Position numbers and translations under genes: made by a program | In this document: positions 1 to 64,000 of the stretch, piece after piece | Layout: every line of letters begins with the position of its first letter | How positions within the stretch are numbered: position 1 is the first letter of the stretch | The notes under the pieces: model-generated | Databases searched by the model: none | What the model was told of the DNA's origin: nothing | The model's input: only the letters and a program-made list of their open reading frames with translations | NCBI RefSeq assembly: GCF_016863315.1 | Contig: NZ_BOOQ01000002.1 | Span: 372,001-436,000 of the forward strand | Length of the DNA stretch: 64,000 nt | DNA from: Planotetraspora silvatica | GTDB taxonomy: Bacteria; Actinomycetota; Actinomycetes; Streptosporangiales; Streptosporangiaceae | Direction of reading: 5' to 3'

Positions 1-626
1 TCGCCGCGTACCAGGTAGGCCAGCAGGAGAGTGGCACCGAGCTCGACCAGGCCGTCGGTCCAGGCACCGGAGCCGACGTCGGCGAGCACGGCCTCACCGA
101 CCTCCACCGCGGCGGAGAAGTCGCCCCGCTCCCTGTGGCACCGGCACATCGCGAGCGCCACGGCGATCTTCCGCTCGGCCGTCACGGCCTCGGATTCGCT
201 GAGCTCGGACAGTACGGCGATCGCCTCACCCAGCTCGCCGCAGGCCTCGAGGGCGAGGGCGAAGCCGTACTGGGCGTCCTGCCGGAGCGACGCGAGTCCG
301 GCGAGGCTGTTGTCGGCCAACAGCTCCGCGTAACGCCGTCTGGCCTCGGCGACCTCGCCGTTCTCGAGAGCCATGCGTGCGAAGCTCAGCCCGACCTCGA
401 GCTCCTGCATCTGCTCGGCGGTCACGCCGTTGACGAGATAGGTCAGCGAGCAGTCCAGTTTCTGCGCGAGCAGCTCCAGGACGGCGGGGGTCGGCGTCCG
501 CTTGCCACTTTCGATCAGGGACACGTAGCTATCCGAAAGTTCCGGGTGTGCTAGTTGTGCCTGGGAAAGACCACGCTGACGGCGTATCGCCTTGATTCGC
601 TGACCAACGAGATCTTGCGCAACCAT
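1..626 (-). CDS. XRE-family regulator with TPR-like sensor domain (partial, 3' end missing)
   Basis: About 208 residues are visible and the frame runs off the left edge without a stop. Residues 8-62 form a clear XRE helix-turn-helix (QRIKAIRRQRGLSQAQLA, then SDSYVSLIESGKRTPTPAVL). From about residue 70 the sequence is helical and TPR-like (ARMALENGEVAEARRRYAELL, and a second repeat with GELGEAIAVL). This HTH-plus-TPR layout is shared with RRNPP-type peptide-responsive regulators, but also with many actinobacterial regulators whose ligand is unknown. The start is the ATG at 626-624. A short signal-peptide ORF diverges 53 bp away, so a peptide-ligand role is possible, which is inference only. 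Confidence 0.85.
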   Translation of the reverse strand, partial: MVAQDLVGQRIKAIRRQRGLSQAQLAHPELSDSYVSLIESGKRTPTPAVLELLAQKLDCSLTYLVNGVTAEQMQELEVGLSFARMALENGEVAEARRRYAELLADNSLAGLASLRQDAQYGFALALEACGELGEAIAVLSELSESEAVTAERKIAVALAMCRCHRERGDFSAAVEVGEAVLADVGSGAWTDGLVELGATLLLAYLVRG

Positions 627-679
627 GGGCACCTCTTGAGACAATGTGGGCCTACAGCCGAACCGAACGGAGAACCCCC

Positions 680-817
680 GTGCGACGCCGCCGCCTTGCC
701 CTATCCGTACTTGCCGTAATCATTTCGACCACAGTGGTCGTAGTCGGCAATGGTACGACGACCACTGCTAGTTCGTCTCCTATGCGATCATATGAGTTTG
801 CGGCCGGATGCTGCTGA
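680..817 (+). CDS. Short secreted peptide ORF (45 codons), divergent from the XRE-TPR regulator
   Basis: GTG start with GGAG at 669-672, seven bases upstream. The product begins with VRRRR, then a hydrophobic stretch (LALSVLAVIIS, TTVVVVG), a Thr/Ser-rich section and the tail SPMRSYEFAAGCC. That is a basic-hydrophobic signal-peptide layout followed by a very short mature part ending in two cysteines. It is divergent from the XRE-TPR gene, the usual geometry for a regulator and its peptide signal. I recognise no family. It could be a chance ORF, but the ribosome site, the secretion-signal shape and the location argue for a real gene. Confidence 0.5.
   Translation: MRRRRLALSVLAVIISTTVVVVGNGTTTTASSSPMRSYEFAAGCC
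732..767. promoter_or_regulatory. Perfect 10-bp inverted repeat inside the secreted-peptide ORF
   Basis: CAGTGGTCGT at 732-741 is exactly mirrored by ACGACCACTG at 758-767 with 16 bases between. It lies in the part encoding the Val4 and Thr4 runs, so codon constraint alone could create it. It could also be an operator or mRNA hairpin. Confidence 0.4.
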
Positions 818-899
818 TCTCCGACCGCCGCCCGTGCCCGTCCGCGTCCGCGTCCGGGCCCAGGGGGGCTCGGGCTCGGCCGCCGGCCTGAGACCTGAG

Positions 900-2420
900 T
901 CAGCCGGCGCGCAGCGCAAGGAAGAGGTCGACCCGGTCGGCCATGGATGAGAGGTCCTTACCGGTCAGCTCCTCGATCCGGCGGACCCGGTAACGAACAG
1001 TGTTCACGTGGACGTGCAGGCGCTCGGCGCAGCCGTTCCACGAACCCACGCAATCCAGGAAGGTCCCCAGCGTCCGCACCAGTTCGGCCTGGTGCTCACG
1101 GTCGTAGTCGAACAGCGGCCCGAGCAGCCGGTCGGCGAAGGACCTGCGGACATCTCCTGGCACCGTCGCCAGCACAAGCGCGTGAGTGTAGATCTCGTCG
1201 CTGGTGACCACCCCCCCACCACGAGCGTCGGCCATCCGCCGCGCGTGTCCCGCCTCCTCCACGCCGCCGCGTATGGCCGTGGCACCCGTGAGCGCCCCGC
1301 TCACGCCGATGGAGACCCGGGTGCCCGGCAGGCCTTCCGCGAGCAGTTCCGTCCGATCCCGCAGCCGCGCGGCGACCGCGTCGGCCGTCTCCCCGCGGAG
1401 CGGGACCAGGGACACCGCGCCGTCCGCGCCCGCGGCGGCGACCACGCGGCGGTCGAGCAACTCCTCCAGCACCTGACCGCCGAGCGCGGACAGGTCCGGG
1501 CCGTCGGTGGCCCCCCGTCTCGTCGCCGTCGCCGTCACCACGGTGTAAGGCTCGGCGGTGTCGATCCCGCAGGTCCGCAGGCGTGCCGACAGCTCGGACG
1601 GGTCCGTCTGCCCCGCACAGGCGAGGGCGATGAGCTGCTCGGCCAGCCGCCGCTCGACCCGGCGTCCCCCCTCCGTCCGGGTTCGTTCCATGGCCACGCA
1701 CGAGGCCAGCTCGAAGCCGGTCTCGGCGTCGATCTCCCCACGGCACACCAGGGCCCATCCGGACGCGCGGTGGGAGCGATCCACCGTGAAGAGCGTGAAG
1801 ACCTCCTCCCCCGCTTTCCCGACCAGCGTGGGTAGCCGGACGGCGCCGAGATACTCGCGCGCGAGCCGTACGGCATGGGCCTTGGTCAGGTCGCCGGCGA
1901 CGACGGAACCCGCGGCGTTGATCACGGCGGCGGAGATGCCCAGCTCGGCCGAGGTGAGGGTGAGCAGTTCGTCCAGGCCCGCCCCCTCGGCGACGGCGGC
2001 CACGATGCGGCGGCGCCGGCCGAGTGCTCCGCGCAGGTCCCGTGCCTGAGCGGCGGCCAGGCCTCTGCCCACGATCTCCATCACCGCTCCGAAGGACACC
2101 TCCACCGGCACCTTGAACAGAGGAAGCCCCCTGTCACGGCAGGCGGTCACGAGATCATCCGGAATGTGGCCGAGACGGGCGTCACCCGCACCCAGGGCGG
2201 AGACCTCCGCTCTCACCAGGGCGTCGACGAACCCCTGGGAGTCCGCGGGGTCCTGGCGCCACATCAGGCCGGTGAGCACGAGTTCGCCGCCGTCCAGATA
2301 CCGGCCCGGATCGGGCAGGTCGGTGACGAGGGCGCCCGAGATCTCCCTGTCAAGGCTCGACTCACCCGCAAGGAGGCCGAGCCGGAGCTCCGGCATGGCG
2401 AGCAGATCCCTCAGCAGCAT
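900..2420 (-). CDS. PucR-family transcriptional regulator
   Basis: 506 residues, full length for the family. Residues 1-115 match the PucR N-terminal domain (LLRDLLAMPELRLGLLAG start, then the VTDLPDPGRYLDGGELVLTG block). The middle is the GGDEF-like CdaR region, and the C-terminus carries the PucR-type helix-turn-helix (NGCAERLHVHVNTVRYRVRR). PucR-type proteins regulate purine catabolism and other nitrogen or amine pathways. The gene is divergent from a xanthine-dehydrogenase-type molybdopterin subunit, its most likely target. The start ATG is followed by the canonical LLRDLL opening, so it is well supported. Confidence 0.92.
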   Translation of the reverse strand: MLLRDLLAMPELRLGLLAGESSLDREISGALVTDLPDPGRYLDGGELVLTGLMWRQDPADSQGFVDALVRAEVSALGAGDARLGHIPDDLVTACRDRGLPLFKVPVEVSFGAVMEIVGRGLAAAQARDLRGALGRRRRIVAAVAEGAGLDELLTLTSAELGISAAVINAAGSVVAGDLTKAHAVRLAREYLGAVRLPTLVGKAGEEVFTLFTVDRSHRASGWALVCRGEIDAETGFELASCVAMERTRTEGGRRVERRLAEQLIALACAGQTDPSELSARLRTCGIDTAEPYTVVTATATRRGATDGPDLSALGGQVLEELLDRRVVAAAGADGAVSLVPLRGETADAVAARLRDRTELLAEGLPGTRVSIGVSGALTGATAIRGGVEEAGHARRMADARGGGVVTSDEIYTHALVLATVPGDVRRSFADRLLGPLFDYDREHQAELVRTLGTFLDCVGSWNGCAERLHVHVNTVRYRVRRIEELTGKDLSSMADRVDLFLALRAG

Positions 2421-2527
2421 ACGGAACAGCGTATTTGGAGAAACCTACAATCATCGTCAGCTGCCGCCCTCCGGTTTCATCTCACCGCCCCTTGGATGCG
2501 ATGACCTGGGTTGATGTACTTCCATTT

Positions 2528-4759
2528 GTGACCGGCATCAGGACAGGATCTCGCTCGGGAGTCGGCGAGAGCGTGCTGCGGCCCGATGGGACGCTCAAGG
2601 TGACCGGGGAGTTCGCGTACTCCTCGGACCTCTGGCTGGACGGCATGCTCTGGGGAGCGACGCTCCGCAGCCCGCATCCGTCGGCGTGGATCCGCTCCGT
2701 CGACGTGGGCCCCGCCCTGGCCATGCCGGGGGTGTTCGCGGTGCTGACCCATGAGGACGTGCCGGGCGAGAAGTTCTACGGCCTGGAGCACAAGGACCAG
2801 CCCGTGCTGGCGATCGACCAGGTCCGTTACCAGGGCGAGGCGGTGGCGCTCGTCGCGGCCGATCATCCGGAGACCGCCCGCCGCGCGGCCGCGGCCATCG
2901 TCGTCGACTACGAGGTCCGTGAGGCGGTCGTCGACGCCCGCAGGGCCGCCTTCGACCCCTCCTGCCCGCCCGTCCACGCCCACGGCAATCTCGTACGGCA
3001 CCAGCCGGTCAGAGTCGGGTCGACCTTCGACGCGCCGGTCGTCGTGACGGGCGAGTACGAGGTGGGCATGCAGGACCAGGCCTTCCTGGGCCCGGAGTCC
3101 GGTCTGGCCGTGCCCGGCGAGGACGGCGGCGTGGACCTCTACGTCGCCACCCAGTGGCTGCACGTCGACCAGGACCAGGTCGCCCCCTGCCTCGCGCTGC
3201 CCAAGGAGAAGGTGCGCCTCTCGCTCGCCGGGGTCGGCGGCGCGTTCGGCGCCCGCGAGGACCTGTCGATGCAGATCCACGCGTCGATGCTGGCGCTCAG
3301 GACCGGAAAGCCCGTCAAGATCGTGTACGGCCGCGAGGAGTCGTTCTTCGGGCACGTGCACCGCCATCCCGCGCGGATGCGCTACGAACACGGCGCGACG
3401 GCCGACGGCCGGCTCGTCTACGTCAGGGCCGAGATCGTCCTCGACGGCGGCGCGTACTGCTCGTCGTCTCCCGCCGTCGTCGGCAACGCCGCGTCCCTCG
3501 GGGTGGGACCGTACGAGGTCGGCAACGTCTGGATCGACGCGTACGGCGTGTACACGAACAACCCGCCCTGCGGGGCGATGCGCGGGTTCGGCGCCGTGCA
3601 GGCCTGCTACGCCTACGAGTCGCAGATGGACCGGCTGGCCGAGGCCTGCGGCCTGTCCCCCGTCGAGGTCAGGATCCGCAACGCCGTGTCACAGGGGTCG
3701 AAGCTGGCCACCGGCCAGATCGTCGACACCCCCGCGCCCCTGGCCGACATGCTGAGGGAACTCGAGGCCATGCCGGGTCCCGGGGAGCCCTCGGCGGCCA
3801 GGGACCTGCGGTCGCTCCCCGGCGGCGTCGCCCAGACCACGCACGGCGAGGGCGTGCGCCGCGGCGTGGGATACGGGGTGGGCATCAAGAACATCTGCTT
3901 CTCCGAGGGCTTCGACGACTACTCCACGGCCCGGGTGCGCGTGGAACTCCTCGGCGGTGAACCGCACGTGCTCGTGCACACCGCGGCCGCCGAGGTGGGC
4001 CAGGGCCTGATCACTATCAAGGCGCAGATCGCCAGGACCGAACTCGGCATCGACAAGGTCACCATCGCCCCGGCCGACACCTCCGTGGGCTCGGCGGGGT
4101 CCTCGTCGGCGTCCCGGCAGTCCTACGTCACGGGCGGCGCGGTCAAGGCGACCTGCGAAGCCGTACGGGAGCGTCTCGACCGGATGCGGGCCGGCCACCC
4201 CGAGCTGACCCTCGAGGAGCTCCTGGAGCTGTACGGCCCGGTCGAGGAGACGCGAGAGTACCGCCACCGGCCCACCACCCCGATGGACCCGCTCACCGGA
4301 CAGGGCGACTCACACGTGCAGCTCGCGCTGTGCGTCCACAGGGCCGTCGTCGACGTGGACGTCGAGCTGGGCCTGGTCAAGGTCGTCGAGCTCGCGGCCG
4401 TCCAGGACGTCGGGCGGATCCTCAACCCCCTGGCCCTCGAGGGCCAGATCCACGGCGGCACCGCCCAGGGCCTCGGCCTGGCGCTCATGGAGGAGATCCA
4501 GGTCAGGGATGGCAAGGTGCTCAACCCCTCGTTCACCGACTACCTGATCCCGACCATTCTCGACATGCCCCCGATGCGGCTGTCGATCCTGGAGAACCCC
4601 GACCCGCACGCTCCCTACGGCCTGCGCGGGGCCGGCGAGCCGCCGACGTTGTCCTCGACGCCGGCGGTGGCGGCGGCCGTACGGGCGGCGACGGGGCTGG
4701 ACCTCCCCCGCGTCCCGATCCGGCCGGAGGACATCGCGCTCGTGCCGGCGGCCGGCTGA
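2528..4759 (+). CDS. Xanthine dehydrogenase-family molybdopterin-binding subunit (PucD/XdhB-like)
   Basis: About 743 residues. The opening GVGESVLRPDGTLKVTGEF and the Ald_Xan_dh a/b hammerhead are followed by the molybdopterin domain, with GGAFGAREDLS, MRGFGAVQ and the terminal GAGEPP carrying the conserved glutamate that acts as base in molybdenum hydroxylases. It would oxidise a purine or related heterocycle or aldehyde together with FAD and 2Fe-2S subunits, neither of which is nearby. The frame is open to 2435, but 2435 and 2501 lie in the short divergent promoter region. The GTG at 2528 gives a family-like N-terminus, though no strong ribosome site marks it. Confidence 0.88.
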   Translation: MTGIRTGSRSGVGESVLRPDGTLKVTGEFAYSSDLWLDGMLWGATLRSPHPSAWIRSVDVGPALAMPGVFAVLTHEDVPGEKFYGLEHKDQPVLAIDQVRYQGEAVALVAADHPETARRAAAAIVVDYEVREAVVDARRAAFDPSCPPVHAHGNLVRHQPVRVGSTFDAPVVVTGEYEVGMQDQAFLGPESGLAVPGEDGGVDLYVATQWLHVDQDQVAPCLALPKEKVRLSLAGVGGAFGAREDLSMQIHASMLALRTGKPVKIVYGREESFFGHVHRHPARMRYEHGATADGRLVYVRAEIVLDGGAYCSSSPAVVGNAASLGVGPYEVGNVWIDAYGVYTNNPPCGAMRGFGAVQACYAYESQMDRLAEACGLSPVEVRIRNAVSQGSKLATGQIVDTPAPLADMLRELEAMPGPGEPSAARDLRSLPGGVAQTTHGEGVRRGVGYGVGIKNICFSEGFDDYSTARVRVELLGGEPHVLVHTAAAEVGQGLITIKAQIARTELGIDKVTIAPADTSVGSAGSSSASRQSYVTGGAVKATCEAVRERLDRMRAGHPELTLEELLELYGPVEETREYRHRPTTPMDPLTGQGDSHVQLALCVHRAVVDVDVELGLVKVVELAAVQDVGRILNPLALEGQIHGGTAQGLGLALMEEIQVRDGKVLNPSFTDYLIPTILDMPPMRLSILENPDPHAPYGLRGAGEPPTLSSTPAVAAAVRAATGLDLPRVPIRPEDIALVPAAG

Positions 4760-4829
4760 GGGCCTGCCGGCCGGGTTGAGCCGCGGTCCAGGTGTGGTTC
4801 AGCCGCGGTCCAGCCGGGTTGAGCCGAGG

Positions 4830-6641
4830 TCAGCCGAGGTCGCCCGGGTCGCAGGCGACGCCGTCGTTGTCGGCGTCGACGTACCAGTAGTACTCCTGGT
4901 GGACGCCCTTGGTGTACGGGCCGTAGCCGTTGTCGTTGGCCTGCTTGCAGTCCGCGAAGCGCGTGGTCCCCGCCGTGGGTGTGCCGCCGTTCAACGTCCC
5001 GAGCGCCGGCTGCGTGAAGTTCTGCGGGGTCCCCGGCGGCGTGGCGACGGTGTTCGGAGTCGTGGGCGGGAAGGTGCCCGTCTGGCCCGGTAACGGCGTT
5101 CCGGGGGGCGTCAGGCCCGGCTGACCCGGTTGGCCCGTCTGGCCCTGTTGTCCCGTCTGGCCCGGCAGCGAGGACGGAGCGCCGGATCCCTGGCCGGACG
5201 TGGGTCCCGACAACAGCGCCATGATCGCGTCGGCCTGCGTCTTGTCGAAGCCGGCGATGCTGAGGCTGTCCTGGGTGATCGCCTGCGCGACGCGGGGAGC
5301 CGCGATCACCTGATCCCCCACGACGATCGCCAGTTGCTGCCTCACGGTCTCGCGGGTGAGCTCGGCGATCTGCTGACGGCTGGCCGGGGACAGCACCAGG
5401 CGAATCGAGTAGGTGCCGTCCTTCTCCGTCACGGACTCGATCTTCTGCACCGTCGTGACCGTCACGCCGGGGTCGAGCTGGTAACACGTGGTGCCGCTGT
5501 TGTCGGGCACGGCCTCCAAGCCCTCGCAGGGCGCCGCGTGCACACCGGTGACCGGGGCGAAGTGCATCGGGGACAGCAGGCTCTTCACGGGCGTGTCGGA
5601 CAACGGAGGGGCGTCGGGGTTCCGAGTGCTCAGGACCGCGATCGCGCCCAGAACGGTTATCAGCGCGAGGACCACGATGAGGGCGACGACGAGGATGACC
5701 GTCGTCCGGCGGGTCGCGTGGGGAGGCGGCTGCGGCGGCTGGACGGGCACCGGCTGCATGAGGGCCGGGTGCATGAGGGCCGCATGCATGGGCACCGGCG
5801 CCATCGGGTCGGTCGGCGCCGGGGCGGCGGCGGCCGCCTCTCCCGTCGCGATCTCACCGGGTGTGGCCGCGGGAGTCGCGGCTTCGGCACCCGAGGTCGC
5901 AACTCCGGAGGCAGCATCACCAGAGGTCACGGCTCCGGGGGTCACGGCTCCGGGCGTCACGGCTCCGGGGGTCACGGCTCCGGAGGTGGCAGCACCCGAG
6001 GGGACGGCAGAAGCGTCTCCGGGGGTGGCGGCAGCGGCTCCGGAAGTCCCAGGTTCGGCGCCAGGCGAGGAGTCCTTTGACGTGCGCCGCTTCGATTTCT
6101 TCTTATCTGATTTATCCGGCATTGATGCGTCATCGCCGGATTTGTCACGACCGGCTCCGCGGCGGCCGCGCCACCTGCCGCGCCTCTTGCCGCCGCTCTC
6201 TCCGCCGGCCGCTTCACCACTGCCGTCGGTCCCATCACCAGCGCTGAGTTCACGACCGCCACCGGATTCACTGGCGCCAGACTCACCACTTGCGCCGGGT
6301 CCACCACTGGCACCCGGGCGACCGTCATCGGGGGTGACGTCGCCCTTCACCCCTTCGCGAGCCGTCTCGCGGGAATTCACGCTCTCAGGGCGTCCGGCAT
6401 CCGGCCCGTCCGGGGCGGAGGCGGCCGCCGTCCTTTCTTGCGCCACACCGTTCCGTCCTTGGCGCGCCGACTCCTCGGCCCCGCCTCCTTGACCACCGAA
6501 CCCGGCGGGCGCTGTGGGCCCGGAGGGCGGGGATCCGGATCCGCCCGAAACCTCGAACGATCCGGCGCCGCCTGCCGGCGGACCGGCCCGCCCGTCATCC
6601 GGCACGGCCGCGTTCTGCATCCCTACCTCGATCCCAGCCAT
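4830..6641 (-). CDS. Membrane-anchored protein with SecD-P1-like domain and C-terminal Excalibur domain
   Basis: 603 residues. About 310 residues are low-complexity Gly/Ser/Ala/Pro with tandem TPGAV repeats and basic patches. A single transmembrane helix follows near 312-337 (TVILVVALIVVLALITVLGA). The next 130 residues resemble the periplasmic P1/head region of SecD (VVGDQVIAAPRVAQAI and SIAGFDKTQADAI). A Gly/Pro/Gln linker then leads to a C-terminal Excalibur calcium-binding domain (FADCKQAND, ending DADNDGVACDPGD). The domain calls rest on motif resemblance. A surface role is likely; the specific function is unknown. The start could also be the ATG seven codons downstream. Confidence 0.8.
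   Translation of the reverse strand: MAGIEVGMQNAAVPDDGRAGPPAGGAGSFEVSGGSGSPPSGPTAPAGFGGQGGGAEESARQGRNGVAQERTAAASAPDGPDAGRPESVNSRETAREGVKGDVTPDDGRPGASGGPGASGESGASESGGGRELSAGDGTDGSGEAAGGESGGKRRGRWRGRRGAGRDKSGDDASMPDKSDKKKSKRRTSKDSSPGAEPGTSGAAAATPGDASAVPSGAATSGAVTPGAVTPGAVTPGAVTSGDAASGVATSGAEAATPAATPGEIATGEAAAAAPAPTDPMAPVPMHAALMHPALMQPVPVQPPQPPPHATRRTTVILVVALIVVLALITVLGAIAVLSTRNPDAPPLSDTPVKSLLSPMHFAPVTGVHAAPCEGLEAVPDNSGTTCYQLDPGVTVTTVQKIESVTEKDGTYSIRLVLSPASRQQIAELTRETVRQQLAIVVGDQVIAAPRVAQAITQDSLSIAGFDKTQADAIMALLSGPTSGQGSGAPSSLPGQTGQQGQTGQPGQPGLTPPGTPLPGQTGTFPPTTPNTVATPPGTPQNFTQPALGTLNGGTPTAGTTRFADCKQANDNGYGPYTKGVHQEYYWYVDADNDGVACDPGDLG
5929..5988. repeat. In-frame 15-bp tandem repeat (TPGAV units)
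   Basis: About four near-identical copies of a 15-bp unit containing GTCACGGCTCCGGGG lie inside the surface-protein gene and encode TPGAV/TSGAV repeats in its low-complexity stalk. Such tracts vary in copy number by slippage. Confidence 0.7.
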
Positions 6642-6733
6642 CGATCGCAGAGCCTACCCACCTATGCCAATGCCAGGTAATCGGACAATCATGCGCAGGC
6701 AAGCTGAAGACCCTATTGACAATTTGTCGTGAA

Positions 6734-6783
6734 TGTCCGCCAAATGCTTGCGCGTTGCCGCCTGACGTAGACGTTTGCGGACA
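6734..6783. promoter_or_regulatory. Promoter-region inverted repeat upstream of ald
   Basis: TGTCCGCCAAA at 6734-6744 is mirrored, with one extra base, by TTTGCGGACA at 6774-6783, ending 14 bases before the ald start. A shorter odd palindrome GACAA-T-TTGTC lies at 6718-6728. Both are candidate operators. Confidence 0.4.
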
Positions 6784-6797
6784 ACCAGAGTGAAGGG

Positions 6798-7916
6798 ATG
6801 AAGGTCGGAGTTCCCCGCGAGATCAAGACCCACGAGTACCGGGTCGCGCTCACACCGGCGGGGGTTCACGAGTTCGCGCGGAAAGGCCACCAGGTCCTCG
6901 TCGAGCACGACGCCGGCAAGGGGTCTTCTGTACCCGACGACGACTTCGCCGCCGCGGGCGCCACGATCATCGACTCGGCCGACGACGTATGGGCGGAAGC
7001 CGACCTGATCCTGAAGGTCAAGGAGCCCGTGCCCGCCGAGTATCACCGGATGCGCAAGGGTCAGGTGCTGTTCACCTACCTGCACCTGGCGGCGTCGGAG
7101 GCGTGCACGAGGGCGTTGCTGGACTCAGGGGTCACCGGAATCGCCTACGAGACCGTGCAGACGGCCGACGGCGCTCTGCCTCTGCTGGCGCCCATGTCCG
7201 AGGTGGCGGGCCGGTTGGCCCCCCAGGTCGGGGCGTACCACCTGATGCGGCAGGGCGGCGGCCGCGGGGTCCTGATGGGCGGCGTGCCCGGGGTCTATCC
7301 CGCGAAGGTGGTGGTCATCGGCGCGGGCGTGTCCGGCATGAACGCCGCGGCGATCGCCGCCGGCATGCAGGCACAGGTGCTGCTGCTCGACCTGAACGTC
7401 GACCGGCTCCGCCAGGCGGACCTGATCTATCAGGGGAAGGTCGGGACCGTCGCGTCCAACGCGTACGAGATCGAGCGGGCGGTCACGGACGCCGACCTCG
7501 TGGTCGGCGCGGTGCTCGTGCCGGGCGCGAAGGCGCCGACGCTCGTCAGCAACGCGCTCGTCGCACGGATGAAGACGGGCTCGGTGCTGGTCGACATCTC
7601 GATCGACCAGGGCGGCTGCTTCGAGGACTCACGTCCCACGACCCACGCCGACCCGGTCTACCGCGTGCACGACTCGGTGTTCTACTGCGTCGCCAACATG
7701 CCGGGGGCCGTGCCGCACACCTCGACGTACGCGCTGACGAACGTGACCCTGCCGTACGCCCTGGCCATCGCCGACCGGGGCTGGCGGGAGGCTCTCACGG
7801 CCGATCCCGCGCTCGCGCTCGGGCTCAACACCCATGAGGGCCATCTGACCAGCCGGCCCGTCGCCGAGGCCCACGGGCTGGAGGCGGTGCCGGTCACGCG
7901 GGTGCTCGTCCCCTGA
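6798..7916 (+). CDS. ald: Alanine dehydrogenase
   Basis: 372 residues, the family's usual length. It catalyses reversible NAD-dependent deamination of L-alanine to pyruvate and ammonia in the cytosol. The N-terminus MKVGVPREIKTHEYRVALTP is canonical. Lys75 (ILKVKEP) and His96 (YLHLA) fall where the catalytic Lys and His lie in characterised enzymes. The dinucleotide-binding loop is VVIGAGVSGMNAA near residues 172-184, and DISIDQGGCFE and HTSTYALTN are conserved. It is a single gene with its own terminator and inverted repeats upstream. Confidence 0.97.
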   Translation: MKVGVPREIKTHEYRVALTPAGVHEFARKGHQVLVEHDAGKGSSVPDDDFAAAGATIIDSADDVWAEADLILKVKEPVPAEYHRMRKGQVLFTYLHLAASEACTRALLDSGVTGIAYETVQTADGALPLLAPMSEVAGRLAPQVGAYHLMRQGGGRGVLMGGVPGVYPAKVVVIGAGVSGMNAAAIAAGMQAQVLLLDLNVDRLRQADLIYQGKVGTVASNAYEIERAVTDADLVVGAVLVPGAKAPTLVSNALVARMKTGSVLVDISIDQGGCFEDSRPTTHADPVYRVHDSVFYCVANMPGAVPHTSTYALTNVTLPYALAIADRGWREALTADPALALGLNTHEGHLTSRPVAEAHGLEAVPVTRVLVP

Positions 7917-7941
7917 GGTCCTCGAGGTCCCCGCGGAGACG

Positions 7942-7980
7942 GTACGGCCCGGCGGGCGCTGTCGCACCGCCGGGCCGTAC
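7942..7980. terminator. Bidirectional terminator between ald and the DUF3105 gene
   Basis: A perfect 14-bp stem (GTACGGCCCGGCGG at 7942-7955, mirrored at 7967-7980) with an 11-base loop lies just after the ald stop. It separates two convergent genes. There is no T-tract, as is common in actinomycetes. Confidence 0.8.
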
Positions 7981-7982
7981 GC

Positions 7983-8052
7983 CGTTGTAGGTCAGTCGTT
8001 GTAGGTCAGTCGTTGTGGATCAGTCGTTGTGGACCAGTCGTTGTGCGTCAGG
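7983..8052. repeat. Five-copy 14-bp tandem repeat at the DUF3105 3' end
   Basis: Five contiguous 14-bp units follow CGTTGTRGRYCAGT at 7983, 7997, 8011, 8025 and 8039. The first two are identical and the later ones diverge. The last unit overlaps the stop codon of the minus-strand DUF3105 gene. Confidence 0.85.
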
Positions 8053-8743
8053 AGGCCGCCGGAGTCGGGGTCGGCTCCGTGGAGGCGCCGGCGCTGGGGC
8101 TGGCCGTGGGAGTCGGCTCGGGCGGCAGCGGCTGGTCGGCCGTCGTGCTGACGCCCTGGTCGCAGGCCGCGCCGAACTCCGGTGTGTAGGTGGGGTTCTG
8201 CTTGTACTTCTTGATGAACTCGGGCAGGCGCGGGTCGGACGCCCCGCTCAGGACCACCTGGTGGTTCCAGGAACTGGCGACGACCTTGCCGGGGAGCCCC
8301 GGGTAGGGGCTGAGAAGCATGTAGTCGGAGGAGGCCAGCGTCTTCAGCTTGTTCACGTCGGCCGCGGCCAGGTCGGGGCTGTAGGTGATCCAGACGGCGC
8401 CGTGCTCCAGGGAGTGGACGCCGTGCTCGTTGTGGATCGGCTTGTCGTAGATCCCGCAGTTCTGCCAGTAGTAGTTGTGCTGGCCACCAACCGGCGGGTT
8501 CTCCTTGTAGGCGACCTTGCCCCAAGTGTGGTCGGAACCCTTGTAGTTGTAGGTCTTCACCGCGGTCAGTGACTTCTGCGACCGGTCGTTGATGACGTAG
8601 AAGCCCACCAGGCCGACCACCGCGAGGACGACCAGGCCGCCGACCCCCCACATGAGCAGGGCAGTACGCCGCTCCTTGCGCCTCTGCTCGGCACGCATGC
8701 GCTCGAGATGCTCACGTCTCGACTGCGTCTTGCCCTTCGCCAT
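8048..8743 (-). CDS. DUF3105 domain membrane-anchored protein
   Basis: About 231 residues. A basic N-terminus (AKGKTQSRREHLERMRAEQR) precedes one transmembrane helix (LLMWGVGGLVVLAVVGLVGF), followed by an extracellular DUF3105 domain with the hallmarks PPVGGQHNYYWQNCGIYD, HSLEHGAVWITY and the WNHQVVL region. The domain is uncharacterised; the conserved His/Cys residues suggest metal or redox chemistry, which is inference. The C-terminus is Pro/Thr/Ser-rich. I chose ATG 8743, giving MAKGK, over the ATG five codons upstream. It is divergent from a DUF305 gene. Confidence 0.88.
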   Translation of the reverse strand: MAKGKTQSRREHLERMRAEQRRKERRTALLMWGVGGLVVLAVVGLVGFYVINDRSQKSLTAVKTYNYKGSDHTWGKVAYKENPPVGGQHNYYWQNCGIYDKPIHNEHGVHSLEHGAVWITYSPDLAAADVNKLKTLASSDYMLLSPYPGLPGKVVASSWNHQVVLSGASDPRLPEFIKKYKQNPTYTPEFGAACDQGVSTTADQPLPPEPTPTASPSAGASTEPTPTPAAS

Positions 8744-8853
8744 CAAGCCCTCCACCAACCGGTCGCTGACATCCCCGCTGCGGTATGGAGGATAGTGGGT
8801 GAGATGCGCCTTTGGCTCAGCATGGTCGGACAGGACGGGTAGCCTGTGGGGCG

Positions 8854-9534
8854 ATGACCACCGAGACGAGCGTCATGCTCGACACCACGCCGCAGCCCAA
8901 GAGGCGGTTTCCCCTCGTGGGGCTGGTCGCCCTCATCGTCGCGGCAGCCGTCCTGGTGCTGTTCGCGACCAGATCGGGAACTCCGGGAGACACCTCGCCC
9001 GAGGCGGGCTTCGCCAGGGACATGGCGGTCCACCATTCCCAGGCGGTCGAGATGGCCTTCGTCGTGCGGGACAAGACGACCGACGGACCGCTGCGGACGT
9101 TGTCGTACGACATCATCACCACCCAGACGGCCCAGCGCGGAATGTTCATGGGCTGGCTCCAGCAGTGGGACCTCGACCAGTCCTCGTCCCAGCCGCCGAT
9201 GGCGTGGATGTCCGGCCACAGCCACGGTGGCGCGGCCCCCGGGCTGACTCCCGGCGTCATGCCGGGCATGGCCTCCACGGAGGAGCTGAACCGGCTGCGG
9301 GCGGCGCAGGGCAGGGACGCGGAGATCCTCTTCCTCCAGCTCATGATCCGCCACCACGAGGGCGGCGTGGAGATGGCGCAGGGCTTGCTCAAGGTGTCGG
9401 ACCGCCCCGAGGTGCGATCGCTGGCCCAGCACATCGTCGACGGGCAGACGGCGGAGATCAGGCTGATGAAGGGCCTGCTGGCGGAGCGCGGGGCCCAGCC
9501 GCTGCCGACCATCCTCCAGAGTCCGGCGGGATAG
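8854..9534 (+). CDS. DUF305 domain membrane-anchored protein
   Basis: 226 residues with one N-terminal transmembrane helix (FPLVGLVALIVAAAVLVLFA), then a DUF305 four-helix ferritin-like fold with the paired motifs FARDMAVHHSQAVEMA and LMIRHHEGGVEMA. A His/Met-rich linker (WMSGHSHGG, VMPGM) lies between them. DUF305 proteins are often linked to copper handling on sequence grounds, and the His/Met content fits metal binding. It is divergent from the DUF3105 gene with 110 bp between starts, so the two probably share a control region. An in-frame start at 8812 is possible. Confidence 0.9.
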   Translation: MTTETSVMLDTTPQPKRRFPLVGLVALIVAAAVLVLFATRSGTPGDTSPEAGFARDMAVHHSQAVEMAFVVRDKTTDGPLRTLSYDIITTQTAQRGMFMGWLQQWDLDQSSSQPPMAWMSGHSHGGAAPGLTPGVMPGMASTEELNRLRAAQGRDAEILFLQLMIRHHEGGVEMAQGLLKVSDRPEVRSLAQHIVDGQTAEIRLMKGLLAERGAQPLPTILQSPAG

Positions 9535-9595
9535 GCGCGCACAAGGTCCCCGGCCGGGGCACGATGGAGGTGCCGTGGCCAGAGGAGAGAAGAGA

Positions 9596-9892
9596 TTGAA
9601 CGACGAGCCGGAAAGCCGCCTCGAGGTGAGCATCACACCGGAGGTCGAGGCAGGGCAGTACGCCGACTTCACCTCGGTCTGGCACACCCAAGATGGATTC
9701 GTCCTGGACTTCGCCGTGATCACACGACCGCCGGCGCTCGCCGACGATCCCCTTTCAGGGGACAGCTATGTCAGCGTGCCGACCCGGATCGTCAGCCGGG
9801 TGAGGCTCCCTCCAGCGCAGGTCTTCGAGCTGATGAAGGCCCTGGAACAGCAGCTCACCGCCTACGAAAAAGAAACCGGCCAAAAAGTCTGA
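9596..9892 (+). CDS. DUF3467 domain protein
   Basis: 98 residues. The sequence LEVSITPEVEAGQYADFTSVWHT, a central VLDFAVI strand and the ending RVRLPPAQVFELMKALEQQL match DUF3467, a small cytosolic domain of unknown function. The frame is open from a GTG at 9575, but the strong AGGAGAG at 9582-9588 sits seven bases before the TTG at 9596, so TTG is my preferred start. The gene ends just before the first mirror comb. Confidence 0.8.
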   Translation: MNDEPESRLEVSITPEVEAGQYADFTSVWHTQDGFVLDFAVITRPPALADDPLSGDSYVSVPTRIVSRVRLPPAQVFELMKALEQQLTAYEKETGQKV

Positions 9893-9908
9893 CCCCCATC
9901 CCCTTGTG

Positions 9909-10369
9909 CGTGATCATGCACAGGTTCGGAGATGTGCCGTGCGACCTGGCACAACATCGAGCGTGATCATGCACAGGTTCGATGATGTGCCGTATGACCA
10001 GCACCAATGCCCGGCGTGATCATGCACGGATTCGGTGAATGCCTGTCCGATCAGGCCTTTCACCATCGGTGATCATGCGCACTTTCCGTCAAACGCTCCA
10101 CGACCTGTGGGTATGCGCCTAGCGATCATGCATGTCCGCCACAACTGGATGATCACGCGACGGGTCGCACCTGCTCAGGCCGTACGCCCCCGAACTTGCG
10201 CATGATCACGCAGTGCGTTTGAGCACGTCAGGGGATGTACGAGCGAACCTGTGCATGATCACCCAGCGCATCGTCGCCGGTCACGGGCCATTTCACCGAA
10301 CCTGTGCATGATCACGCCGGGGGTCGGCGCTGGTCACACGGCACATCTCCGAACCCGTGCATGATCACG
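9909..10369. repeat. Mirror-symmetric comb of ten 53-bp units (copy 1)
   Basis: Five forward copies of a unit beginning CGTGATCATGCACAGGTTCG start at 9909, 9962, 10015, 10068 and 10121, exactly 53 bp apart. Five reverse copies end at 10157, 10210, 10263, 10316 and 10369, again exactly 53 bp apart. Every forward/reverse pair sums to 20278, so the array is one large palindrome centred on 10139. The inner units are degenerate. A weaker box near YGACCTGC recurs about 33-41 bases into each unit. It fills the gap between convergent genes. A second copy lies at 29195-29657. Confidence 0.93.
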
Positions 10370-10384
10370 CGGAAGAGAGGGGGG

Positions 10385-11458
10385 TCAGGCTTGGAGTTCT
10401 TGGGTTAGGGCGGTGACGAAGGCGTCGACGTCGGCTTCTGTGGTGTCGAAGGCGCACATCCAGCGGACCTCGACCTCGCCGCCGCCGATCCGGTCGTTCC
10501 AGTTGTAGAACCGGAACCGCTTGCGCAGCCGGTCGGCCACGTCCACCGGCAGGATCGCGAAGACCGCGTTGGCCTCCACCTCGCGCGCCACCCTGACTCC
10601 GGGGATGTCCCGTACGGCTGCCGCCAGCCGCCTGGCCATGCCGTTGGCCTGACGGGCGTTGCGCAGCCACAGGTCTCCGCCGAGCAGTGCCTCGAACTGC
10701 ACGGACACGAACCGCATCTTCGAGGCGAGTTGCATGCCGGTCTTGCGCAGGTACGGCAGGCCCTTCGTGGCAGCGGGGTTGAGGACCACGACGACCTCGC
10801 CCAGCATGAGCCCGATCTTGGTGCCGCCGAAGGACAGCACGTCGACCCCCGCGTCCGTGGTCAGCGCGCGGAGGGGCACGTCGAGGGCCGCCGCCGCGTT
10901 GGTGATCCGGGAGCCGTCCAGGTGGACGAACAGGCCAAGCTCGTGAGCATGATCGCAGACGGCCTTGATCTCGGCCGGCGTGTACAGCGTGCCGAGTTCC
11001 GTGGCGTTGGAGATCGAGACCGCCCGGGGCTGGGCACGGTGCACGTCCCCGAAGCCCCATGCCTGCTGGTCGATCAGGTCGGGCGTGAGCTTGCCGTCCG
11101 GGGTGGCCACCGGGAGCAGTTTCAGCCCTCCGGTGATCTCCGGGGCGCCGCCCTCGTCGGTGTTGATGTGCGCGGTGTCGGGGCAGACCACCGCCTCCCA
11201 CGGGGCGCACATCGAGCGCAACGAGAGCACGTTCGCGGCGGTGCCGTTGAACACCGGCAGGGCCTCGGCCTGGTCGCCGAAGTGCCGCCGGAAGATGCCC
11301 TGCAGGGCCCCGGTGTAGGCGTCGTCTCCGTAGCTGACCTGGTGCCCGCCGTTCGCCAGGGCGATGGCCTCGAGCACCTCCGGGTGCACTCCGGCGTAGT
11401 TGTCGCTGGCGAAGGTCTTGATCTCCGGCTCGTGCCGCCGCACGGCATCCGTTGTCAC
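10385..11458 (-). CDS. ltaE: Low-specificity L-threonine aldolase / beta-eliminating lyase
   Basis: 357 residues, a PLP fold-type I enzyme cleaving L-threonine or allo-threonine to glycine and acetaldehyde. Family motifs are FASDNYAGVHPEVLEAI near the N-terminus, FNGTAANVLSLRSM, HINTDEGGAPEITGG, HLDGSRITNAAAAL (the PLP Asp) and VLSFGGTKIG, whose Lys should bind PLP. The start is GTG 11458, preceded by GGAG at 11467-11470. An SDR gene ends 35 bp upstream on the same strand and a DUF6421 gene lies beyond it, so the three probably form one operon. Confidence 0.93.
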   Translation of the reverse strand: MTTDAVRRHEPEIKTFASDNYAGVHPEVLEAIALANGGHQVSYGDDAYTGALQGIFRRHFGDQAEALPVFNGTAANVLSLRSMCAPWEAVVCPDTAHINTDEGGAPEITGGLKLLPVATPDGKLTPDLIDQQAWGFGDVHRAQPRAVSISNATELGTLYTPAEIKAVCDHAHELGLFVHLDGSRITNAAAALDVPLRALTTDAGVDVLSFGGTKIGLMLGEVVVVLNPAATKGLPYLRKTGMQLASKMRFVSVQFEALLGGDLWLRNARQANGMARRLAAAVRDIPGVRVAREVEANAVFAILPVDVADRLRKRFRFYNWNDRIGGGEVEVRWMCAFDTTEADVDAFVTALTQELQA

Positions 11459-11492
11459 GAAATATCTCCGTTTGATCGTTAAAGGAAAAACT

Positions 11493-12146
11493 TCAGGCGG
11501 TGAGGTCGATCCGCTGCCCGTTGACCGCGGCGGGATCCTGGTCCCAGAGCGCGGTGACGGCACGCGCGAGATCGTCCACGTCGGTGAACCCCTTGTACTG
11601 CTTGTCGGGGTTCGCCGCCCTCATCCCATCGTGCACCAACGCGGTGATCACCAGGATCGCGGCCGCGGACGATGTGCCCTTCAGGGCGTCGGCCAGGGAC
11701 AACGTCCACGCCTCCGCGGCAGCCTTGGCCGCCGCGTAGGCCGCGTTCGTCCGGGTGGGCGCCTGGGCCGCCTTCGCGGAGACGATGACGAACCGGCCGT
11801 TCTCGCTGGCCCGCAGCAGCGGCTCGAACGCCAGCGAGACGTTCTGCAGGGTCCTGACCAGCAGGCCGTGCAGCAGCTCCCAGTCCTCCAGCGAGGTGTC
11901 GGCGAAGGTCTTGGACCCGCGCCACCCGCCGACGAGGTGCACGATCCCGTCGACGCGGCCGTGCTCGGCCCCGACCCGCTCGGCCAGCTCCCGTACGGCT
12001 GTCGCGTCCTGGAGGTCGACGGCCAGGGCCCCGTCGCCTCCCGACCTGCTCACGGCGACGACGGTGTCACCGAGCTCGGTGAACCGCCGGACGACGGCTC
12101 GCCCCGCCGGGCTGCCCGTGCCCGCGACCAGAATGACCCTGCTCAA
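11493..12146 (-). CDS. Short-chain dehydrogenase/reductase (SDR)
   Basis: 217 residues with a Rossmann N-terminus (VILVAGTGSPAGRAVVRRF, a TGxxxGxG-like loop), the active-site Ser in VIVSAKAAQ and the catalytic YAAAK (Tyr/Lys pair). It is an NAD(P)-dependent oxidoreductase of unknown substrate. The middle gene of the DUF6421-SDR-aldolase set, it is separated by 31 and 34 bp from its neighbours. The carbonyl or amino-acid substrate cannot be read from the sequence. Confidence 0.9.
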   Translation of the reverse strand: MSRVILVAGTGSPAGRAVVRRFTELGDTVVAVSRSGGDGALAVDLQDATAVRELAERVGAEHGRVDGIVHLVGGWRGSKTFADTSLEDWELLHGLLVRTLQNVSLAFEPLLRASENGRFVIVSAKAAQAPTRTNAAYAAAKAAAEAWTLSLADALKGTSSAAAILVITALVHDGMRAANPDKQYKGFTDVDDLARAVTALWDQDPAAVNGQRIDLTA

Positions 12147-12177
12147 CGATGCCCCACCTTTCGACCGGGCCAGGGGC

Positions 12178-14265
12178 TCACGCCCTGATGCCCCGTGTGG
12201 ACTCGACCACGTCGGTGAGCTTACGGCGCAGCGCCTCGTAGAACATGCTCAGGGGGAACTCATCGGGCAGGACGGCGTTGACCATGGCCTTCTGCTCCTC
12301 CGGCAGCGCCTGGACGCCCTTGTTCCACACCGAGGACGGATGCGGCTCGACGTAGGCGGCCACGAGCTGGTGGGCGGCGAGCCAGTGGGCCAGCTTGGAC
12401 CTGTCGATGCCGTCCCGGTAGAGCTTCTCCACCTCTCCCCGCAGGTCGGCCACGCCGTCGGCGACACGTGCCCAGTCGACGAAGAGCCGGTTGTCCGTCC
12501 AGCGGACGATGCCGCGCCGGTGCAGGTAGGCGAACAGGAGCTGCCCGCCGAGCCCGTCGTAGTTGCGCACCCGCTCACCGGTGATCGGGAAGCGGAACAG
12601 CCGGTCGAACAGGATCGCATACTGCACGTACCGCGCGTGCGGCACGCCGTCCACCTCGAGCTTCACCGCCTCCCCGAAGGCGGTCAGGTCGCAGCGCAGC
12701 TCTTCGAGCGTGTAGAGCCAGTACGGCATGCGCTGCTTGATCATGAACGGGTCGAACGGCAGGTCGCCGTGGCTGTGGGTGCGGTCGTGGACCAGGTCCC
12801 ACAGGACGAAGGTGTCCTGGGCCAGCTCCTGCGACGCGATCAGGCGGGCCGCGTCCGGCGGCAGGGCGAGCTTGAGCGTGGCGGCGGCCGCCTCGCTGAC
12901 GGCGCGGAACCTCGCGGCCTCCCGGTCGCAGAAGATGCCACCCCAGGTGAACCGCGGCGGCGTCTCGCGGACGGCGACGGTCTCGGGGAACAGCACGGCC
13001 GAGTTGGTGTCGTAGCCGGAGGTGAAGTCCTCGAAGGCGATCGGCACGAACATCGGGTTGTCGTAGCCGTTCCGCTCCAGTTCGGCCAGCCAGTCGGGCC
13101 AGACGACGCGGATCCAGACCGCCTCGACGTTCCGGTTCGGGTTCCCGTTCTGCGTGTACATCGGGAAGACGACCAGGTGCTCCAGCCCGTCCACCCGCTG
13201 GGCGTCCGGGTGGAAGGCGTTCAGCGAGTCGAGGAAGTCGGGCACGCCCAGCCCGTCGGCCACCCACTTGCGGAAGTCGGCCACGACCGCGTCGAGATAG
13301 TCGCGGTCGTGCGGGAATCGGGGCGTGAGCCGTACGACGTGGTCGCTGATCTCCGCGATCAGCTCCACGGCCCGGTCGCGGTCGCCGGCGATGGAGCCGT
13401 CCTTGGCCTGGAGCGGCCGCAGCGCCTCGACGGCCGCCTTGAGCCCGGCCCAGGCGTCGCCCAGGTCCCCGGTGGCCTCCGAGCCGCCCGCGCCGCCGTC
13501 CGGGATCCGGGCGGCCCAGGTTACGAGGTTGGTCCAGAGTTGCGCGTGGTCGAAGTCGCTGATCGAGTCGTCGCCGAACAGGTCCGAGTCGGCGAGCGCC
13601 ACGACCCGTCCACGCCCATGCCGTACGGCCAGGGCCAGCGGGCGACCGGCGGGGTCGGCGGTCCCCGACGTCTCGAACAGGACGGTCGCGCCCTCGGGGG
13701 CCACGAGCGTGCCGGCCCGGTAGAAGCAGGCCTGGCGGACACCGGCGAGCAGGTCCTGCCGTACGCCCGGCGCGTCGGCCGGGCCCGCGCCGCGTACGCC
13801 GAGGACCCACGTGGCGACCTTGTTGTGGGAGCCGGAGGGGTCCTGGACGGTGGTGTGCTCGATGCCGACGCCGAAGCGGCCGAGCAGGTCGGCGAGGTTG
13901 CTCCCGTACTTGTCCTGCTCACACTCGGCGAGCACGATGAGCCCGCCGCCGGCGGCGACGTAGGCCTCGATGGCGTCCAGTTCGGCGGCCGTGAAGACGG
14001 GGCTTCCCGCGCCGGTCGTCCGCTCCCAGTGGTCCCCTGACGGGTGCGCGATCACGAACACGTCGTGGGGGTCCAGCACGGGCGCGTCCACCGGACCCTG
14101 GGTGTGCGCGGTGACCGTCTGGCCGAGCCGCCGCAGGATGCCGGCGGCCGTGGAGTAGCCGCTGTCGTCGGGATGCGCGGGATTCATGGCCTCGGCGACC
14201 TCCCGCCGGATGCTCCAGGCCTCGCTGTGCGCCTCATCGAACAGGACCGACGGGAATGCCCTCAT
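12178..14265 (-). CDS. DUF6421 family protein with N-terminal glutamine-amidotransferase-like domain
   Basis: 695 residues. Residues 30-250 resemble a GATase1/ThuA-like fold (VFVIAHPSGD, LDAIEAYVAAGGGLIVLAECEQDKYG, VVALADSDLFGDDSISDFDH). The remainder is the DUF6421 region, with FVLWDLVHDRTHSHGDLPFD and YVEPHPSSVWNKG. The His/Asp-rich motif looks like a metal-binding or catalytic site. The function is unknown. The start ATG 14265 is backed by AGGAGATATTAC. The same GGAGATATT leader precedes the aldolase gene. It is first in the presumed operon. Confidence 0.88.
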   Translation of the reverse strand: MRAFPSVLFDEAHSEAWSIRREVAEAMNPAHPDDSGYSTAAGILRRLGQTVTAHTQGPVDAPVLDPHDVFVIAHPSGDHWERTTGAGSPVFTAAELDAIEAYVAAGGGLIVLAECEQDKYGSNLADLLGRFGVGIEHTTVQDPSGSHNKVATWVLGVRGAGPADAPGVRQDLLAGVRQACFYRAGTLVAPEGATVLFETSGTADPAGRPLALAVRHGRGRVVALADSDLFGDDSISDFDHAQLWTNLVTWAARIPDGGAGGSEATGDLGDAWAGLKAAVEALRPLQAKDGSIAGDRDRAVELIAEISDHVVRLTPRFPHDRDYLDAVVADFRKWVADGLGVPDFLDSLNAFHPDAQRVDGLEHLVVFPMYTQNGNPNRNVEAVWIRVVWPDWLAELERNGYDNPMFVPIAFEDFTSGYDTNSAVLFPETVAVRETPPRFTWGGIFCDREAARFRAVSEAAAATLKLALPPDAARLIASQELAQDTFVLWDLVHDRTHSHGDLPFDPFMIKQRMPYWLYTLEELRCDLTAFGEAVKLEVDGVPHARYVQYAILFDRLFRFPITGERVRNYDGLGGQLLFAYLHRRGIVRWTDNRLFVDWARVADGVADLRGEVEKLYRDGIDRSKLAHWLAAHQLVAAYVEPHPSSVWNKGVQALPEEQKAMVNAVLPDEFPLSMFYEALRRKLTDVVESTRGIRA

Positions 14266-14281
14266 GTAATATCTCCTGAAC

Positions 14282-14300
14282 TTTGCGCCATCTGCACAAA
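14282..14300. promoter_or_regulatory. Inverted repeat in the DUF6421 operon promoter region
   Basis: TTTGCGC at 14282-14288 and GCACAAA at 14294-14300 form a 7-bp inverted repeat with one mismatch and a 5-base spacer, just upstream of the ribosome site. An AT-rich stretch rich in TTTGTG/CACAAA flanks it. It is a candidate operator or promoter element. Confidence 0.4.
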
Positions 14301-14434
14301 AATATACACAAAGACTACGCATGTACCGATAAGTCACCCGCGAGAGTGAGCCCCCGTCACCCTCGCGGCGGACGTGCCGCGGCCCGTCCCTCGCCTACCG
14401 GCCTCGGCTGTCAGACCCGACCCGAGGAGACCCG

Positions 14435-14652
14435 ATGTTGAAACTGTCCGACGCCGCCGCCTTCGGGTCTCGCCCACTGGTGGGTCCCCGTGGTGGGCGG
14501 CCTGGTGTGGATCGCGCCCAACCTCACGGCGTACGGCCCCGTCGGCCTGCTCTGGAGCGGCGGCAACCTGCTGATCCTCGGGTATCTCGGCGTCCGGATG
14601 CTCCGGATGAGCCGCACCGAGTGGGCCTCGTACCACCCGGCGCGGGCGAGCG
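14435..14652 (+). pseudogene. Possible frameshifted small membrane protein
   Basis: From ATG 14435 the frame reads MLKLSDAAAFG and then degenerates. One base out of register, the DNA encodes a convincing hydrophobic protein (AHWWVPVVGGLVWIAPNL, then GPVGLLWSGGNLLILGYLGV and RMSRTEWASYHPAR) with G/C third positions. Dropping one base near 14464-14470 would join the two. After about 14652 coding character is lost. I do not recognise the family. It may be a relic, a real frameshift or a sequencing error. Confidence 0.35.
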
Positions 14653-14823
14653 ACCGGAGGACCTGCCTCCCCCGGGGCGTCAACTCGGCGAGCCGGGGCG
14701 GCCGCACCGGCTCGTGCCGCCGGCGAAGGAGGCGAGCCGATCCCCCGCACCGGGCCCGGCGAGCGAGCACCGGAGCGCCCCGGCCCAAACCGATTGCAAC
14801 CGGCCGCGAGACCGGCCGGGGCC

Positions 14824-15693
14824 TCAGCCGAGCTGCCGCTCGACGTCCGTGATGATCTCCTGGATCCTGAGCCCGTGACGGGCGTCGAGCGGATGCCCGC
14901 CCCCACGGCGGACGGTCCTGGCGAACTCCCCGGCCACGACGGGGAAGACGTCGTCACCGATCTCGGATCCGAGCAGCGTCGCGCTGCCCTCCGCCCCGTA
15001 GACGTCAGCCCGGGCGGGCGGCAGATCGCCGCCCGCGGCCATGGTGAGCGAGACCTCGCTCACCGCGCCGCCCGTGTGCTCGAGCAGCAGGCCCACCCAG
15101 CCGAGCGGGTCGCCGTGCGCCCTGACGGAGACGACGGGCCCGAGGGCGGCGTCCATGAGGTCGATCACGTGCGGCCCGATGTCGAGGACGGCCCCTCGTT
15201 CCAGCCGCCACGGCGTGGCGAACGACCCGCCGTGCAGCACGCCCGAGAGGTTGGAGGCGTGGCCGCCGAACGGCCGCAGCGCGCGGGCCCTGTCCAGGAA
15301 GGCCGTCGTCGCCGGCGAGTAGCGGAAGGTGAACACCATCTGGGAGGCGACCCCGGCCTCGCCGATCGCGTCGGCGAGGCGCCTGGCGCCGTCGAGGTCG
15401 GCCGCGAGGGGCTTTTCCAGCAGCAGGGCCTTGCCCGCCTTCGCCGCGAGGACGCCGAGTTCGGCCTGCACCGCCGGCGGCACGCAGAACGCGACCGCCT
15501 CACACAGGTCGAACAGGTCCTCCAGCCGCTCGAACGAGGGAACGCGGTGCCTGCCCGCGAGCTCGTCGGCCGCCTGGGGCCTGCGGGCCCACACGCCCGC
15601 GAGCATCGTGTGCGGCCCGGCCGCGAGTATGGGGGCGTGCACCATCTCCGCCCACGGTCCCGCGCCGACCAAACCTACTGAAACCGGCTCCAT
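14824..15693 (-). CDS. Gfo/Idh/MocA-family oxidoreductase
   Basis: 289 residues. The N-terminal Rossmann domain starts VSVGLVGAGPWAEMVHAPIL (GxGxxA-type loop), and the diagnostic LLLEKPLAADL carries the EKP motif near residue 93. A C-terminal substrate domain holds DIGPHVIDLMDAALGPV, with the conserved D-x-x-x-H. It is an NAD(P)-dependent dehydrogenase, probably of a sugar or cyclitol. It is slightly shorter than typical members (330-370). A phosphatase gene is divergent. Confidence 0.9.
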   Translation of the reverse strand: MEPVSVGLVGAGPWAEMVHAPILAAGPHTMLAGVWARRPQAADELAGRHRVPSFERLEDLFDLCEAVAFCVPPAVQAELGVLAAKAGKALLLEKPLAADLDGARRLADAIGEAGVASQMVFTFRYSPATTAFLDRARALRPFGGHASNLSGVLHGGSFATPWRLERGAVLDIGPHVIDLMDAALGPVVSVRAHGDPLGWVGLLLEHTGGAVSEVSLTMAAGGDLPPARADVYGAEGSATLLGSEIGDDVFPVVAGEFARTVRRGGGHPLDARHGLRIQEIITDVERQLG

Positions 15694-15797
15694 CTCACCC
15701 TCCGCGGCGACCTTACTGCAGCGTGCGGGACCAGGAGCTAAGCGGGACCCGGGCCACCCCGGGCTCGCGAAAGCCGTACCGGCATGATGGTCCCCCT

Positions 15798-16388
15798 ATG
15801 GACGTCATTCTGCTGAGGCACGGCGAGACCGAGTGGAGCAGGGCGGGGCGGCACACAGGCCGGACCGACCTGCCGTTGACCGAGCGGGGCGAGGAGCAGG
15901 CCCGCGCCCTGACCAAGGTGATCAAAGGCAGGCAGTTCGCGCTGGTCCTCGTCAGCCCGGCGCAGCGGGCACGCCGTACGGCGGAGCTCGCCGGGGCCGC
16001 CTCCTACGACGTGGACCCGGACCTGTGGGAATGGGACTACGGCGGCTACGAGGGGATCACCACCCCGCAGATCCGCGAGAGCCGTCCCGGCTGGTACCTG
16101 TGGCGAGACGGGATCGTCCCGGGAGACGCGGACCACCCGGGCGAGACGGTCGGTCATGTCGGGGAGCGCGCGGACCGGGTCATCGCCCGCGTCCGGCCGG
16201 CTGAGGGCGACGTGCTGATCGTCGCGCACGGCCACTTCCTGCGTGTGCTCGCCGCCCGCTGGTTGGGCCTGCCGGCCGACGAGGGACGGCATCTGCGGCT
16301 CGACACCGGCACGTACTCGGTTCTGGGGTACGAGCACGAGGAGCCCGTCCTGCTCCACTGGAACGCGCCCGTTCAGGACCCTGCCTGA
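15798..16388 (+). CDS. Histidine phosphatase family protein
   Basis: 196 residues, phosphoglycerate-mutase-like fold. The catalytic RHG is at the N-terminus (VILLRHGETEWSRAGRHTGR), with TDLPLTERGEEQA, SPAQRARRTAEL (second Arg), LWEWDYGGYEG and the second catalytic His in VLIVAHGHFLRVLAARWLGL. It hydrolyses a phosphomonoester; the substrate is unknown. The start is ATG 15798, placing the RHG motif at the expected distance. Confidence 0.94.
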   Translation: MDVILLRHGETEWSRAGRHTGRTDLPLTERGEEQARALTKVIKGRQFALVLVSPAQRARRTAELAGAASYDVDPDLWEWDYGGYEGITTPQIRESRPGWYLWRDGIVPGDADHPGETVGHVGERADRVIARVRPAEGDVLIVAHGHFLRVLAARWLGLPADEGRHLRLDTGTYSVLGYEHEEPVLLHWNAPVQDPA

Positions 16389-16423
16389 GACGGGCGCGAC
16401 GCGGTGTCCAGACCCCGGCAGGG

Positions 16424-16696
16424 TCAGACGGCGACGGGCTGGGGCTGCGGGCCGCGGCCGGTCAGCCACTCCAGGACCCTGTGGTGGCCTCGCCTGGCGT
16501 CCTCGAAGTGGCCCCAGCGCCAGCACCTGGGCTGGTCGCGGACTCCGGTGACCCACGTCCGATAGGCCACGCTCCGTGTCTCCCCGCCCTCGGGGCCGGC
16601 CGGGGAGGCGACGCCGTACGTGCGGATCACCACGCGGCCGCCAGGTGCGAAAAGCACGTCGTCGGCCACAGGGTAGAGATTCATCTGGTCCAGCAC
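16424..16696 (-). CDS. Hypothetical protein
   Basis: About 90 residues with a plausible globular sequence (MNLYPVADDVLFAPGGRVVIRTYGV, RTWVTGVRDQPRCWRWGHFEDA). No family recognised. Start codons are possible at TTG 16720, GTG 16696 and ATG 16684. I prefer GTG 16696 because a GAGGGGG lies eight bases upstream. It is convergent with the histidine phosphatase. Confidence 0.55.
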   Translation of the reverse strand: MLDQMNLYPVADDVLFAPGGRVVIRTYGVASPAGPEGGETRSVAYRTWVTGVRDQPRCWRWGHFEDARRGHHRVLEWLTGRGPQPQPVAV

Positions 16697-16805
16697 GGCG
16701 GGTCCCCCTCGATACTTCAACGTTCTCAGGGTCCAAATCTGCCGGACCGTTGTTACGCCGCCTGCGCGCGACTGTTACGCGCGTGCGCGGCGTGTAAACA
16801 AGCGG

Positions 16806-17042
16806 TTAAACCAGCAGGCCGTCGAACTCGCCGTCCTTGACTCCCAGCACGAGGGCCCGGATCTCGTCGCGCGTATAGATGAGGGCCGGCCCGTCGGGGA
16901 AACGCGAGTTGCGGACGGCCACGCCCCCGTCGGGGAGCTCGGCCAGCTCCACGCAGTTGCCGGTCGAGTTGCTGTGGACGCTCTTCCGCCAGGTGACCCC
17001 GGTCAGGCTGTTTGCGGGCATCCCGTTATAAGTCTGCATCAT
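16806..17042 (-). CDS. DUF397 domain protein
   Basis: 78 residues with the DUF397 signature: WRKSVHSNSTGNCVELAEL, VAVRNSRFPDGPALIYT and FLDG-like FDGLLV at the end. DUF397 proteins are small partners of XRE-DUF5753 regulators in actinomycetes. The ATG at 17042 overlaps the stop of the upstream XRE gene by four bases (ATGA), implying translational coupling and a joint regulatory unit. Confidence 0.93.
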   Translation of the reverse strand: MMQTYNGMPANSLTGVTWRKSVHSNSTGNCVELAELPDGGVAVRNSRFPDGPALIYTRDEIRALVLGVKDGEFDGLLV

Positions 17043-17905
17043 GTCTCTCTGAGAAATTCGCCGAGAATCTCGGCGGTGCCCCCGGGCGTGGTGCTCTCCA
17101 CGCACAACTGCTCCATGGCCGTGAGGTAAGGATCGATGTCCTCACGCTTGTCCAGGTATAGGGCGCCCCACAACTGTTCGACGTAGACGACGTCGGACAG
17201 GTCGGACTCCGGGAAACGAAGGATCGTGAACGCTCCCCCCTCGGCCGCGTGCATGCCGAAACGGAAGGGCATCACCTGCAGGGTGATGTTGGGCAGCGTG
17301 GCGACCTCCAGCAGATGCTGAAGCTGCTCACGCATGATCCCTCCGCCTCCGATGGGACGCTTGAGCGCCGCCTCGTCCACGACGGCCCAGAGCCGAGGAC
17401 CGTCGGGGCGCGTCAGCCGTTCCTGTCGCTGCATGCGCAGATGCACGCGCTGTTCGATCTCTCCGTCCGGAGCGTCGGGGTAGCCCAGCTGGATCACCGC
17501 CCGCGCGTACGCCGCCGTCTGCAGCAGACCCGGCACGAACTGCACCTCGTAGGTGCGGATCACGCTGGCCGCTTCTTCGAGACCGACGTAGGTGATGAAC
17601 CAGTTCGGCAGTACCTCGCCGTACTTGTGCCACCAACCCGGCGTGTTCGCCTCGCGGACCATCTCCAACAGCCCGCGCCGTTCCGCGTCGTCACTGACGC
17701 CGTACAGCGTGAGCAGGTCCTCGACATCGCGTGTCTTGAACCCGACCCGGCCGAGCTCCATCCTGCTGATCTTCGATTCCGAGGCGCGGATGTGGAATCC
17801 GGCGACCTCGCGCGTGAGCCCCTGCGCCTCGCGCAACCGGCGAAGGCTGGCACCGAGCATGATTCGCCGAACTGTGGAGCCTGATCCCGGCGGATCTATC
17901 GACAC
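17039..17905 (-). CDS. XRE-family regulator with DUF5753 domain
   Basis: 288 residues. Residues 17-72 form the helix-turn-helix (LRRLREAQGLTREVAGFHIR, ESKISRMELGRVG), and about 100-280 is DUF5753 (NTPGWWHKYGEVLPNWFITY, VQFVPGLLQTAAYARAV). Such proteins (WhiJ-like) often pair with a DUF397 protein and a divergent HATPase, exactly the layout here. They regulate development and secondary metabolism in streptomycetes. Tandem TGCACRTGCA palindromes lie in the divergent control region. Confidence 0.93.
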   Translation of the reverse strand: MSIDPPGSGSTVRRIMLGASLRRLREAQGLTREVAGFHIRASESKISRMELGRVGFKTRDVEDLLTLYGVSDDAERRGLLEMVREANTPGWWHKYGEVLPNWFITYVGLEEAASVIRTYEVQFVPGLLQTAAYARAVIQLGYPDAPDGEIEQRVHLRMQRQERLTRPDGPRLWAVVDEAALKRPIGGGGIMREQLQHLLEVATLPNITLQVMPFRFGMHAAEGGAFTILRFPESDLSDVVYVEQLWGALYLDKREDIDPYLTAMEQLCVESTTPGGTAEILGEFLRET

Positions 17906-18006
17906 GTGCTATTCCTCCGCTTTGTGGACTGGTTCACAGTCTGTCAAAGATCGCCCCCTTCGTCCCGGGATTGTTTCGGGTAACCGTAGCGGGTGCAACA
18001 GCCGCT

Positions 18007-18034
18007 TGCACGTGCATTCGCTCTTGCACATGCA
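18007..18034. promoter_or_regulatory. Tandem palindromic operator in the XRE/ATPase divergent region
   Basis: TGCACGTGCA (perfect palindrome, 18007-18016) and TGCACATGCA (18025-18034), each preceded by T, are spaced 18 bp centre to centre between the divergent XRE and ATP-binding genes. This is a strong candidate binding site for the XRE-DUF5753 protein. Confidence 0.55.
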
Positions 18035-18059
18035 CAGGAGTGTCCACCATCATGATCTC

Positions 18060-18569
18060 GTGCAGTCCACGAACGTGACCCGTGGCCGAAATCAGTGGTC
18101 GGGGCTCGATTGGTGGCCCCCGATCGGCTGGTGGCCGGAGCCCGCACGCGATCTCCTCGATCCCGGATCGACCACCACGAGCGCCACCTTCGCCCTCCCC
18201 CCGAAGGCGGAGTCGGTCCATTCGGCGCGCAGTTTCGCCGCGGGAACCCTCTCCGGCTGGAACATGAGCCAGTTGCACGACAGCATGGAACTGGTCGTCT
18301 CCGAACTGGCGACGAACGCCCTGCGCCACGGGCTGATCCTCAGCGCGGCCCGTGACAGGGAGGTCATCCGGCTGTCGCTGATCCGCAGGGGCGCCCTGGT
18401 GACCTGCGCGATCACCGACCCGGGAGCCGAGGCCCCGGTGATGCGGGACCCGGCCCCCTTCGAACCGGGCGGCCTGGGGTTGCACATCGTCGAATCGCTG
18501 AGCGTGCGCTGGGGCTGGTGCTCCCTCGCCCCGCAGGGCAAGGCGGTCTGGGCCGTCCTGTCCGGCTGA
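18060..18569 (+). CDS. HATPase-fold anti-sigma-factor-like ATP-binding protein
   Basis: About 169 residues. It carries the HATPase N-box SELATNALRHG, followed by a G1-like DPGAEAP and the G2 motif GGLGLHIVESLSVRWGW. It belongs to the RsbW-like family common in actinomycetes, probably a kinase or antagonist acting on a sigma factor or anti-anti-sigma protein. It forms the standard trio with the divergent XRE-DUF5753 and DUF397 genes. The start is uncertain: ATG 18030 lies within the operator, while GTG 18060 keeps the operator upstream. Confidence 0.88.
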   Translation: MQSTNVTRGRNQWSGLDWWPPIGWWPEPARDLLDPGSTTTSATFALPPKAESVHSARSFAAGTLSGWNMSQLHDSMELVVSELATNALRHGLILSAARDREVIRLSLIRRGALVTCAITDPGAEAPVMRDPAPFEPGGLGLHIVESLSVRWGWCSLAPQGKAVWAVLSG

Positions 18570-18963
18570 CCCCCGTCCCCGACCCCCTCCGATGATCGTC
18601 CGGCTCCGGTTCACACTCCGCGGAGCCCGGCGAACTGTCCCGGCGGCGAACCCGGCGCCTGTCCTGACAGTCACACCTCAGTGGCGCCGGACCCGGTCCG
18701 CCGGCCGCGGAGCGCTCCCGTGCAGCCCGGAATGCACGGGAGCGCCCTCCGGCCGACGGCCCGATGGTGCGAATGCTCGGCACGGCAGCACCAGATGTGC
18801 TGAGATCGAACCGTAATAGGCGAACGGCATGGCCGTTTCGCAGCGATCGATGGAGAAATGTCGTGATCTCGGGGCTCGTGACCGCGCGCTGTATCCTGGC
18901 TCGCGACCCCCGTCAAGAGTGTGATCCGCATTACGGTGGCTTCCTGAGACTTCCGAGAGATCT
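18570..18963. other. Intergenic region, 394 bp
   Basis: It holds the perfect terminator at 18712-18745 and a short promoter-like stretch before the helicase-associated gene. I see no convincing gene. Confidence 0.6.
18712..18745. terminator. Stem-loop terminator
   Basis: Perfect 13-bp stem GCGCTCCCGTGCA / TGCACGGGAGCGC with an 8-base loop, about 140 bp past the ATP-binding gene and before the next plus-strand gene. Confidence 0.7.
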
Positions 18964-21345
18964 GTGATGGACGATCACCTAGTCGGCTGGCTGACCGCTC
19001 TCGATGAAGACCGGCTCGCCCGCGTCCTGGCCAACCGCCCGGACGCCATCGCCGCGCCGTGGCCCCGCAGGATCGACGCGCTCGCGCACCGGCTGACGAA
19101 CGGCTTCGCCCTCATGGAGGTCATGCGCGGCCTTCCCCTGCCGCCCCTGGAGATCCTGCAGGGGTGCCTGGTCATCGGCGGGCGTCCCACGGAGGACGAA
19201 CTGGCCCGTTTCCTCGGGGTGAGCACCTCCGAGGTCATCCCGTGGCTGGACCGCCTCTACGACCACGCTCTCGCCTGGCCGGCCCCCGACGGCAGGATCG
19301 ACCTCGCGGAGGCCGTCGCCCAGTGGTGGACGGCGCCGTGCGGGCTGGGCGAACCGCTGGCCGCCTACCTGGACTCCTGGATGCTCAACACCGAGGCGCT
19401 GCGTCGGCTGTGCCGCATCCTTGACCTGCCGTACCAGGGCGGCAAGCGGCAGGTGGCCGTGCGGATCATCGCGCTGCTGAGCGATTCGGAACGGCTCGCC
19501 GAGCTGGTCCGGCAGGCGCCGGACGGCACGATGGGGATGCTCGACGACTTCGCGTGGGACGGGCCGGTCCGGAGCGTCGACGGCAACCGCTTCGTCACAC
19601 CGGGGACGCCCGAGAAGTGGGCGGCCGAACACGGTCTGCTGTTCCGTACGCAGTGGGACGTGGCGGAGATGCCGCGCGAGGTGGCGCTCGCCCTGCGCGG
19701 GCCCGACTACCGCGGTCCCTTCACCCCCGACCCGCCCGACCTGGGCACGACGCGGATCGACCCCGAGGCCGTCGAGCACGCGATGTGCCTCGCCGCTCCG
19801 CACCTCGTCGACCGAGCCACCGCGTTGCTGGAGAACACCGACAAGACCCCGCTGCCGCTGCTGAAGAACGGCGGCGTCGGCGTGCGCGAGGTGAAGCGGG
19901 TGGCCCGTGAGACGGGCTGCTCCGAGGAGGAGACCCGGCTGCTGCTGGAGATCTCCGCCGTGGCCCGGCTGATCGCCTTGGACGAAGGCGCCGGCGGCCT
20001 GGTGCCCACCGACAGGTTCGACACGTGGCGGCTGGAGGACGCCCCGGTGCGGTTACGGGTGCTGCTGGCGGCGTGGTGGCGCATGGAGCGCTCGTCGCTG
20101 CGGCGGACGGAGAACCGCTACCCGACCGTCCTCGGCGACGACCCCGCGGGAGAGACGATCGCGCGAATCCGGTGGGCCGTGCTCGGCGCGCTCGCGATGG
20201 TCCCCGAGGGCAGGGGGTTCGCCACGCTCCCCGAACTCGTGCAGTCGGTCCACTGGCGGGCGCCGCTGCTCGACAGGCAGCTCCTCGCCGACTGCGCACC
20301 GGCGATCATCGAGGAGTCCCGGCTGCTCGGCCTGTGCGCGCACGACACGCTCACCGACCTCGGCCGGGCACTGGCCGCCCTCGGCACGATCGCCGGGAAC
20401 GAGGGCGACGAGACCGCACCCCAGATCGAGCACGATCCGGTGCTCGCGAAGTGCTCGGTGATGGCCCTCGCCGGAGCGCAGCGCACCGCGCTCTTCGGCG
20501 CCGATCTGACGGCCGTGGTCACCGGGCCGCCGTCGGTGGAGCTGTCGTCGCTGCTCGACCGGGCCGCCGACCGCGAGTCCCGGGGCGCGGCGTCGGTGTG
20601 GCGATTCAGTCCCGCGAGCGTACGGCGGGCGCTGGACTCCGGGGGCACCGCCGAATCCCTGCTGGCCGACCTGTCCACGGCGGGAACGCTTCCCCAGCCG
20701 CTCACGTACCTGGTCCATGACGTGGCCAGGCGGCACGGCGAGGTCACGGTGTCGTCGGTCGGCTGCATCATCCAGGGGTCCGATCCGGCGCTGCTGGCGG
20801 AGCTCGTCGCGCACCGGAGGCTGGCCAAGCTCGGGCTGAGGTTGCTCGCGCCGACCGTGCTCGCCGGATCCGCGCCCGCGGCGACGGCCCTGGCGACGCT
20901 GCGCGAGGCGGGCTACGCCCCGGTGCCCGTCGACGACGGCGCGGAGATCACGATCCGGCGCGCGCCCAACGCGGGCCGGTTGACGCTGCTTCCCGGCGGC
21001 CGGGTGGCCGAGCTCGACCCTCCCCCCTCGCTGCTCGAGCCGCCGCCCGATCCGCGCGAGCATGCCAGGCGCCTGCTCGTGAACGGCGGTTCCGCCGGGC
21101 CGGGCGGCCAGACCTGGGCCGTCATCGGCCGGATGGCGACGCGACTGCCGACCGCGCAGCAGTCGCTGCTCGGTTTCGTGGTGGACCGCGACGTCCGCGC
21201 GCTGATCACGTTGTCCGACGGCGTCACCGCGACGATCAGCCATGGCGAGCTGCGCAGCGGCGTGCTGGACGCGTGGTGTGAGGAAGCGGGCGACTACCTC
21301 GAGTTCCCCCTCAACGAGATCGCCTCCGTCACCAGCACGTACTGA
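18964..21345 (+). CDS. Helicase-associated (XPB/Ssl2-like N-terminal) domain protein
   Basis: 793 residues. The C-terminal half carries the Helicase_C_3/XPB-associated block (AGTLPQPLTYLVHDVARRHG, DPALLAELVAHRRLAKLGLR, LAPTVLAGSAP). The N-terminal half is winged-helix-like with repeated LARFLGVS-type motifs. Actinobacteria encode this large protein separately from the XPB helicase; a role in DNA repair or transcription is inferred from the domain only. No Walker A motif is visible, so it is not itself a helicase. It starts with GTG-ATG; either codon could be used. Confidence 0.88.
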   Translation: MMDDHLVGWLTALDEDRLARVLANRPDAIAAPWPRRIDALAHRLTNGFALMEVMRGLPLPPLEILQGCLVIGGRPTEDELARFLGVSTSEVIPWLDRLYDHALAWPAPDGRIDLAEAVAQWWTAPCGLGEPLAAYLDSWMLNTEALRRLCRILDLPYQGGKRQVAVRIIALLSDSERLAELVRQAPDGTMGMLDDFAWDGPVRSVDGNRFVTPGTPEKWAAEHGLLFRTQWDVAEMPREVALALRGPDYRGPFTPDPPDLGTTRIDPEAVEHAMCLAAPHLVDRATALLENTDKTPLPLLKNGGVGVREVKRVARETGCSEEETRLLLEISAVARLIALDEGAGGLVPTDRFDTWRLEDAPVRLRVLLAAWWRMERSSLRRTENRYPTVLGDDPAGETIARIRWAVLGALAMVPEGRGFATLPELVQSVHWRAPLLDRQLLADCAPAIIEESRLLGLCAHDTLTDLGRALAALGTIAGNEGDETAPQIEHDPVLAKCSVMALAGAQRTALFGADLTAVVTGPPSVELSSLLDRAADRESRGAASVWRFSPASVRRALDSGGTAESLLADLSTAGTLPQPLTYLVHDVARRHGEVTVSSVGCIIQGSDPALLAELVAHRRLAKLGLRLLAPTVLAGSAPAATALATLREAGYAPVPVDDGAEITIRRAPNAGRLTLLPGGRVAELDPPPSLLEPPPDPREHARRLLVNGGSAGPGGQTWAVIGRMATRLPTAQQSLLGFVVDRDVRALITLSDGVTATISHGELRSGVLDAWCEEAGDYLEFPLNEIASVTSTY

Positions 21346-21372
21346 CCGTCACGCTCTCCCGCGCGACGCTTC

Positions 21373-21490
21373 ACCGCGTACCGCGTCACGTCACCGGCAC
21401 TTCCCGCGGACGGACTCACATCGTGCCGCGGCGCAGCACCGGCACTTCCCGGCGGACGGCCTCACAACGTTCCGCAGCGGCGCAGCACCA
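21373..21490. repeat. Imperfect direct repeat at the 3' end of the M20 peptidase gene
   Basis: A segment of about 45 bases containing CACCGGCACTTCCCGCGGAC, then CTCACA and GCGGCGCAGCACC, occurs twice in tandem with substitutions and small indels. The second copy covers the last codons and stop of the minus-strand peptidase gene, so the first looks like a duplicated gene end. Confidence 0.65.
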
Positions 21491-22739
21491 GAAGGGCGAG
21501 CGCCCGCGTGACCTCGTGCATCTCGCGCAGGTCGACCTGCTCGCGCGGCGCGTGGGCGAACCGCACGTCGCCCGGGCCGTAGTGCAGCGTGGGGACGCCG
21601 CCCGCCGCGTACAGACGCAGGTCGCTCCCGTACGGCGCGGCCGTGGTCCCCGGCCTGTCCCCCGTCACGTCGGCGACCGCCTGGCCGAGTTCACCCAGCA
21701 GGGGGTGCCCCTCGGGAAGCCGGCCGCTCGCGAACTGCCCGCCCGGCCAGGTGACGGCGACGGGGTTGGCCCGCAACCACGGGTCGTCGAGGTCGGCCAG
21801 CGCGCCCTCCAGCGCGGCCCGGGCGTCGGCGGGGTCCTCGTCGAGCCGCACGCCGAGACGGCCTTCCGCCACCAGCAGGTCGGGCACGCTGCTCGCCCAG
21901 TCGCCCGCTCGCATGGTGCCGATCTCGATCGGATAGGGCAGGGGGTTCCCGGTGAACAGCGGATCGGCGTCGCGGTTGCGGTCCGCCTCCAGCCGGCGGA
22001 CCGCCTGGAAGACCGGCCAGAACGCCTCGATCGCGTTGACGCCTTCGTATCGGGTCGCACCGTGGGCGGCCCGGCCCGGCACTTCGAGGCGGAAGGTGAG
22101 CGCCCCGGCGTTGGCTGTGATGATCTTTCCGCTCGTGGGCTCGGTGATCACCGCCGCCTCGCCGCCGTGTCCGCGGGCGAGCGTGGCGAACGCGCCGAGC
22201 CCGCCGTCCTCCTCGCTCACCACGCAGTGCAGGGCGAGCGGGCGGGCGAGCCGTACTCCGGCCCGGCGGATCGCCCGGACGACGGCGAGGTTGGCCGCGA
22301 GACCCGCCTTCATGTCGCAGGCGCCCCGGCCGTGCAGGGTGGTGCCCGTGAGGCGGGCGCCGAACGGGTCCTGCCCCTCCCATTTGGCCGGGTCGCCGAT
22401 CGGCACGACGTCGACGTGTCCCTGGAGGATCAGGCCGGGCTCGCCCTCGCCTTCGGTGACGCCGACGACGCCGTAGCCTTCGGACCGCTCCGCCTCGGTG
22501 CCGGGGAATCCCTCCCTGGACCTGAGGTCGCCGAGGTCCAGCTTCCACATGTCGACGTCGAGGTCGCATTCGGTCAGCATGCGGGCGAACCGGTCCTGGA
22601 GTTCGGACTCGGCGGCCGTGCCCGTCACGCTCGGCACCCGCACCAGATCGGCGAGCAGGCGCACGGTGCCAGCCTCGTCCACGGCGTCCAGGACCGCCGC
22701 CTCGACACTCGCCGAGCTTCCGGGTGCGTCGTCGTTCAT
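21462..22739 (-). CDS. M20-family metallopeptidase/deacylase (ArgE/DapE-like)
   Basis: 425 residues. Metal-site motifs are LILQGHVDVVP (His, Asp), LHGRGACDMKAGLAA (Asp) and CVVSEEDGGLGA (the Glu pair), and a dimerisation lid follows (EVPGRAAHGATRYEGVNAIEAF). It is a zinc-dependent amidohydrolase releasing an acyl group from an amino acid or small peptide. Length and motifs fit the ArgE/DapE deacetylase subfamily; the substrate is undetermined. The start is ATG 22739. Confidence 0.92.
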   Translation of the reverse strand: MNDDAPGSSASVEAAVLDAVDEAGTVRLLADLVRVPSVTGTAAESELQDRFARMLTECDLDVDMWKLDLGDLRSREGFPGTEAERSEGYGVVGVTEGEGEPGLILQGHVDVVPIGDPAKWEGQDPFGARLTGTTLHGRGACDMKAGLAANLAVVRAIRRAGVRLARPLALHCVVSEEDGGLGAFATLARGHGGEAAVITEPTSGKIITANAGALTFRLEVPGRAAHGATRYEGVNAIEAFWPVFQAVRRLEADRNRDADPLFTGNPLPYPIEIGTMRAGDWASSVPDLLVAEGRLGVRLDEDPADARAALEGALADLDDPWLRANPVAVTWPGGQFASGRLPEGHPLLGELGQAVADVTGDRPGTTAAPYGSDLRLYAAGGVPTLHYGPGDVRFAHAPREQVDLREMHEVTRALALLVLRRCGTL

Positions 22740-22782
22740 GCGGTGACTGTACGGCTTTCGCCTCGGCGTCGCGGAGCCGCGG

Positions 22783-23328
22783 TCAGCCAACGGACAGGCG
22801 GCTGAACCGGACCTCGAATCCGCCGCCTCTCGGTGCGGCGCACATCGCTCCCGCGAGCGCCCGGACCTCTGGGGGGAAGTAGGCCAGGCGGAGCATGTGC
22901 ACCGGCTCGGCCCCGTCGAGGCCGTACCGGACGATGACGGTGTCTCCCTCGCGCGCGATGTCGATGGTCACCGATTCCGGCGTGCCCGGCGCGGGGACGA
23001 CCGACCAGTCGGAGTAGCCCCGGGTGACGACCACGCTGAGCTGGTAGGCCCCGTCGACGAACTCGACGCCGGCCTTGACCCAGTTCTCCTCGTCGATCCG
23101 CAGGATGGCGCCGGCCTGGTCGTACTGGTCGGCGTAGTCGGCGGAGAACGTCGCCGTGACGCGCGTGTCCCCCTCGACCTCGCGGACGAACATGGGGGCG
23201 TTGTCGAAGGAGTAGCCGTAGTGGGCCTTCTGCCACAGGTCGGTGTCGGGGTCCGCGACCACGCGCAGCCCGTCCTCCGCGGCCCACTCACGAGGTTCGT
23301 TGATCCACTTGTAGGCGTCGAATGACAT
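22783..23328 (-). CDS. DUF1349 domain protein
   Basis: 181 residues, matching the concanavalin-like DUF1349 fold: WINEPREWAAEDGLRVVADP, TDLWQKAHYGYSFDNAPMF, YDQAGAILRIDEENWVKAGVEF and RLAYFPPEVRALAGAMCAAP. These proteins resemble beta-sandwich carbohydrate-binding regions, but the biochemical role is unknown. It has no signal peptide. ATG 23328 gives the usual MSF start. Confidence 0.92.
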   Translation of the reverse strand: MSFDAYKWINEPREWAAEDGLRVVADPDTDLWQKAHYGYSFDNAPMFVREVEGDTRVTATFSADYADQYDQAGAILRIDEENWVKAGVEFVDGAYQLSVVVTRGYSDWSVVPAPGTPESVTIDIAREGDTVIVRYGLDGAEPVHMLRLAYFPPEVRALAGAMCAAPRGGGFEVRFSRLSVG

Positions 23329-23674
23329 TCTGCGATCTTGTCACGGGGCGGGCCGGCAATGCCAGACCGGGACAAAGGTGCCAAATAAGATCTACCATCC
23401 CATTTGATCCTTTTGTCCACTTTACTGTCTCTTTGATTATAGTTGAGGCAGAAGTCATGCTTTGGTAAGGCATATCCCCATATCGCAAAGCCGTCGTGTT
23501 CCTGGCCCCACGGGAACGTGTCCGCCCCCGCAATGAACCCCGCCCGCGCGGGGCCGTTCGCCCGACCCAGGCGTACGCAGCGCTCGCCGTACACTCACCG
23601 ATCCTTCCGGAGGCCTTCCTCGACGGTCGCCCGCTCCCTCGCGGGCCCCTGCGATCGAAGCGAAAGGCCCCCCG
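23329..23674. other. Intergenic region between divergent genes, 346 bp
   Basis: It is unusually AT-rich at about 23385-23480 for this genome, suggesting promoters for the DUF1349 gene and the DPBB protein. I saw no RNA motif that I could support. Confidence 0.5.
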
Positions 23675-24172
23675 ATGCAGAAGCGAACCTCTCAGGCGAT
23701 CGCCACGATCACGTGCTGCGCGGCCCTCACCGCCGGCACTGCGTCAGCCGCACACGCCGCGACTCCCCAGGCGCCGCCGGCGTCCTCGCCCCGCGCCGCC
23801 ACCGCGACACCCGCCGCCCTGCCGTCCGGTACGGCGACCGCCACCTCGTTCTGGGACGGTGTGACCGCGTCGGGCAAGCCGATGCGGTATCAGACGATCG
23901 CGAGCCCGTACTGGCCGCTCGGCACCACCGTCAAGATCACCTACGGAGACAAGACCGCGGTCGGGGTCGTCGAGGACTTCGGCCCGGCGGAATGGGCCGT
24001 CGCGCAGCACGACATCCCGGCCATCGTCGACCTGTCCGAGGAGATGATGGCGGGCCTCACCGGCGTGCGCTCCAACAGCGTGCACGTCCGGTTCCAGGTC
24101 CTCAGCTGGGGAACCGGCCGTGTTTTCCGCAGCGCCGGCACCGGCTACGACCTGGCCATGGGGCGCGGCTGA
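23675..24172 (+). CDS. Secreted double-psi beta-barrel (RlpA-like) protein
   Basis: 165 residues. A signal peptide (RTSQAIATITCCAALTAGTASAAHA) is followed by a Pro/Ala linker, then an RlpA-like double-psi beta-barrel: ATSFWDGVTASGKPMRYQTIA, WPLGTTVKITYGDKTAVGVV, then the catalytic-type Asp in EDFGP and AIVDLSEEMMAGL. The family includes lytic transglycosylases and expansin-like wall proteins. The ATG 23675 start is followed by a typical n-region. Confidence 0.85.
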   Translation: MQKRTSQAIATITCCAALTAGTASAAHAATPQAPPASSPRAATATPAALPSGTATATSFWDGVTASGKPMRYQTIASPYWPLGTTVKITYGDKTAVGVVEDFGPAEWAVAQHDIPAIVDLSEEMMAGLTGVRSNSVHVRFQVLSWGTGRVFRSAGTGYDLAMGRG

Positions 24173-24246
24173 CACCCTGCCGCCACGACTTCCCGCCGCT
24201 GCGCCGCCATGACGGACGGCCTGCCCGTCGCGCGTACACTTCCACC

Positions 24247-24567
24247 GTGGCCGACCCCAAGTTCGAAATCCAGATGCTGCACGACCGCGTGATGGTCATG
24301 GTGGAGCCGGAGACCGAGGAGCGGCGCAGCAGCGCGGGCATCGTCATCCCCGCCACCGTCAAACTGGCCAACCGGCTCGTCTGGGGTGAGGTCTGCGGCG
24401 CCGGTTCGAGCGTCCGGGCCGTCAAGGCCGGCGACAAGGTCCTGTTCAACCCCGAGGAACAGTTCGAGGTAGAGGTGCAGGGCCGGCTCTACCTCGTGAT
24501 GCGCGAGCGCGACCTGCACGCCGTCGCCACGCAGCAGACCGACCACGGCACCGGCCTCTACCTGTAG
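24247..24567 (+). CDS. GroES-family co-chaperonin (paralogue)
   Basis: 106 residues, GroES fold: IQMLHDRVMVMVEPETEERR, SAGIVIPATVKL, GEVCGAGSSVRAVKAGDKVLFNP, a beta strand FEVEVQGRLYLVMRERDLHAV and an extra tail. GroES caps GroEL. No groEL is adjacent and the mobile loop is altered, so it is probably an accessory GroES-like protein rather than the main one. GTG start at 24247. Confidence 0.88.
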   Translation: MADPKFEIQMLHDRVMVMVEPETEERRSSAGIVIPATVKLANRLVWGEVCGAGSSVRAVKAGDKVLFNPEEQFEVEVQGRLYLVMRERDLHAVATQQTDHGTGLYL

Positions 24568-25254
24568 ACGCGTTCGCCGGGCCGTACGAACACGGCGTCC
24601 GCGTCATACGTGGTCGCAGCCGTTCGCGGGTCAGGCACGCGCCGATGTCACCCGCCTGTGCGCTCCGCCTGCCGGTCCGCTGTCTGTCCCGGACCGTTTT
24701 CCAAGTGGAATTCGAATCTGTTTCTAGAGTGCCGACGCGTGCCGCACCAGGGGCCCTGGTATAGCGCTTTCCCGTATTCATAGGCATTTTCGCCCCCGGA
24801 CCCGTGGATCACGCGGGTATTGCCGGCCCATATCGGAAGTCGGGTTACCAGTCGGTAACACAGCTCGAATGAGCACACCCCTCCCTCTTCATTGACGATG
24901 ACCGGCCCGTACGTCTCGACCGGGTGGGATATCAGGAGAGCGTCCTCGCGACCTGCGGCGACCACGAGGCCCTGCCCGGACGGGGGTTTCAGGCCTCCGG
25001 AGCCCGACTCTCGCGAATACCCGGCACGAAATTACCGAGCTTGTTGTGGACACCTTTTGATGCTCGCTTTGTTGCATCGCCGCTAAACCTGCCATCGGGT
25101 ACAGGCCCGGCGGTTTCTCCGGCCGACCGGAAGCGCCTTAAGGAATGAACGGATAAAAACAGCCGTCCAGTGGCGTTCATCCGGCGATTTGCGCCGTTAT
25201 TGGGGGTATTGTCCGAATCGTCACAGTTAGAGAAACTGCCACAGGGAGGGATCG
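24568..25254. other. 687-bp stretch without a supported gene
   Basis: The base composition is noticeably less GC-rich than its surroundings from about 24690 to 25250. A 105-codon minus-strand frame (24648-24965) is open but has weak codon bias and no recognisable motif. The region probably contains the promoter and 5' leader of the peptide ORF and ABC exporter that follow. Confidence 0.45.
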
Positions 25255-25383
25255 ATGAGCATAAGCAACGTCTTCCCGTCGGGGGCTCGCACCCCCAGTA
25301 GTTGGGGCAGCTGGGGCGGCGGCTGGCGGCGGTGCGGGTGCCGGCGACGCTGGCGCTGCAGGCGGCGCCGGTGCTGGTGGTGA
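25255..25383 (+). CDS. Arg/Trp/Cys-rich leader or precursor peptide ORF upstream of ABC exporter
   Basis: 42 codons from ATG 25255, with GGGAGGG at 25244-25250 giving a strong ribosome site. The C-terminal half is WRRCGCRRRWRCRRRRCWW; in total there are 11 Arg, 6 Trp and 4 Cys. The stop TGA overlaps the best exporter start (GTGA at 25380-25383), and a 12-bp stem-loop follows 20 bases later. This suggests a regulatory leader peptide or a cationic export substrate. Caution: in the exporter's frame the same DNA also has G/C third positions, and an out-of-frame reading of GC-rich code favours Arg/Trp/Cys. Confidence 0.4.
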   Translation: MSISNVFPSGARTPSSWGSWGGGWRRCGCRRRWRCRRRRCWW

Positions 25384-27317
25384 GTTCCCTGCCACAAGAG
25401 GATGGGAGCCGGCGGGTCACCCGCCGGCTCCCCCACTTCCCGGCTTCGGGACGGACGAGCGCATCGGCCGATGTCGCACCGTTCGTCTCGATCAGGTCGA
25501 GCTTCCGGCGCTTCTGGCCCTACACCCGGGGCCTGCGCCGGCTGTTCGCCGTGGGCGTGGTCGCGGCGATGGTGGGCACGGTGTGCGAGGTCGCGGCCAT
25601 CGCGTTGTTCGGCCGCATCACGGACGAGGTCCTCAGCAACGGGAACCTGTCCGCGTTCTGGACGCCCGCGGCGACCTGGATCGGCCTCACCGCGCTCGCC
25701 GCCGGCGCGGCGTTCGCCAGCGCCTACACCGCGGCCCTCGGCGGTGAACGTTTCCTGCTACGCGTGCGTGACGGCGTGTTCGAGCATTTGCAGACGCTGA
25801 CGCCCGACTATTTCGAGAACCGCAAGCTCGGCGACCTCATGGCGAGGCTGACCGACGACATCGAGGCCATCGAGGAACTGGTGGTCTCCGGACTGATCAA
25901 GCTGATCACGGCACTGATAAGTGTGGTCTTCTTCGCGACGGCCGCCGTCTTCATCCGGTGGGACCTGGCGCTGGTGACGTTCGCGCTCATTCCGGCGTTC
26001 GTCCTGGTGTCCAAGGGCTTCGCCGGGCGCTTCCGGCAGGCCGCCGCGCGCGAGCGCCTCAACAACGGCGCCATGAACAGCGCCATCGAGGAGGCGCTGT
26101 CCAACCAGACGCTGGTCCAGGCGTACAACCGGCAGGACACGGAGGCCGAGCGGCTGCACGCCGCGGGGCAGGGCTGGCTGCGTGCCAACCTCTCCCAGGC
26201 GCGGTTGTCCGCTCTGTACGGCCCCGCCGTACAGGTCATCGAGACCGGCTGCCTGCTCACCATCATCGGGGTGGGCGCGTGGGAGATCGCCTCGGGACGG
26301 CTCACGCTGGGCGGCCTGCTCGCCTTCGCCGCCTACCTGGCCTACCTCTATCCGCAGGTCCGCGGGCTCGGGGAGACCGCGCTCACCGTCTCAGAGGCGG
26401 CCGCGGGCTCCGACCGCATCCTCGAGGTGCTCGACGCCCGGCCGGCCGTCGCCGACAGGTCCGGCACGGCCACCGACATCGAGACCACCGGCACCATCAC
26501 GACCGGCACCATCACGACCGGCACCATCACGACCGGCGTCGTCGCCGGCCGGCACGGCTCGGTCGCCGAGAGGACCCGGCAGGTCGCCGCCGCCCGGGGC
26601 GGTGGCCGCATCGAGTTCACCGGCGTGCACTTCACCTATCCCAACCGGACCCGGCCGACACTGGCCGGCCTGTCGTTCACCGCCCGGCCCGGCGACCTGA
26701 TCGTGTGCACCGGCCCGAGCGGTGCGGGGAAGTCGACGGTCGCCAAGCTGCTGCTGAGGTTCTACGACCCCTCAGGCGGGCGCATCCTGCTCGACGGAGT
26801 GGACATCCGCGACCTGCCGCACCGGAACCTGCGCGATCGCGTCACCCTGCTCACCCAGGAGAACATGTTGTTCTCGGGGACCGTGCGCGACAACATCGCG
26901 TACGGCAGAGCCGGATCGGACCAGTCCGACATCGTACGGGCCGCGGTCGCGGCCGGCGCGCACGACTTCATCCGCAGGCTCCCGGAGGGGTACGACACAC
27001 CCGTCGGCCAGAAGGGACGGCTGCTGTCCGGCGGACAGCGGCAGCGGATCGCCATCGCGCGTGCCATCCTCCGCGACACTCCCGTGCTGATCCTGGACGA
27101 GCCGATGACGGGGCTCGACGAGGTGACGGCCGCCCGCATCATGGAGCCGCTGGGCCGGCTCATGTCCGGGCGGACCACGATCCTCATCACCCATGACCTC
27201 CGTCTCGTGCCGGACGCGGCCGAGAAGGTGGTGCTCGGCCTCGCGCCCGTGACGGGGCGGGGACGATCGCTCCGGCTGACGCGGCGGCGCCTCGGCACGG
27301 CGCTGCGCGTCACCTGA
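25380..27317 (+). CDS. ABC exporter, fused transmembrane and ATPase domains
   Basis: About 645 residues. The six-helix membrane domain spans roughly residues 50-340 (FWPYTRGLRRLFAVG start, DYFENRKLGDLMARLTDDI). The ATPase domain has Walker A GPSGAGKST, Q-loop LLTQENMLFSG, signature LLSGGQRQR, Walker B VLILDEPMTGLDE and H-loop ITHD. It is a half-transporter that dimerises to export lipids, peptides or drugs. Between the domains lie three TGTIT repeats and a long linker. No ATG or GTG lies in frame between 25383 and 25551, so GTG 25380, overlapping the peptide stop, is the likely start. Confidence 0.9.
   Translation: MSSLPQEDGSRRVTRRLPHFPASGRTSASADVAPFVSIRSSFRRFWPYTRGLRRLFAVGVVAAMVGTVCEVAAIALFGRITDEVLSNGNLSAFWTPAATWIGLTALAAGAAFASAYTAALGGERFLLRVRDGVFEHLQTLTPDYFENRKLGDLMARLTDDIEAIEELVVSGLIKLITALISVVFFATAAVFIRWDLALVTFALIPAFVLVSKGFAGRFRQAAARERLNNGAMNSAIEEALSNQTLVQAYNRQDTEAERLHAAGQGWLRANLSQARLSALYGPAVQVIETGCLLTIIGVGAWEIASGRLTLGGLLAFAAYLAYLYPQVRGLGETALTVSEAAAGSDRILEVLDARPAVADRSGTATDIETTGTITTGTITTGTITTGVVAGRHGSVAERTRQVAAARGGGRIEFTGVHFTYPNRTRPTLAGLSFTARPGDLIVCTGPSGAGKSTVAKLLLRFYDPSGGRILLDGVDIRDLPHRNLRDRVTLLTQENMLFSGTVRDNIAYGRAGSDQSDIVRAAVAAGAHDFIRRLPEGYDTPVGQKGRLLSGGQRQRIAIARAILRDTPVLILDEPMTGLDEVTAARIMEPLGRLMSGRTTILITHDLRLVPDAAEKVVLGLAPVTGRGRSLRLTRRRLGTALRVT
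25404..25432 (+). terminator. Stem-loop after the peptide ORF (possible attenuator)
   Basis: GGGAGCCGGCGG at 25404-25415 pairs perfectly with CCGCCGGCTCCC at 25421-25432, with a 5-base loop. It lies 20 bases past the peptide stop and within the first codons of the exporter frame, so it could attenuate or fine-tune exporter expression. Confidence 0.55.
26487..26540. repeat. 15-bp tandem repeat in the ABC exporter linker
   Basis: ACCGGCACCATCACG occurs three times in direct contact (26487, 26502, 26517) plus a partial copy, encoding TGTIT repeats between the membrane and ATPase domains. Confidence 0.9.
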
Positions 27318-27337
27318 GCGAGCCGGCGGCCGCGCAC

Positions 27338-27367
27338 GGGAGAGCCGGCGACGGGAGAGCCGGCGAC
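27338..27367. repeat. Two-copy 15-bp tandem repeat after the exporter
   Basis: GGGAGAGCCGGCGAC is repeated exactly at 27338 and 27353, then runs into the terminator stem. Confidence 0.75.
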
Positions 27368-27371
27368 GGGA

Positions 27372-27401
27372 GGGCGGGCGACACGGCGATGTCGCCCGCC
27401 C
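27372..27401 (+). terminator. Terminator of the ABC exporter
   Basis: A perfect 12-bp stem GGGCGGGCGACA / TGTCGCCCGCCC with a 6-base loop lies 54 bp after the exporter stop and before the next gene. Confidence 0.8.
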
Positions 27402-27497
27402 TTCGCCGTGCGGCCACGTGCGATTTCTCCGTGGTACACGGCGCATTAGGGTGACGATGGCGACAAGGTCGTCTCCCGCTCCGGATGAGGATGTGCC

Positions 27498-28676
27498 ATG
27501 ACTTTTCAGGATGAGTTGGTCGAGCTCCGCCACGCTTTACACCGTGAGCCCGAAGTGGGCCTGGACCTCCCGCGCACCCAGGAGAAGATCCTTGCCGCAC
27601 TCGACGGCCTTCCTCTGGAGATCACCACGGGTGAGCGGCTGTCGTCGGTGACCGCCGTGTTGCGGGGCTCACGCCCCGGTCCGACCGTGCTGCTCAGAGC
27701 CGACATGGACGCGCTTCCCGTGCACGAGAACGCCGACGTGCCGTACCGGTCGGTGCACGACGGCCGCATGCACGCGTGCGGCCACGACCTGCACATGACG
27801 ATGCTGACCGGAGCGGCCCGCCTGCTCTCCGAAAAGCGCGCGGACCTCGCCGGCGACGTGGTCTTCATGTTCCAGCCGGGTGAGGAGGGCCAGGAAGGCG
27901 CCAAGCTCATGATCGAGGAGGGCGTGCTCGACGCGTCCGGGTCACGACCCGTCGCGGCATATGGCATGCACGTCTTCTCCATGACGATCCCCCGCGGCCT
28001 GGTCCTCACCAAGGGCGGACCGATCATGGCGGCGGCCGACACGCTCTTCGTCACCGTGCGGGGACGTGGCGGCCACGGTTCGAGTCCGCACGCCGCGCTC
28101 GACCCCATCCCCGCGGCCTGCGAGATCGTGACGGCCATGCAGACCCACGTGACGCGGACGTTCGACGTGTACGACCCCGTAGTGGTCACGGTGGGCAGCT
28201 TCCACGCCGGGACGGCAGACAACGTCATCCCCGACGAGGCCACGTTCTCGACGACCATCCGTACCTTCTCCACCGAGTCCCGCGACCGGATCAGAGACGG
28301 CCTGGTACGGCTAGCGCGAGGCATCGGTGAGGCACACGGGCTGACCGTCGAGTGCGAGTTCGGCATCGGATACCCCGTGACGGTGAACGACCACACCGAG
28401 GCCGAATTCGCGGCGGAGACCGTGCGGGAGACGCTGGGCCAGGGCAGTTATTTCCCGCTGCCGCACGCGACGCCCGGCTCGGAGGACTTCTCCTTCGTGC
28501 TCCAGGAGGTGCCGGGCGCCTTCCTGCTCGTCGGCGCCTGCCCGCCCGAACGCGACCCGTCGTCGGCGCCCGCCAACCACTCCCCCGACGCGATGTTCGA
28601 CGACTCCGTCCTGTCGGACGGCGCCACCCTGTTCACCGAACTCGCCGTGCGGCGGCTGGCTCTCGCCGGTAGCTGA
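27498..28676 (+). CDS. M20-family amidohydrolase (hippurate hydrolase/aminoacylase type)
   Basis: 392 residues. The N-terminus ELRHALHREPEVGLDLPRTQ is typical of the IAA-amino-acid/hippurate hydrolase subgroup. Metal and catalytic motifs are LLRADMDALPV, MHACGHDLHMTML and VFMFQPGEEGQEGA; the C-terminal HATPGSEDFSFVLQ holds another ligand. It cleaves N-acyl amino acids and could also deacylate small amides. It has its own transcript, starting at ATG 27498 after the exporter terminator. Confidence 0.94.
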   Translation: MTFQDELVELRHALHREPEVGLDLPRTQEKILAALDGLPLEITTGERLSSVTAVLRGSRPGPTVLLRADMDALPVHENADVPYRSVHDGRMHACGHDLHMTMLTGAARLLSEKRADLAGDVVFMFQPGEEGQEGAKLMIEEGVLDASGSRPVAAYGMHVFSMTIPRGLVLTKGGPIMAAADTLFVTVRGRGGHGSSPHAALDPIPAACEIVTAMQTHVTRTFDVYDPVVVTVGSFHAGTADNVIPDEATFSTTIRTFSTESRDRIRDGLVRLARGIGEAHGLTVECEFGIGYPVTVNDHTEAEFAAETVRETLGQGSYFPLPHATPGSEDFSFVLQEVPGAFLLVGACPPERDPSSAPANHSPDAMFDDSVLSDGATLFTELAVRRLALAGS

Positions 28677-28716
28677 ACCCCGCCGCCGCGGGTCACTCTC
28701 GCCCTCGCCTTCGTTC

Positions 28717-29145
28717 TCACCCTCGCCCGAGGAGCTCGCGCGCCTTCTCGATCAGATCGATCCCCAGGGTGAACTTGACCGTCGCCCACACGATGGCGGC
28801 CGCCACGAGCAGGGTCAGCGCCCCTACCACGATGCGGACGACCCAGTTCTGCCGCTTCAGCCAGTCGGTGGCCGCCATCACCTTCTCCTTGGCGATCTGC
28901 AGCAGCCTCGACGCCCAGGCGAACTCCGTGGCCAGCACGGCGAGGCCCGCGAAGACCACGAGCCAGCCCGGTCCGGGGAACGGCACCATGATGAGCCCGG
29001 TGACGATGATGGCCGTGCCGAGCACCCCTACGACGATCTTGAGCGTCAGCCGGCCCGCCGGAGTGGCACGAATACGATCGAGAAAGCCCATCTCCTCCGT
29101 CAGAACGACCTTCCCCGTGTCGCCGTGCTCCTCGGTCGTCGCCAT
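28717..29145 (-). CDS. TIGR02611-family small membrane protein
   Basis: 142 residues with two N-terminal and one C-terminal hydrophobic segment. The family hallmark is GLIMVPFPGPGWLVVFAGLAVLATEF. Its function is unknown; homologues are restricted to actinobacteria. The first ATG of the frame is at 29163, but MATTEEHGD from ATG 29145 is more family-like. The 5' side faces the second mirror comb, so that comb lies in its promoter region. Confidence 0.9.
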   Translation of the reverse strand: MATTEEHGDTGKVVLTEEMGFLDRIRATPAGRLTLKIVVGVLGTAIIVTGLIMVPFPGPGWLVVFAGLAVLATEFAWASRLLQIAKEKVMAATDWLKRQNWVVRIVVGALTLLVAAAIVWATVKFTLGIDLIEKARELLGRG

Positions 29146-29194
29146 ACGGCCCACCCCCCACAAATAAGAATAATGACCACCCCCACCCCCTGCG

Positions 29195-29657
29195 CGTGAT
29201 CATGCACAGGTTCGGGTGCGGCCCGTCTGACGTGCCCAACCCCTTCGCGTGATCATGCACAGGTTCGGAGAAGCGGGCCCCGACCTGCGCGATCCCCCAT
29301 CGTGATCATGCACAGATTCGGCGAAACGGGCTCCGACCTGCACCGATTCCCGCCGTGATCATGCGCAAGTTCGTGGATCACTCACCCGACCTGGGCGTAC
29401 AACAGTCGTGATCATGCACGAGGAGCACATCGGGCGTCCACGTCTCACACGTTCATTCCCCGCCAGGTACTCCACAACGACCTGGCTGCATGATCACGAA
29501 TATCGAATGCGCAGGTCAGCCGGGCCGTCCCCGAACTTGTGCATGATCACGACACAGGTTGGACCAGGCCAGGGCCCACTTCTCCGAACCTGTGCATGAT
29601 CACGCGCGGGGGTTGGGCACGTCAGACGGGCCGCATGCGAACCTGTGCATGATCACG
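29195..29657. repeat. Mirror-symmetric comb of 53-bp units (copy 2)
   Basis: Five forward units starting with CGTGATCATGC lie at 29195, 29248, 29301, 29354 and 29407, exactly 53 bp apart. Four reverse units end at 29498, 29551, 29604 and 29657, again 53 bp apart. Forward/reverse sums are 58852, so it is one palindrome centred on 29426, with the tenth unit lost. In the outermost pair the spacers also match (TGCGGCCCGTCTGACGTGCC is mirrored at the far end). It lies between divergent genes, unlike copy 1. Confidence 0.93.
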
Positions 29658-29718
29658 GCGGAGGGGGTGCGCAAAGGTTGGGGAGAGGGGTGGATTTGTC
29701 GGATTCGGGTGAGGCAGC

Positions 29719-31053
29719 ATGCCTTACATGCTCGACCGGACACGCCTCCACGCCCTGCTCGAACGCGAGCGCCGGAACTACGAAGCGCGACTGCCGCGTA
29801 GCCGTGCGGCCTACGACAGTGCCGGCTCCCTTCTCGGTCGCGTGCCGATGACCTGGATGAACAAGGCCGCCGGGCGGTTCCCCGCCTACCTCGACGAGGC
29901 ACGCGGCGCGCGCGTCCGCGACATCGACGGCTTCGAGTACGTCGACTTCTGCCTCGGCGACACCGGCGCGATGGCCGGTCACTCCCCCGAACCCGTCATG
30001 CGTGCCGTCCGGAACCGTCTGGGGTTCACCGCCATGCTCCCGAGCGAGGACGCGGAGTGGGTCGGTGCGGAGCTGACCCGCCGGTTCAAGGTCGGCCTGT
30101 GGAGCTTCAGCCTGACCGCGACCGACGCCAACCGGTGGGCCATCCGCCTGGCGCGCCAGATCACCCGCAGGCCGAAGATCCTGGTGTTCAACTACTGCTA
30201 CCACGGCACCGTCGACGAGACCGTGGTCACCCTCGGCCCGGACGGCACCCTGCCCCGCCCCGGCAACGTCGGTCCTCCCGTCGACCCCGCGGAGACCACC
30301 CGGGTGGTCGAGTTCAACGACCTGGAGGCACTGGAGCGGGAGCTCTCCCACGGCGACGTCGCCTGCGTGCTGATGGAGCCCGCGCTGACCAACATCGGCA
30401 TCGTGCTGCCGGCCCCCGGGTTCCTGCCCGCCGTACGGGAACTGACCCGCCGGCACGGGACGCTGCTGATCAACGACGAGACCCACACCTTCTCGGCCGG
30501 ACCCGGAGGGTGCACCCGGGCGTGGGACCTCGACCCGGACATCGTGACCATCGGCAAGGCGATCGCCGGCGGCGTCCCGATCGGCGCGTACGGCGTCACG
30601 CGGGAGGTGGCCGACCGGATCCTCGCCGAGGAGGGGGCCGACCTCGTCGACGTGGGCGGGGTCGGCGGCACGCTCGCGGGCAACGCCCTGTCGATCGCCG
30701 CCGCGCGCGCCACCCTCGAGGAGGTGCTCACGGACGACGCCTTCGCGTACATGACCACGCTGGCGTCCCGCTTCACCGGCGGCGTGGCCAAGGCGATCGA
30801 GGGCCTGCCGTGGTCGATCACCCAGCTCGGAGCCCGTACGGAATACCGTTTCGGCACCCCGGCGAACGGGGGCGAGTCCGCGGCGCTGTCGGACGACGAT
30901 CTGGACGACTACTTCCACCTCTTCATGCACAACCGGGGTGTGCTGATGACGCCGTTCCACAACATGGCCCTGATGTGCCCGTCGACCACCACCGAGGACG
31001 TCGACCTGCACACCGAACTGTTCACGGCGGCCGTCAGAGAACTCACAGGTTGA
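29719..31053 (+). CDS. Class III (aspartate aminotransferase family) aminotransferase
   Basis: 444 residues, PLP fold-type I, similar to glutamate-1-semialdehyde aminomutase and related transaminases. Motifs are VDFCLGDTGAMAGHSP, YCYHGTVDETV, MEPALTNIGIVLP, LLINDETHTFSAGPGG (Asp contacts the pyridine N) and DIVTIGKAIAGGVPIGAYG, with the Schiff-base lysine. The substrate is unassigned. It starts at ATG 29719 or the ATG three codons later, and is followed by a patatin gene 41 bp downstream, probably in one transcript. Confidence 0.92.
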   Translation: MPYMLDRTRLHALLERERRNYEARLPRSRAAYDSAGSLLGRVPMTWMNKAAGRFPAYLDEARGARVRDIDGFEYVDFCLGDTGAMAGHSPEPVMRAVRNRLGFTAMLPSEDAEWVGAELTRRFKVGLWSFSLTATDANRWAIRLARQITRRPKILVFNYCYHGTVDETVVTLGPDGTLPRPGNVGPPVDPAETTRVVEFNDLEALERELSHGDVACVLMEPALTNIGIVLPAPGFLPAVRELTRRHGTLLINDETHTFSAGPGGCTRAWDLDPDIVTIGKAIAGGVPIGAYGVTREVADRILAEEGADLVDVGGVGGTLAGNALSIAAARATLEEVLTDDAFAYMTTLASRFTGGVAKAIEGLPWSITQLGARTEYRFGTPANGGESAALSDDDLDDYFHLFMHNRGVLMTPFHNMALMCPSTTTEDVDLHTELFTAAVRELTG

Positions 31054-31094
31054 GCCCCCCTGCTTTCGGCGATCACGTCCCACATAATCGGGAT

Positions 31095-31922
31095 ATGACT
31101 AGTGCATTGGTGCTCGGCGGCGGAGGAGTCGCCGGGATCGCCTGGGAAGCCGGGATCGTCGCGGGCCTGCGCGAGCGTGGAATCGACCTCGGTACGGCCG
31201 ACCGGATCATCGGGACCTCCGCGGGCTCGGTCACGGGCACGCTCATCGCCACGGGCGCCGACCTCGAGGCCGCCGTCACCCACCAGATGTCCACCGACAC
31301 CGGCCCGGTCCAGACGGTGGCCTCCGAGGCCGTCATGGAGGCCTTCGGCATCCTGTTCGACCCGAACCTCGAGCCTCAGGAGGCGCGGCGCAGGGTGGGG
31401 CAGATGGCCCTCGCGGCTCCCACCGGACCGGCCACGGCCCGGATCGAGAGGATCGGCGACCGGCTCCCGATCAAGGAGTGGCCCGACCGCGAGCTCCTGA
31501 TCACCTCCGTGAACGCCGCGACCGGCGAGTTCGTCGTCTGGGACAAGGACTCCGGCGTCCCGCTGGTGCTCGCCGTGGCGTCCAGTTGCGCGGTCCCCAT
31601 GGTCTACCCGCCCGTCGAGATCGCGGGTGAGCGCTACATCGACGGCGGAGTGCGTTCCCCCACGTCCGCGGACCTGGCCTCAGGAGCCGACCCCGTGGTG
31701 GTGCTGGAGCCACTGGGCCACATGTCTCCCCACGCCACGCTGGAGGCTGAGTTGCTCGCCGTCGGCACGGCCTCGACTCTGGTGATCCGGCCGGACGAGG
31801 CGACGATGGCCGTGTTCGGCGAGAACGTCCTCGACCCGGCCCTGTGGGGTCCGGCGTACAAGGCGGGGGTGGCCCAGACCGACGCGCTCGCCGAGTCCGT
31901 CGCGGCGGTGTGGAACGCATAA
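31095..31922 (+). CDS. Patatin-like phospholipase
   Basis: 275 residues. The oxyanion-hole glycines GGGGVAGIAWEAGI, the nucleophile elbow GTSAGS and the catalytic Asp in YIDGGVRSPTSADL are all present. Patatins hydrolyse acyl esters of lipids with a Ser-Asp dyad. No signal peptide or membrane helix is seen. It follows the aminotransferase gene closely. Confidence 0.94.
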   Translation: MTSALVLGGGGVAGIAWEAGIVAGLRERGIDLGTADRIIGTSAGSVTGTLIATGADLEAAVTHQMSTDTGPVQTVASEAVMEAFGILFDPNLEPQEARRRVGQMALAAPTGPATARIERIGDRLPIKEWPDRELLITSVNAATGEFVVWDKDSGVPLVLAVASSCAVPMVYPPVEIAGERYIDGGVRSPTSADLASGADPVVVLEPLGHMSPHATLEAELLAVGTASTLVIRPDEATMAVFGENVLDPALWGPAYKAGVAQTDALAESVAAVWNA

Positions 31923-31973
31923 AGCAGGCCGTGCCTGACACATGGTGGCAGGAATTCAGGTCAGTATGCCCTC

Positions 31974-32393
31974 ATGGACGACATCCGTGAGATCAACCGG
32001 AAGACGATCGACGACTTTCGCGCCCATGAGGGCGGCGGGCCCTTCGAGGGGCGGCCGATCCTGCTGCTGACCACGCGCGGCCGCAGGACCGGCAAACCGC
32101 ACACCACCCCGATGATGTACATGCGGGACGGCGACACGCTCGTGGTGTTCGCCTCCAACGCGGGCGGCGCCGCCCACACGGACTGGTATCACAACCTCCT
32201 CGCCGAGCCCAAGGTCACCGTCGAGATCGGGCCGGAGGTGTACATCGCGATCGCCACGGCCACGTCGGGCGCGGAACGGGAACGCCTCTGGACGGCCGCC
32301 AAGCGGGACTACTCCTTCTTCTCCGATCACGAGAAGTCGGCCGCACCACGCGAGATCCCCGTGATCACCCTGGAGCGGATTCCGGAGATCTGA
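31974..32393 (+). CDS. Deazaflavin (F420)-dependent nitroreductase-family protein
   Basis: 139 residues, Ddn-like split-barrel family. Motifs are ILLLTTRGRRTGKPHTTPMMYM (F420 phosphate-binding region), VVFASNAGG and DWYHNLLAEPKVTVEI. It would use reduced F420 to reduce an electrophilic substrate such as a quinone. It starts at ATG 31974, 51 bp past the patatin stop. Confidence 0.93.
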   Translation: MDDIREINRKTIDDFRAHEGGGPFEGRPILLLTTRGRRTGKPHTTPMMYMRDGDTLVVFASNAGGAAHTDWYHNLLAEPKVTVEIGPEVYIAIATATSGAERERLWTAAKRDYSFFSDHEKSAAPREIPVITLERIPEI

Positions 32394-32454
32394 TCCGTTG
32401 AGTAGCGCCCGGCCGACGCGCCCGATTCCCCGGAAGAGGAGCCGGACGGCTCGC

Positions 32455-33576
32455 TCAACGCGTGACGCTCACGGACGGCCTCGCGGGCCCGGCGGGACGG
32501 CGGACGACTTCGCCGGGAGCCAGCAGCCCGTCCCTGACCACGGTCGCGATGACGTTGGCGCTCGTGACCACGACCGGGGGCGTGATCATCGCCGGAATCG
32601 CCACCGTGGTCCCGTTGACCACTGTGGCCGTGCCGTACACGATCCGGCCTGAGCCGAGGTCGACGGCGAGCCGGGCCGCGTTGCCGGCCTCCGGCGCGAC
32701 GGGCTTGTACACGGTCATCGTCTGAGCACCGTTCAGGATGCGCTGGATGGCCGAGACCTCGGCGCCCTCGCCGGTCAGCGGGGTTCCGGGACTCAGACGG
32801 GCACGCACCATGATCGCGGCCACCCCGGCCGCCATGCGGTCGTCGGCCACGTAGACACCGACGACCTTCTGCGCGCCAAGGACGGTGAATGCGTTCGCGG
32901 CGGCCGCGGCGGCCGTCTCCGGACTGCGGGACGGGATGTCGTACTCCCTGCCGATGGTCACCTGGCCGTCCAGGACCGCGTGCGCGCCCGCCTTGACGTC
33001 GGCCGCGGCCCGGTCGGACGGCGACCCGTTGATCATCACGATCGGACCGCGCCGGAGATCGCCTCCGGCCCTGATCGCCTCGAGCAGCGCCTGGCCCTGC
33101 ATCCGGCCGATCTGGCGGTCGTCGTAGGAGACGTAGCCGTCGATCGGCCCGTTCGCCAGCCGGTCGTACGCGACGACCTTGGCTCCGTGGAACTTGGCCC
33201 TGGCGACGGCCGACGCGATCGCCTTCACGTCCACGGCGCCGAGGATGAACACCTTGATCCCCTCGGACAACATCGCGTCCATCTGCCGTTCCTGCCGGCT
33301 GTGGTCGCGCTCGGCGTTGGCGTAGACGACCTCACATCGGGGGCACAGGGCGGCCAGGGCCTTGGTGATGTACGGCCGGTCGTACTTGTCGTAGCGGCTG
33401 TCGCCCTTCTCCGGAAGCAACAGGCCGATTCTGAAGCCTTCGCGGACTGTGCCGACCGCGCCGAGCGGCCGTGGCGCACCACATGCCGCGAGGCCGATGA
33501 GGGAGATGAGGAAGACGCCGGCCACCGCGAAGCGAAAACCCTGTCTCCCCACAGCAAAACCCCCAGGTAGCCGCAA
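32455..33576 (-). CDS. Periplasmic sugar-binding lipoprotein (xylose/ribose type)
   Basis: 373 residues. The signal peptide ends in a lipobox (ISLIGLAAC, lipidated Cys32), so it is anchored outside the membrane. The body is a type I periplasmic-binding fold: FRIGLLLPEKGDSRYDKYDR, FILGAVDVKAIASAVARAK, VVAYDRLANGPIDGYVSYDD, and a hinge region GVYVADDRMAAGVAAI. It resembles XylF-type binding proteins. No permease or ATPase gene is nearby. Confidence 0.9.
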   Translation of the reverse strand: MRLPGGFAVGRQGFRFAVAGVFLISLIGLAACGAPRPLGAVGTVREGFRIGLLLPEKGDSRYDKYDRPYITKALAALCPRCEVVYANAERDHSRQERQMDAMLSEGIKVFILGAVDVKAIASAVARAKFHGAKVVAYDRLANGPIDGYVSYDDRQIGRMQGQALLEAIRAGGDLRRGPIVMINGSPSDRAAADVKAGAHAVLDGQVTIGREYDIPSRSPETAAAAAANAFTVLGAQKVVGVYVADDRMAAGVAAIMVRARLSPGTPLTGEGAEVSAIQRILNGAQTMTVYKPVAPEAGNAARLAVDLGSGRIVYGTATVVNGTTVAIPAMITPPVVVTSANVIATVVRDGLLAPGEVVRRPAGPARPSVSVTR

Positions 33577-33943
33577 GAGCCATCAACCCAGGCCGTACCC
33601 GAGCATTTGCCGCATGATGCCCGCGTATACCTCGTGCGGGCCGCACGCTGGGCTGTTCTTGGCGCTGATCACCCGAGTCGCGGCGGAATCCCGGCATCGG
33701 GGCGGCCAGAGGCAGGGGAAATCCCGGGGATCGCCATGATGAGTGGGCGTCAGAGTGGACGGGAGCCCGGTGGCCACCGGTCCGGGGTCCGGCTCCCGGC
33801 GATCTCCCGCCCGATTGCCGTACGACTCCGAGTCCGTATGTCTTCACAGGCCTCGACGTCGCCTCGGGCTGATAACGATCAGCACGACTCCTCCGTTGGG
33901 ACGATCCACACACGGACTAAGTTGTGAGAGACTCCTTCACTGC
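33577..33943. other. Intergenic region before tRNA-Met, 367 bp
   Basis: It holds the promoter side of the sugar-binding lipoprotein gene and the upstream flank of the tRNA. I see no convincing ORF or repeat. Confidence 0.5.
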
Positions 33944-34020
33944 GGGGCGGTAGCTCAGCCGGTCAGAGCATCGGACTCATAATCCGTGGGTCGTGGGTTC
34001 AAGTCCCACCCGCCCTACCA
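33944..34020 (+). tRNA. tRNA-Met (CAU), elongator type, CCA encoded
   Basis: A full cloverleaf: acceptor GGGGCGG / CCGCCCT with G-U at the first pair, D-arm with AGCTC, anticodon loop CTCATAA, T-arm GTGGG-TTCAAGT-CCCAC, discriminator A and encoded CCA. The anticodon is CAT. Its 3' flank contains a terminator that is duplicated 7.6 kb away, consistent with use as an integration site. Confidence 0.95.
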
Positions 34021-34204
34021 GTTTGATCAGGGATTCGCCGCCTGAGCTGTGGTTTCTCTCTTGATCGTGGTTTCGCTGGCATGCAGCCGAGGGCCGCCGA
34101 AAGCAGCCGTATGCCAGTGATCGCGGAACATACGCGGAATGCCCATGGGGCCATTTGCCCAGGTGAGTACGGCGGTTTCGGCGCCTCGTTCGGTAAATTC
34201 CGCG

Positions 34205-34248
34205 CCCATACGCTGAAGGACCCCGAGAGATCACCCGGGGTCCTGTCG
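34205..34248. repeat. 44-bp direct repeat flanking the island (left copy)
   Basis: A 44-bp segment, starting CCCATACGCTGAAGG and ending GGGTCCTGTCG, recurs at 41823-41866 with three substitutions. A shorter match, CATACGCGGAAT, lies 60-80 bp before each copy. The copies bracket 7.6 kb next to a tRNA gene, like attachment-site duplications, although integrase sites usually overlap the tRNA itself. Confidence 0.75.
34217..34244 (+). terminator. Terminator of tRNA-Met
   Basis: The 9-bp stem AGGACCCCG / CGGGGTCCT with a 10-base loop lies inside the 44-bp repeat, about 200 bp after the tRNA. Confidence 0.75.
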
Positions 34249-34434
34249 GCCGGGTTTTAACGCCTCATACGGAGGCGCGATCCCGCCGGGCCGCAGCACC
34301 AAACAGAACGGACCCGCGGTCTCGGCAGACGGTCGTTCGCCGAGACTCACGAGCACTGGGCTCACCAAAGTCCCGCGGACTGGGGGCCCGGTCGATTACG
34401 TCCATGTTCCCGCCTACCAGGCCGAAGACGGCCG

Positions 34435-35883
34435 TCAGCCCCCCGCGTGAATGCCCTCGACCACCTGGGCCAGCTCGGGTTGCGAACCCGCCGAAACGGT
34501 GACGGCGACGCCCAGGCCCGTGTCCTCCCGCCAGGCGAACCTCTGTTCCCGCGCCGACCTCCACACCATGCCTTCGACTCCGCCGATGACGTCCGGCTCC
34601 GCGTCGACGCCGGCGACGCCGCCTGCCCAGTCCCGATTTCCGACGGCGGTTCCGTGATACACCTCCACAGACACTTGACGCGCCGGATCGTCGGGCGAAC
34701 GCCAGCGCCGGGCCGTCATGACCCAGTCGGGGCCCGTCGACGAACGCGCCGCGCCCAGGCGGAGCCCCTCGGGTACGTAGGGCACCCGCACCTCGTCGAC
34801 CGCGTTTCCCTTCAGCGGCGCGATGGGGGCGATGCCGCGGGCGATCTCCGGCATGGTGTCCACGAGATCCGGTGACGCCCATATCCGTACGCCCAGACCC
34901 GGCCGGATCACCCAGAGGAGCATCCGGCCCTTGTCCCCGAACCCGTTCGTCGACAAGACCCGCCCCTCAAGCGCGGGCGTCCCCCGCATGGCGATCTCGC
35001 GCACCTCGGTCTCACGCACCTTGACAAGCCGCTCGTCCGTCGGCCACGCCGTGACCTCGCGAAAGCTGTCAAGGTCGTGCGCTATGTCGCCCCAGACGAC
35101 CACCACCGACAGGCTCCCGCCGCCGCGGTTGAACCACCGGCCGATACCGTCGGTGATCATGGACGCATTCCCCTGTTCGGTCGTGAAGCCGTCCGGCAGG
35201 TGGCCCAGCCGTACACCTCCGAACGAGCGGGGATCATCGGCGCGGCGGGATGGTGCGGCGGCGGGCCGCGTGCTCGAGGAGGACCGGCTCACGCGCAGTC
35301 CCTTGGCGATGCGGTCCAGCTCACCCTTCATCGACACCGAGGTGATGACCCTCAGCAAGACGCCCGGCTGGGCGACCCATATCCGGTCGGTACGGTCGGT
35401 GGTGGAGGCGAAGCCCTGGCGGGCCGTCGACTCGTCCACGTCACGCAGCACGTTCAGCGACCAGATGTCCATAACATCGGTGATCTTGTTCTTGGGCCGG
35501 TAAACGGACACCTGGATGAACCGGTCTCCCGCCGACCACCTCAGCCCTTCGCCCCAGAGGCGGATCGTGTCCCCGCGGTCGCGCTCCTCCAGCGACACCC
35601 GTTCCGGCTCGCCCATGTCGGCGGGCAAATAGTGCACCTCGACCCCATCAACCTCCGCGACGACCCTGTCAGAAACAGACCGGTCGGTTCGCGACAGTGT
35701 CACGAAGGCCGGTACGGCTCCCGCCGCGACGACGACGGCGGCAGCGGCGGCCACCAGCTTCAGGCGGCGGGACTTGCGGCGGCGCGAGAGCCGTACGACC
35801 CGGTCGGCCAGATCGGGCGCGGCCCGCAATATGGCGGTTTCCTCCGCCATGGCCGCGCGCAGCTCGTTCTCAAGCCTCGACAT
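34435..35883 (-). CDS. Sigma-factor-associated membrane protein (probable anti-sigma)
   Basis: 482 residues. An N-terminal acidic/basic cytosolic part (LENELRAAMAEETAILRAAP, RVVRLSRRRKSRRLK) precedes one transmembrane helix (LVAAAAAVVVAAGAVPAFV), then a large extracytoplasmic domain of two similar halves. The start overlaps the stop of the sigma factor by 14 bp. Position and topology fit an anti-sigma or sensor for that factor, but no named anti-sigma domain is recognisable. Confidence 0.8.
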   Translation of the reverse strand: MSRLENELRAAMAEETAILRAAPDLADRVVRLSRRRKSRRLKLVAAAAAVVVAAGAVPAFVTLSRTDRSVSDRVVAEVDGVEVHYLPADMGEPERVSLEERDRGDTIRLWGEGLRWSAGDRFIQVSVYRPKNKITDVMDIWSLNVLRDVDESTARQGFASTTDRTDRIWVAQPGVLLRVITSVSMKGELDRIAKGLRVSRSSSSTRPAAAPSRRADDPRSFGGVRLGHLPDGFTTEQGNASMITDGIGRWFNRGGGSLSVVVVWGDIAHDLDSFREVTAWPTDERLVKVRETEVREIAMRGTPALEGRVLSTNGFGDKGRMLLWVIRPGLGVRIWASPDLVDTMPEIARGIAPIAPLKGNAVDEVRVPYVPEGLRLGAARSSTGPDWVMTARRWRSPDDPARQVSVEVYHGTAVGNRDWAGGVAGVDAEPDVIGGVEGMVWRSAREQRFAWREDTGLGVAVTVSAGSQPELAQVVEGIHAGG

Positions 35884-36373
35884 TCGTGACCACCTCCCGG
35901 TCCAGCAGCATGCGGAGCCGCGCCAGGGCCTTGGATGCCTGGCTCTTGACCGTCCCGACCGAGCACCCGAGGATCAGGGCCGTCTGCGCCTCGGTCATGT
36001 CCTCCCAGTACCGGAGCACCATCACCGCGCGCTGGCGGGGCGGCAGCGCGCGGAGCGCGTCGAGCAGCACCTGGCGCAGCTCGATGTCTGCACCCGGCAC
36101 AGGCGTGTCCGGCGGGGTGTGCATGGGAATCAGCCGCAGGATCGCGCGGCGGCGGGCCCGGTTAATGGCCAGGTTGACGATGATCCGTCGCACGTACGGT
36201 TCGGGGTCGGAGTCGCGGTGCAGCCGGTGCCAGTTGCGGTAGGCCCGTTCGAGCGCGCTCTGCAGCACGTCTTCCGCGTCGGCCGCCGATCCGCAGGTCA
36301 GATATGCCGTACGCAACAGGGCTGTGGCCCTGGCCGCCACGAAGTCGGCGAACCCCTCGGCGGTCGGGGTCAT
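35870..36373 (-). CDS. SigE-family RNA polymerase sigma factor (ECF)
   Basis: 167 residues. Region 2 (residues 8-80: FVAARATALLRTAYLTCG, AEDVLQSALERAYRNW, PEPYVRRIIVNLAINRARR) and region 4 (about 105-155: LRALPPRQRAVMVLRYWEDM, LGCSVGTVKSQASKALARLR) are complete. It matches the actinobacterial SigE-type ECF subgroup. It is translated just ahead of its probable anti-sigma partner. Confidence 0.93.
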   Translation of the reverse strand: MTPTAEGFADFVAARATALLRTAYLTCGSAADAEDVLQSALERAYRNWHRLHRDSDPEPYVRRIIVNLAINRARRRAILRLIPMHTPPDTPVPGADIELRQVLLDALRALPPRQRAVMVLRYWEDMTEAQTALILGCSVGTVKSQASKALARLRMLLDREVVTNVEA

Positions 36374-36872
36374 AAAGCTCCTCGGGTCATGCCCTCATAT
36401 ACGCGTGATCGGAGAGAAAGGTTGTCCGCCGGTTTGCGCGATCCCGACGAGCACGGCGACCAGCGTGCAGCCCTGCTCCTCGTGGAGGCGCGCGCACAGG
36501 TCGAGGATCTCGATCTGGTGGTGGTCTCACTGAAAGCGTGCAACCACGGCTGATCGTCAGCATGGCGGCGGACGAACCTGGCGTCGTGCACAAGGAAGTG
36601 CCCTATGTAGCTGTTGCTGCTTCAGTGTGTCTCCCGGGACCACTCGCAGCCGGGCTTTGGCCAGGACGTCCAGGCCCATGTAGCGGCGGGCTTCAGTCCA
36701 TTCATTGGTCTGCTCGGCAGGACGGCGCCGACGAGTGGGATGACGGCTTCCCGGTCGGGGAAAATGCCGACGACGTCGATGCGGCGGCAGCTTCGGCCGC
36801 AGCCCAAATGCGCGCCATCATCCCAGCCAGGCTCACCAACTTTCTGATCGCGACAGCCGTCATCATGGCGTC
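36374..36872. other. 499-bp region without an intact gene
   Basis: It contains the probable transposase remnant (36628-36735, minus). A short plus-strand C-terminal-looking frame ending LVVVSLKACNHG at 36553 has no visible start domain and is unidentified. The region looks like decayed accessory DNA. Confidence 0.5.
36628..36735 (-). pseudogene. Probable IS256-type transposase C-terminal remnant
   Basis: Read on the minus strand, this segment encodes EQTNEWTEARRYMGLDVLAK followed by ARLRVVPGDT, resembling the ending (W-x-x-x-RRYM) of actinobacterial IS256-family transposases. No upstream catalytic domain or terminal inverted repeats are visible. The identification rests on recall of the family ending. 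Confidence 0.4.
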
Positions 36873-37217
36873 ATGGGCACCTGGGTCTACATACGCGGCT
36901 GGCTGGAGTTCAACGGGCAACGGTCGGAAGCGGAACGCATCATTCGCGAAGGAAACTCCGAAGGCTGGACCTTCCCCGAAGGCGGCTGGCTCGACGCGGC
37001 TTGCTACGCCCGAGCTGTGCGCGCAATTGCCGTCGACGACGTCCTCGATCAGATCCGGCGAATCAGCTCTCTTCCTGCCACTGACGAAGACAACGATCGT
37101 GTCTGCGGCCTCTTCTTCGCCTTCCACGAGGTAGACGGTCAATCCGAATGGCAGGTCCGCAACGGCGAGGTCTTCATCAGCCCAGCCGCACCACGCTACG
37201 ACTACCTATGGAAATAG
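36873..37217 (+). CDS. Uncharacterised small protein
   Basis: 114 residues: GTWVYIRGWLEFNGQRSEAE, GWTFPEGGWLDAACYARAVR, an acidic middle and VFISPAAPRYDYLWK at the end. Cytosolic, with no membrane segment. It resembles small acidic proteins found among immunity genes, but I cannot name the family. Third-position G/C bias is weaker than in neighbouring core genes, fitting transferred DNA. Confidence 0.7.
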   Translation: MGTWVYIRGWLEFNGQRSEAERIIREGNSEGWTFPEGGWLDAACYARAVRAIAVDDVLDQIRRISSLPATDEDNDRVCGLFFAFHEVDGQSEWQVRNGEVFISPAAPRYDYLWK

Positions 37218-37461
37218 ACACACGTCATACGTACGGGCCACCACACAGTCTCCGGCGGGGGCACGCCGGCTCCGGGATGATCGCCCGCTCGTCACCATCT
37301 GGCCCGTAGACGGCTGAGGTCGGAGCCTGATCAGCCCACCCGCCATCGACCCGGCACAAGCCGAGCAGACCATGGCTGTCGGGTCCACCTTCGGGCGGGT
37401 CGGGCGGCAGACGGATGATCAGTCGGGCGAACCTCGCGCGAGCGCGCGGAAGAATGAACCC

Positions 37462-37941
37462 GTGCAACGATTCGACGCCGCTGGAGCTGACCTCGTCCCT
37501 GGTCAACACGTCCGAGTCCGGGTGACTGATCAGCACCCGTGGGGAGTCATCGCGACGATCATCGGCCATGAGGACATCGGCGCGTCAATCGACGGCGCAT
37601 CGATCGACAGTCCTTCCGGCGAAAGCCGCGCTTGGTTAGGGGAGTATCCCGCTGTCGGGTCGGAGATTGACGCGGTGGTTCAGGAGATCCGCCGCTGGCA
37701 TCCACCGGCATGGGTGCGGTTGACCATACGCGCCCGGGACCTAGACAGCTTTCAGTGGCCGTGCGACTTCTGCGGCACTCCCACAATCTTGAGCCCAGGT
37801 GGCGATGGGGTGGTCATGGATGTCAGGAGCGCCGACGGCCCCGGCAGTCATGCCATCGTCGCCCATCGGGAGTGTCTGAGAGGTCATCTGAATGAGCGGA
37901 GCCACGAACGCGCTCGTGTCGACTCGGTAGGTCGACGCTGA
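37462..37941 (+). CDS. Uncharacterised S1/OB-like domain protein
   Basis: 159 residues. The first half (DLVPGQHVRVRVTDQHPWGV, ATIIGHEDIGASID) looks like an S1/OB-type beta barrel, and the middle has VVQEIRRWHPPAWVRLTIR. The second half carries CDFCGT, a single CxxC. The function is unknown. GTG 37462 is preceded by GGAAG. It ends one base before the next gene's start, so the two are likely co-translated. Confidence 0.7.
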   Translation: MQRFDAAGADLVPGQHVRVRVTDQHPWGVIATIIGHEDIGASIDGASIDSPSGESRAWLGEYPAVGSEIDAVVQEIRRWHPPAWVRLTIRARDLDSFQWPCDFCGTPTILSPGGDGVVMDVRSADGPGSHAIVAHRECLRGHLNERSHERARVDSVGRR

Positions 37942-38427
37942 ATGAGGATGGCAGACGGAGACGGCTTGGCTGCGGCCGGCGACGTACGCAACCACTGGAT
38001 AGCCGCCTATCAGCTCAACCAACTCCATGCCCAACTCCCCGAGCAAGGAGAAGGCCGACGGGTGTTCGCCCGCCTGGCCTTCTTCGCACTGGACAGCGCG
38101 GAGAAGGCCGGCTATCCCAAGCAGGATGCGGACGCCGTACGGTTCAACCTCCGTGCCTTGCTGATCAGAGAGCTTCCGTCGGACGGAGATCCCCTGTGGG
38201 ATCCCGATGTGCTCGGCGCGGATGTTCTGGCAGCACTACCGCTGGCCTTGCTGGAGGCCCAAGCGTGGAGCACTGATTGGGCCACCCGACCCAGAGTCGA
38301 AATCCTGGCTCTGCGCACCTGCAAGAACCTGCTCGGGTCAATGAGGACGATCGCCGACCGTGTGACCGGCGAACCGCTGAGAACGCAGCTTGATCAATGG
38401 TTGGAGCTCTGGCCGCGTCTCCCCTGA
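37942..38427 (+). CDS. Uncharacterised helical protein
   Basis: 161 residues, helical and acidic (AYQLNQLHAQLPEQGEGRRV, ARLAFFALDSAEKAG). It starts immediately after the preceding stop (TGAATG), so it is translationally linked to the S1-like gene. No recognised family. Within the island, its company suggests an immunity-type or accessory role. Confidence 0.65.
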   Translation: MRMADGDGLAAAGDVRNHWIAAYQLNQLHAQLPEQGEGRRVFARLAFFALDSAEKAGYPKQDADAVRFNLRALLIRELPSDGDPLWDPDVLGADVLAALPLALLEAQAWSTDWATRPRVEILALRTCKNLLGSMRTIADRVTGEPLRTQLDQWLELWPRLP

Positions 38428-38635
38428 TCGTCGTGTCATTAGCGTGCCATTAGCCCCGGTAAGACGAGGGCACTCACGGTCACTCGCGACCGACCCCAGC
38501 CGCAGGTCAGTGCCTCCACAAGGCATGTTCCCTACAATTCCCAAGCTGACAATGCGGTTCATCCTCCCCGTGCCGAAGTTGTTCGATCAACAGTTACTCG
38601 GGCGTCTGTCAGATGCGGCTGGGATGATCGTGGAC

Positions 38636-39394
38636 ATGTCCACGGATTGGTTACATCTCGAGCACGCGTATGGTGCCGCAACCGACGTCCCACGACTCTT
38701 TGAAGAGGCCGCGGATCCGGAATTGGCTGTCGAAGCGTGGGATGAACTGTGGTCTTGTCTCTGCCATCAGGGAACGGTTTACCCGGCGAGCTTTGCCGCT
38801 CTGCCTGTTCTGGCGGACATCGCCACCGGTCGTAGGCCGGGCGATTCCCGGCGCGCGATTTCCTTGGCTAGCCGTATCGTCGTCGGGGAGGAGCACCTCC
38901 ATCAACCGGGATATTGCCGTGAGCACTACCCGGCAGCGATCGAAGACCTGCGCCGGATGACCCAGCACTACATGACGGCGGAACCGTTCGACGGCAGCGA
39001 ACGCGACTATCTCTATCCGCTGGAGGACCTCCTGGCCTTCGAGGGGGTACCGGTGTGGAGCCACTGCTTGCTCCCCGATCTCCACGACGCGATCTGCCCG
39101 TCGTGCTCAGAGTGCCTGGAGATCGACTTCTACCACGCCCCTCCTGGCACTCGTCGTCGCGATCCACATGAGAGCCTGCGCAAGCTCAACTTCAAAGGGC
39201 CGACGCTGACCGGTGTCCGCCCGGCGGCGCCCGCCGACCTCCAGCAGCCGGCCTCCCGGCTGTATCGCCTGGCCGTCAACGCCGGCCAATCAGCGGCCGC
39301 TGAACATCTGACCTATCTGTTTGGGCGTGCGACCTGCCCGAGTTGCGCTGCGGACTTCTCAGTGCCGGAGCAGATTGAAGCCTGCAATTCATAG
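38636..39394 (+). CDS. Uncharacterised HEAT-repeat-like protein
   Basis: 252 residues from ATG 38636: TDWLHLEHAYGAATDVPRLF and AWDELWSCLCHQGTVYPASF, and later a CPSCSECLEIDFYH and CPSCAADF cysteine-pair region that may bind zinc. The first part resembles actinobacterial proteins with HEAT-like repeats of unknown function. It is located in the island among immunity-type genes. Confidence 0.72.
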   Translation: MSTDWLHLEHAYGAATDVPRLFEEAADPELAVEAWDELWSCLCHQGTVYPASFAALPVLADIATGRRPGDSRRAISLASRIVVGEEHLHQPGYCREHYPAAIEDLRRMTQHYMTAEPFDGSERDYLYPLEDLLAFEGVPVWSHCLLPDLHDAICPSCSECLEIDFYHAPPGTRRRDPHESLRKLNFKGPTLTGVRPAAPADLQQPASRLYRLAVNAGQSAAAEHLTYLFGRATCPSCAADFSVPEQIEACNS

Positions 39395-39439
39395 CAACCC
39401 CCAGTTCTCTCCCGGCAGCCCTTGCAATCGCCGCGAACA

Positions 39440-39590
39440 TGGATGCGAGCATCCGGCCCCCGCGTCCGACCGCAGTACGTGACCGCGACCAGGAGTTCCC
39501 GAGCCTGAGCCGGGTTGACGACAGAACCTCGATCTATCTCGCCATTCGCCTTGGGGCGACGCAGCTTCACCCGGTCAAGGGCGGCGCTCC
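39440..39590 (-). pseudogene. Tyrosine-integrase remnant
   Basis: About 45 codons on the minus strand read ALDRVKLRRPKANGEIDRGS, VVNPAQARELLVAVTYCG and RTRGPDAR. This matches the linker between the SAM-like core-binding and catalytic domains in actinobacterial phage/ICE integrases (typically NPxDRV...APK...VVNPxQARxLL). Frames are broken on both sides and no catalytic Arg/His/Tyr remains. It lies inside the tRNA-adjacent, direct-repeat-bounded segment. Confidence 0.6.
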
Positions 39591-39792
39591 GCGCCGCCTC
39601 ACGGCCCTACGCCCGCACGGCGGCCGGGCATGCGGTCTGGAGGCCGGTCCCGACCGCCGGCAACTCGGGCCGCCCGTACCCATCGTGTACCTGCTGACCC
39701 GTTTCGCGCCCGCGCACGGCGATGCCTACCGCTCCACTCGACGAGCGGAAATCAGCTCCGGCGCCCCAGCGGTCGCGCAATAGCATCCGAGC

Positions 39793-40494
39793 ATGGACAC
39801 GTCGTCTGATCCCGACCGCGCGTTGGACGCTCTCTACGCGGCCTTCTCTCGGTATCCGCTTCCAGCCAAGGCCGACGTGTGTGACCACTGCGTGCCGGCT
39901 GAGCTGGTTCGCGCGGCGCGTGCCGCACCGCTTCGGATGCTTAGCGCGTCCGCGCTGGAGCCATACGTCTGGAATGGCCTGTTCACATGGGGAGACATCG
40001 AGGAGTTCAAGCACTATCTGCCCCGGCTGCTGGATCTGCTCATCATCGAAGAGTTCGGCGCCCTTCACGCCTCTTCTTTGATGCTGCGAGTCGGTGTCAG
40101 GTGGCGAAGGTGGAGAAAGATCGAGCAAGAAGCCGTCATCGCCACCGTCAGCTCGTGGTGGCGACACACCCTCAACGGCTATCCGCGTGACGTCGACGTC
40201 ATGACGTTGATCGAAATCATCGGTGACAGTCTGGAGCTGGACCTGGCTCCGTACCTGGCCGAGTGGGAGTCGAACAGCACGGAGGCGGCGGCTCGTCACA
40301 TGGCGTGGTTCATGCACGACTTCACCGTCAGCGTCGCCCATGACACCGAGTGGTTCGTGCTCCTGGACAACTGGATCAGGGGGCCGGCACCCGCGGCGAT
40401 CCTGGAACGCGGATTCTTTTCCGCCAGCTCACCCCAGGTAGCCCAAGAATTCTCTGACGCACTTGAGACCCACCGCATCTGGAGCCGACACTGA
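39793..40494 (+). CDS. Uncharacterised protein
   Basis: 233 residues starting ATG 39793: SSDPDRALDALYAAFSRYPL, VCDHCVPAELVR, and YVWNGLFTWGDIEEFKHYLP. It is helical, with an acidic C-terminal half. It has the feel of immunity-type or SMI1-like proteins but I cannot assign a family. Confidence 0.72.
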   Translation: MDTSSDPDRALDALYAAFSRYPLPAKADVCDHCVPAELVRAARAAPLRMLSASALEPYVWNGLFTWGDIEEFKHYLPRLLDLLIIEEFGALHASSLMLRVGVRWRRWRKIEQEAVIATVSSWWRHTLNGYPRDVDVMTLIEIIGDSLELDLAPYLAEWESNSTEAAARHMAWFMHDFTVSVAHDTEWFVLLDNWIRGPAPAAILERGFFSASSPQVAQEFSDALETHRIWSRH

Positions 40495-40599
40495 ACCGCC
40501 ACAAGGCGCCTCCGTGGGGCTTCCGTGCGTCGGGATGCCTGCCGGTCCCCGCCGCGAGCAGCTCGGGCCACCCGGTCACTCACCAGCCGTCCGAACCCG

Positions 40600-40983
40600 C
40601 TAACCCGTCGGCTCTCCGTCAAGTGCCTCGCTGTCCGAATGCTCGAGAGCCGACTCATCAGACCAACGGTGCCAGTCGAACGGCTCCCGCCAACCTGGCA
40701 ACCGGTACAACCACATCGTGAACGCCTGGCACATCAGCCCAAGGTTCCGACTGGACGTCTGGAAGTGAGCATCGGCATCGCCCTCCCGATACTCCAACCA
40801 GTAAGTCCCATCGTCCCGAAGATAGGCCTGCATGTAGTGCTGATCATTCTCAACGTCAAGCCGCTCCACGATGGCGAACCGATTGGTCCCTGTAAGACCG
40901 AACAACAGTGCACGGATATCTTCCGAGTTCGGGTCCTCTACCGCATCGCCGCGCTGATTCCATGCGCGCGCCCCTGTAGCCAT
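40600..40983 (-). CDS. Immunity-like uncharacterised protein
   Basis: 127 residues: LTGTNRFAIVERLDVENDQH, YMQAYLRDDGTYWLEYREGD and a tryptophan-rich end (GWREPFDWHRW). The pattern YMQA...DGTYWLEYREG...HF resembles small Imm1-type proteins that neutralise polymorphic toxins. No cognate toxin is seen. ATG 40983 is the only suitable start. The family assignment is tentative. Confidence 0.6.
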   Translation of the reverse strand: MATGARAWNQRGDAVEDPNSEDIRALLFGLTGTNRFAIVERLDVENDQHYMQAYLRDDGTYWLEYREGDADAHFQTSSRNLGLMCQAFTMWLYRLPGWREPFDWHRWSDESALEHSDSEALDGEPTG

Positions 40984-41140
40984 GGGAGAGAAGGTAACAA
41001 GGCCGGCCTCCGGCGGGAGCTCTCCGGCTCCGGGGTGATTGCCAAGGGCCTGCTCATGGTCGCTGGCCGTAGATGGCTGAGGTAAGGGTCTGATCAGGAT
41101 GGCGGAGGCGTGCGCGCCGCACATCGCGATGCAAGCCGGT

Positions 41141-41623
41141 CTATGCCAGGCCACGTCTGTCGTAACGCCACTCCGCGGCATTCCACCCCGCATAGGTGGC
41201 CCCCAAAGGACCGAACGAGATACGGGGATCGTCAGACTGCACGAGGCAAAACATGCGATGCCCCACCAGCATCGCCGTCTGCGCGTTTCCGGTGATGATG
41301 TCGAGGGTCTTCTCCGCAACCTCGGGAAGGCGCTCCGTGAACTTGTCGTAGCCGGTCAGTACGAGGACCAGACCGGTCGCATCCGGTCGAGCCCCGTACT
41401 CGCAGAACGCAACGTCACTCAGACAGTCATTCAGCGCAGCTAAGACGCCCCCGTAGTAGTCCGGGAAATCAAGAGCCGTAGCGAAGTCCCGATGCAGGTC
41501 ATCCTCTGTCAGCCAGACTGACGCATCGAAGTGAATCACCTGGTAGCCATGCGCGAGTAGCCAGCCGATCGTCTCATCCAGAACCGACCGCCGCCAAAAG
41601 AGCGTCACGAACGAGCCCGCCAT
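41141..41623 (-). CDS. Barstar-family protein (ribonuclease inhibitor-like)
   Basis: 160 residues. The barstar hallmark FATALDFPDYYGGVLAALND, with the conserved F-P-x-Y-(F/Y)-G and the following LNDCLSDV helix, sits near residues 52-80. Barstar domains cap barnase-type RNases. A C-terminal extension (LDIITGNAQTAMLVGHRMFC) is unassigned. No barnase-like toxin gene is present in the window, so it may be an orphan immunity protein. Confidence 0.75.
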   Translation of the reverse strand: MAGSFVTLFWRRSVLDETIGWLLAHGYQVIHFDASVWLTEDDLHRDFATALDFPDYYGGVLAALNDCLSDVAFCEYGARPDATGLVLVLTGYDKFTERLPEVAEKTLDIITGNAQTAMLVGHRMFCLVQSDDPRISFGPLGATYAGWNAAEWRYDRRGLA

Positions 41624-41939
41624 GAGGCGGTAGTCCAAGGGGTGGTGAAGCGGGCATCCCGATCAAAGACGGCCATGATGGTCAGGCTAGTGATCGCCAG
41701 GTATAGCAAGATCTCAAATCGCGTGGCCGCGCATTTCAAGTCCGGCACATACGCGGAATACTTCCAGGCCGTTCGGCTCAGGTGCGCATAGCGATATCGG
41801 CGTCTCCCGGAACAATTCCATGCCCGTACGCCGAAGGACCCCGAGAGATCTCCCGGGGTCCTGTCGTTGGTTCTTGTGCTTCATACCGCGTGTGCTTCCA
41901 AGATCTGGCGGTTGGCCGGGTCTCATTCGCTCGGGTGAA
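41624..41939. other. Island right flank, 316 bp without a gene
   Basis: It contains the right 44-bp direct repeat with its terminator. Just before it, TTCAAGTCC at about 41737 recalls the tRNA-Met T-loop, which might be a trace of a duplicated tRNA end; the match is too short to rely on. Confidence 0.5.
41823..41866. repeat. 44-bp direct repeat flanking the island (right copy)
   Basis: It matches the left copy at 34205-34248 apart from three substitutions and contains the same terminator stem at 41835-41862. The distance between copies is 7,618 bp. Confidence 0.75.
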
Positions 41940-42824
41940 TCAGACCCTCTGCCTGGTTCGGCCGGCCGCGACGAACGACGTCAGTACGAGCAGGGTGAGC
42001 ACGCCCCAGTAAGCGAAGGCATTTCTGCCGTGCAGGAGGAGGGTCTCGCCAAAGTAGGTCAGGCCAGGGATCAGATAGAGGGCGGCCGCGAGCGCCCATC
42101 GGGCGTCCCGGATCGCGACAGTGGCCCAGATCACGACCCCGAGCGCCAGCACCTCGACGCCCGCCCGGAAGAGGTGCTTCAGCCCCAGGAAGCCATAGAT
42201 GGGGACGGCGTACTCCGCCACCCAGACGAGCGCCGGGATGAGGAGCCATGACCACGATCGGGTGGGGAGCCTCTTCCCTGTCCGCACTGCGAGGACGGCC
42301 AGGCCGATGACGACTATCCAGTAAGGCAGCATTTGCCCTACAGAGGTATAGAACGGGCCAACTTTGAGCACCCCGTGATCGGAGCCGTCCAAGAACAGCC
42401 AGCGGCTGGTGTCGAGTGCGGCGATCAGCGCAAGGGGCAGAGCCAGCCACACCCATCCACGGATGATCGCCACCATCAGCACGATCGCACCGAGTGTCCA
42501 GACAGGTCGATCGAGGGCATCCCAGATAGGTCCCGACCGAATACTAATTTCCAGGGCGAACGTGGTCGTCGCGACGGCGAGCACGCCCAGGTGCAGCCCG
42601 TCCGCCCACCAGGGCACCCCCTCTGGCCTGGCGTTCCTCGCACGAGCGGCGAACCCGCCGGCGATGAGAGCGAACGCCTCCCTCAGCGCGGGACGGCCCG
42701 CCTGAGGATCGGACGCCTCCATCAGCGTGCTGACGAGCTCGTCACCGTGCGAGTCGCGATAGATCTTCGGGTAGGCCCTGAGGAGACTGCGGTAGCGCCG
42801 TTCGAGCGCGGCCTCGGTGCTCAT
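41940..42824 (-). CDS. Polytopic membrane protein co-encoded with PadR
   Basis: 294 residues. A cytosolic N-terminus (LERRYRSLLRAYPKIYRDSH) precedes about six hydrophobic segments (LHLGVLAVATTTFAL, TLGAIVLMVAIIRGWVWLAL, YWIVVIGLAVLAVR and others). The start overlaps the stop of the PadR regulator by four bases (ATGA), a typical arrangement for PadR-controlled membrane proteins. Its function is unknown. Confidence 0.85.
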   Translation of the reverse strand: MSTEAALERRYRSLLRAYPKIYRDSHGDELVSTLMEASDPQAGRPALREAFALIAGGFAARARNARPEGVPWWADGLHLGVLAVATTTFALEISIRSGPIWDALDRPVWTLGAIVLMVAIIRGWVWLALPLALIAALDTSRWLFLDGSDHGVLKVGPFYTSVGQMLPYWIVVIGLAVLAVRTGKRLPTRSWSWLLIPALVWVAEYAVPIYGFLGLKHLFRAGVEVLALGVVIWATVAIRDARWALAAALYLIPGLTYFGETLLLHGRNAFAYWGVLTLLVLTSFVAAGRTRQRV

Positions 42825-43132
42825 GCGCCCATCACCGCGATCTGACCCGTGACGACCCGGGCGGCCTGCTGGAGCCGTACCGCCTCCTCGCGGACGGCGG
42901 TGCCGCCGTCGTCGGTGATCCGGTAGTAGCGTCTCGGCCGGCCATCGACGACCTCTTCCCTGTCCAACACCACCAGGCCCGCCTCCACGAGCCGGTCAAG
43001 TGCGCCATACAGGGTGCCGACGGCCAGTTTCACGCGGCCGCCCGACTGATCACCCGCGCGCTTGATGATCCCGTAGCCATGGAGCGGAGCCTCCAAAAGT
43101 GCGGCGAGGATGAAGTACGTCGCCTCTGTCAT
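42821..43132 (-). CDS. PadR-family transcriptional regulator
   Basis: 103 residues, winged helix: MTEATYFILAALLEAPLHGY, GIIKRAGDQSGGRVKLAVGT, LYGALDRLVEAGLVVLD, then a C-terminal helix. It should repress itself and the downstream membrane protein. ATG 43132 gives the canonical MTEATYFIL start; the upstream ATG at 43153 lies inside the operator palindrome. Confidence 0.92.
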   Translation of the reverse strand: MTEATYFILAALLEAPLHGYGIIKRAGDQSGGRVKLAVGTLYGALDRLVEAGLVVLDREEVVDGRPRRYYRITDDGGTAVREEAVRLQQAARVVTGQIAVMGA

Positions 43133-43148
43133 CTTGCTCACGAACGGC

Positions 43149-43175
43149 ACCATATATCGGATCCCGATATATGGT
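43149..43175. promoter_or_regulatory. PadR operator palindrome
   Basis: A perfect 12-bp inverted repeat (ACCATATATCGG, 3-base centre, CCGATATATGGT) lies immediately upstream of the padR-like gene. PadR proteins bind AT-rich palindromes of this kind in their own promoters. Confidence 0.75.
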
Positions 43176-43377
43176 CCAGCGCTTCCGGCCAATTGCACGC
43201 CCACCCGGCTGAGGTCTCCGGCATCCAGAGCGCGGAGGCTGGTTCGAGGGCTGATACACGGCTGATACGCGGCCGAGCGTCCACGAACGCACGGCCTCGA
43301 CAACATGGACACCTGCACCGCACAGGGTGGCTGACGTGCGCGATTACGGCGCGCCGGTCTCCTGGAGGTGCTTTGCC

Positions 43378-44364
43378 ATGTGCTCTACCCGTCCGCTCGG
43401 CGGATCCAGTTCGCCCGGCCGGGAGGGTCGCCGGCTCCGTTCCGCTATGGGCATCACGGCACGGGTCCTGGCCGTGGCCGCGCTCGCCGTCGCCGTTTCC
43501 GGCTGCGTCGGCCAGGGCTCCAGCGAGGTGGAGGGCGCGGTCGTCGCGATGCCACTGCCGTGGCCGACGGAGGGGCAGTCGAGCGTGGAGGTCGAAGGCC
43601 TCGGCAGCCTCGGCAGGCAGGGTGAGCGGGAGCCGGTGCCCATCGCGAGCGTCACCAAGGTGATGACCGCGTACGTGATCCTCAAGAACCACCCGCTGCG
43701 GGGAACCGAATCCGGCCCGGTCATCAAGGTCGACAAAGCCGCCGCCGAGGAGTCGCTTTCGCTCGAGGAATCCAGTGCGCCGGTCAGGGAAGGTCTGGAG
43801 CTCACCGAGCGGCAGTTGCTCGAACTGATGCTGATTCCCTCGGGCAACAACATCGCCCGGTTGCTGGCTCGATGGGACGCCGGCAGCCAGGAGGCCTTCG
43901 TGGCGAAGATGAATCGGGCCGCCGTCGACCTCGGCATGGCTCACACCATCTACACCGGCGCGAGCGGCATCGAGCCGACGACCACGAGCACCGCCGTGGA
44001 CCAGTTGAAGCTGGCCCGGCAGGTCATGAAGGACCAGGTCTTCCGCTCGATCGTCGCCAAGCCCAGCATCACGGTTCCCGGAGTTCCGGGCACGATCATC
44101 AACACCAATACGCTGCTGGGCACGTCCGGCGTGATCGGCCTCAAGACCGGCTCGAGCACCCCGGCGGGCGGCGCCCTGATGTGGGCGGCAGAGGCCGAGG
44201 CCGGCGGCAGGACCCGGCTGATCCTCGGCGTCGTCCTCCACCAGCGCGCGAACACCACCCCCGCGGAAGGACTCCAGGCCGCTCTCGACAACAGCCGGAA
44301 GCTGGTCATCGCGATCCAGCAGGGACTGCCTCAGTCCCTCTTGGCAGAGCGCAGCACCGAGTGA
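43378..44364 (+). CDS. D-alanyl-D-alanine carboxypeptidase lipoprotein (peptidase S11)
   Basis: 328 residues. A basic N-terminus and hydrophobic stretch end in the lipobox (LAVAVSGC). The three penicillin-binding motifs are present: SVTK (nucleophile Ser and Lys), SGN in LIPSGNNIARLLA, and KTG in IGLKTGSSTPAGG. It trims peptidoglycan stem peptides outside the cell. ATG 43378 is preceded by GGAGGT at a good distance; the first ATG of the signal core is at 43447. Confidence 0.92.
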   Translation: MCSTRPLGGSSSPGREGRRLRSAMGITARVLAVAALAVAVSGCVGQGSSEVEGAVVAMPLPWPTEGQSSVEVEGLGSLGRQGEREPVPIASVTKVMTAYVILKNHPLRGTESGPVIKVDKAAAEESLSLEESSAPVREGLELTERQLLELMLIPSGNNIARLLARWDAGSQEAFVAKMNRAAVDLGMAHTIYTGASGIEPTTTSTAVDQLKLARQVMKDQVFRSIVAKPSITVPGVPGTIINTNTLLGTSGVIGLKTGSSTPAGGALMWAAEAEAGGRTRLILGVVLHQRANTTPAEGLQAALDNSRKLVIAIQQGLPQSLLAERSTE

Positions 44365-44492
44365 GACGCACCACGGATAAAGCAATAGGGCCGAAGTGAT
44401 CACGGGAAGGTCCGCGCACCGGAAACCCATTGTCAGGAAACCTGGAGATACGGGATATTTACGCCCGTTCTATCCTGATAGAGGAGTATCCC

Positions 44493-45191
44493 GTGTACCC
44501 CGCACCACCCCCCACCGCGCTGCGCCCCATTCATGGGCGAGCCGTCGCGGCTTCCGTCGCCCTGGCCTTGAACGCCCTTGTCGGATTGACGGCATCTGTA
44601 GTGGGCGTGCAGCGCGTCGCACTCATCAGTGAGTTCTCCGCCGACCCGGATTCGGTGGACATCGCCGAGATCGAGGCCGGAGACTCGATCGCCGGCGCAG
44701 TGGCCATGGTCCAGTCCGTCGCCTACGTCCTCGCCATTGCCGCGTTCCTGGTCTGGCTCTACCGCGCGAGGAAGAACGCCGAGCCGCTTGCCCTGTGGCC
44801 GCATCGGCTGTCCACACCGTGGCTGTTCTTCGGCTGGGTCGTCCCGGTGGTCAGCTTTTGGTTCCCGAAGCAGATCATGGATGACATCTGGGCCTCATCC
44901 AAGCCAGGCGGCCTGCACCTGGCACCCAACTTCGGAGCAGCGCGGCGCTCCGGCCTCATCTGGGCCTGGTGGCTGGCCTGGCTGGCGGCAGTCTGGGCGT
45001 CGAAGCTGGTGTCCAACGGTTTCCGTAACCCCGACGACCTTGAGTCGATCAGGCGAGCGGTTCTGGTCGACGTCATCACTGACGCCCTGCTCGTCATCGC
45101 GGCCATACTGGCCGCCATGATCGTCCTGCAGATCAGCCGTTTCCAAGAGGCGCGTCGAAGCATCGCCGCGCATCAAATCGCCGCCGCCTGA
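44493..45191 (+). CDS. DUF4328 membrane protein
   Basis: 232 residues with four hydrophobic segments. DUF4328 signatures are FLVWLYRARKNAEPL, STPWLFFGWVVPVVSFWFPK and IMDDIWASSKPG. GTG 44493 follows GAGGAG. The function is unknown. Confidence 0.9.
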   Translation: MYPAPPPTALRPIHGRAVAASVALALNALVGLTASVVGVQRVALISEFSADPDSVDIAEIEAGDSIAGAVAMVQSVAYVLAIAAFLVWLYRARKNAEPLALWPHRLSTPWLFFGWVVPVVSFWFPKQIMDDIWASSKPGGLHLAPNFGAARRSGLIWAWWLAWLAAVWASKLVSNGFRNPDDLESIRRAVLVDVITDALLVIAAILAAMIVLQISRFQEARRSIAAHQIAAA

Positions 45192-45235
45192 TCGGTCGGC
45201 TCCCGTGTCCCCGTGTCGTAGGTGACACGGGGCAC

Positions 45236-46174
45236 TCAGTTGAATGTGAGCAGCGAAAAAGGGCGGCCTGGCGGCACGGACATCGTCCGGTGCTCCTCTC
45301 CTCGAGTGTTCGACCACCGGAAGGCCGGACCGGTCAACGAGATCGAGTCGAGAGCCAATTCCTCGTGCGTGAGGGCGGCGTTTCGGGTGCTCGCGCACGT
45401 TCGTTTGACGTGGCGTTCTGATTCACTTCCTTCTCGCAGGAGAACGAGGTCGATTCTGGTCAGTTGAAGCCCCGGGAAAGGCCGTGGAAAACGCCAGTGC
45501 CACATGGACGCCACGACGGGGATGCGGTGACAGGCGATCTGGCCCCTCATCGGCCCGCGGGCACCCATGCCGACATGAGTATTGGAAAGGGGAACGGCGA
45601 ACAACGAGAACCCGTCCCGCAGCCTCGCTCTTCCAGTGAAGGCCACCTTGGTCATCTCGCCCTGGGTGGCGATGTACAGCCGGGGATAGGCGAGCACGTC
45701 GAGTGAGCTGTCACCCTGCCCGAACACCTCTTTGAGCGCGGGCATGTCTCCCAGGATGTTCTCCGCCAGGGTGAGGCAGGAGACCAGCAGCGCCAGAAAG
45801 GCCAGGGTGTTTCCTTGACCCCGCGGAACCACCCGGCGAAGTCCCGACACCTTCGGCTCTCTGTCGGTCAGCGCCGCGACCGCCTCCTCCATGCCGGCCT
45901 GGCTCTCTCGAAGCGCGTCGATCTCCGCCGCGAGCCTCGCGGTCTCCTCACGCCGCAGAGCGGCGGCGCGAACGGTGTAGATGATCGCGAGGGTGTCCCG
46001 TATCGCTTCGGAACCGTTCATGAATCCACAGATCGGGCACGGATCACCCGCCCTGGGAATCCCGCCCAATGGCATCTTGTGAGGATCGAACTCGAAAAGC
46101 GAGGAGGTGGACGGTATATCCGTACCTGACTGGAAGTGCGTCCCACAGCGGGCGCACAGAATCGGTAACTCCAC
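45236..46174 (-). CDS. Zinc-ribbon/coiled-coil membrane protein, uncharacterised
   Basis: 312 residues. Two CxxC knuckles at the N-terminus (CARC near residue 7 and CPIC near 46) suggest a zinc ribbon. A coiled coil follows (EETARLAAEIDALRESQAGM), then one hydrophobic segment (LAFLALLVSCLTLAENIL). The C-terminal domain is unassigned. Confidence 0.75.
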   Translation of the reverse strand: MELPILCARCGTHFQSGTDIPSTSSLFEFDPHKMPLGGIPRAGDPCPICGFMNGSEAIRDTLAIIYTVRAAALRREETARLAAEIDALRESQAGMEEAVAALTDREPKVSGLRRVVPRGQGNTLAFLALLVSCLTLAENILGDMPALKEVFGQGDSSLDVLAYPRLYIATQGEMTKVAFTGRARLRDGFSLFAVPLSNTHVGMGARGPMRGQIACHRIPVVASMWHWRFPRPFPGLQLTRIDLVLLREGSESERHVKRTCASTRNAALTHEELALDSISLTGPAFRWSNTRGEEHRTMSVPPGRPFSLLTFN

Positions 46175-46285
46175 GAAATCTTCTTATCATCTGCGCATCC
46201 GCAGAAAGAGCCGCCGAGCAGCCTGACCACGCGTGTAGCCCAATCCGGGTCCGGCTGCTCGGGCGGGTGACATCGGACTCCGGTG

Positions 46286-47548
46286 TCAGAAGTACTGCGA
46301 GGTGAGGTCGGTCGTCGGCCAGGTGGTGACCTTCCCGAAGGCCTCGTTCATGCGTGCGCTCAGCACGTCGTAGTCGGGAGTGCCGGTCTCCTCGCGCCGG
46401 TTGAAGAGCGCGGCGTAGGTGATGCCGTTCTGAAGCCTCGCCAGATAGGTGTAGGTCCCCGGCATCGAGCCGCTGTGCCAGGTGTTGAGGTGGCCGGTCA
46501 CCTGGCGCACGTACCAGCCGCAGCCGTACCACGAACCGTCAGCGCTCATCCCGATCTCCGGCTTGGCGACCATCGTCGCGATCGACGCGGCGTTGAGCAC
46601 CGGCCCCGCCGCGTCAAAGACGCCGGAGAACTTCACCAGGTCGACGGCGGACGCGAGCCAGCCGCCGTTGGCGCCCTGGTTGGGCATGTTGAACCCGCCG
46701 TACGGGTACGGCACCACGGCCCGGGACTCATCCATGACGGTCGTGTTCGTGTACTGGGAGTAGTAGCCCACCTCGCTCGCCGAGGACTCCGCTCTCAGGC
46801 TGTGGCCGATGCTCATACGGCTGATGCCGACGGGCGTCAGGAGCTTCTGCTTCACGTACGCCTCGTAGGTCATGCCCGACACCTTCTCGATGATCCGGCC
46901 GAGCAGGAGGTAGCCGTAATTGCTGTAGACCATCTTCGAGCCGGGGGCGAAGTCGAGTGGGCGCGGCGTGGCGTACGCGACGATGTCTGACTGGCTGATC
47001 GGGAGCGGGACGTCCAGCACGGCCGAGATCGTGTGATCCAGCCAGAGCTGGTCGCCGCTCACGTCCCTGTCCCAGCCCCCGAGGTGCTGCATCAGGCGGA
47101 GCACGGTCACGTCCTTCAACCGGGAGTCGCCGGCTGTGGACAGGCCCAGCAGCGTGGTGACGGGGGCCGAGAGGCTGAGCTTGCCGTCCTGGACGAGCCG
47201 CAAGATCGCGGTCGCGGTGATGTGCTTGCTCAGGCTGGCGATCCGGAACAGGCTGGTCGGCTGGACGCGCGCGAGGAACTGCTGCTCACCCGGCGGCGCG
47301 GGCGTCATGTAGGTGCCGTAACCTCGGGCCAGCACGAGCTTGCCGTTCTTGACCACCGCGAGCTGCGCACAGGTGATGCCGCGTTCGGCGATGTACGTCT
47401 TCACCACGGTGTCGAGTCCGGCGAGAGCCGCGGGGACGACGCCCGTGACCAGCACGTCGGCCGGCCGGTCAGGAAGGGTGCCGGCCACGAGGACGGGCAC
47501 CGTCCCCGCGGCCGTCTTGAGCAGGCTCCTCCGACTGAGCAAAGTCAC
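46286..47548 (-). CDS. Serine hydrolase, class C beta-lactamase family, Tat-exported
   Basis: 420 residues. A twin-arginine signal (SRRSLLKTAAGTVPVLVAG) directs Tat export. Catalytic motifs are SLSK (Ser-x-x-Lys in RIASLSKHITATAILRL), YSNYG (Tyr-x-Asn) and HSGS in LNTWHSGSMPG. Members include esterases, DD-peptidases and AmpC-type enzymes; resistance cannot be inferred. The start is GTG 47548. Confidence 0.92.
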   Translation of the reverse strand: MTLLSRRSLLKTAAGTVPVLVAGTLPDRPADVLVTGVVPAALAGLDTVVKTYIAERGITCAQLAVVKNGKLVLARGYGTYMTPAPPGEQQFLARVQPTSLFRIASLSKHITATAILRLVQDGKLSLSAPVTTLLGLSTAGDSRLKDVTVLRLMQHLGGWDRDVSGDQLWLDHTISAVLDVPLPISQSDIVAYATPRPLDFAPGSKMVYSNYGYLLLGRIIEKVSGMTYEAYVKQKLLTPVGISRMSIGHSLRAESSASEVGYYSQYTNTTVMDESRAVVPYPYGGFNMPNQGANGGWLASAVDLVKFSGVFDAAGPVLNAASIATMVAKPEIGMSADGSWYGCGWYVRQVTGHLNTWHSGSMPGTYTYLARLQNGITYAALFNRREETGTPDYDVLSARMNEAFGKVTTWPTTDLTSQYF

Positions 47549-47557
47549 CCATAACCC

Positions 47558-47595
47558 CCTAAGTCATGATCTGTCAGGTAGATCAGCATCTTAGG
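47558..47595. promoter_or_regulatory. Nested inverted repeat upstream of the serine hydrolase gene
   Basis: CCTAAG (47558-47563) pairs with CTTAGG (47590-47595), and inside it TGATCT (47567) pairs with AGATCA (47580). The nested palindrome lies six bases upstream of the presumed start and is a candidate operator. Confidence 0.5.
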
Positions 47596-47833
47596 AGACT
47601 TCGCGATCATGGGATGCCTGATCCACATCACCGATCCGAGCAAAGTCACAGGCACCCCGCCTGCCACCGCCCCCATCGGGCGTCCCGACCAGGTCACACC
47701 CCGCGAAGCTGGGGCCCCATCCTCTTCTCCGGCGTTTCGCGTCCGCGCACAACGGGACGGGAATATCCCATTTGACCGTTTCGGGTCGGCCACGTCATCG
47801 GCGAAGACGTGGCCCCGATCGGGAGGAGGCGCC

Positions 47834-48079
47834 ATGCGCGGCAAGCCTCGATTCCTGCTTCTCGGTACGGCATTGCTCACGGTCCTCACGCTCACACCCG
47901 CCGAGGCGTCCACGACCTCCGTGCCCTGCTCCGAGGCCGCGGCGGCGATGAGCGCTCCGACCGGCACCTCCGCCACCGCGCGACGCTGCTGGTGGACAGG
48001 CCCCTACCGGTGCTGCACGTACGCCGTCGGCGAGCACCAATTCGTCAAGCGCTGCATGCGCGCCCGAACCCGCTACTAG
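47834..48079 (+). CDS. Small secreted cysteine-rich protein
   Basis: 81 residues from ATG 47834, preceded by GGGAGGAGG. A signal peptide (RGKPRFLLLGTALLTVLTLT, cleavage near TPAEA) is followed by a 55-residue mature part with five cysteines: VPC, RRCWW, YRCCTYAVG and VKRC. No family recognised. A DUF4142 gene follows 15 bp downstream and may be co-transcribed. Confidence 0.7.
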   Translation: MRGKPRFLLLGTALLTVLTLTPAEASTTSVPCSEAAAAMSAPTGTSATARRCWWTGPYRCCTYAVGEHQFVKRCMRARTRY

Positions 48080-48094
48080 CCCCGGGGGGATTCC

Positions 48095-48607
48095 ATGATG
48101 AGACGGATCATCGTGCTGCCGGCAGCCCTGGCGATCGCGCTCGCGGGCGGGACAGCAGGTCTCGCCGCGGCTCCCGACGTCAACGACCAGGACCGGTCGT
48201 TCCTCGTCGCGGTGCACCAGGGGAACCTCGCGGAGATCCAGTCGGGACGGCTCGTCGAGAAACAGGCGGCCGGCAAGGCCGTCCGCGACGCCGGGACGAC
48301 GCTCGTCGACGACCACACCAAGCTCGACGAGGAGGTCCGGCGCGTCGCCGGCGAGGTAGGGGTCCGATTGCCCGGCGAGCCCGGCGACACCCAGCAGGCG
48401 GGCCTTCGGAAGTTCTCCGCCATGAGCGGCGCCCAGCTCGACAAGGCCTGGGTGGCCGCTGAGATCACCGATCACAAGGAGGACCTGGCGGCCATCGCGA
48501 AGGAGCGGACCGACGGCGCCTCGGACAAGGTCAAGCAGCTCGCCCGCGACGCCGAGCCGGTCGTCGAGTCGCACCTCAAGCTGCTGGAGCACATCCGTAC
48601 CGGCTGA
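48095..48607 (+). CDS. DUF4142 secreted protein
   Basis: 170 residues. A signal peptide (RRIIVLPAALAIALAGGTAG) precedes a DUF4142 four-helix domain: DQDRSFLVAVHQGNLAEIQS, VRDAGTTLVDDHTKLDEEVR, VESHLKLLEHIRTG. DUF4142 proteins are ferritin-like extracytoplasmic domains of uncertain role. Confidence 0.9.
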   Translation: MMRRIIVLPAALAIALAGGTAGLAAAPDVNDQDRSFLVAVHQGNLAEIQSGRLVEKQAAGKAVRDAGTTLVDDHTKLDEEVRRVAGEVGVRLPGEPGDTQQAGLRKFSAMSGAQLDKAWVAAEITDHKEDLAAIAKERTDGASDKVKQLARDAEPVVESHLKLLEHIRTG

Positions 48608-48707
48608 CCTCGATCAGCGAGACCAGAATGTGACATAGGGGTAAAGATCCTGGTCAGAGACGCATTGCAGGCATCGCGCCCATCCCTGGGGCCGACTGCA
48701 AAGAATA

Positions 48708-48809
48708 TTTTCCACAGAGATATCCCCAGCATGTCCGCCTATTTATTGGGAGGTCCACAGGCGTTGCCCACAACGTTGTCCACAGGCTGAGGCTCAGCAC
48801 TGTGGATGC
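48708..48809. promoter_or_regulatory. Cluster of DnaA-box-like sequences
   Basis: Within about 100 bp lie TTTTCCACA (48708), AGGTCCACA (48751), TTGCCCACA (48764), TTGTCCACA (48776, the actinobacterial consensus) and, on the other strand, GCATCCACA (48801-48809). AT-rich runs (ATATTTTCC, TATTTATTGG) flank them. The palindrome ACAACGTTGT spans the middle at 48770-48779. No dnaA or dnaN gene is near, so this is not the standard oriC. Confidence 0.45.
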
Positions 48810-48889
48810 CGGAGGCGGGCCGGGATGACAGCCTGCCTAGGAGTATCACGGCCACTTTCGCGGGCCGATCGCCGCGTACCCTGGTCAAG

Positions 48890-49720
48890 ATGGACACGGA
48901 CAGGCTCCTTGGAGACTTCCTCCGTGCTCGACGCCAGACCACCACCCTCGATCAAGTAGGTCTCTCACACGGCGACCATCGTCGCCGGACACCGGGATTG
49001 CGCCGTGAAGAGGTGGCCATGCTGGCCGGCGTCAGCACGGACTACTACATCCGGCTGGAACAGGGCAGGGAACGCCGCCCGTCGGATCAGGTGCTCGACG
49101 CCCTCGCTCAGGTGCTCCAACTCGACGCCTGGGCCACCGACCATCTCCACGAACTCGCGCGCCCGAAGGCGATCAAGCGCACGACGGAGGGGCGGACGGA
49201 CCGGGTGAGCCCGACCCTGGAACGGCTCATGCTGGGCTGGCGGAACACGCCCGCGGTCGTGGTGAACCGCAGGCTGGACGTGCTCGGCGGCAACTCCCTG
49301 GGCGAAGCCCTCTACGAAGGGCTCGATCACAGGGACAACCTGCTGCGGCTGACCTTCCTCAATCCCGACGCGCGCGTCTTCTACCGGGACTGGGAGAAGG
49401 ACGCCGCTTCGAAGACGGCCCAGTTGCACACCGCCGCGGCGGCCGACCACGACGACCCCCTCCTGATCGAGCTGCTCGCGGAGCTCTCCCGCGAGAGCGC
49501 GGATTTCCGGCGCATGTGGGCCCGCCACGACGTTCGGGCCAAGACGACCGACTCCGTGCGCTTCCATCACTACCTGGCCGGCGACCTGACCCTCTCCTAC
49601 GAGGCCTTCACCGTGAACAGCTGCCCCGACCAGGACCTGTTCATCTTCCAGGCGGAGCCGGGCAGCCCCTCGGAGCAGGCCCTGACCAGGTTGAGGAGCC
49701 GGGTCGCCATCGCCGGGTGA
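48890..49720 (+). CDS. MmyB-type helix-turn-helix regulator
   Basis: 276 residues. An XRE-type HTH (RTPGLRREEVAMLAGVSTDY, YIRLEQGRERRPSDQVLDAL) spans residues 30-80, and the C-terminal MmyB-like ligand domain follows (TPAVVVNRRLDVLGGNSLGE, LLRLTFLNPDARVFYRDWEK). ATG 48890 is the first start in the right frame. A paralogue lies at 51073-51918. Confidence 0.93.
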   Translation: MDTDRLLGDFLRARRQTTTLDQVGLSHGDHRRRTPGLRREEVAMLAGVSTDYYIRLEQGRERRPSDQVLDALAQVLQLDAWATDHLHELARPKAIKRTTEGRTDRVSPTLERLMLGWRNTPAVVVNRRLDVLGGNSLGEALYEGLDHRDNLLRLTFLNPDARVFYRDWEKDAASKTAQLHTAAAADHDDPLLIELLAELSRESADFRRMWARHDVRAKTTDSVRFHHYLAGDLTLSYEAFTVNSCPDQDLFIFQAEPGSPSEQALTRLRSRVAIAG

Positions 49721-49726
49721 TCCTCC

Positions 49727-50533
49727 TCAGCTCACCCTCGCGACGGTGAGCATGTGCCCGAATCCGAGAAGCGCCGGCTCGTTCTCCGTACGGCGGGCGA
49801 CGTCGAGCAGCAGGGCCCTGCGTCCGGGATCGTCCAGCCACTCCTCCGCGTAGAGGGCGAACACGCCTTCCAGCGCGTATCGCTCGGCTCCGGGTAGACC
49901 GGCGTCGGCGAACTCGGTGAGGACCTCGCCGGGGTCGTGGAAATAGGCGGTGGTGAAGCCCACGCTCGCATCTCCGTCGAGCATCCCCGTGCGGGCGGAC
50001 TCGTCGGCCGCCCTCCGCACATGCTCCTCCGCGTAGCGACCCAGGCGGATCATGTCGTGCACCGCGGCCCACCGGGCGATCGTCGCCGCCACGACCAGCC
50101 CGCCGGGCCTGGTGACACGGCGCGCCTCCGCCAGCGCCCCGACTCGGTCCGCCCGCTCGGTCAGGTGGTAGAGCGGCCCGAGAAGCAGGACCGCGTCGGC
50201 CCAGCCGTCCGGCACCTCCAGATGCCGCGCGTCGCCCACGCGGGCGATCACGCCGGGCAGACCCGACGCCTGCTCGACGTGCGCGGGCACCGGGTCGACG
50301 AGTTCCACCCGGTGACCGGCGGCGGCCAGCCACTCGGCGTGCACCCCACTGCCGCCGCCGACGTCCAGGATGCGTGCCGGTACGGCCGGCAGCAGGCGGC
50401 GCAGCACGTCCTGGGTTCGCCAGAACTCCAGCCGGCCGCGCCCCGACCGCAGCCGGCCGTCCTCCTTGCCCTGCAGGTAGTAGTCCATGATCTTCGCTGC
50501 GAGCTGCCGTGACTCCGCCATGATGGCGAGCAT
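49727..50533 (-). CDS. Class I SAM-dependent methyltransferase
   Basis: 268 residues with the SAM-binding motif I (ARILDVGGGSGVHAEWLAAA), motif II region (VIARVGDARHLEVPDGWADA) and motif III (LLLGPLYHLTERADR). The substrate is unknown. It is convergent with the MmyB regulator. Its start could be ATG 50533 or 50521. Confidence 0.88.
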   Translation of the reverse strand: MLAIMAESRQLAAKIMDYYLQGKEDGRLRSGRGRLEFWRTQDVLRRLLPAVPARILDVGGGSGVHAEWLAAAGHRVELVDPVPAHVEQASGLPGVIARVGDARHLEVPDGWADAVLLLGPLYHLTERADRVGALAEARRVTRPGGLVVAATIARWAAVHDMIRLGRYAEEHVRRAADESARTGMLDGDASVGFTTAYFHDPGEVLTEFADAGLPGAERYALEGVFALYAEEWLDDPGRRALLLDVARRTENEPALLGFGHMLTVARVS

Positions 50534-50687
50534 GCCTAACCGCCGCCGCCCGATTCAACCGAATTCGGGCGGCCACGTCCGCCGCGGCGGGGGCCTCGCG
50601 ATCTTCACGGAAAACCCGTTGCCGCCGCCGGTGGCGGGGCGGGATGCTCGGACACGACACCGCCTGAACATTCGGAAGGAGCGGGTC

Positions 50688-50768
50688 ATGCTGCGCCACC
50701 ATCACTGCCGTCGCCGCGGTCACCGCGTCCATCGCCGAATGCGCATGCGCTTCGACACCCACATGTGA
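50688..50768 (+). CDS. Short Arg/Met/His-rich ORF upstream of two tRNAs
   Basis: 26 codons from ATG 50688 with GGAAGGAG ending about seven bases upstream. The product starts MLRHHHCRRRGHRV and ends MRMRFDTHM: 9 Arg (seven CGC codons), 4 Met and 6 His. Two tRNAs with anticodons CAU and GCG, reading ATG and CGC, follow 70 bp downstream. No family recognised; it may be a leader peptide, a metal-binding peptide or a chance ORF. Confidence 0.4.
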   Translation: MLRHHHCRRRGHRVHRRMRMRFDTHM

Positions 50769-50838
50769 CGCCCGCCGCGGCGAAGCCGGCTCGGACCACC
50801 CGGTCCTGAGCGGCTCCTCGATCACCCGGCGGATTCCC

Positions 50839-50911
50839 GGCGGGTGAGGGCGCTGGTGTGCCCGGCGGTTTCATAAGCCGCTCCGGGCGGGTTCGATTCC
50901 CGCACCCGCCA
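50839..50911 (+). tRNA. tRNA-Met-like (CAU), atypical, no encoded CCA
   Basis: All stems pair: acceptor GGCGGGT / ACCCGCC, D-stem GGGC/GCCC, anticodon stem GCGGT/GCCGC with loop TTCATAA, T-arm GCGGG-TTCGATT-CCCGC, discriminator A, followed by CTCC. Position 8 is G instead of the near-universal U and position 14 is G instead of A, so the core tertiary pair is altered. It differs from the canonical tRNA-Met at 33944. It could be functional, specialised or a pseudo-tRNA. Confidence 0.65.
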
Positions 50912-50921
50912 CTCCTTTCAC

Positions 50922-50994
50922 GCCTCTGTGGCGCAGTGGAAAGCGCGCCTGCTTGCGGAGCAGGAGGTCGCTGGTTCGATTCCAGCCAGAGGCA
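50922..50994 (+). tRNA. tRNA-Arg (GCG anticodon), no encoded CCA
   Basis: Full cloverleaf: GCCTCTG / CAGAGGC, D-stem GCGC/GCGC with an A20-like loop, anticodon stem CCTGC/GCAGG with loop TTGCGGA (anticodon GCG), T-arm GCTGG-TTCGATT-CCAGC, discriminator A and then CCG. Bacteria normally read CGC with an ACG (inosine) anticodon, so GCG is unusual. It sits 10 bases after the CAU tRNA and is followed by a terminator. Confidence 0.75.
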
Positions 50995-51011
50995 CCGTCT
51001 GACCAGCAGAA

Positions 51012-51041
51012 AGGCCACCCCCATGATCGGAAGTGGCCTTC
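51012..51041 (+). terminator. Terminator after the tRNA pair
   Basis: AAGGCCAC at 51012-51019 pairs with GTGGCCTT at 51034-51041, 18 bases after the Arg tRNA. Confidence 0.65.
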
Positions 51042-51072
51042 TGGGTAGCTAAGTGAGCGTCTAGGGCCCGTA

Positions 51073-51918
51073 TCAAAGTCGATCAGACGGATGGTGGGGC
51101 GAGCCGATGGCGGAGAGCAGGACCAGTTTCTCCGCAGTCGGCGTGCCAGGGGTGGGCGTGAAGAGAGCGAGGATCTGCGAGCGGTCGTCATCGAGGAGGG
51201 CCTGGCAGTCCAGCTCCAGCAGGCCGACCACGGGGTGGGCGACGCGTTTGCGTCGGCTGCGGAGGACGGCGACTTCATGGTCGTCCCACAGGCCTGCGAA
51301 CTCCGGGCTTTCCGCGCGCAGGCGTCCGACCAGGTCGCGGGCTTTGGCGTCGTTGCGGCGGGCGTGGGCGGCGCGCAGGTCGGCGACCAGTATCCGGGAC
51401 TCCTCTACTTGCAACTGCGGCGGGTATGCCGTGCGCGCCCGCGGTGTGGTGAACCACTGGTAGACGACGTTGCGGGCCATGCCGGTGAGTTCGCGGTGGT
51501 CGCCGAAGACGGAGCGCGCCAGCTGGTTCTGCGCGATCGTTTCCCCGAGATCGGTCATGACCTGGGCCGGTATGTCGTGCAGCCGGTCCATGACGCTCAG
51601 CAGGGCCGGGGAGACGTGGTCGTCACCGCGGGTGCGGTCGGGGACGTTGTGCCCGGCCAGACGGTAGAGGTGGTCCCGCTCGTCGAGGGTCAGCCTCAGC
51701 GCGCGGGTCAGCGATTTCAAGACGGTGGGCGACGGCTGCGGCGCACGGCGTTGTTCGAGCCGGGTGTAGTAGTCCGTGGAGATGCCCGCCATCTGTGCCA
51801 CTTCCTCGCGGCGAAGCCCGGGCGTACGTCGCCGGAGTGTCGGTGACATCCAGGTCTCGGAGGGAGTGAGCCTCTCCCTCCGCGTCCGCAGAAAGTGGGC
51901 CAGATCAGGGGCATCCAT
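51073..51918 (-). CDS. MmyB-type helix-turn-helix regulator (second copy)
   Basis: 281 residues, same architecture as the gene at 48890: HTH (RRRTPGLRREEVAQMAGIST, YYTRLEQRRAPQPSPTVLKS) and C-terminal MmyB-like domain (GDHRELTGMARNVVYQWFTT, SPEFAGLWDDHEVAVLRSRR). The start is ATG 51918. It is divergent from nothing obvious, and its target is unknown. Confidence 0.93.
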   Translation of the reverse strand: MDAPDLAHFLRTRRERLTPSETWMSPTLRRRTPGLRREEVAQMAGISTDYYTRLEQRRAPQPSPTVLKSLTRALRLTLDERDHLYRLAGHNVPDRTRGDDHVSPALLSVMDRLHDIPAQVMTDLGETIAQNQLARSVFGDHRELTGMARNVVYQWFTTPRARTAYPPQLQVEESRILVADLRAAHARRNDAKARDLVGRLRAESPEFAGLWDDHEVAVLRSRRKRVAHPVVGLLELDCQALLDDDRSQILALFTPTPGTPTAEKLVLLSAIGSPHHPSDRL

Positions 51919-52146
51919 ATCTGCAGTATTCGCCTTTCAGAAAAGCCTTGCCAGGGACTGCGAATCCGTGGATAAGCGACTCTGCCCGCGACTCGCATCA
52001 GGTCACACACTGACTCCGCGGCCGAATCCGGCTGCGGACGATGCGATGTGGAAAGCGAGAGCGATCATGGATACCCCCGTCACCTCGAGTGGCTCGGCTT
52101 CGGCTCGGCGACATCGCCGCCACCGGACGCGCCCTCCTCGAACCGG

Positions 52147-52782
52147 CTACCGCTCCCGGACCGCGTAGGTCAGGTGGGTCACCCGCTGCGTCGGCTCCGC
52201 GCGGACCGGCTCCAGGGCGACGCGGCCCGCGTCCACGCCCTCGAACAGGCGGATTCCGGAGCCGAACAGCACGGGTGAGAGCGCGATCGAGAACTCGTCG
52301 ACCAGGCCGGCGTTCACGTACTCCAGGATCGTCGCGCCGCCGCCTGCGATGCGGACGTCGCGGTCGCCGGCGGCCTCGCGGGCCTGGTCGAGCGCGGTCT
52401 CGATGCCGTCGTTGACGAAGTGGAACGTGGTCCCACCCGGCCGCTCCCAGGGGTCGCGCTTCTCGTGCGTCACGACGAAGACCGGCGTGTGGAACGGCGC
52501 CTCCTCCGGCCACATCTGCTCGCCGAGGTCGAACATGCGCTTGCCCATCACGCTCGCGCCGGTGCGCTCGAACGTCTCCCGCGCTACGTCGTTGTCGCGG
52601 CCCTCCTCGCCGCCCTCGCCCAGCTTCAGGTTCTCCCGGAAGAACCGCAGCGGGAATGCCCACTGCTGCAGCTCCATCCACTGCGCCATCCAGCGCTGCG
52701 CATCCGGGTCGTCCATGCGCTCCTCGGGCGCGACGAACCCGTCCAGCGACATCGTCACGCTGAAGAACACCTTTCCGGCCAT
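52147..52782 (-). CDS. Dihydrofolate-reductase-like (RibD C-terminal) protein
   Basis: 211 residues: KVFFSVTMSLDGFVAPEERM, ASVMGKRMFDLGEQMWPEEA, and FVVTHEKRDPWERPGGTTFH, with the AGGGATILEYVNAGLVDEF block of the RibD-C fold. It is an NADPH-dependent reductase of unknown substrate, not classical FolA. Its ATG overlaps the stop of the SRPBCC gene, making ArsR-SRPBCC-DHFR one operon. Confidence 0.92.
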   Translation of the reverse strand: MAGKVFFSVTMSLDGFVAPEERMDDPDAQRWMAQWMELQQWAFPLRFFRENLKLGEGGEEGRDNDVARETFERTGASVMGKRMFDLGEQMWPEEAPFHTPVFVVTHEKRDPWERPGGTTFHFVNDGIETALDQAREAAGDRDVRIAGGGATILEYVNAGLVDEFSIALSPVLFGSGIRLFEGVDAGRVALEPVRAEPTQRVTHLTYAVRER

Positions 52783-53288
52783 CAGTCCTCCGCTCCCTTC
52801 CGAACGATCTCGGTGACGTAGGCAGCCAGGTTGCTCAGGGTCTGCCGGCCGCCCTCGATCGCGTGGTACTTCTCGACAGCCTCGTCGCGCAGCTCCTTGG
52901 TGGGGAACACCGTGAGCATCTCGATCCGGGTCGCCTCGCCGTCGGGCGCGAACGTGAGGACCGACTCGAAGGCGTTCGGGTCGTCGCGGGACTCGCCGTG
53001 CACAAGCGCGATCCGCTCCGGCGGGGCGATCTCGGTCCAGGAGATCCACTCTTGGTAGTCCGTCCCGTCCGGTCCGTGCATCACGAAGTCCCACTCCCCG
53101 CCGACGCGGAACTCGAACGCCCGCGTGGTGGTGGTGAACCCCTCCGGTCCCCACCATCGCGACAGGTGCCGGACTTCGGTGAACGCCTCGAACACCAGCT
53201 CCCGTGGGGCACTGATGACCCGGGAGATCACGATCTCGCGGTCGGCCGTCGCTGACTGCGCCGGCGCGTCCCGTCCTATCGCTGCCAT
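52782..53288 (-). CDS. SRPBCC/AHSA1-domain protein
   Basis: 168 residues: REIVISRVISAPRELVFEAF, LSRWWGPEGFTTTTRAFEFR, GGEWDFVMHGPDGTDYQEWI, and a C-terminal helix (EKYHAIEGGRQTLSNLAAYV). The AHSA1-type fold forms a hydrophobic cavity. It is typically paired with an ArsR regulator, as here; the two genes are four bases apart. Confidence 0.93.
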   Translation of the reverse strand: MAAIGRDAPAQSATADREIVISRVISAPRELVFEAFTEVRHLSRWWGPEGFTTTTRAFEFRVGGEWDFVMHGPDGTDYQEWISWTEIAPPERIALVHGESRDDPNAFESVLTFAPDGEATRIEMLTVFPTKELRDEAVEKYHAIEGGRQTLSNLAAYVTEIVRKGAED

Positions 53289-53291
53289 CGG

Positions 53292-53633
53292 TTACTCCTC
53301 CTGCCTTGCCTGCTTGAGGTCCTGCACGTACGCGTCCAGCCGGTCGAAGCTCTCGTTCCAGAACCGCTCGAACCCGCCGGTCCACTCGTGGACCGGTCGC
53401 AGCCCGCGGGCGTCAAGGCCGTACAGGCGCTGTTTGCCTGCCTTGCGGTCCCGTACCAGCCCGACCTCCCGGAGCACCCGCAGGTGTTTGGACGCCCCCG
53501 GCTGGGTCATCCCCAGCTCCTGGGCCAACTCGGTCACCGGCCGCTCACCCGCCCGCAGCAGCAGCAGGATCTCCCGGCGCTGCGGCTCGGCGATCGCGTT
53601 GAAGACGTCCGACGTCGTCGCTGCTCGTGCCAT
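53292..53633 (-). CDS. ArsR-family regulator
   Basis: 113 residues, winged helix: FNAIAEPQRREILLLLRAGE, ELAQELGMTQPGASKHLRVL, REVGLVRDRKAGKQRLYGLD. It lacks metal-binding cysteines, so it is the non-metal type that pairs with AHSA1 proteins. Its own promoter carries a 16-bp palindrome. Confidence 0.94.
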   Translation of the reverse strand: MARAATTSDVFNAIAEPQRREILLLLRAGERPVTELAQELGMTQPGASKHLRVLREVGLVRDRKAGKQRLYGLDARGLRPVHEWTGGFERFWNESFDRLDAYVQDLKQARQEE

Positions 53634-53645
53634 GGGCAGCATCAT

Positions 53646-53661
53646 ATGCCGATATCGGCAT
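53646..53661. promoter_or_regulatory. ArsR operator palindrome
   Basis: A perfect 16-bp palindrome, ATGCCGATATCGGCAT, lies 12 bp upstream of the arsR-like start; it is the likely operator. Confidence 0.7.
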
Positions 53662-53822
53662 GCGTCAAGCCGGCCGAATCCGCGGTCGGCGTCATCGCCG
53701 ACGTGCTGGTGTCCACCGACACCTTCGGGGTCTCCGCGGCGGTCCTGCGGGAGCCGCGCGAGGATCACGACAGGTGCTCGCGGGGCAGGAGTTCTAAGCC
53801 GGCCGGTCGAGGTTGAGGGCAG

Positions 53823-54266
53823 TCAGGCGACGACCTCCGGCACGCGCAGGCCAAGCTGGCTGAGCAGCTCCAGCTGATCGTAGTATTCCCGATCGCTGAT
53901 GATCAGCCCGTTCTCGATGGTGCACATCCCGGCTGCGCGAACCGCGATGCGACGCCCGGTCGCCTTCAGCGCCGCCCCTCCGGGCAGCAGGAACGGCCCG
54001 AGATGCGTCCCTGTCATGACGTACTCCGAGACAGCCGACACAGCCGGATCGCAAACGGGAACTTTGCACCACGGTGTGAGCTGTAGATCCGGAAAGGCTT
54101 CGAGCAGATGCTCGAAGTACCAGCCGATCTGTTCGCGCCCTTCAGCCGTGCCTACCGGGCCGACGTAGACGGCGTCCGGGGCGAAGCACTGCTTGGTCAC
54201 TTCGAGATCGTGATCGTTCAGAGCGCCGATCACTCGATCTTTCAATTCTCGAGCGGTGATCATCAT
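53823..54266 (-). CDS. SnoaL-like/NTF2-fold protein
   Basis: 147 residues: ELKDRVIGALNDHDLEVTKQ, CFAPDAVYVGPVGTAEGREQ, and YVMTGTHLGPFLLPGG. It is of the SnoaL-like polyketide-cyclase fold with no clear catalytic pair. GGGGGGAG precedes ATG 54266. A similar protein is encoded at 57526-58104 on the other strand, so this looks like a duplication. Confidence 0.88.
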   Translation of the reverse strand: MMITARELKDRVIGALNDHDLEVTKQCFAPDAVYVGPVGTAEGREQIGWYFEHLLEAFPDLQLTPWCKVPVCDPAVSAVSEYVMTGTHLGPFLLPGGAALKATGRRIAVRAAGMCTIENGLIISDREYYDQLELLSQLGLRVPEVVA

Positions 54267-54481
54267 CTTCGCTCCCCCCGATGCGAGCGTCACCAGCTCA
54301 TACGAAAACCAGGCTAACGCGGTACTCCAGGTTCAGCCCACGCCAATCAGCCGGAAGGCGGATGAACATGGGTGATTCCTGGCGCCGCCCACGTCTTCCC
54401 TTTGAACGTCGCGCTCGGTGCGGCGCCGTCTCCAGCAGGTTCAGAGTGGTGTCCACGGTGCGGGCCAGATCGCGGATCACT

Positions 54482-54999
54482 TCACGGCCGGCGCCAGACC
54501 AGTGTGTAGCGCCAGAACAGCCGTCGGCGCAGCCGTGCGCCGGGCAGCACACGGCGAGACTCACGAACGATGTCGGGGAAGATCATGGTCGCCGGTCGGG
54601 TCGGCGCGGTCATCGAGGCCGGCCACGGTGCCTTGCGGCCCTTGTTCTTGATCCAGGCCATGGCGACATTCGACGGAATGGCGGCGGCGCCGAGCAGACG
54701 ATCGCCGCGAGACCGCGCGTCGGCGAGGCCGACGACGATCAAGGTCCCGCCGGGCGCCAGGTGCTCGCGGAAGCGGGCGAGGGCGTCGCTGAACGGCAGG
54801 TGGTGGATGGTGGCACTCTGGCCCGCGAGGCCAGGAGCCTGGCCAGGTCACCGCTGCCGCATCCGACGTCCAGAGCGCTGTCGAAGCTCCTGGGGAGCTG
54901 CCGCAGGATCCACCGGTGGTAGTGGGCGTTGTGGTCCCAGGGGTGGGCCGCATGGAACCGGTCAAGTGCTTGCAGGATGCGGGGCGACGGCTCAGTCAT
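54482..54999 (-). pseudogene. Broken SAM-dependent methyltransferase
   Basis: It begins normally from ATG 54999 (RILQALDRFHAAHPWDHNAH, then motif I DVGCGSGDLARLLA). In a different frame it then continues with HHLPFSDALARFREHLAPGG and TLIVVGLADARSRGD, ending LRRRLFWRYTLVWRRP. Motif II and about 30-50 residues expected between the parts are missing. A deletion plus frameshift has inactivated it. The start overlaps the VanZ gene by eight bases. Confidence 0.75.
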
Positions 55000-56161
55000 G
55001 GCGTGAGTCCACCAGGTCCTCGGTCGTCCGCGATATGGCCGGCCTCTTTCCACGACGGCGTGAGTCGGTGACGGTCAGTCCGGAGACCAGCCCGGACAAC
55101 CCCCGGTGCGACCTCGGCAGGGCGAGCAGCAGGCAGGCGAGCAGCAGCAGATTGGCCAATCCGCCCGCCGCCGGGACGAAGGAGTCGAGCCCGACGAGAA
55201 CGCAGTAGCCGAAACCGCCGAACAGCAGCGCGGGGACGATCCGGATACCGGCCCGGGTTCCGTTTGCGCGGGTCCGGCGCAGCCGTACGGCATGCTGCCC
55301 CAGAGTGGCGCCGTCCGCACCCAGTGAGGGGAGGGCGAGCAGGAGCACCGCGGGCAACCAGGGGTTCAGCGCGGAGTCCGCCAGGGCGCCCCACGGATGC
55401 TCGGCCATCTGGACGTGACCGAACCGGACGACCAGATGGAGCCCGGTGGCGAGGACTCCGCCGAGCAGGAAGACCGCGACGAGGTCCACGAGCATCCCCA
55501 GCAGCCTCCGCCTGGCGGTGAGGGGACGGGCGACGTTCGCGGGGAGGGTGGCATGCCGTCCGTAGACCAGGTGCAGCAGCGGCGCGAACATGACGCCGAT
55601 CGCCGCGCCCAGGCTGTTGGCGAACAGGTCGTCCACGTCGAACAGCCGGTAGGGGCATGAGAAGAGGAACCAGTTCCCGGTGAACTGGGTGACCTCGATC
55701 AGCAACGACACCACGGCCCCCGCCACCACCGCGGTGACCACACCGCGCCGGAAGTAGTGGCGGATGTAGGCGCCGAGCGGTACGAACAACGCCACGTTGA
55801 ACACGACCTGCTGCACCGCCGGATTCGCCGGCAGCCCTCGCAGGCCCGGCGTCCGCCGATCCTGCGCGATGTCGTCGAGGAAACGCAGCGGGTCGAGTTG
55901 CGGGTGGCTCATCGCCGTGTTCGCCGCACACCAGGTGCCGTCGATCCGCGGCACGGGGAACAGCGTGTAGGCGAGGAGCGCCAGCCCGTAAACCAGGAGG
56001 CCGAACGCCAGCAGTGCCGCCCCGAGCCCCACTTCCCCGCGCCGCCGGTAGCTGAGGAAGACGAACGGCACGAACAGGATGACGGCGAGCAGCGCGCCGC
56101 CGAACAGCGCCGGCACGGCGGGCAACAGCCGGTCGGACAACAACGGTCGACTCCGTTCCAC
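54992..56161 (-). CDS. VanZ-RDD fusion membrane protein
   Basis: 389 residues with about eight hydrophobic segments. The VanZ part has VVFNVALFVPLGAYIRHYFR, LIEVTQFTGNW and the hallmark RLFDVDDLFANSLGAAIGVM. The following third contains an RDD-like block (RRRLLGMLVDLVAVFLLGGV, then GATLGQHAVRLRR). VanZ is linked to teicoplanin resistance in some hosts, but most VanZ-domain proteins have unknown roles. Confidence 0.9.
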   Translation of the reverse strand: MERSRPLLSDRLLPAVPALFGGALLAVILFVPFVFLSYRRRGEVGLGAALLAFGLLVYGLALLAYTLFPVPRIDGTWCAANTAMSHPQLDPLRFLDDIAQDRRTPGLRGLPANPAVQQVVFNVALFVPLGAYIRHYFRRGVVTAVVAGAVVSLLIEVTQFTGNWFLFSCPYRLFDVDDLFANSLGAAIGVMFAPLLHLVYGRHATLPANVARPLTARRRLLGMLVDLVAVFLLGGVLATGLHLVVRFGHVQMAEHPWGALADSALNPWLPAVLLLALPSLGADGATLGQHAVRLRRTRANGTRAGIRIVPALLFGGFGYCVLVGLDSFVPAAGGLANLLLLACLLLALPRSHRGLSGLVSGLTVTDSRRRGKRPAISRTTEDLVDSRHD

Positions 56162-56359
56162 TCATTTTCGGTCTGCCCGATCAGACCAGAGTTCCGGCCG
56201 TATCGATCATTGAAATCTAGTTCATCGTGTTTCGCGGCTTTGATCCGAGGTTCCGGAAGTCCGGTGCCGGCGGTCGCGACGACCGCTGTCGCTCAGGGAC
56301 GGCGGTGCTCGCGCTCCGCCTTCCTGCTCGTCGGAACGGTGGGGTAAGGGTGACAGGAC

Positions 56360-57187
56360 TCAGTCCTGGCGCGGGATCAGTCTCCGGATATCGGTGAAGA
56401 TCCGCTCGTGCGCGGCCGCCGCATCGGAACTGGTCAGATCCATGCCCTGGATGAATCCGTGGACGAGGCCGGGTTCACAGCGGTGCGTGACGTGGACGCC
56501 GGCCTCGGCCAGGCGGTGGGCGTAGGCGTCGCCCTCGTCACGCAGCGCGTCATGTTCTGCGGTCACCACCAGGGCGGTCGGCAGGCCGGACAGGTCGGGG
56601 TGATGCAGTGGGCTCGCAGCACGGCGACCCTCCGCGTCGGGCATCCACTGGGCGGCGAACCAGGCGAGCATCTCGGCGTCGAGCCCGTAGCCCGTGCCCT
56701 TCTCGGTGATGCTGGGCCACGACAGCGTGAGGTCGGTGTTGGGGCATATCAAGATCTGCACGGCAGGCGACGGCCCGCCCTCGTCTCGCAGTCGAAGGCA
56801 GGCCATGGTGGCGAGATACCCGCCCGCGCTGTCCCCCGCGACGGCCACCGGCCTGGCCCAGCGGAGCACCTCGACGGCGTCGTCGATCGCGGCCGGATAC
56901 GGATGCTCCGGTGCCAGCCGGTAGTCGACGGCCAGGACCTCGACGTCGCACTCCTGGGCAAGGCGGCGACAGGTCCTGTCATGAGTCTCCAGATCGCAGA
57001 AGACCCATCCGCCACCGTGCAGGAACACCACCAGCGGGCGCGGCTCGGCGGAAGGGCGGTAGCGGCGCAGCGGCAGCCCCGACGGGCTGGTCAGGTCCTC
57101 GACGTACGGCAGGGCGGGCCCCTTCGGGCGCGTGCCGTTCCGCTTGCGCGCACCTTCACGCAGCTCGCTGACGATATCTCGCGACAT
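56360..57187 (-). CDS. Alpha/beta hydrolase, HSL-like esterase
   Basis: 275 residues. Oxyanion motif VFLHGGGWVFCDLETHDR, nucleophile elbow VAGDSAGGYLATMACLRL, Asp in TAEHDALRDEGDAYA and His in GLVHGFIQGM complete the triad. It belongs to the hormone-sensitive-lipase-like family (Abhydrolase_3) and hydrolyses short-chain esters. Confidence 0.94.
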   Translation of the reverse strand: MSRDIVSELREGARKRNGTRPKGPALPYVEDLTSPSGLPLRRYRPSAEPRPLVVFLHGGGWVFCDLETHDRTCRRLAQECDVEVLAVDYRLAPEHPYPAAIDDAVEVLRWARPVAVAGDSAGGYLATMACLRLRDEGGPSPAVQILICPNTDLTLSWPSITEKGTGYGLDAEMLAWFAAQWMPDAEGRRAASPLHHPDLSGLPTALVVTAEHDALRDEGDAYAHRLAEAGVHVTHRCEPGLVHGFIQGMDLTSSDAAAAHERIFTDIRRLIPRQD

Positions 57188-57525
57188 GCCTGCAAATGTT
57201 AGGTGGCGTCCGGCTGGTGCGATGCCGGGCGGCGTCGTGCATCGTCAGCCGGCCCCCCGTCCGCTTGGGGAAACCGCTGAAGCCGGAGTGACCGCCGGTG
57301 CCCAAGGGACAGGCGTTGCGTCGGGCCGATTCCGCGTTTCGATCGCACAGGAGGCAATCGTCCAGCGGCAACTGTTTTGCCGGTGTTGACACCCGGCTTG
57401 AGCGGGCGAGAGACCACGACAAGCCCCGTGGTGCGCACACGACATAACCGTGACCAGAGACCGACTTCTCACTGAGTAGCTTGGAGCTATTGGTTCGATT
57501 AGGCCCGATTCGCCGGGGGGCGTCC
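57188..57525. other. Intergenic region, 338 bp
   Basis: Divergent promoters for the esterase and the SnoaL-like gene are expected here; no motif or repeat stood out. Confidence 0.5.
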
Positions 57526-58104
57526 GTGCTTACCTACTGGGACCTCAAACATCGGCTGACCGACGCGATCAACGCGCACGACCTGCAGGGAGTGCTCGAC
57601 TGCTACAGTCCGGACGCCGTCTACGTCGCACCGTCAGGCGTGGCGGAGGGACATGAGCAGATCGCCTGGCTCTACGAGCAGTTCTTCAGGGGATTCCCGG
57701 ACTTTCACGGGACCGCCTGGTTCGAGATCGCCGACTGCGACAACCCGGCCGTGACGGAATGGACCTATACCGGCACCCATACGGGACCTTTCCTTCTGCC
57801 GAATGGGCAGGAGATACAAGGAACGGGCCGCCGCATCACCATCCGCGCCACATGCGCCGCCCATGCCGAGAACGGCAAGATCGTCACACACCGTGAATAC
57901 TTCGACCAGTTGGAGCTATACAGCCAACTCGGTTTCGGCTTGGAGAAGCTTGAGCCGGGGTCGACGGCGGACGGAGGAGGCGAAGACCTGACATCGTCGG
58001 CTCCGAACGGGGACGACGACCTGACATCGAAGTCCGGGCATCCTCAGCTCCGTTCCGATGCCGTCCGGCATCACAGGCCGCTGGGAATCTTCGGGAGACG
58101 TTGA
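57526..58104 (+). CDS. SnoaL-like/NTF2-fold protein with C-terminal extension
   Basis: 192 residues: VLTYWDLKHRLTDAINAHDL, CYSPDAVYVAPSGVAEGHEQ, and EWTYTGTHTGPFLLPNGQEI are closely parallel to the protein at 53823. The last 50 residues are an acidic, then basic tail (GGGEDLTSSAPNGDDDLTSK). The start GTG 57526 follows a GGGGGG tract; the frame is also open from TTG 57481. Confidence 0.85.
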   Translation: MLTYWDLKHRLTDAINAHDLQGVLDCYSPDAVYVAPSGVAEGHEQIAWLYEQFFRGFPDFHGTAWFEIADCDNPAVTEWTYTGTHTGPFLLPNGQEIQGTGRRITIRATCAAHAENGKIVTHREYFDQLELYSQLGFGLEKLEPGSTADGGGEDLTSSAPNGDDDLTSKSGHPQLRSDAVRHHRPLGIFGRR

Positions 58105-58185
58105 GCGCCGCATCGCCTGGCCGGAGCGCCGACCCACGCTCCTGACGCGGGTCGACGCTCCTGACGCAGGGTCGCCGATCCCCCG

Positions 58186-60816
58186 TCATTCGTCGGCGTG
58201 TTCGCTTTCGCCGGGCTCGCCGAGCATGCTGTCGAGCTGCCTCCGGGTCTCCGCGAGTTCGGCCATGACCTCTTCCGACGGACCGCCCTCCGCGAGCGAC
58301 TCCAGTTCGGTCAGCACCGCGCGCATCGCGACCACTGCGGGCCACTGCGCCGCGTCCAAGGTCGCTCCGGCGTCTTCCGGGGCCGCATCGTCCATCTCCA
58401 TCAGCAACCACGCGGCAGAGCGCAGGCAGCGCACGCGCGGCGTCACCTCGCCGAGCTCGCTCCAGAGCAGGGCCGCCTTCCGGTAGGCCGCCAGGGCCTC
58501 GTCGCTCTGCCCGGCGTCCCTGAGCGCCTCGGCCGCCGCCCAGGCCAGCCGGGCATGCGGGACCCGGTTGTCCGGGTCGTCCTGAAGCAGCCGTGCGGCC
58601 TCGAGGTACTGCTCGGCGGCCTCCCGCGGCCGTCCGATCGCCGCCAGCGAGTCGCCGTACTGCTTGCGCGTCATCGCGACGCCGTACGGGTCGTAGGGGA
58701 TCTCCACCCGCGGCATGGCCTCCTCGAACAGCGCCGCGGCCTCGGCGTGCCGGTCGAGGAAGTGGTAGGCGCGCGCCGCCATGAAGGTGTTGTGGAGGGT
58801 GTCGGGCTCGGACAGGCCGTCCCAGCGGGTGGCCGCGGCGAGCGCCGCGGTGACGAGGTCGAGTTCGCGGCCCTCCTGGCGTGAGATGGTCTCGACGAGC
58901 AGAGAGCTCAGGTGCGCGGCACGCTCGCGCTCGATGAGGCCGCCGCCGTACTCGATCGCCCGGGAGGCGAGATCCTCGGCCGCCTTCGCGTCCCCGTCCT
59001 CAAGGGCGAACTGCGCGAGCATGGCCGCCGGGTTCACGGCGTGCCAAGGCTGTCCGGCGTCGACGTAGCTCGTCAGCGCGGACGACAGGTGCGCGCGGGC
59101 GGCGTTCACGTCCTCCAGCTGAAAACAGAGCTGGACGAGCATGTCGTGGTACTGGCCCGCTCGGCCGGTGACACCGAGGTCCTCGGCCAGGGCGAGCTCG
59201 GTCTCCAGCAGCGTGCGTGCCGCCGTGACCTCGGCGGCGGGCGGGTTCTCCTGCCCCGCGAGACCGTTCATCGCGCAGAACGGCGCGCCCTTGCGCACGG
59301 CCAGGTATTCGGCGGGCGTGAGCGCGCCGCCCGCGTACTCGCGGTCCGCCTCCGCGAGCAGAGCCGCCAGCGGCGCCTCCGCGGCGGCCCGCCCCTTCGC
59401 CAGGAGCAGAGCCACGGTCGCGGCCGCCCGCGCCTCCAGCGCCTTGGCCGGCGAGCCGAGCCTCGCGAACCGCTCCGCGGTCGCCGACAGCAGGTCGTGG
59501 GCCCGGCCGGGATCGGAGTCCATCAGTGCGGTCGCTCTGCTGCGCTCGACCTCGGCGGCAACGAACTCCGGCAGTTCCTCGCCGCCTTCCGCGACCCGGG
59601 CCCAGGCCTCATCCGCGAGAGGATGCCGGGCCGTGGTCAGCCGCCGCGCCTCGGCGACCAGCTCGTCCAGCGTGGCGCCGGTTCGCCGGGCGGGCGCGGG
59701 CGCGTCGGACGGCCGCGGGGCCGCCGGCAACGTCGCCGGCATGCCGAGCGGCAGCCGATCGAGCAGCGGTTCGCGGGCGAGCCGCCTGGCGACGCGCTCG
59801 CTGTAGGCGGAAGTGCCGTGCCGGGCGTCGTACCGGGCGCACAGGTCCCCGACCTCCAGTTCCAGCGCGGCGAGCGTCGCTTCGACCGTCCCGGCGCCGA
59901 CCGGCAGGTCACCATGGCCGAGCGCGTTCAGGCGGCGCAACAAGACGATGACCCCGCTCAGGAAATAGGCCCGCTGCGAGAGGTCGTGCGGCTGCTCGGA
60001 CACCCATGACGCGTGCTCGGTGAGGATCTCGAGCCCACGTGCCTCGTTGCCGGTCAGGGCGCAGAACTCGATGTGGTTGCCGACCGACGCGCGCAGGCTC
60101 ACGTTGTGGCGGACCAGTTGATACCCCTTGAGGAAGGCGCTGCGAGCCTCCTCGAGGCGCCCGGTCCGCACAAGGGGAAGCAGGGCCTGGGACAACGCCC
60201 GATGCGGCTCCTCCGCGCAGACCAGCTCGCCGTCGATCAGCGGCGTCCAGAACTCGAGCGCCCCCTCGTCGTCGTCGACCGTCTCCCGCCACCAGCCCCA
60301 GGTGTTGCGCTCACACGCGTCGCAGTCGGCCATCTCGTCACGGGGAGCGGCGATGGACGACTCCATCGCGGTGGCGGCCGCCTCGTCGTCACCGACGAAG
60401 TGCGCCAGCTCGGCGCGCAGCGCGAGCACCGGGCGGGCGCTGTAGCCCCGTTGCCGGTAGCGGCTGTGCAGCTCGTCGAGCCAGCGGTACGTCGTCGCCA
60501 GCGGCACGGAGGGGTTGTTCACCAGGTTGTGGGTCATCCACTTGAGCTCCCAGTGGATGGACTGCGACAACCTCCCCAGCTCCGCCGGGTGGTCGTCGAA
60601 GATGCGCAGCAGCCGTCCGAAGGCGACCGGCATGCGGTCCCGCTCGCCGCCGTAGGCGTAGGCCTCGATCAACGTGAGCAGCACCTCGCCCTCGAGCCCC
60701 CGGTCCTCGGCCGCCTTGGCCGCCGCGGCGAGCGTCTCGAGGCGTTCGGCCTTCAGCCGTCCGTTGGGGATCGTGTGGCTTTCGTGGAGCCCGGCGCGGA
60801 TCTCTGCGGCGTTCAT
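58186..60816 (-). CDS. Large TPR-rich protein, HSP90-coupled
   Basis: 876 residues made mostly of tetratricopeptide-like helical repeats (EALRDAGQSDEALAAYRKAA, GRPREAAEQYLEAARLL, NTFMAARAYHFLDRHAEAAA). A CDACERNTWGWW motif lies near residue 176. The start overlaps the stop of the HSP90 gene by four bases (ATGA). Its size, repeats and coupling suggest an HSP90 partner or client-handling scaffold, which is inference. Confidence 0.88.
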   Translation of the reverse strand: MNAAEIRAGLHESHTIPNGRLKAERLETLAAAAKAAEDRGLEGEVLLTLIEAYAYGGERDRMPVAFGRLLRIFDDHPAELGRLSQSIHWELKWMTHNLVNNPSVPLATTYRWLDELHSRYRQRGYSARPVLALRAELAHFVGDDEAAATAMESSIAAPRDEMADCDACERNTWGWWRETVDDDEGALEFWTPLIDGELVCAEEPHRALSQALLPLVRTGRLEEARSAFLKGYQLVRHNVSLRASVGNHIEFCALTGNEARGLEILTEHASWVSEQPHDLSQRAYFLSGVIVLLRRLNALGHGDLPVGAGTVEATLAALELEVGDLCARYDARHGTSAYSERVARRLAREPLLDRLPLGMPATLPAAPRPSDAPAPARRTGATLDELVAEARRLTTARHPLADEAWARVAEGGEELPEFVAAEVERSRATALMDSDPGRAHDLLSATAERFARLGSPAKALEARAAATVALLLAKGRAAAEAPLAALLAEADREYAGGALTPAEYLAVRKGAPFCAMNGLAGQENPPAAEVTAARTLLETELALAEDLGVTGRAGQYHDMLVQLCFQLEDVNAARAHLSSALTSYVDAGQPWHAVNPAAMLAQFALEDGDAKAAEDLASRAIEYGGGLIERERAAHLSSLLVETISRQEGRELDLVTAALAAATRWDGLSEPDTLHNTFMAARAYHFLDRHAEAAALFEEAMPRVEIPYDPYGVAMTRKQYGDSLAAIGRPREAAEQYLEAARLLQDDPDNRVPHARLAWAAAEALRDAGQSDEALAAYRKAALLWSELGEVTPRVRCLRSAAWLLMEMDDAAPEDAGATLDAAQWPAVVAMRAVLTELESLAEGGPSEEVMAELAETRRQLDSMLGEPGESEHADE

Positions 60817-62651
60817 GCCTGGCCATCCTCTTCGGCGAGTTCGGTCACGTTCTGGGAGGCCCAGCCGAGCAGCTCGTCGAAGGCCCGGTTGAGCAGGGCG
60901 GTGTCGACCGGCCGCAGCGGACGGTGGGTCATCAGCAGGGCCTGGCCGTACAGGGCCTCGACGGCGGAGACGAGCAGCGCCGGGTCTCGGATTGCGGCGA
61001 GCCGGCGGACGACCGGGCTGCGGTGGTTGAGCACGAGCTGCGCGCGCGGCTCGGCGGACTTGAGCGCGCCGAGGATCTCCGCCCACAGGTCGTCCGCTTC
61101 CGCCGCGGTCTCCTCCCGGGTGCGTTCGTTGCGCGCCTCACGGGTGTCCAGGTGCAGGGCGGATACCGACGCGGGGAAGAAGGCGCGCAGGATCACGTCG
61201 CACCCCAGGGGGTCGAGCGTGGAGCGGGCCGTGGCGAGGAACCCGGCCATCGCGAGCTCGGCCGCACCCTCCACGGGGTCGAGCGCGGCGGTGACCACGT
61301 CCGTGCCGAGCTCCTCGACGGTCACGCCGGGCACGACCTCCGGGAGGAGGGAGACCAGCTCGCTCTCGTAGGTGTAACCGCCGTTGACGACCCCGATGCC
61401 CTGGGCGGACGCGATCGTCGCGATCTGGCGGAACTCCTCGACGGTGGACGTGACCCGCACGACGGGGTGCTTCCTGGCGAACTCCGCGAGTGTGACCCGC
61501 CCGTCGGTCGTCTCGAACGCGAGGTACGGCAACATGATCCGGAACAGGTCCTTGTCGTGCCTGGCCAGCGCCTTGACCCCGAGACTGTGCACGGACAGGA
61601 ACGCGGCCAGGCGGCCCGGCTCCTGGGCGGCCAGCCCGGTGAGCCAGTCGCGCACCCGGACGCCGAGGGCCTCGCGGACCGCCGCCAGCGTCTCGTCCTC
61701 GTACAACCCCTCGCGTGAGGCGGTCGGACGGAGCGTGTCCGTGTCGATCACGCAGCGAACGAAGAACGCCCAGTCCGGCAGCAGGCCGGTCGTCACGTCG
61801 CTGAGCAGCATGCCCTTGAGGTACACGCGATGGCGTCCGCTGCCGGCCGGGTTGGCGGCCTGCGGGAGCACGTAGGCCGCGCCGCGGACTCCCGCCAGCT
61901 CGACGTCGAACTCGATGACGTCGAGAGCGGTGAAGCCGAGCACCCGCTCGCCGTACTCCATCAGCGCGGACCTGCGGGCGGCGGCGGAGGAATACGCGCG
62001 GTCCCACACCGGTGGGCTGTCGGTCGTCCTGGTGGTCCGCCCGTCCGCCTCCACCGTCACCTCGTAGGGCAGCAACGAGCCGAAATCACGGGCGAGGCCG
62101 GACACGAGGTCGGGCGCGAACCAGCGCCCCGCCCCGGCCCTCGGCGTCAGGCGCACCGTCGTCCCCGGTTCCGCACGCTCGCCGGGTTCGAGGCGGCGGA
62201 CCGAGTACGTCCCGTCGGAGGCGGCGAGCCATTCGACGCCCGGCTCCTCCGGGTCCGTGGCCGAACGCGTCAGCACCTGGATCCGTTCGGCGACGGTGAA
62301 GCAGGCGAGCAGGCCGATGCCGAACTGCCCGAGGAACTCCCTGCGGGCCCCCTCGAGGTCGTCGCGCTTGGACGAGCGGCCGATGGTCGCGAGGAACCGG
62401 TGCACGTCGGCCTCGGTCAGGCCGATTCCCGGATCGTCGATGCGCAGTCCCGCCTGGTCCACGACGATCCGGATGGCCGTCGGCGCGGAGGGGTCGATCC
62501 GCCGGCGCGCGGTGACCGCGTCGACCGCGTTCTGCAGCAGCTCTCGCACGTAGACCCGGGGGCTGGAGTACAGATGGTGCGAAAGGAGATCGACGAGACC
62601 CCGCAGGTCAACCTGGAACGAGTGGGACTTCGCCGACTTATCGTCCAACAT
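60813..62651 (-). CDS. HSP90-family ATPase (HtpG-like, short)
   Basis: 612 residues. The GHKL ATP site shows RELLQNAVDAVTARR (Asn), RIDDPGIGLTEADVHRFLAT and FLGQFGIGLLACFTVA. The middle domain follows. The catalytic-domain Asp/Gly motifs differ from canonical HtpG, and the C-terminal dimerisation part is reduced, so this is the divergent actinobacterial HSP90-like group. It is coupled to the TPR gene. Confidence 0.92.
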   Translation of the reverse strand: MLDDKSAKSHSFQVDLRGLVDLLSHHLYSSPRVYVRELLQNAVDAVTARRRIDPSAPTAIRIVVDQAGLRIDDPGIGLTEADVHRFLATIGRSSKRDDLEGARREFLGQFGIGLLACFTVAERIQVLTRSATDPEEPGVEWLAASDGTYSVRRLEPGERAEPGTTVRLTPRAGAGRWFAPDLVSGLARDFGSLLPYEVTVEADGRTTRTTDSPPVWDRAYSSAAARRSALMEYGERVLGFTALDVIEFDVELAGVRGAAYVLPQAANPAGSGRHRVYLKGMLLSDVTTGLLPDWAFFVRCVIDTDTLRPTASREGLYEDETLAAVREALGVRVRDWLTGLAAQEPGRLAAFLSVHSLGVKALARHDKDLFRIMLPYLAFETTDGRVTLAEFARKHPVVRVTSTVEEFRQIATIASAQGIGVVNGGYTYESELVSLLPEVVPGVTVEELGTDVVTAALDPVEGAAELAMAGFLATARSTLDPLGCDVILRAFFPASVSALHLDTREARNERTREETAAEADDLWAEILGALKSAEPRAQLVLNHRSPVVRRLAAIRDPALLVSAVEALYGQALLMTHRPLRPVDTALLNRAFDELLGWASQNVTELAEEDGQA

Positions 62652-62900
62652 GGCGACGATCGTAGCGGCGGTCGGCGAAGCTATTCGATCAATATCGCAG
62701 GGTTCAGACGATCGACACCGTTCAGTCGCGGCATTCGGCCGCCCGCGTCCTGGACGCCGGCGGAAGGGCTTTCCCATCGCTGGCCTGATGCCTCTACTCT
62801 GGGGAGCGAAGGTCGATTCGCCGATGGCCCGGGCGTGCCGCTGAAAGCGCCCCATCACCATGTGCATTCATCTCCACGCGGAAGACGTCCGCGTTCCACG

Positions 62901-63422
62901 ATGAGCGGGCCCGCCGTCCGGGTCCGGACCCGCAAGGATCTCCGGAGTGAACGGCGACGCCGCCCGCCCCGCTGCCTCGACCACCTGATCGCCGCTCCGC
63001 TCTGGCCGATGCACGGAGCCAACCTCGGAACGCTGCTCCGCACCTGCGACGCCGTCGGGGCCTGCCTGGCCGTACCCCGCCTGCCGTGGGTGCCCGAAGC
63101 CCTCGAACGCGGGAACACGTTGCGCCGGCCGGCCTGCGTGCACTGGGTGGGCGACCCCCTGCGCTGGCTGGAACGCCGGCGGGAGGCGGGACTCCACGTG
63201 GTGGGCGTCGAACTGGCCGAGGAGGCCGTACGGCTGGCCGACCTGCCGATGGCCCGCCGGCCGACGGTCGCGGTCCTCGGCCACGAACGCGGGGGCATCC
63301 CGCCCGAGGCGCTCGATCTCCTCGACGCCGTCGTGGAGATCCCGATGATCGGGACGGGCGCGAGCCTCAACGTCGCGGTCGCGGGCTCGCTCGTGCTCTA
63401 CAAGCTCGCCGGCTTCGCGTGA
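62901..63422 (+). CDS. SpoU/TrmH-family RNA 2'-O-methyltransferase
   Basis: 173 residues. The three SPOUT motifs are present: GANLGTLLRTCDAVGACLAV, AVLGHERGGIPPEALDLLDA and IPMIGTGASLNVAVAGSLVL, which form the trefoil-knot SAM site. The target (tRNA or rRNA) is unknown; the lack of an N-terminal extension suggests a TrmL/TrmH-type enzyme. ATG 62901. Confidence 0.94.
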   Translation: MSGPAVRVRTRKDLRSERRRRPPRCLDHLIAAPLWPMHGANLGTLLRTCDAVGACLAVPRLPWVPEALERGNTLRRPACVHWVGDPLRWLERRREAGLHVVGVELAEEAVRLADLPMARRPTVAVLGHERGGIPPEALDLLDAVVEIPMIGTGASLNVAVAGSLVLYKLAGFA

Positions 63423-63434
63423 GGTCCGGCCGGC

Positions 63435-63462
63435 GGACCGGCGGCGTGCGGGCCGCCGGTCC
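63435..63462. terminator. Bidirectional terminator between TrmH and encapsulin genes
   Basis: Perfect 11-bp stem GGACCGGCGGC / GCCGCCGGTCC with a 6-base loop between convergent genes. Confidence 0.75.
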
Positions 63463-63480
63463 GTGTCTCCGGTCCCCCGG

Positions 63481-64000
63481 CTAGGCGACCTCGACGCTCT
63501 CGAGGACGCCGAGGGCGTCCGGCACCAGGACGGCGGCCGAGTAGTACGTGGTGACCAGGTAGGCCGAGATCGCCCGCTCGTCGACGCCCATGAAGCGGAC
63601 GGAGACTCCCGGCTGGTACTCGTCGGGCAGGCCCGTGCGGTGCAGCCCGACGACACCCTGGTCGTCCTCCCCCGTACGCATGACCATGATCGAGCTGAGC
63701 CCCTCACGGCTGACCGGGATCTTGTCGCACGGCAGGATCGGCACCCCGCGCCACCCCATCACCCTGGAGCCCCCGAAGTCCACGGTGTCGGGATAGACGC
63801 CCCGGCAGTTGCACTGACGGGCGAAGGCGGCGATGGCCGCCGGGTGCGCCACGAAGAACTGCGACTTCCTCCGCCGGCAGAGCAACTCGTCGAGGTCGTC
63901 GGGGGTGGGCGGGCCGGTCCGGGTGTGGATCCGCTGCCCCAGATCCGCGTTGTGCAACAGACCGAACTCACGGTTGTTCACCAACTCGTGCTCCTGCCGC
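63481..64000 (-). CDS. Family 2B encapsulin shell protein (5' end beyond the window)
   Basis: About 172 C-terminal residues; the frame enters from the right edge. Strong family 2 encapsulin motifs: [60 protein letters not shown] and [20 protein letters not shown]. These shells package terpene cyclases, polyprenyl transferases or cysteine desulfurases; the 2B type also has a cyclic-nucleotide-binding insert, not visible here. No cargo gene follows on this side, so it should lie to the right of the window. Confidence 0.92.

Follow-up and report, generated by a model that had tools for sequence, protein, structure and literature searches.

The window, by which we mean the whole stretch of 64,000 nucleotides analysed from the actinomycete Planotetraspora silvatica, contains two intergenic arrays of one short repeat, in which several units follow each other in one direction at a step of 53 bp and are then met by units in the opposite direction (Table 1). 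We refer to these arrays as combs. The first is located between the genes of a DUF3467 protein and a protein of the Beta_elim_lyase family, and the neighbours of the second code for an uncharacterised membrane protein and a class-III aminotransferase. Elsewhere in the window, Rfam placed a selenocysteine tRNA, barely over the cut-off (47.6 vs. 47 bits), beside an ordinary tRNA (50838-50911 and 50922-50994).

Table 1. Features of the two combs and flanking genes, in positions of the window
Feature	Position	Strand	Remarks
Left arm of the first comb, five units, 53-bp step	9909..10140	+	Cores at 9909, 9962, 10015, 10068 and 10121
Right arm of the first comb, five units	10138..10369	-	Cores ending at 10369, 10316, 10263, 10210 and 10157
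Second box CGACCTGG, first left unit	9942..9949	+	Family profile; same position in most units
Second box TGACCAGC, outermost right unit	10329..10336	-	Read on the minus strand; family profile
Centre of the first comb	10121..10157	none	Both reduced inner units, face to face, with a 3-bp overlap
DUF3467 protein gene, flanking	9575..9892	+	Stop codon ends 16 nt ahead of the first core
Beta_elim_lyase family gene, flanking	10385..11458	-	Convergent; stop 15 nt beyond the outermost core of the right arm
Second comb, same family	29195..29657	none	Between two divergent genes; left units at 29195, 29248, 29301, 29354 and 29407, right cores from 29532, 29585 and 29638

On re-reading, the ten unit positions and the 53-bp steps given for the first comb in the original prediction were all correct. 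The eight outer cores carry 0–5 mismatches to the 20-mer, and in the innermost unit of each arm the decamer alone remains, with one mismatch each (GCGATCATGC at 10121 on the plus strand and GGATGATCAC ending at 10157 on the minus strand). Cores with three mismatches or fewer number 14 in the window, seven in each comb, whereas 100 shuffled versions averaged 0.01. The first comb had also been described as one exact palindrome whose mirrored pairs sum to 20278. The arithmetic holds, but it provides no independent evidence because any two opposed combs with a step of 53 share a mirror axis. The palindrome itself was overstated, since complementarity between the arms is only 77% in register (141 nt) and reaches 87% over 79 nt when they are shifted by one unit, and 88 of the 148 arrays that we classified (see below) are one-sided with cores equally conserved. 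The idea that a giant exact palindrome is what matters is weakened by the poor identity between arms and by the equal conservation of cores in one-sided arrays. The arms of the second comb are 88 and 67% alike in spacers one and two, respectively.

A module with a near-constant step

The unit is made of the decamer GTGATCATGC, five loose bases, TTCG and then 33 nt that hold YGACCTGC at a fixed position. The profile obtained from 327 cores reads CGTGATCATGC-R-C-R-N-N-TTCG, with YGACCTGC at positions 33–40 and a weaker AAY near position 45. This second box, already suspected from the window, was found in 76 of the 92 spacers of contig C2 and in one of 92 after shuffling. All 96 last inner units retain the decamer, TTCG survives in 24 of them and the box in only four, and just 3 of 96 first cores have a box ahead of them. 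As the last unit has a decamer without box and the first core has no box ahead of it, the array can be written as decamer-(insert-decamer)n, i.e., n modules require n+1 decamers. There are from one to six units per arm, and the arrays are intergenic, either one-sided or mirrored with the heads outward. This orientation was found in every mirrored array classified, the exceptions being mixed or one-sided arrays. In five of 17 pairs the innermost opposed decamers are 24–25 bp apart and form a short, hairpin-like centre. The mean number of core mismatches rises from the head inward (1.07, 1.21, 1.86, and 2.28, leaving out the last unit). Spacers within the family have a pairwise identity of 0.431 vs. 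0.279 when shuffled. Over the 16 mirrored arrays of the genome, spacers in register are 0.461 identical vs. 0.423 between unrelated arrays, so that copying from arm to arm is weak and local.

Two other readings of the unit were discarded. For a hairpin formed by the core and box of the same unit, the mutual-information table showed no covariation. A mini-ORF, with TGATCATG closing one frame and opening the next 48 nt apart, found no support in the distribution of stops, which, compared over several genera, are not specially avoided in that frame (32 of 515 modules in the ATG frame, 56 of 515 in another frame; 16 of 28 in g55). A coding match for the comb sequence was searched for and none was found.

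The step between units is nearly fixed. Counting orthologous loci separately, the 564 decamer steps shorter than 120 bp in 76 Planotetraspora stretches were 53 bp in 515 cases, 52 in 18, 51 in two, 54 in two and 106 in nine, with other values in 18. The same value predominates in G229 (53 in 20/25; 52–53 in 24/25), in g55 (53 in 28/36 and 54 in seven; 52–54 in all 36) and, with more scatter, in G091 (53 in 15/30 and 51, 52, or 54 in nine, i.e., 51–54 in 24/30). In G116 the same module is found at a step of 41 bp in 83 of the 100 steps listed (40, 42, or 43 in 13, and 53 in one), and its box appears reversed, GCAGGTC, when read by eye. Therefore, we find 53 ± 1 bp in four genera and 41–43 bp in a fifth, and the 53-bp step is held within one base though the spacers are only 43% alike. 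The loss of this spacing in close relatives would have spoken against the importance of the phase, and it is retained. Both lengths are near whole helical turns, 53 bp near five and 41–42 bp about four (at 10.5 bp per turn, 53 gives 5.05 and 41 gives 3.90). It is the step alone, in two lengths only, that supports helical phasing, because the harmonic with a period of 53/5 (10.6 bp) inside units accounts for just 3–8% of the power in the four groups. In genus g38 (G057, C107:6380-7238) tandem cores step near 35 bp, a length that does not correspond to whole turns.

Distribution and genomic context

A 19-mer allowing two mismatches gave 634 matches in the 8.66-Mb genome of P. silvatica (G000) and 604, 191, 549, and 617 in the sister genomes G001–G004, probably P. 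thailandica, P. phitsanulokensis, P. kaengkrachanensis and P. mira in that order, compared with 0–2 in 36 other genomes. The core is therefore not private to the window or to its genome, as had been asked at the outset, being common to the five Planotetraspora and present in other genera. Contig C2 (628 kb), read whole, contains 23 clusters, of which 21 are arrays; the two single-core clusters are number 12, where the sequence looks coding in each of the four species, and number 19, that overlaps a called gene.

A search of 345 genomes of the order for two decamers 51–55 bp apart was positive in 10. A looser pattern was positive in 40 of 341 genomes of the family, 14 of them above background or with support from the sequence model and the other 26 with one or two matches. 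Its counts were 152–748 in the five Planotetraspora, 542 in G091, 221 in G230, 209 in G106, 63 in G097, 58 in G101, 46 in G229, 40 in G103, five in G107 and two in G116, while among 15 g55 species nine had no match and one had a single match, the bearers of arrays in this genus being G097, G101, G103, G106, and G107. The sequence model, built on 71 modules, added genus g38 (G056 and G057), where the cores are single inverted pairs in both orientations. Over the class it was positive in 15 of 394 genomes, and outside the family only G432 had several matches (five, best E-value 5.2e-8), with two stretches of heads-out arrays at uneven steps.

Palindromes with a CGTGATCWTG head were detected in 25 of the 394 genomes of the class, with up to 67 copies, and the reversed pattern used as control in none of the 394; the head is fixed by the search pattern and sharing it is no finding in itself. 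In 49 palindromes chosen from the listing, arm complementarity within a copy was higher than across copies in five of nine sets, equal in two and lower in two. Perfect palindromes of this kind, each lineage-specific, appear in several actinobacterial families (G362, G377, G437, G460, G579, G674, and others). We infer that there may be a superfamily of GTGATC-headed palindromes, possibly of common descent, of which the combs would be an elaborated form. A different repeat in another genus of the family, GTGATCTTG...CAAGATCATTTCAGGAC (G120, C5:82497 and C5:249788), could represent one more family of hairpins with a GTGATC head.

As to location, 114 of the 122 cores of C2 touch no called gene, against a coding share of 87.5%. 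Arrays were over-represented between convergent genes: the 148 arrays, counted with orthologues of four species taken separately and over contigs tiled plus 64 of 76 named 8-kb loci chosen for holding a core (12 were left out, their contigs being already tiled), lie in convergent gaps in 48 cases, tandem in 81 and divergent in 19, where the 1105 background gaps of at least 100 bp are 176, 594, and 335, respectively. One-sided arrays have the head at the 3′ end of a gene in 57 of 88 cases, and in 13 of these 57 the TGA of the core is the stop codon. Within tandem gaps alone, 30 heads are at the 3′ end vs. 21, and this placement partly reflects promoter avoidance.

Conservation and turnover

We compared 72 reciprocal pairs of units between G000 and G004, picked by spacer similarity (reciprocal best, at least 23/33). 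The strict core differed at 23 of 1152 sites (2.0%), the box at 38 of 576 (6.6%), the spacer at 236 of 1800 (13.1%) and the loose bases of the core at 54 of 288 (18.8%). With G003 the strict core differed by 6.0% and the spacer by 22.7% (21 pairs), and with G002 by 3.4 and 15.6% (11 pairs). The selection claimed in the original prediction is borne out by these values, which homogenisation between copies could mimic. Leaving out the last units, the strict core accumulated 8 differences over 528 sites in mirrored arrays and 5 over 320 in one-sided ones, so selection does not depend on the pairing of arms. The cores are also kept in place. When arrays of C2 were anchored by their flanks, all 15 whose flanks were found in G004 had cores there, and about 12 of 15 in G002.

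Unit numbers, on the other hand, often differ between orthologues by one or two whole units, and some arrays are present or absent between species. No locus seems essential, since unit numbers vary freely, G002 has far fewer copies and most g55 species have no arrays. At C2:346756-346962 (region L120) the array is inverted in G003 and G004 relative to G000, and the G000 copy has a 15-bp fold-back, so that mirrored combs may have originated by snap-back copying.

The core itself has dialects. Both comb loci of the window hold arrays in G001, where GTGATCATGC-AGAAGTTCG takes the place of ACAGGTTCG in most of the outer and middle units. G091 has ..TTCC, g67 has GTGATCTTGC..CTCGCA, and g55 has GTGATCTTGTAGTTTGTCGCA in the outermost units, by eye a strict dialect confined to these and not found in the inner ones. 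Of 24 arrays in other genera, five had long matching flanks on both sides; two of them (L262 and L270) share the locus with Planotetraspora and the other three (L265, L273, and L275) do not.

What the combs may be

We favour, with moderate confidence, the reading of the combs as a non-coding, REP-like extragenic repeat that has been elaborated into phased, putative protein-binding platforms at gene ends. The functional module would be the decamer GTGATCATGC, TTCG, the YGACCTGC box and the next decamer, would work at the DNA level and would be bound by a putative sequence-specific protein. With neighbours 53 bp (five turns) or, in one genus, 41–42 bp (about four turns) apart, the proteins would sit on the same face and could touch, in a short phased row, possibly co-operative, that starts beside the gene end. 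The placement of the arrays at gene ends may point to a boundary or roadblock as the output, perhaps to control transcription read-through or to anchor the nucleoid. Whole modules would be gained or lost through slippage or recombination, and fold-back copying would give rise to mirrored combs. A protein in phase on DNA is favoured because of the constant core and box, the near-fixed step and the existence of a second natural step close to whole turns, and also because there is conservation without a pairing partner and no substitution signature of an RNA. The many losses of arrays and the strong folding of mirrored combs as RNA speak against it. Among the protein-binding scaffold, cruciform and structured RNA that had been proposed from the window, it is the scaffold that leads, with selection, the wider family and phasing on its side, while the structured RNA lacks support from substitutions even though a mirrored comb folds strongly.

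An RNA-level element, in which transcribed combs would fold as long hairpins that end transcription or shield the 3′ ends of mRNAs, is possible although unlikely. The whole mirrored comb folds at -279.9 vs. -192.1 for shuffled sequences (sd 6.7, z -13.1), a single arm does so moderately (z -3.05), the excess between convergent genes and the stop codons supplied by the core would fit, and the simple relatives in other genomes form perfect hairpins, the longest of 24 bp. However, one-sided arrays, unable to fold arm to arm, keep their cores equally, arrays also occur between divergent genes, and core and box show no pairing signal. G.U is not above A.C among the differences between arms (85 to 79 in tandem, 72 to 97 in convergent and 34 to 43 in divergent gaps). 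The Rfam scan of the window gave two tRNAs and tRNA-Sec only, none at the combs, and a permissive scan of 9700-10600 reached at best 18 bits vs. a cut-off of 62. Much less probable still is a neutral VNTR or satellite-like repeat whose copies are kept alike via slippage and gene conversion. Orthologues that differ by whole units, dialects that shift genome-wide at the same loci and the fold-back and inversion traces at C2:346756 are what it would produce, but conversion would homogenise core and spacer alike, and here it is the flanking 33 bp and four bases within the core that drift, around an otherwise constant 20-bp core, with the step kept at 53 ± 1 over such divergent spacers.

Somewhat more credible, but in our opinion still doubtful, is mobility of the REPIN/MITE type, with a non-autonomous element whose ends, the outermost inverted cores, would be recognised by a mobilising enzyme, and with the one-sided arrays as remnants. 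The hundreds of dispersed copies, the occurrence of some arrays in one species and not in another, the outermost core being the best kept, the confinement of the strict g55 dialect to the outermost unit and the simple inverted pairs of g38 and other families all agree with it. The mirrored arrays have conserved inverted ends, as a MITE would, and the one-sided arrays are a majority. Dead copies should lose core and spacer equally, yet the former is several times better kept, and the 15 arrays traced to G004 have all retained cores. The Y1 transposase (PF01797) had no matches in G000 (the control search was positive in 5 of 14 genomes), and the genes inside widely spaced arms include, by eye, no recognisable transposase (five loci, three of them orthologous). 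Plasmids and phages gave no match, a single isolated core occurs in each of two viral contigs, and the few empty sites, read by eye, show no clear target duplication. The protein-binding platform could also be extended to a class-wide, GTGATC-headed superfamily with a co-evolving reader that would rewrite the dialect, and with hundreds of phased protein rows in Streptosporangiaceae acting as gene-end boundaries or in chromosome order; we regard this as a tentative possibility.

Bacterial extragenic repeats are usually explained as leftovers of mobile elements. Here, core, second box and helical step persist in evolution for longer than the spacers do and at unchanged gene borders, and the core dialect has changed in concert throughout whole genomes. 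The closest likeness is to REP, BIME and REPIN sequences, with hundreds of extragenic copies, inverted pairs, clusters near gene ends and a lineage-specific sequence behind a constant head. CGTC REPs have been reported without a dedicated transposase (PMC3733652; PMC2817692; PMC3116915, in the portions available), and the phyla given there for GTAG and CGTC repeats do not include actinobacteria, a word that appears 0 times in the available text of PMC3733652. The combs differ in their tandem modules in the same direction at a constant 53 or 41 bp, the second box between cores and the frequency of one-sided arrays. Their head is GTGATC instead of GTAG or CGTC, the comb unit is not itself palindromic as the REP unit is, palindromes arising only from two opposed units, and no Y1 (RAYT) transposase such as that of GTAG-type REPs was found in G000. 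The combs are REP-like, yet fail two defining REP features: a palindromic unit headed by GTAG or CGTC, and the Y1 enzyme.

MIRUs are also tandem intergenic units, variable in number between relatives, and overlap with stop codons. Their sequence is probably unrelated to that of the combs, and MIRUs are not known to be mirrored or to have a constant core with drifting spacers. The combs have no mini-ORF signal. A 53-bp MIRU type is described beside a 77-bp one in the accessible part of PMC4213456.

Short repeats, spacers of about 33 nt and a constant step recall CRISPR arrays, and 12 of 32 arms of C2 have at least three consecutive cores within two mismatches. Unlike in CRISPR, comb spacers are not unique but diverged copies with a fixed box, and the arrays occupy hundreds of loci with at most six units per arm and mirrored arms. 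DFAST reports 64, 18, 15, 4, and 3 "CRISPRs" in five Planotetraspora species, the 64 in P. thailandica (PMC11431748, Table 1). These counts may in part be combs, and perhaps largely so for P. thailandica, a warning that the number of CRISPRs called in genomes of this kind may be too high. The word "repeat" is absent from PMC11431748, and among the literature matches listed there was no description of such combs.

The platform reading itself has parallels. Sal-box terminators of rDNA and transposon ends with repeated sites are oriented tandem sites at a set spacing, i.e., phased arrays for multi-site protein binding. The combs are like them in having oriented, spaced sites near gene ends and differ in being located at hundreds of unrelated loci and in that their binder is putative. 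If a reader protein exists, it would add a novel class of multi-site DNA-binding system, found in antibiotic-producing relatives, and the natural 53- and 41-bp versions, together with g55 species with and without arrays, offer a ready test of phasing and a route to that reader.
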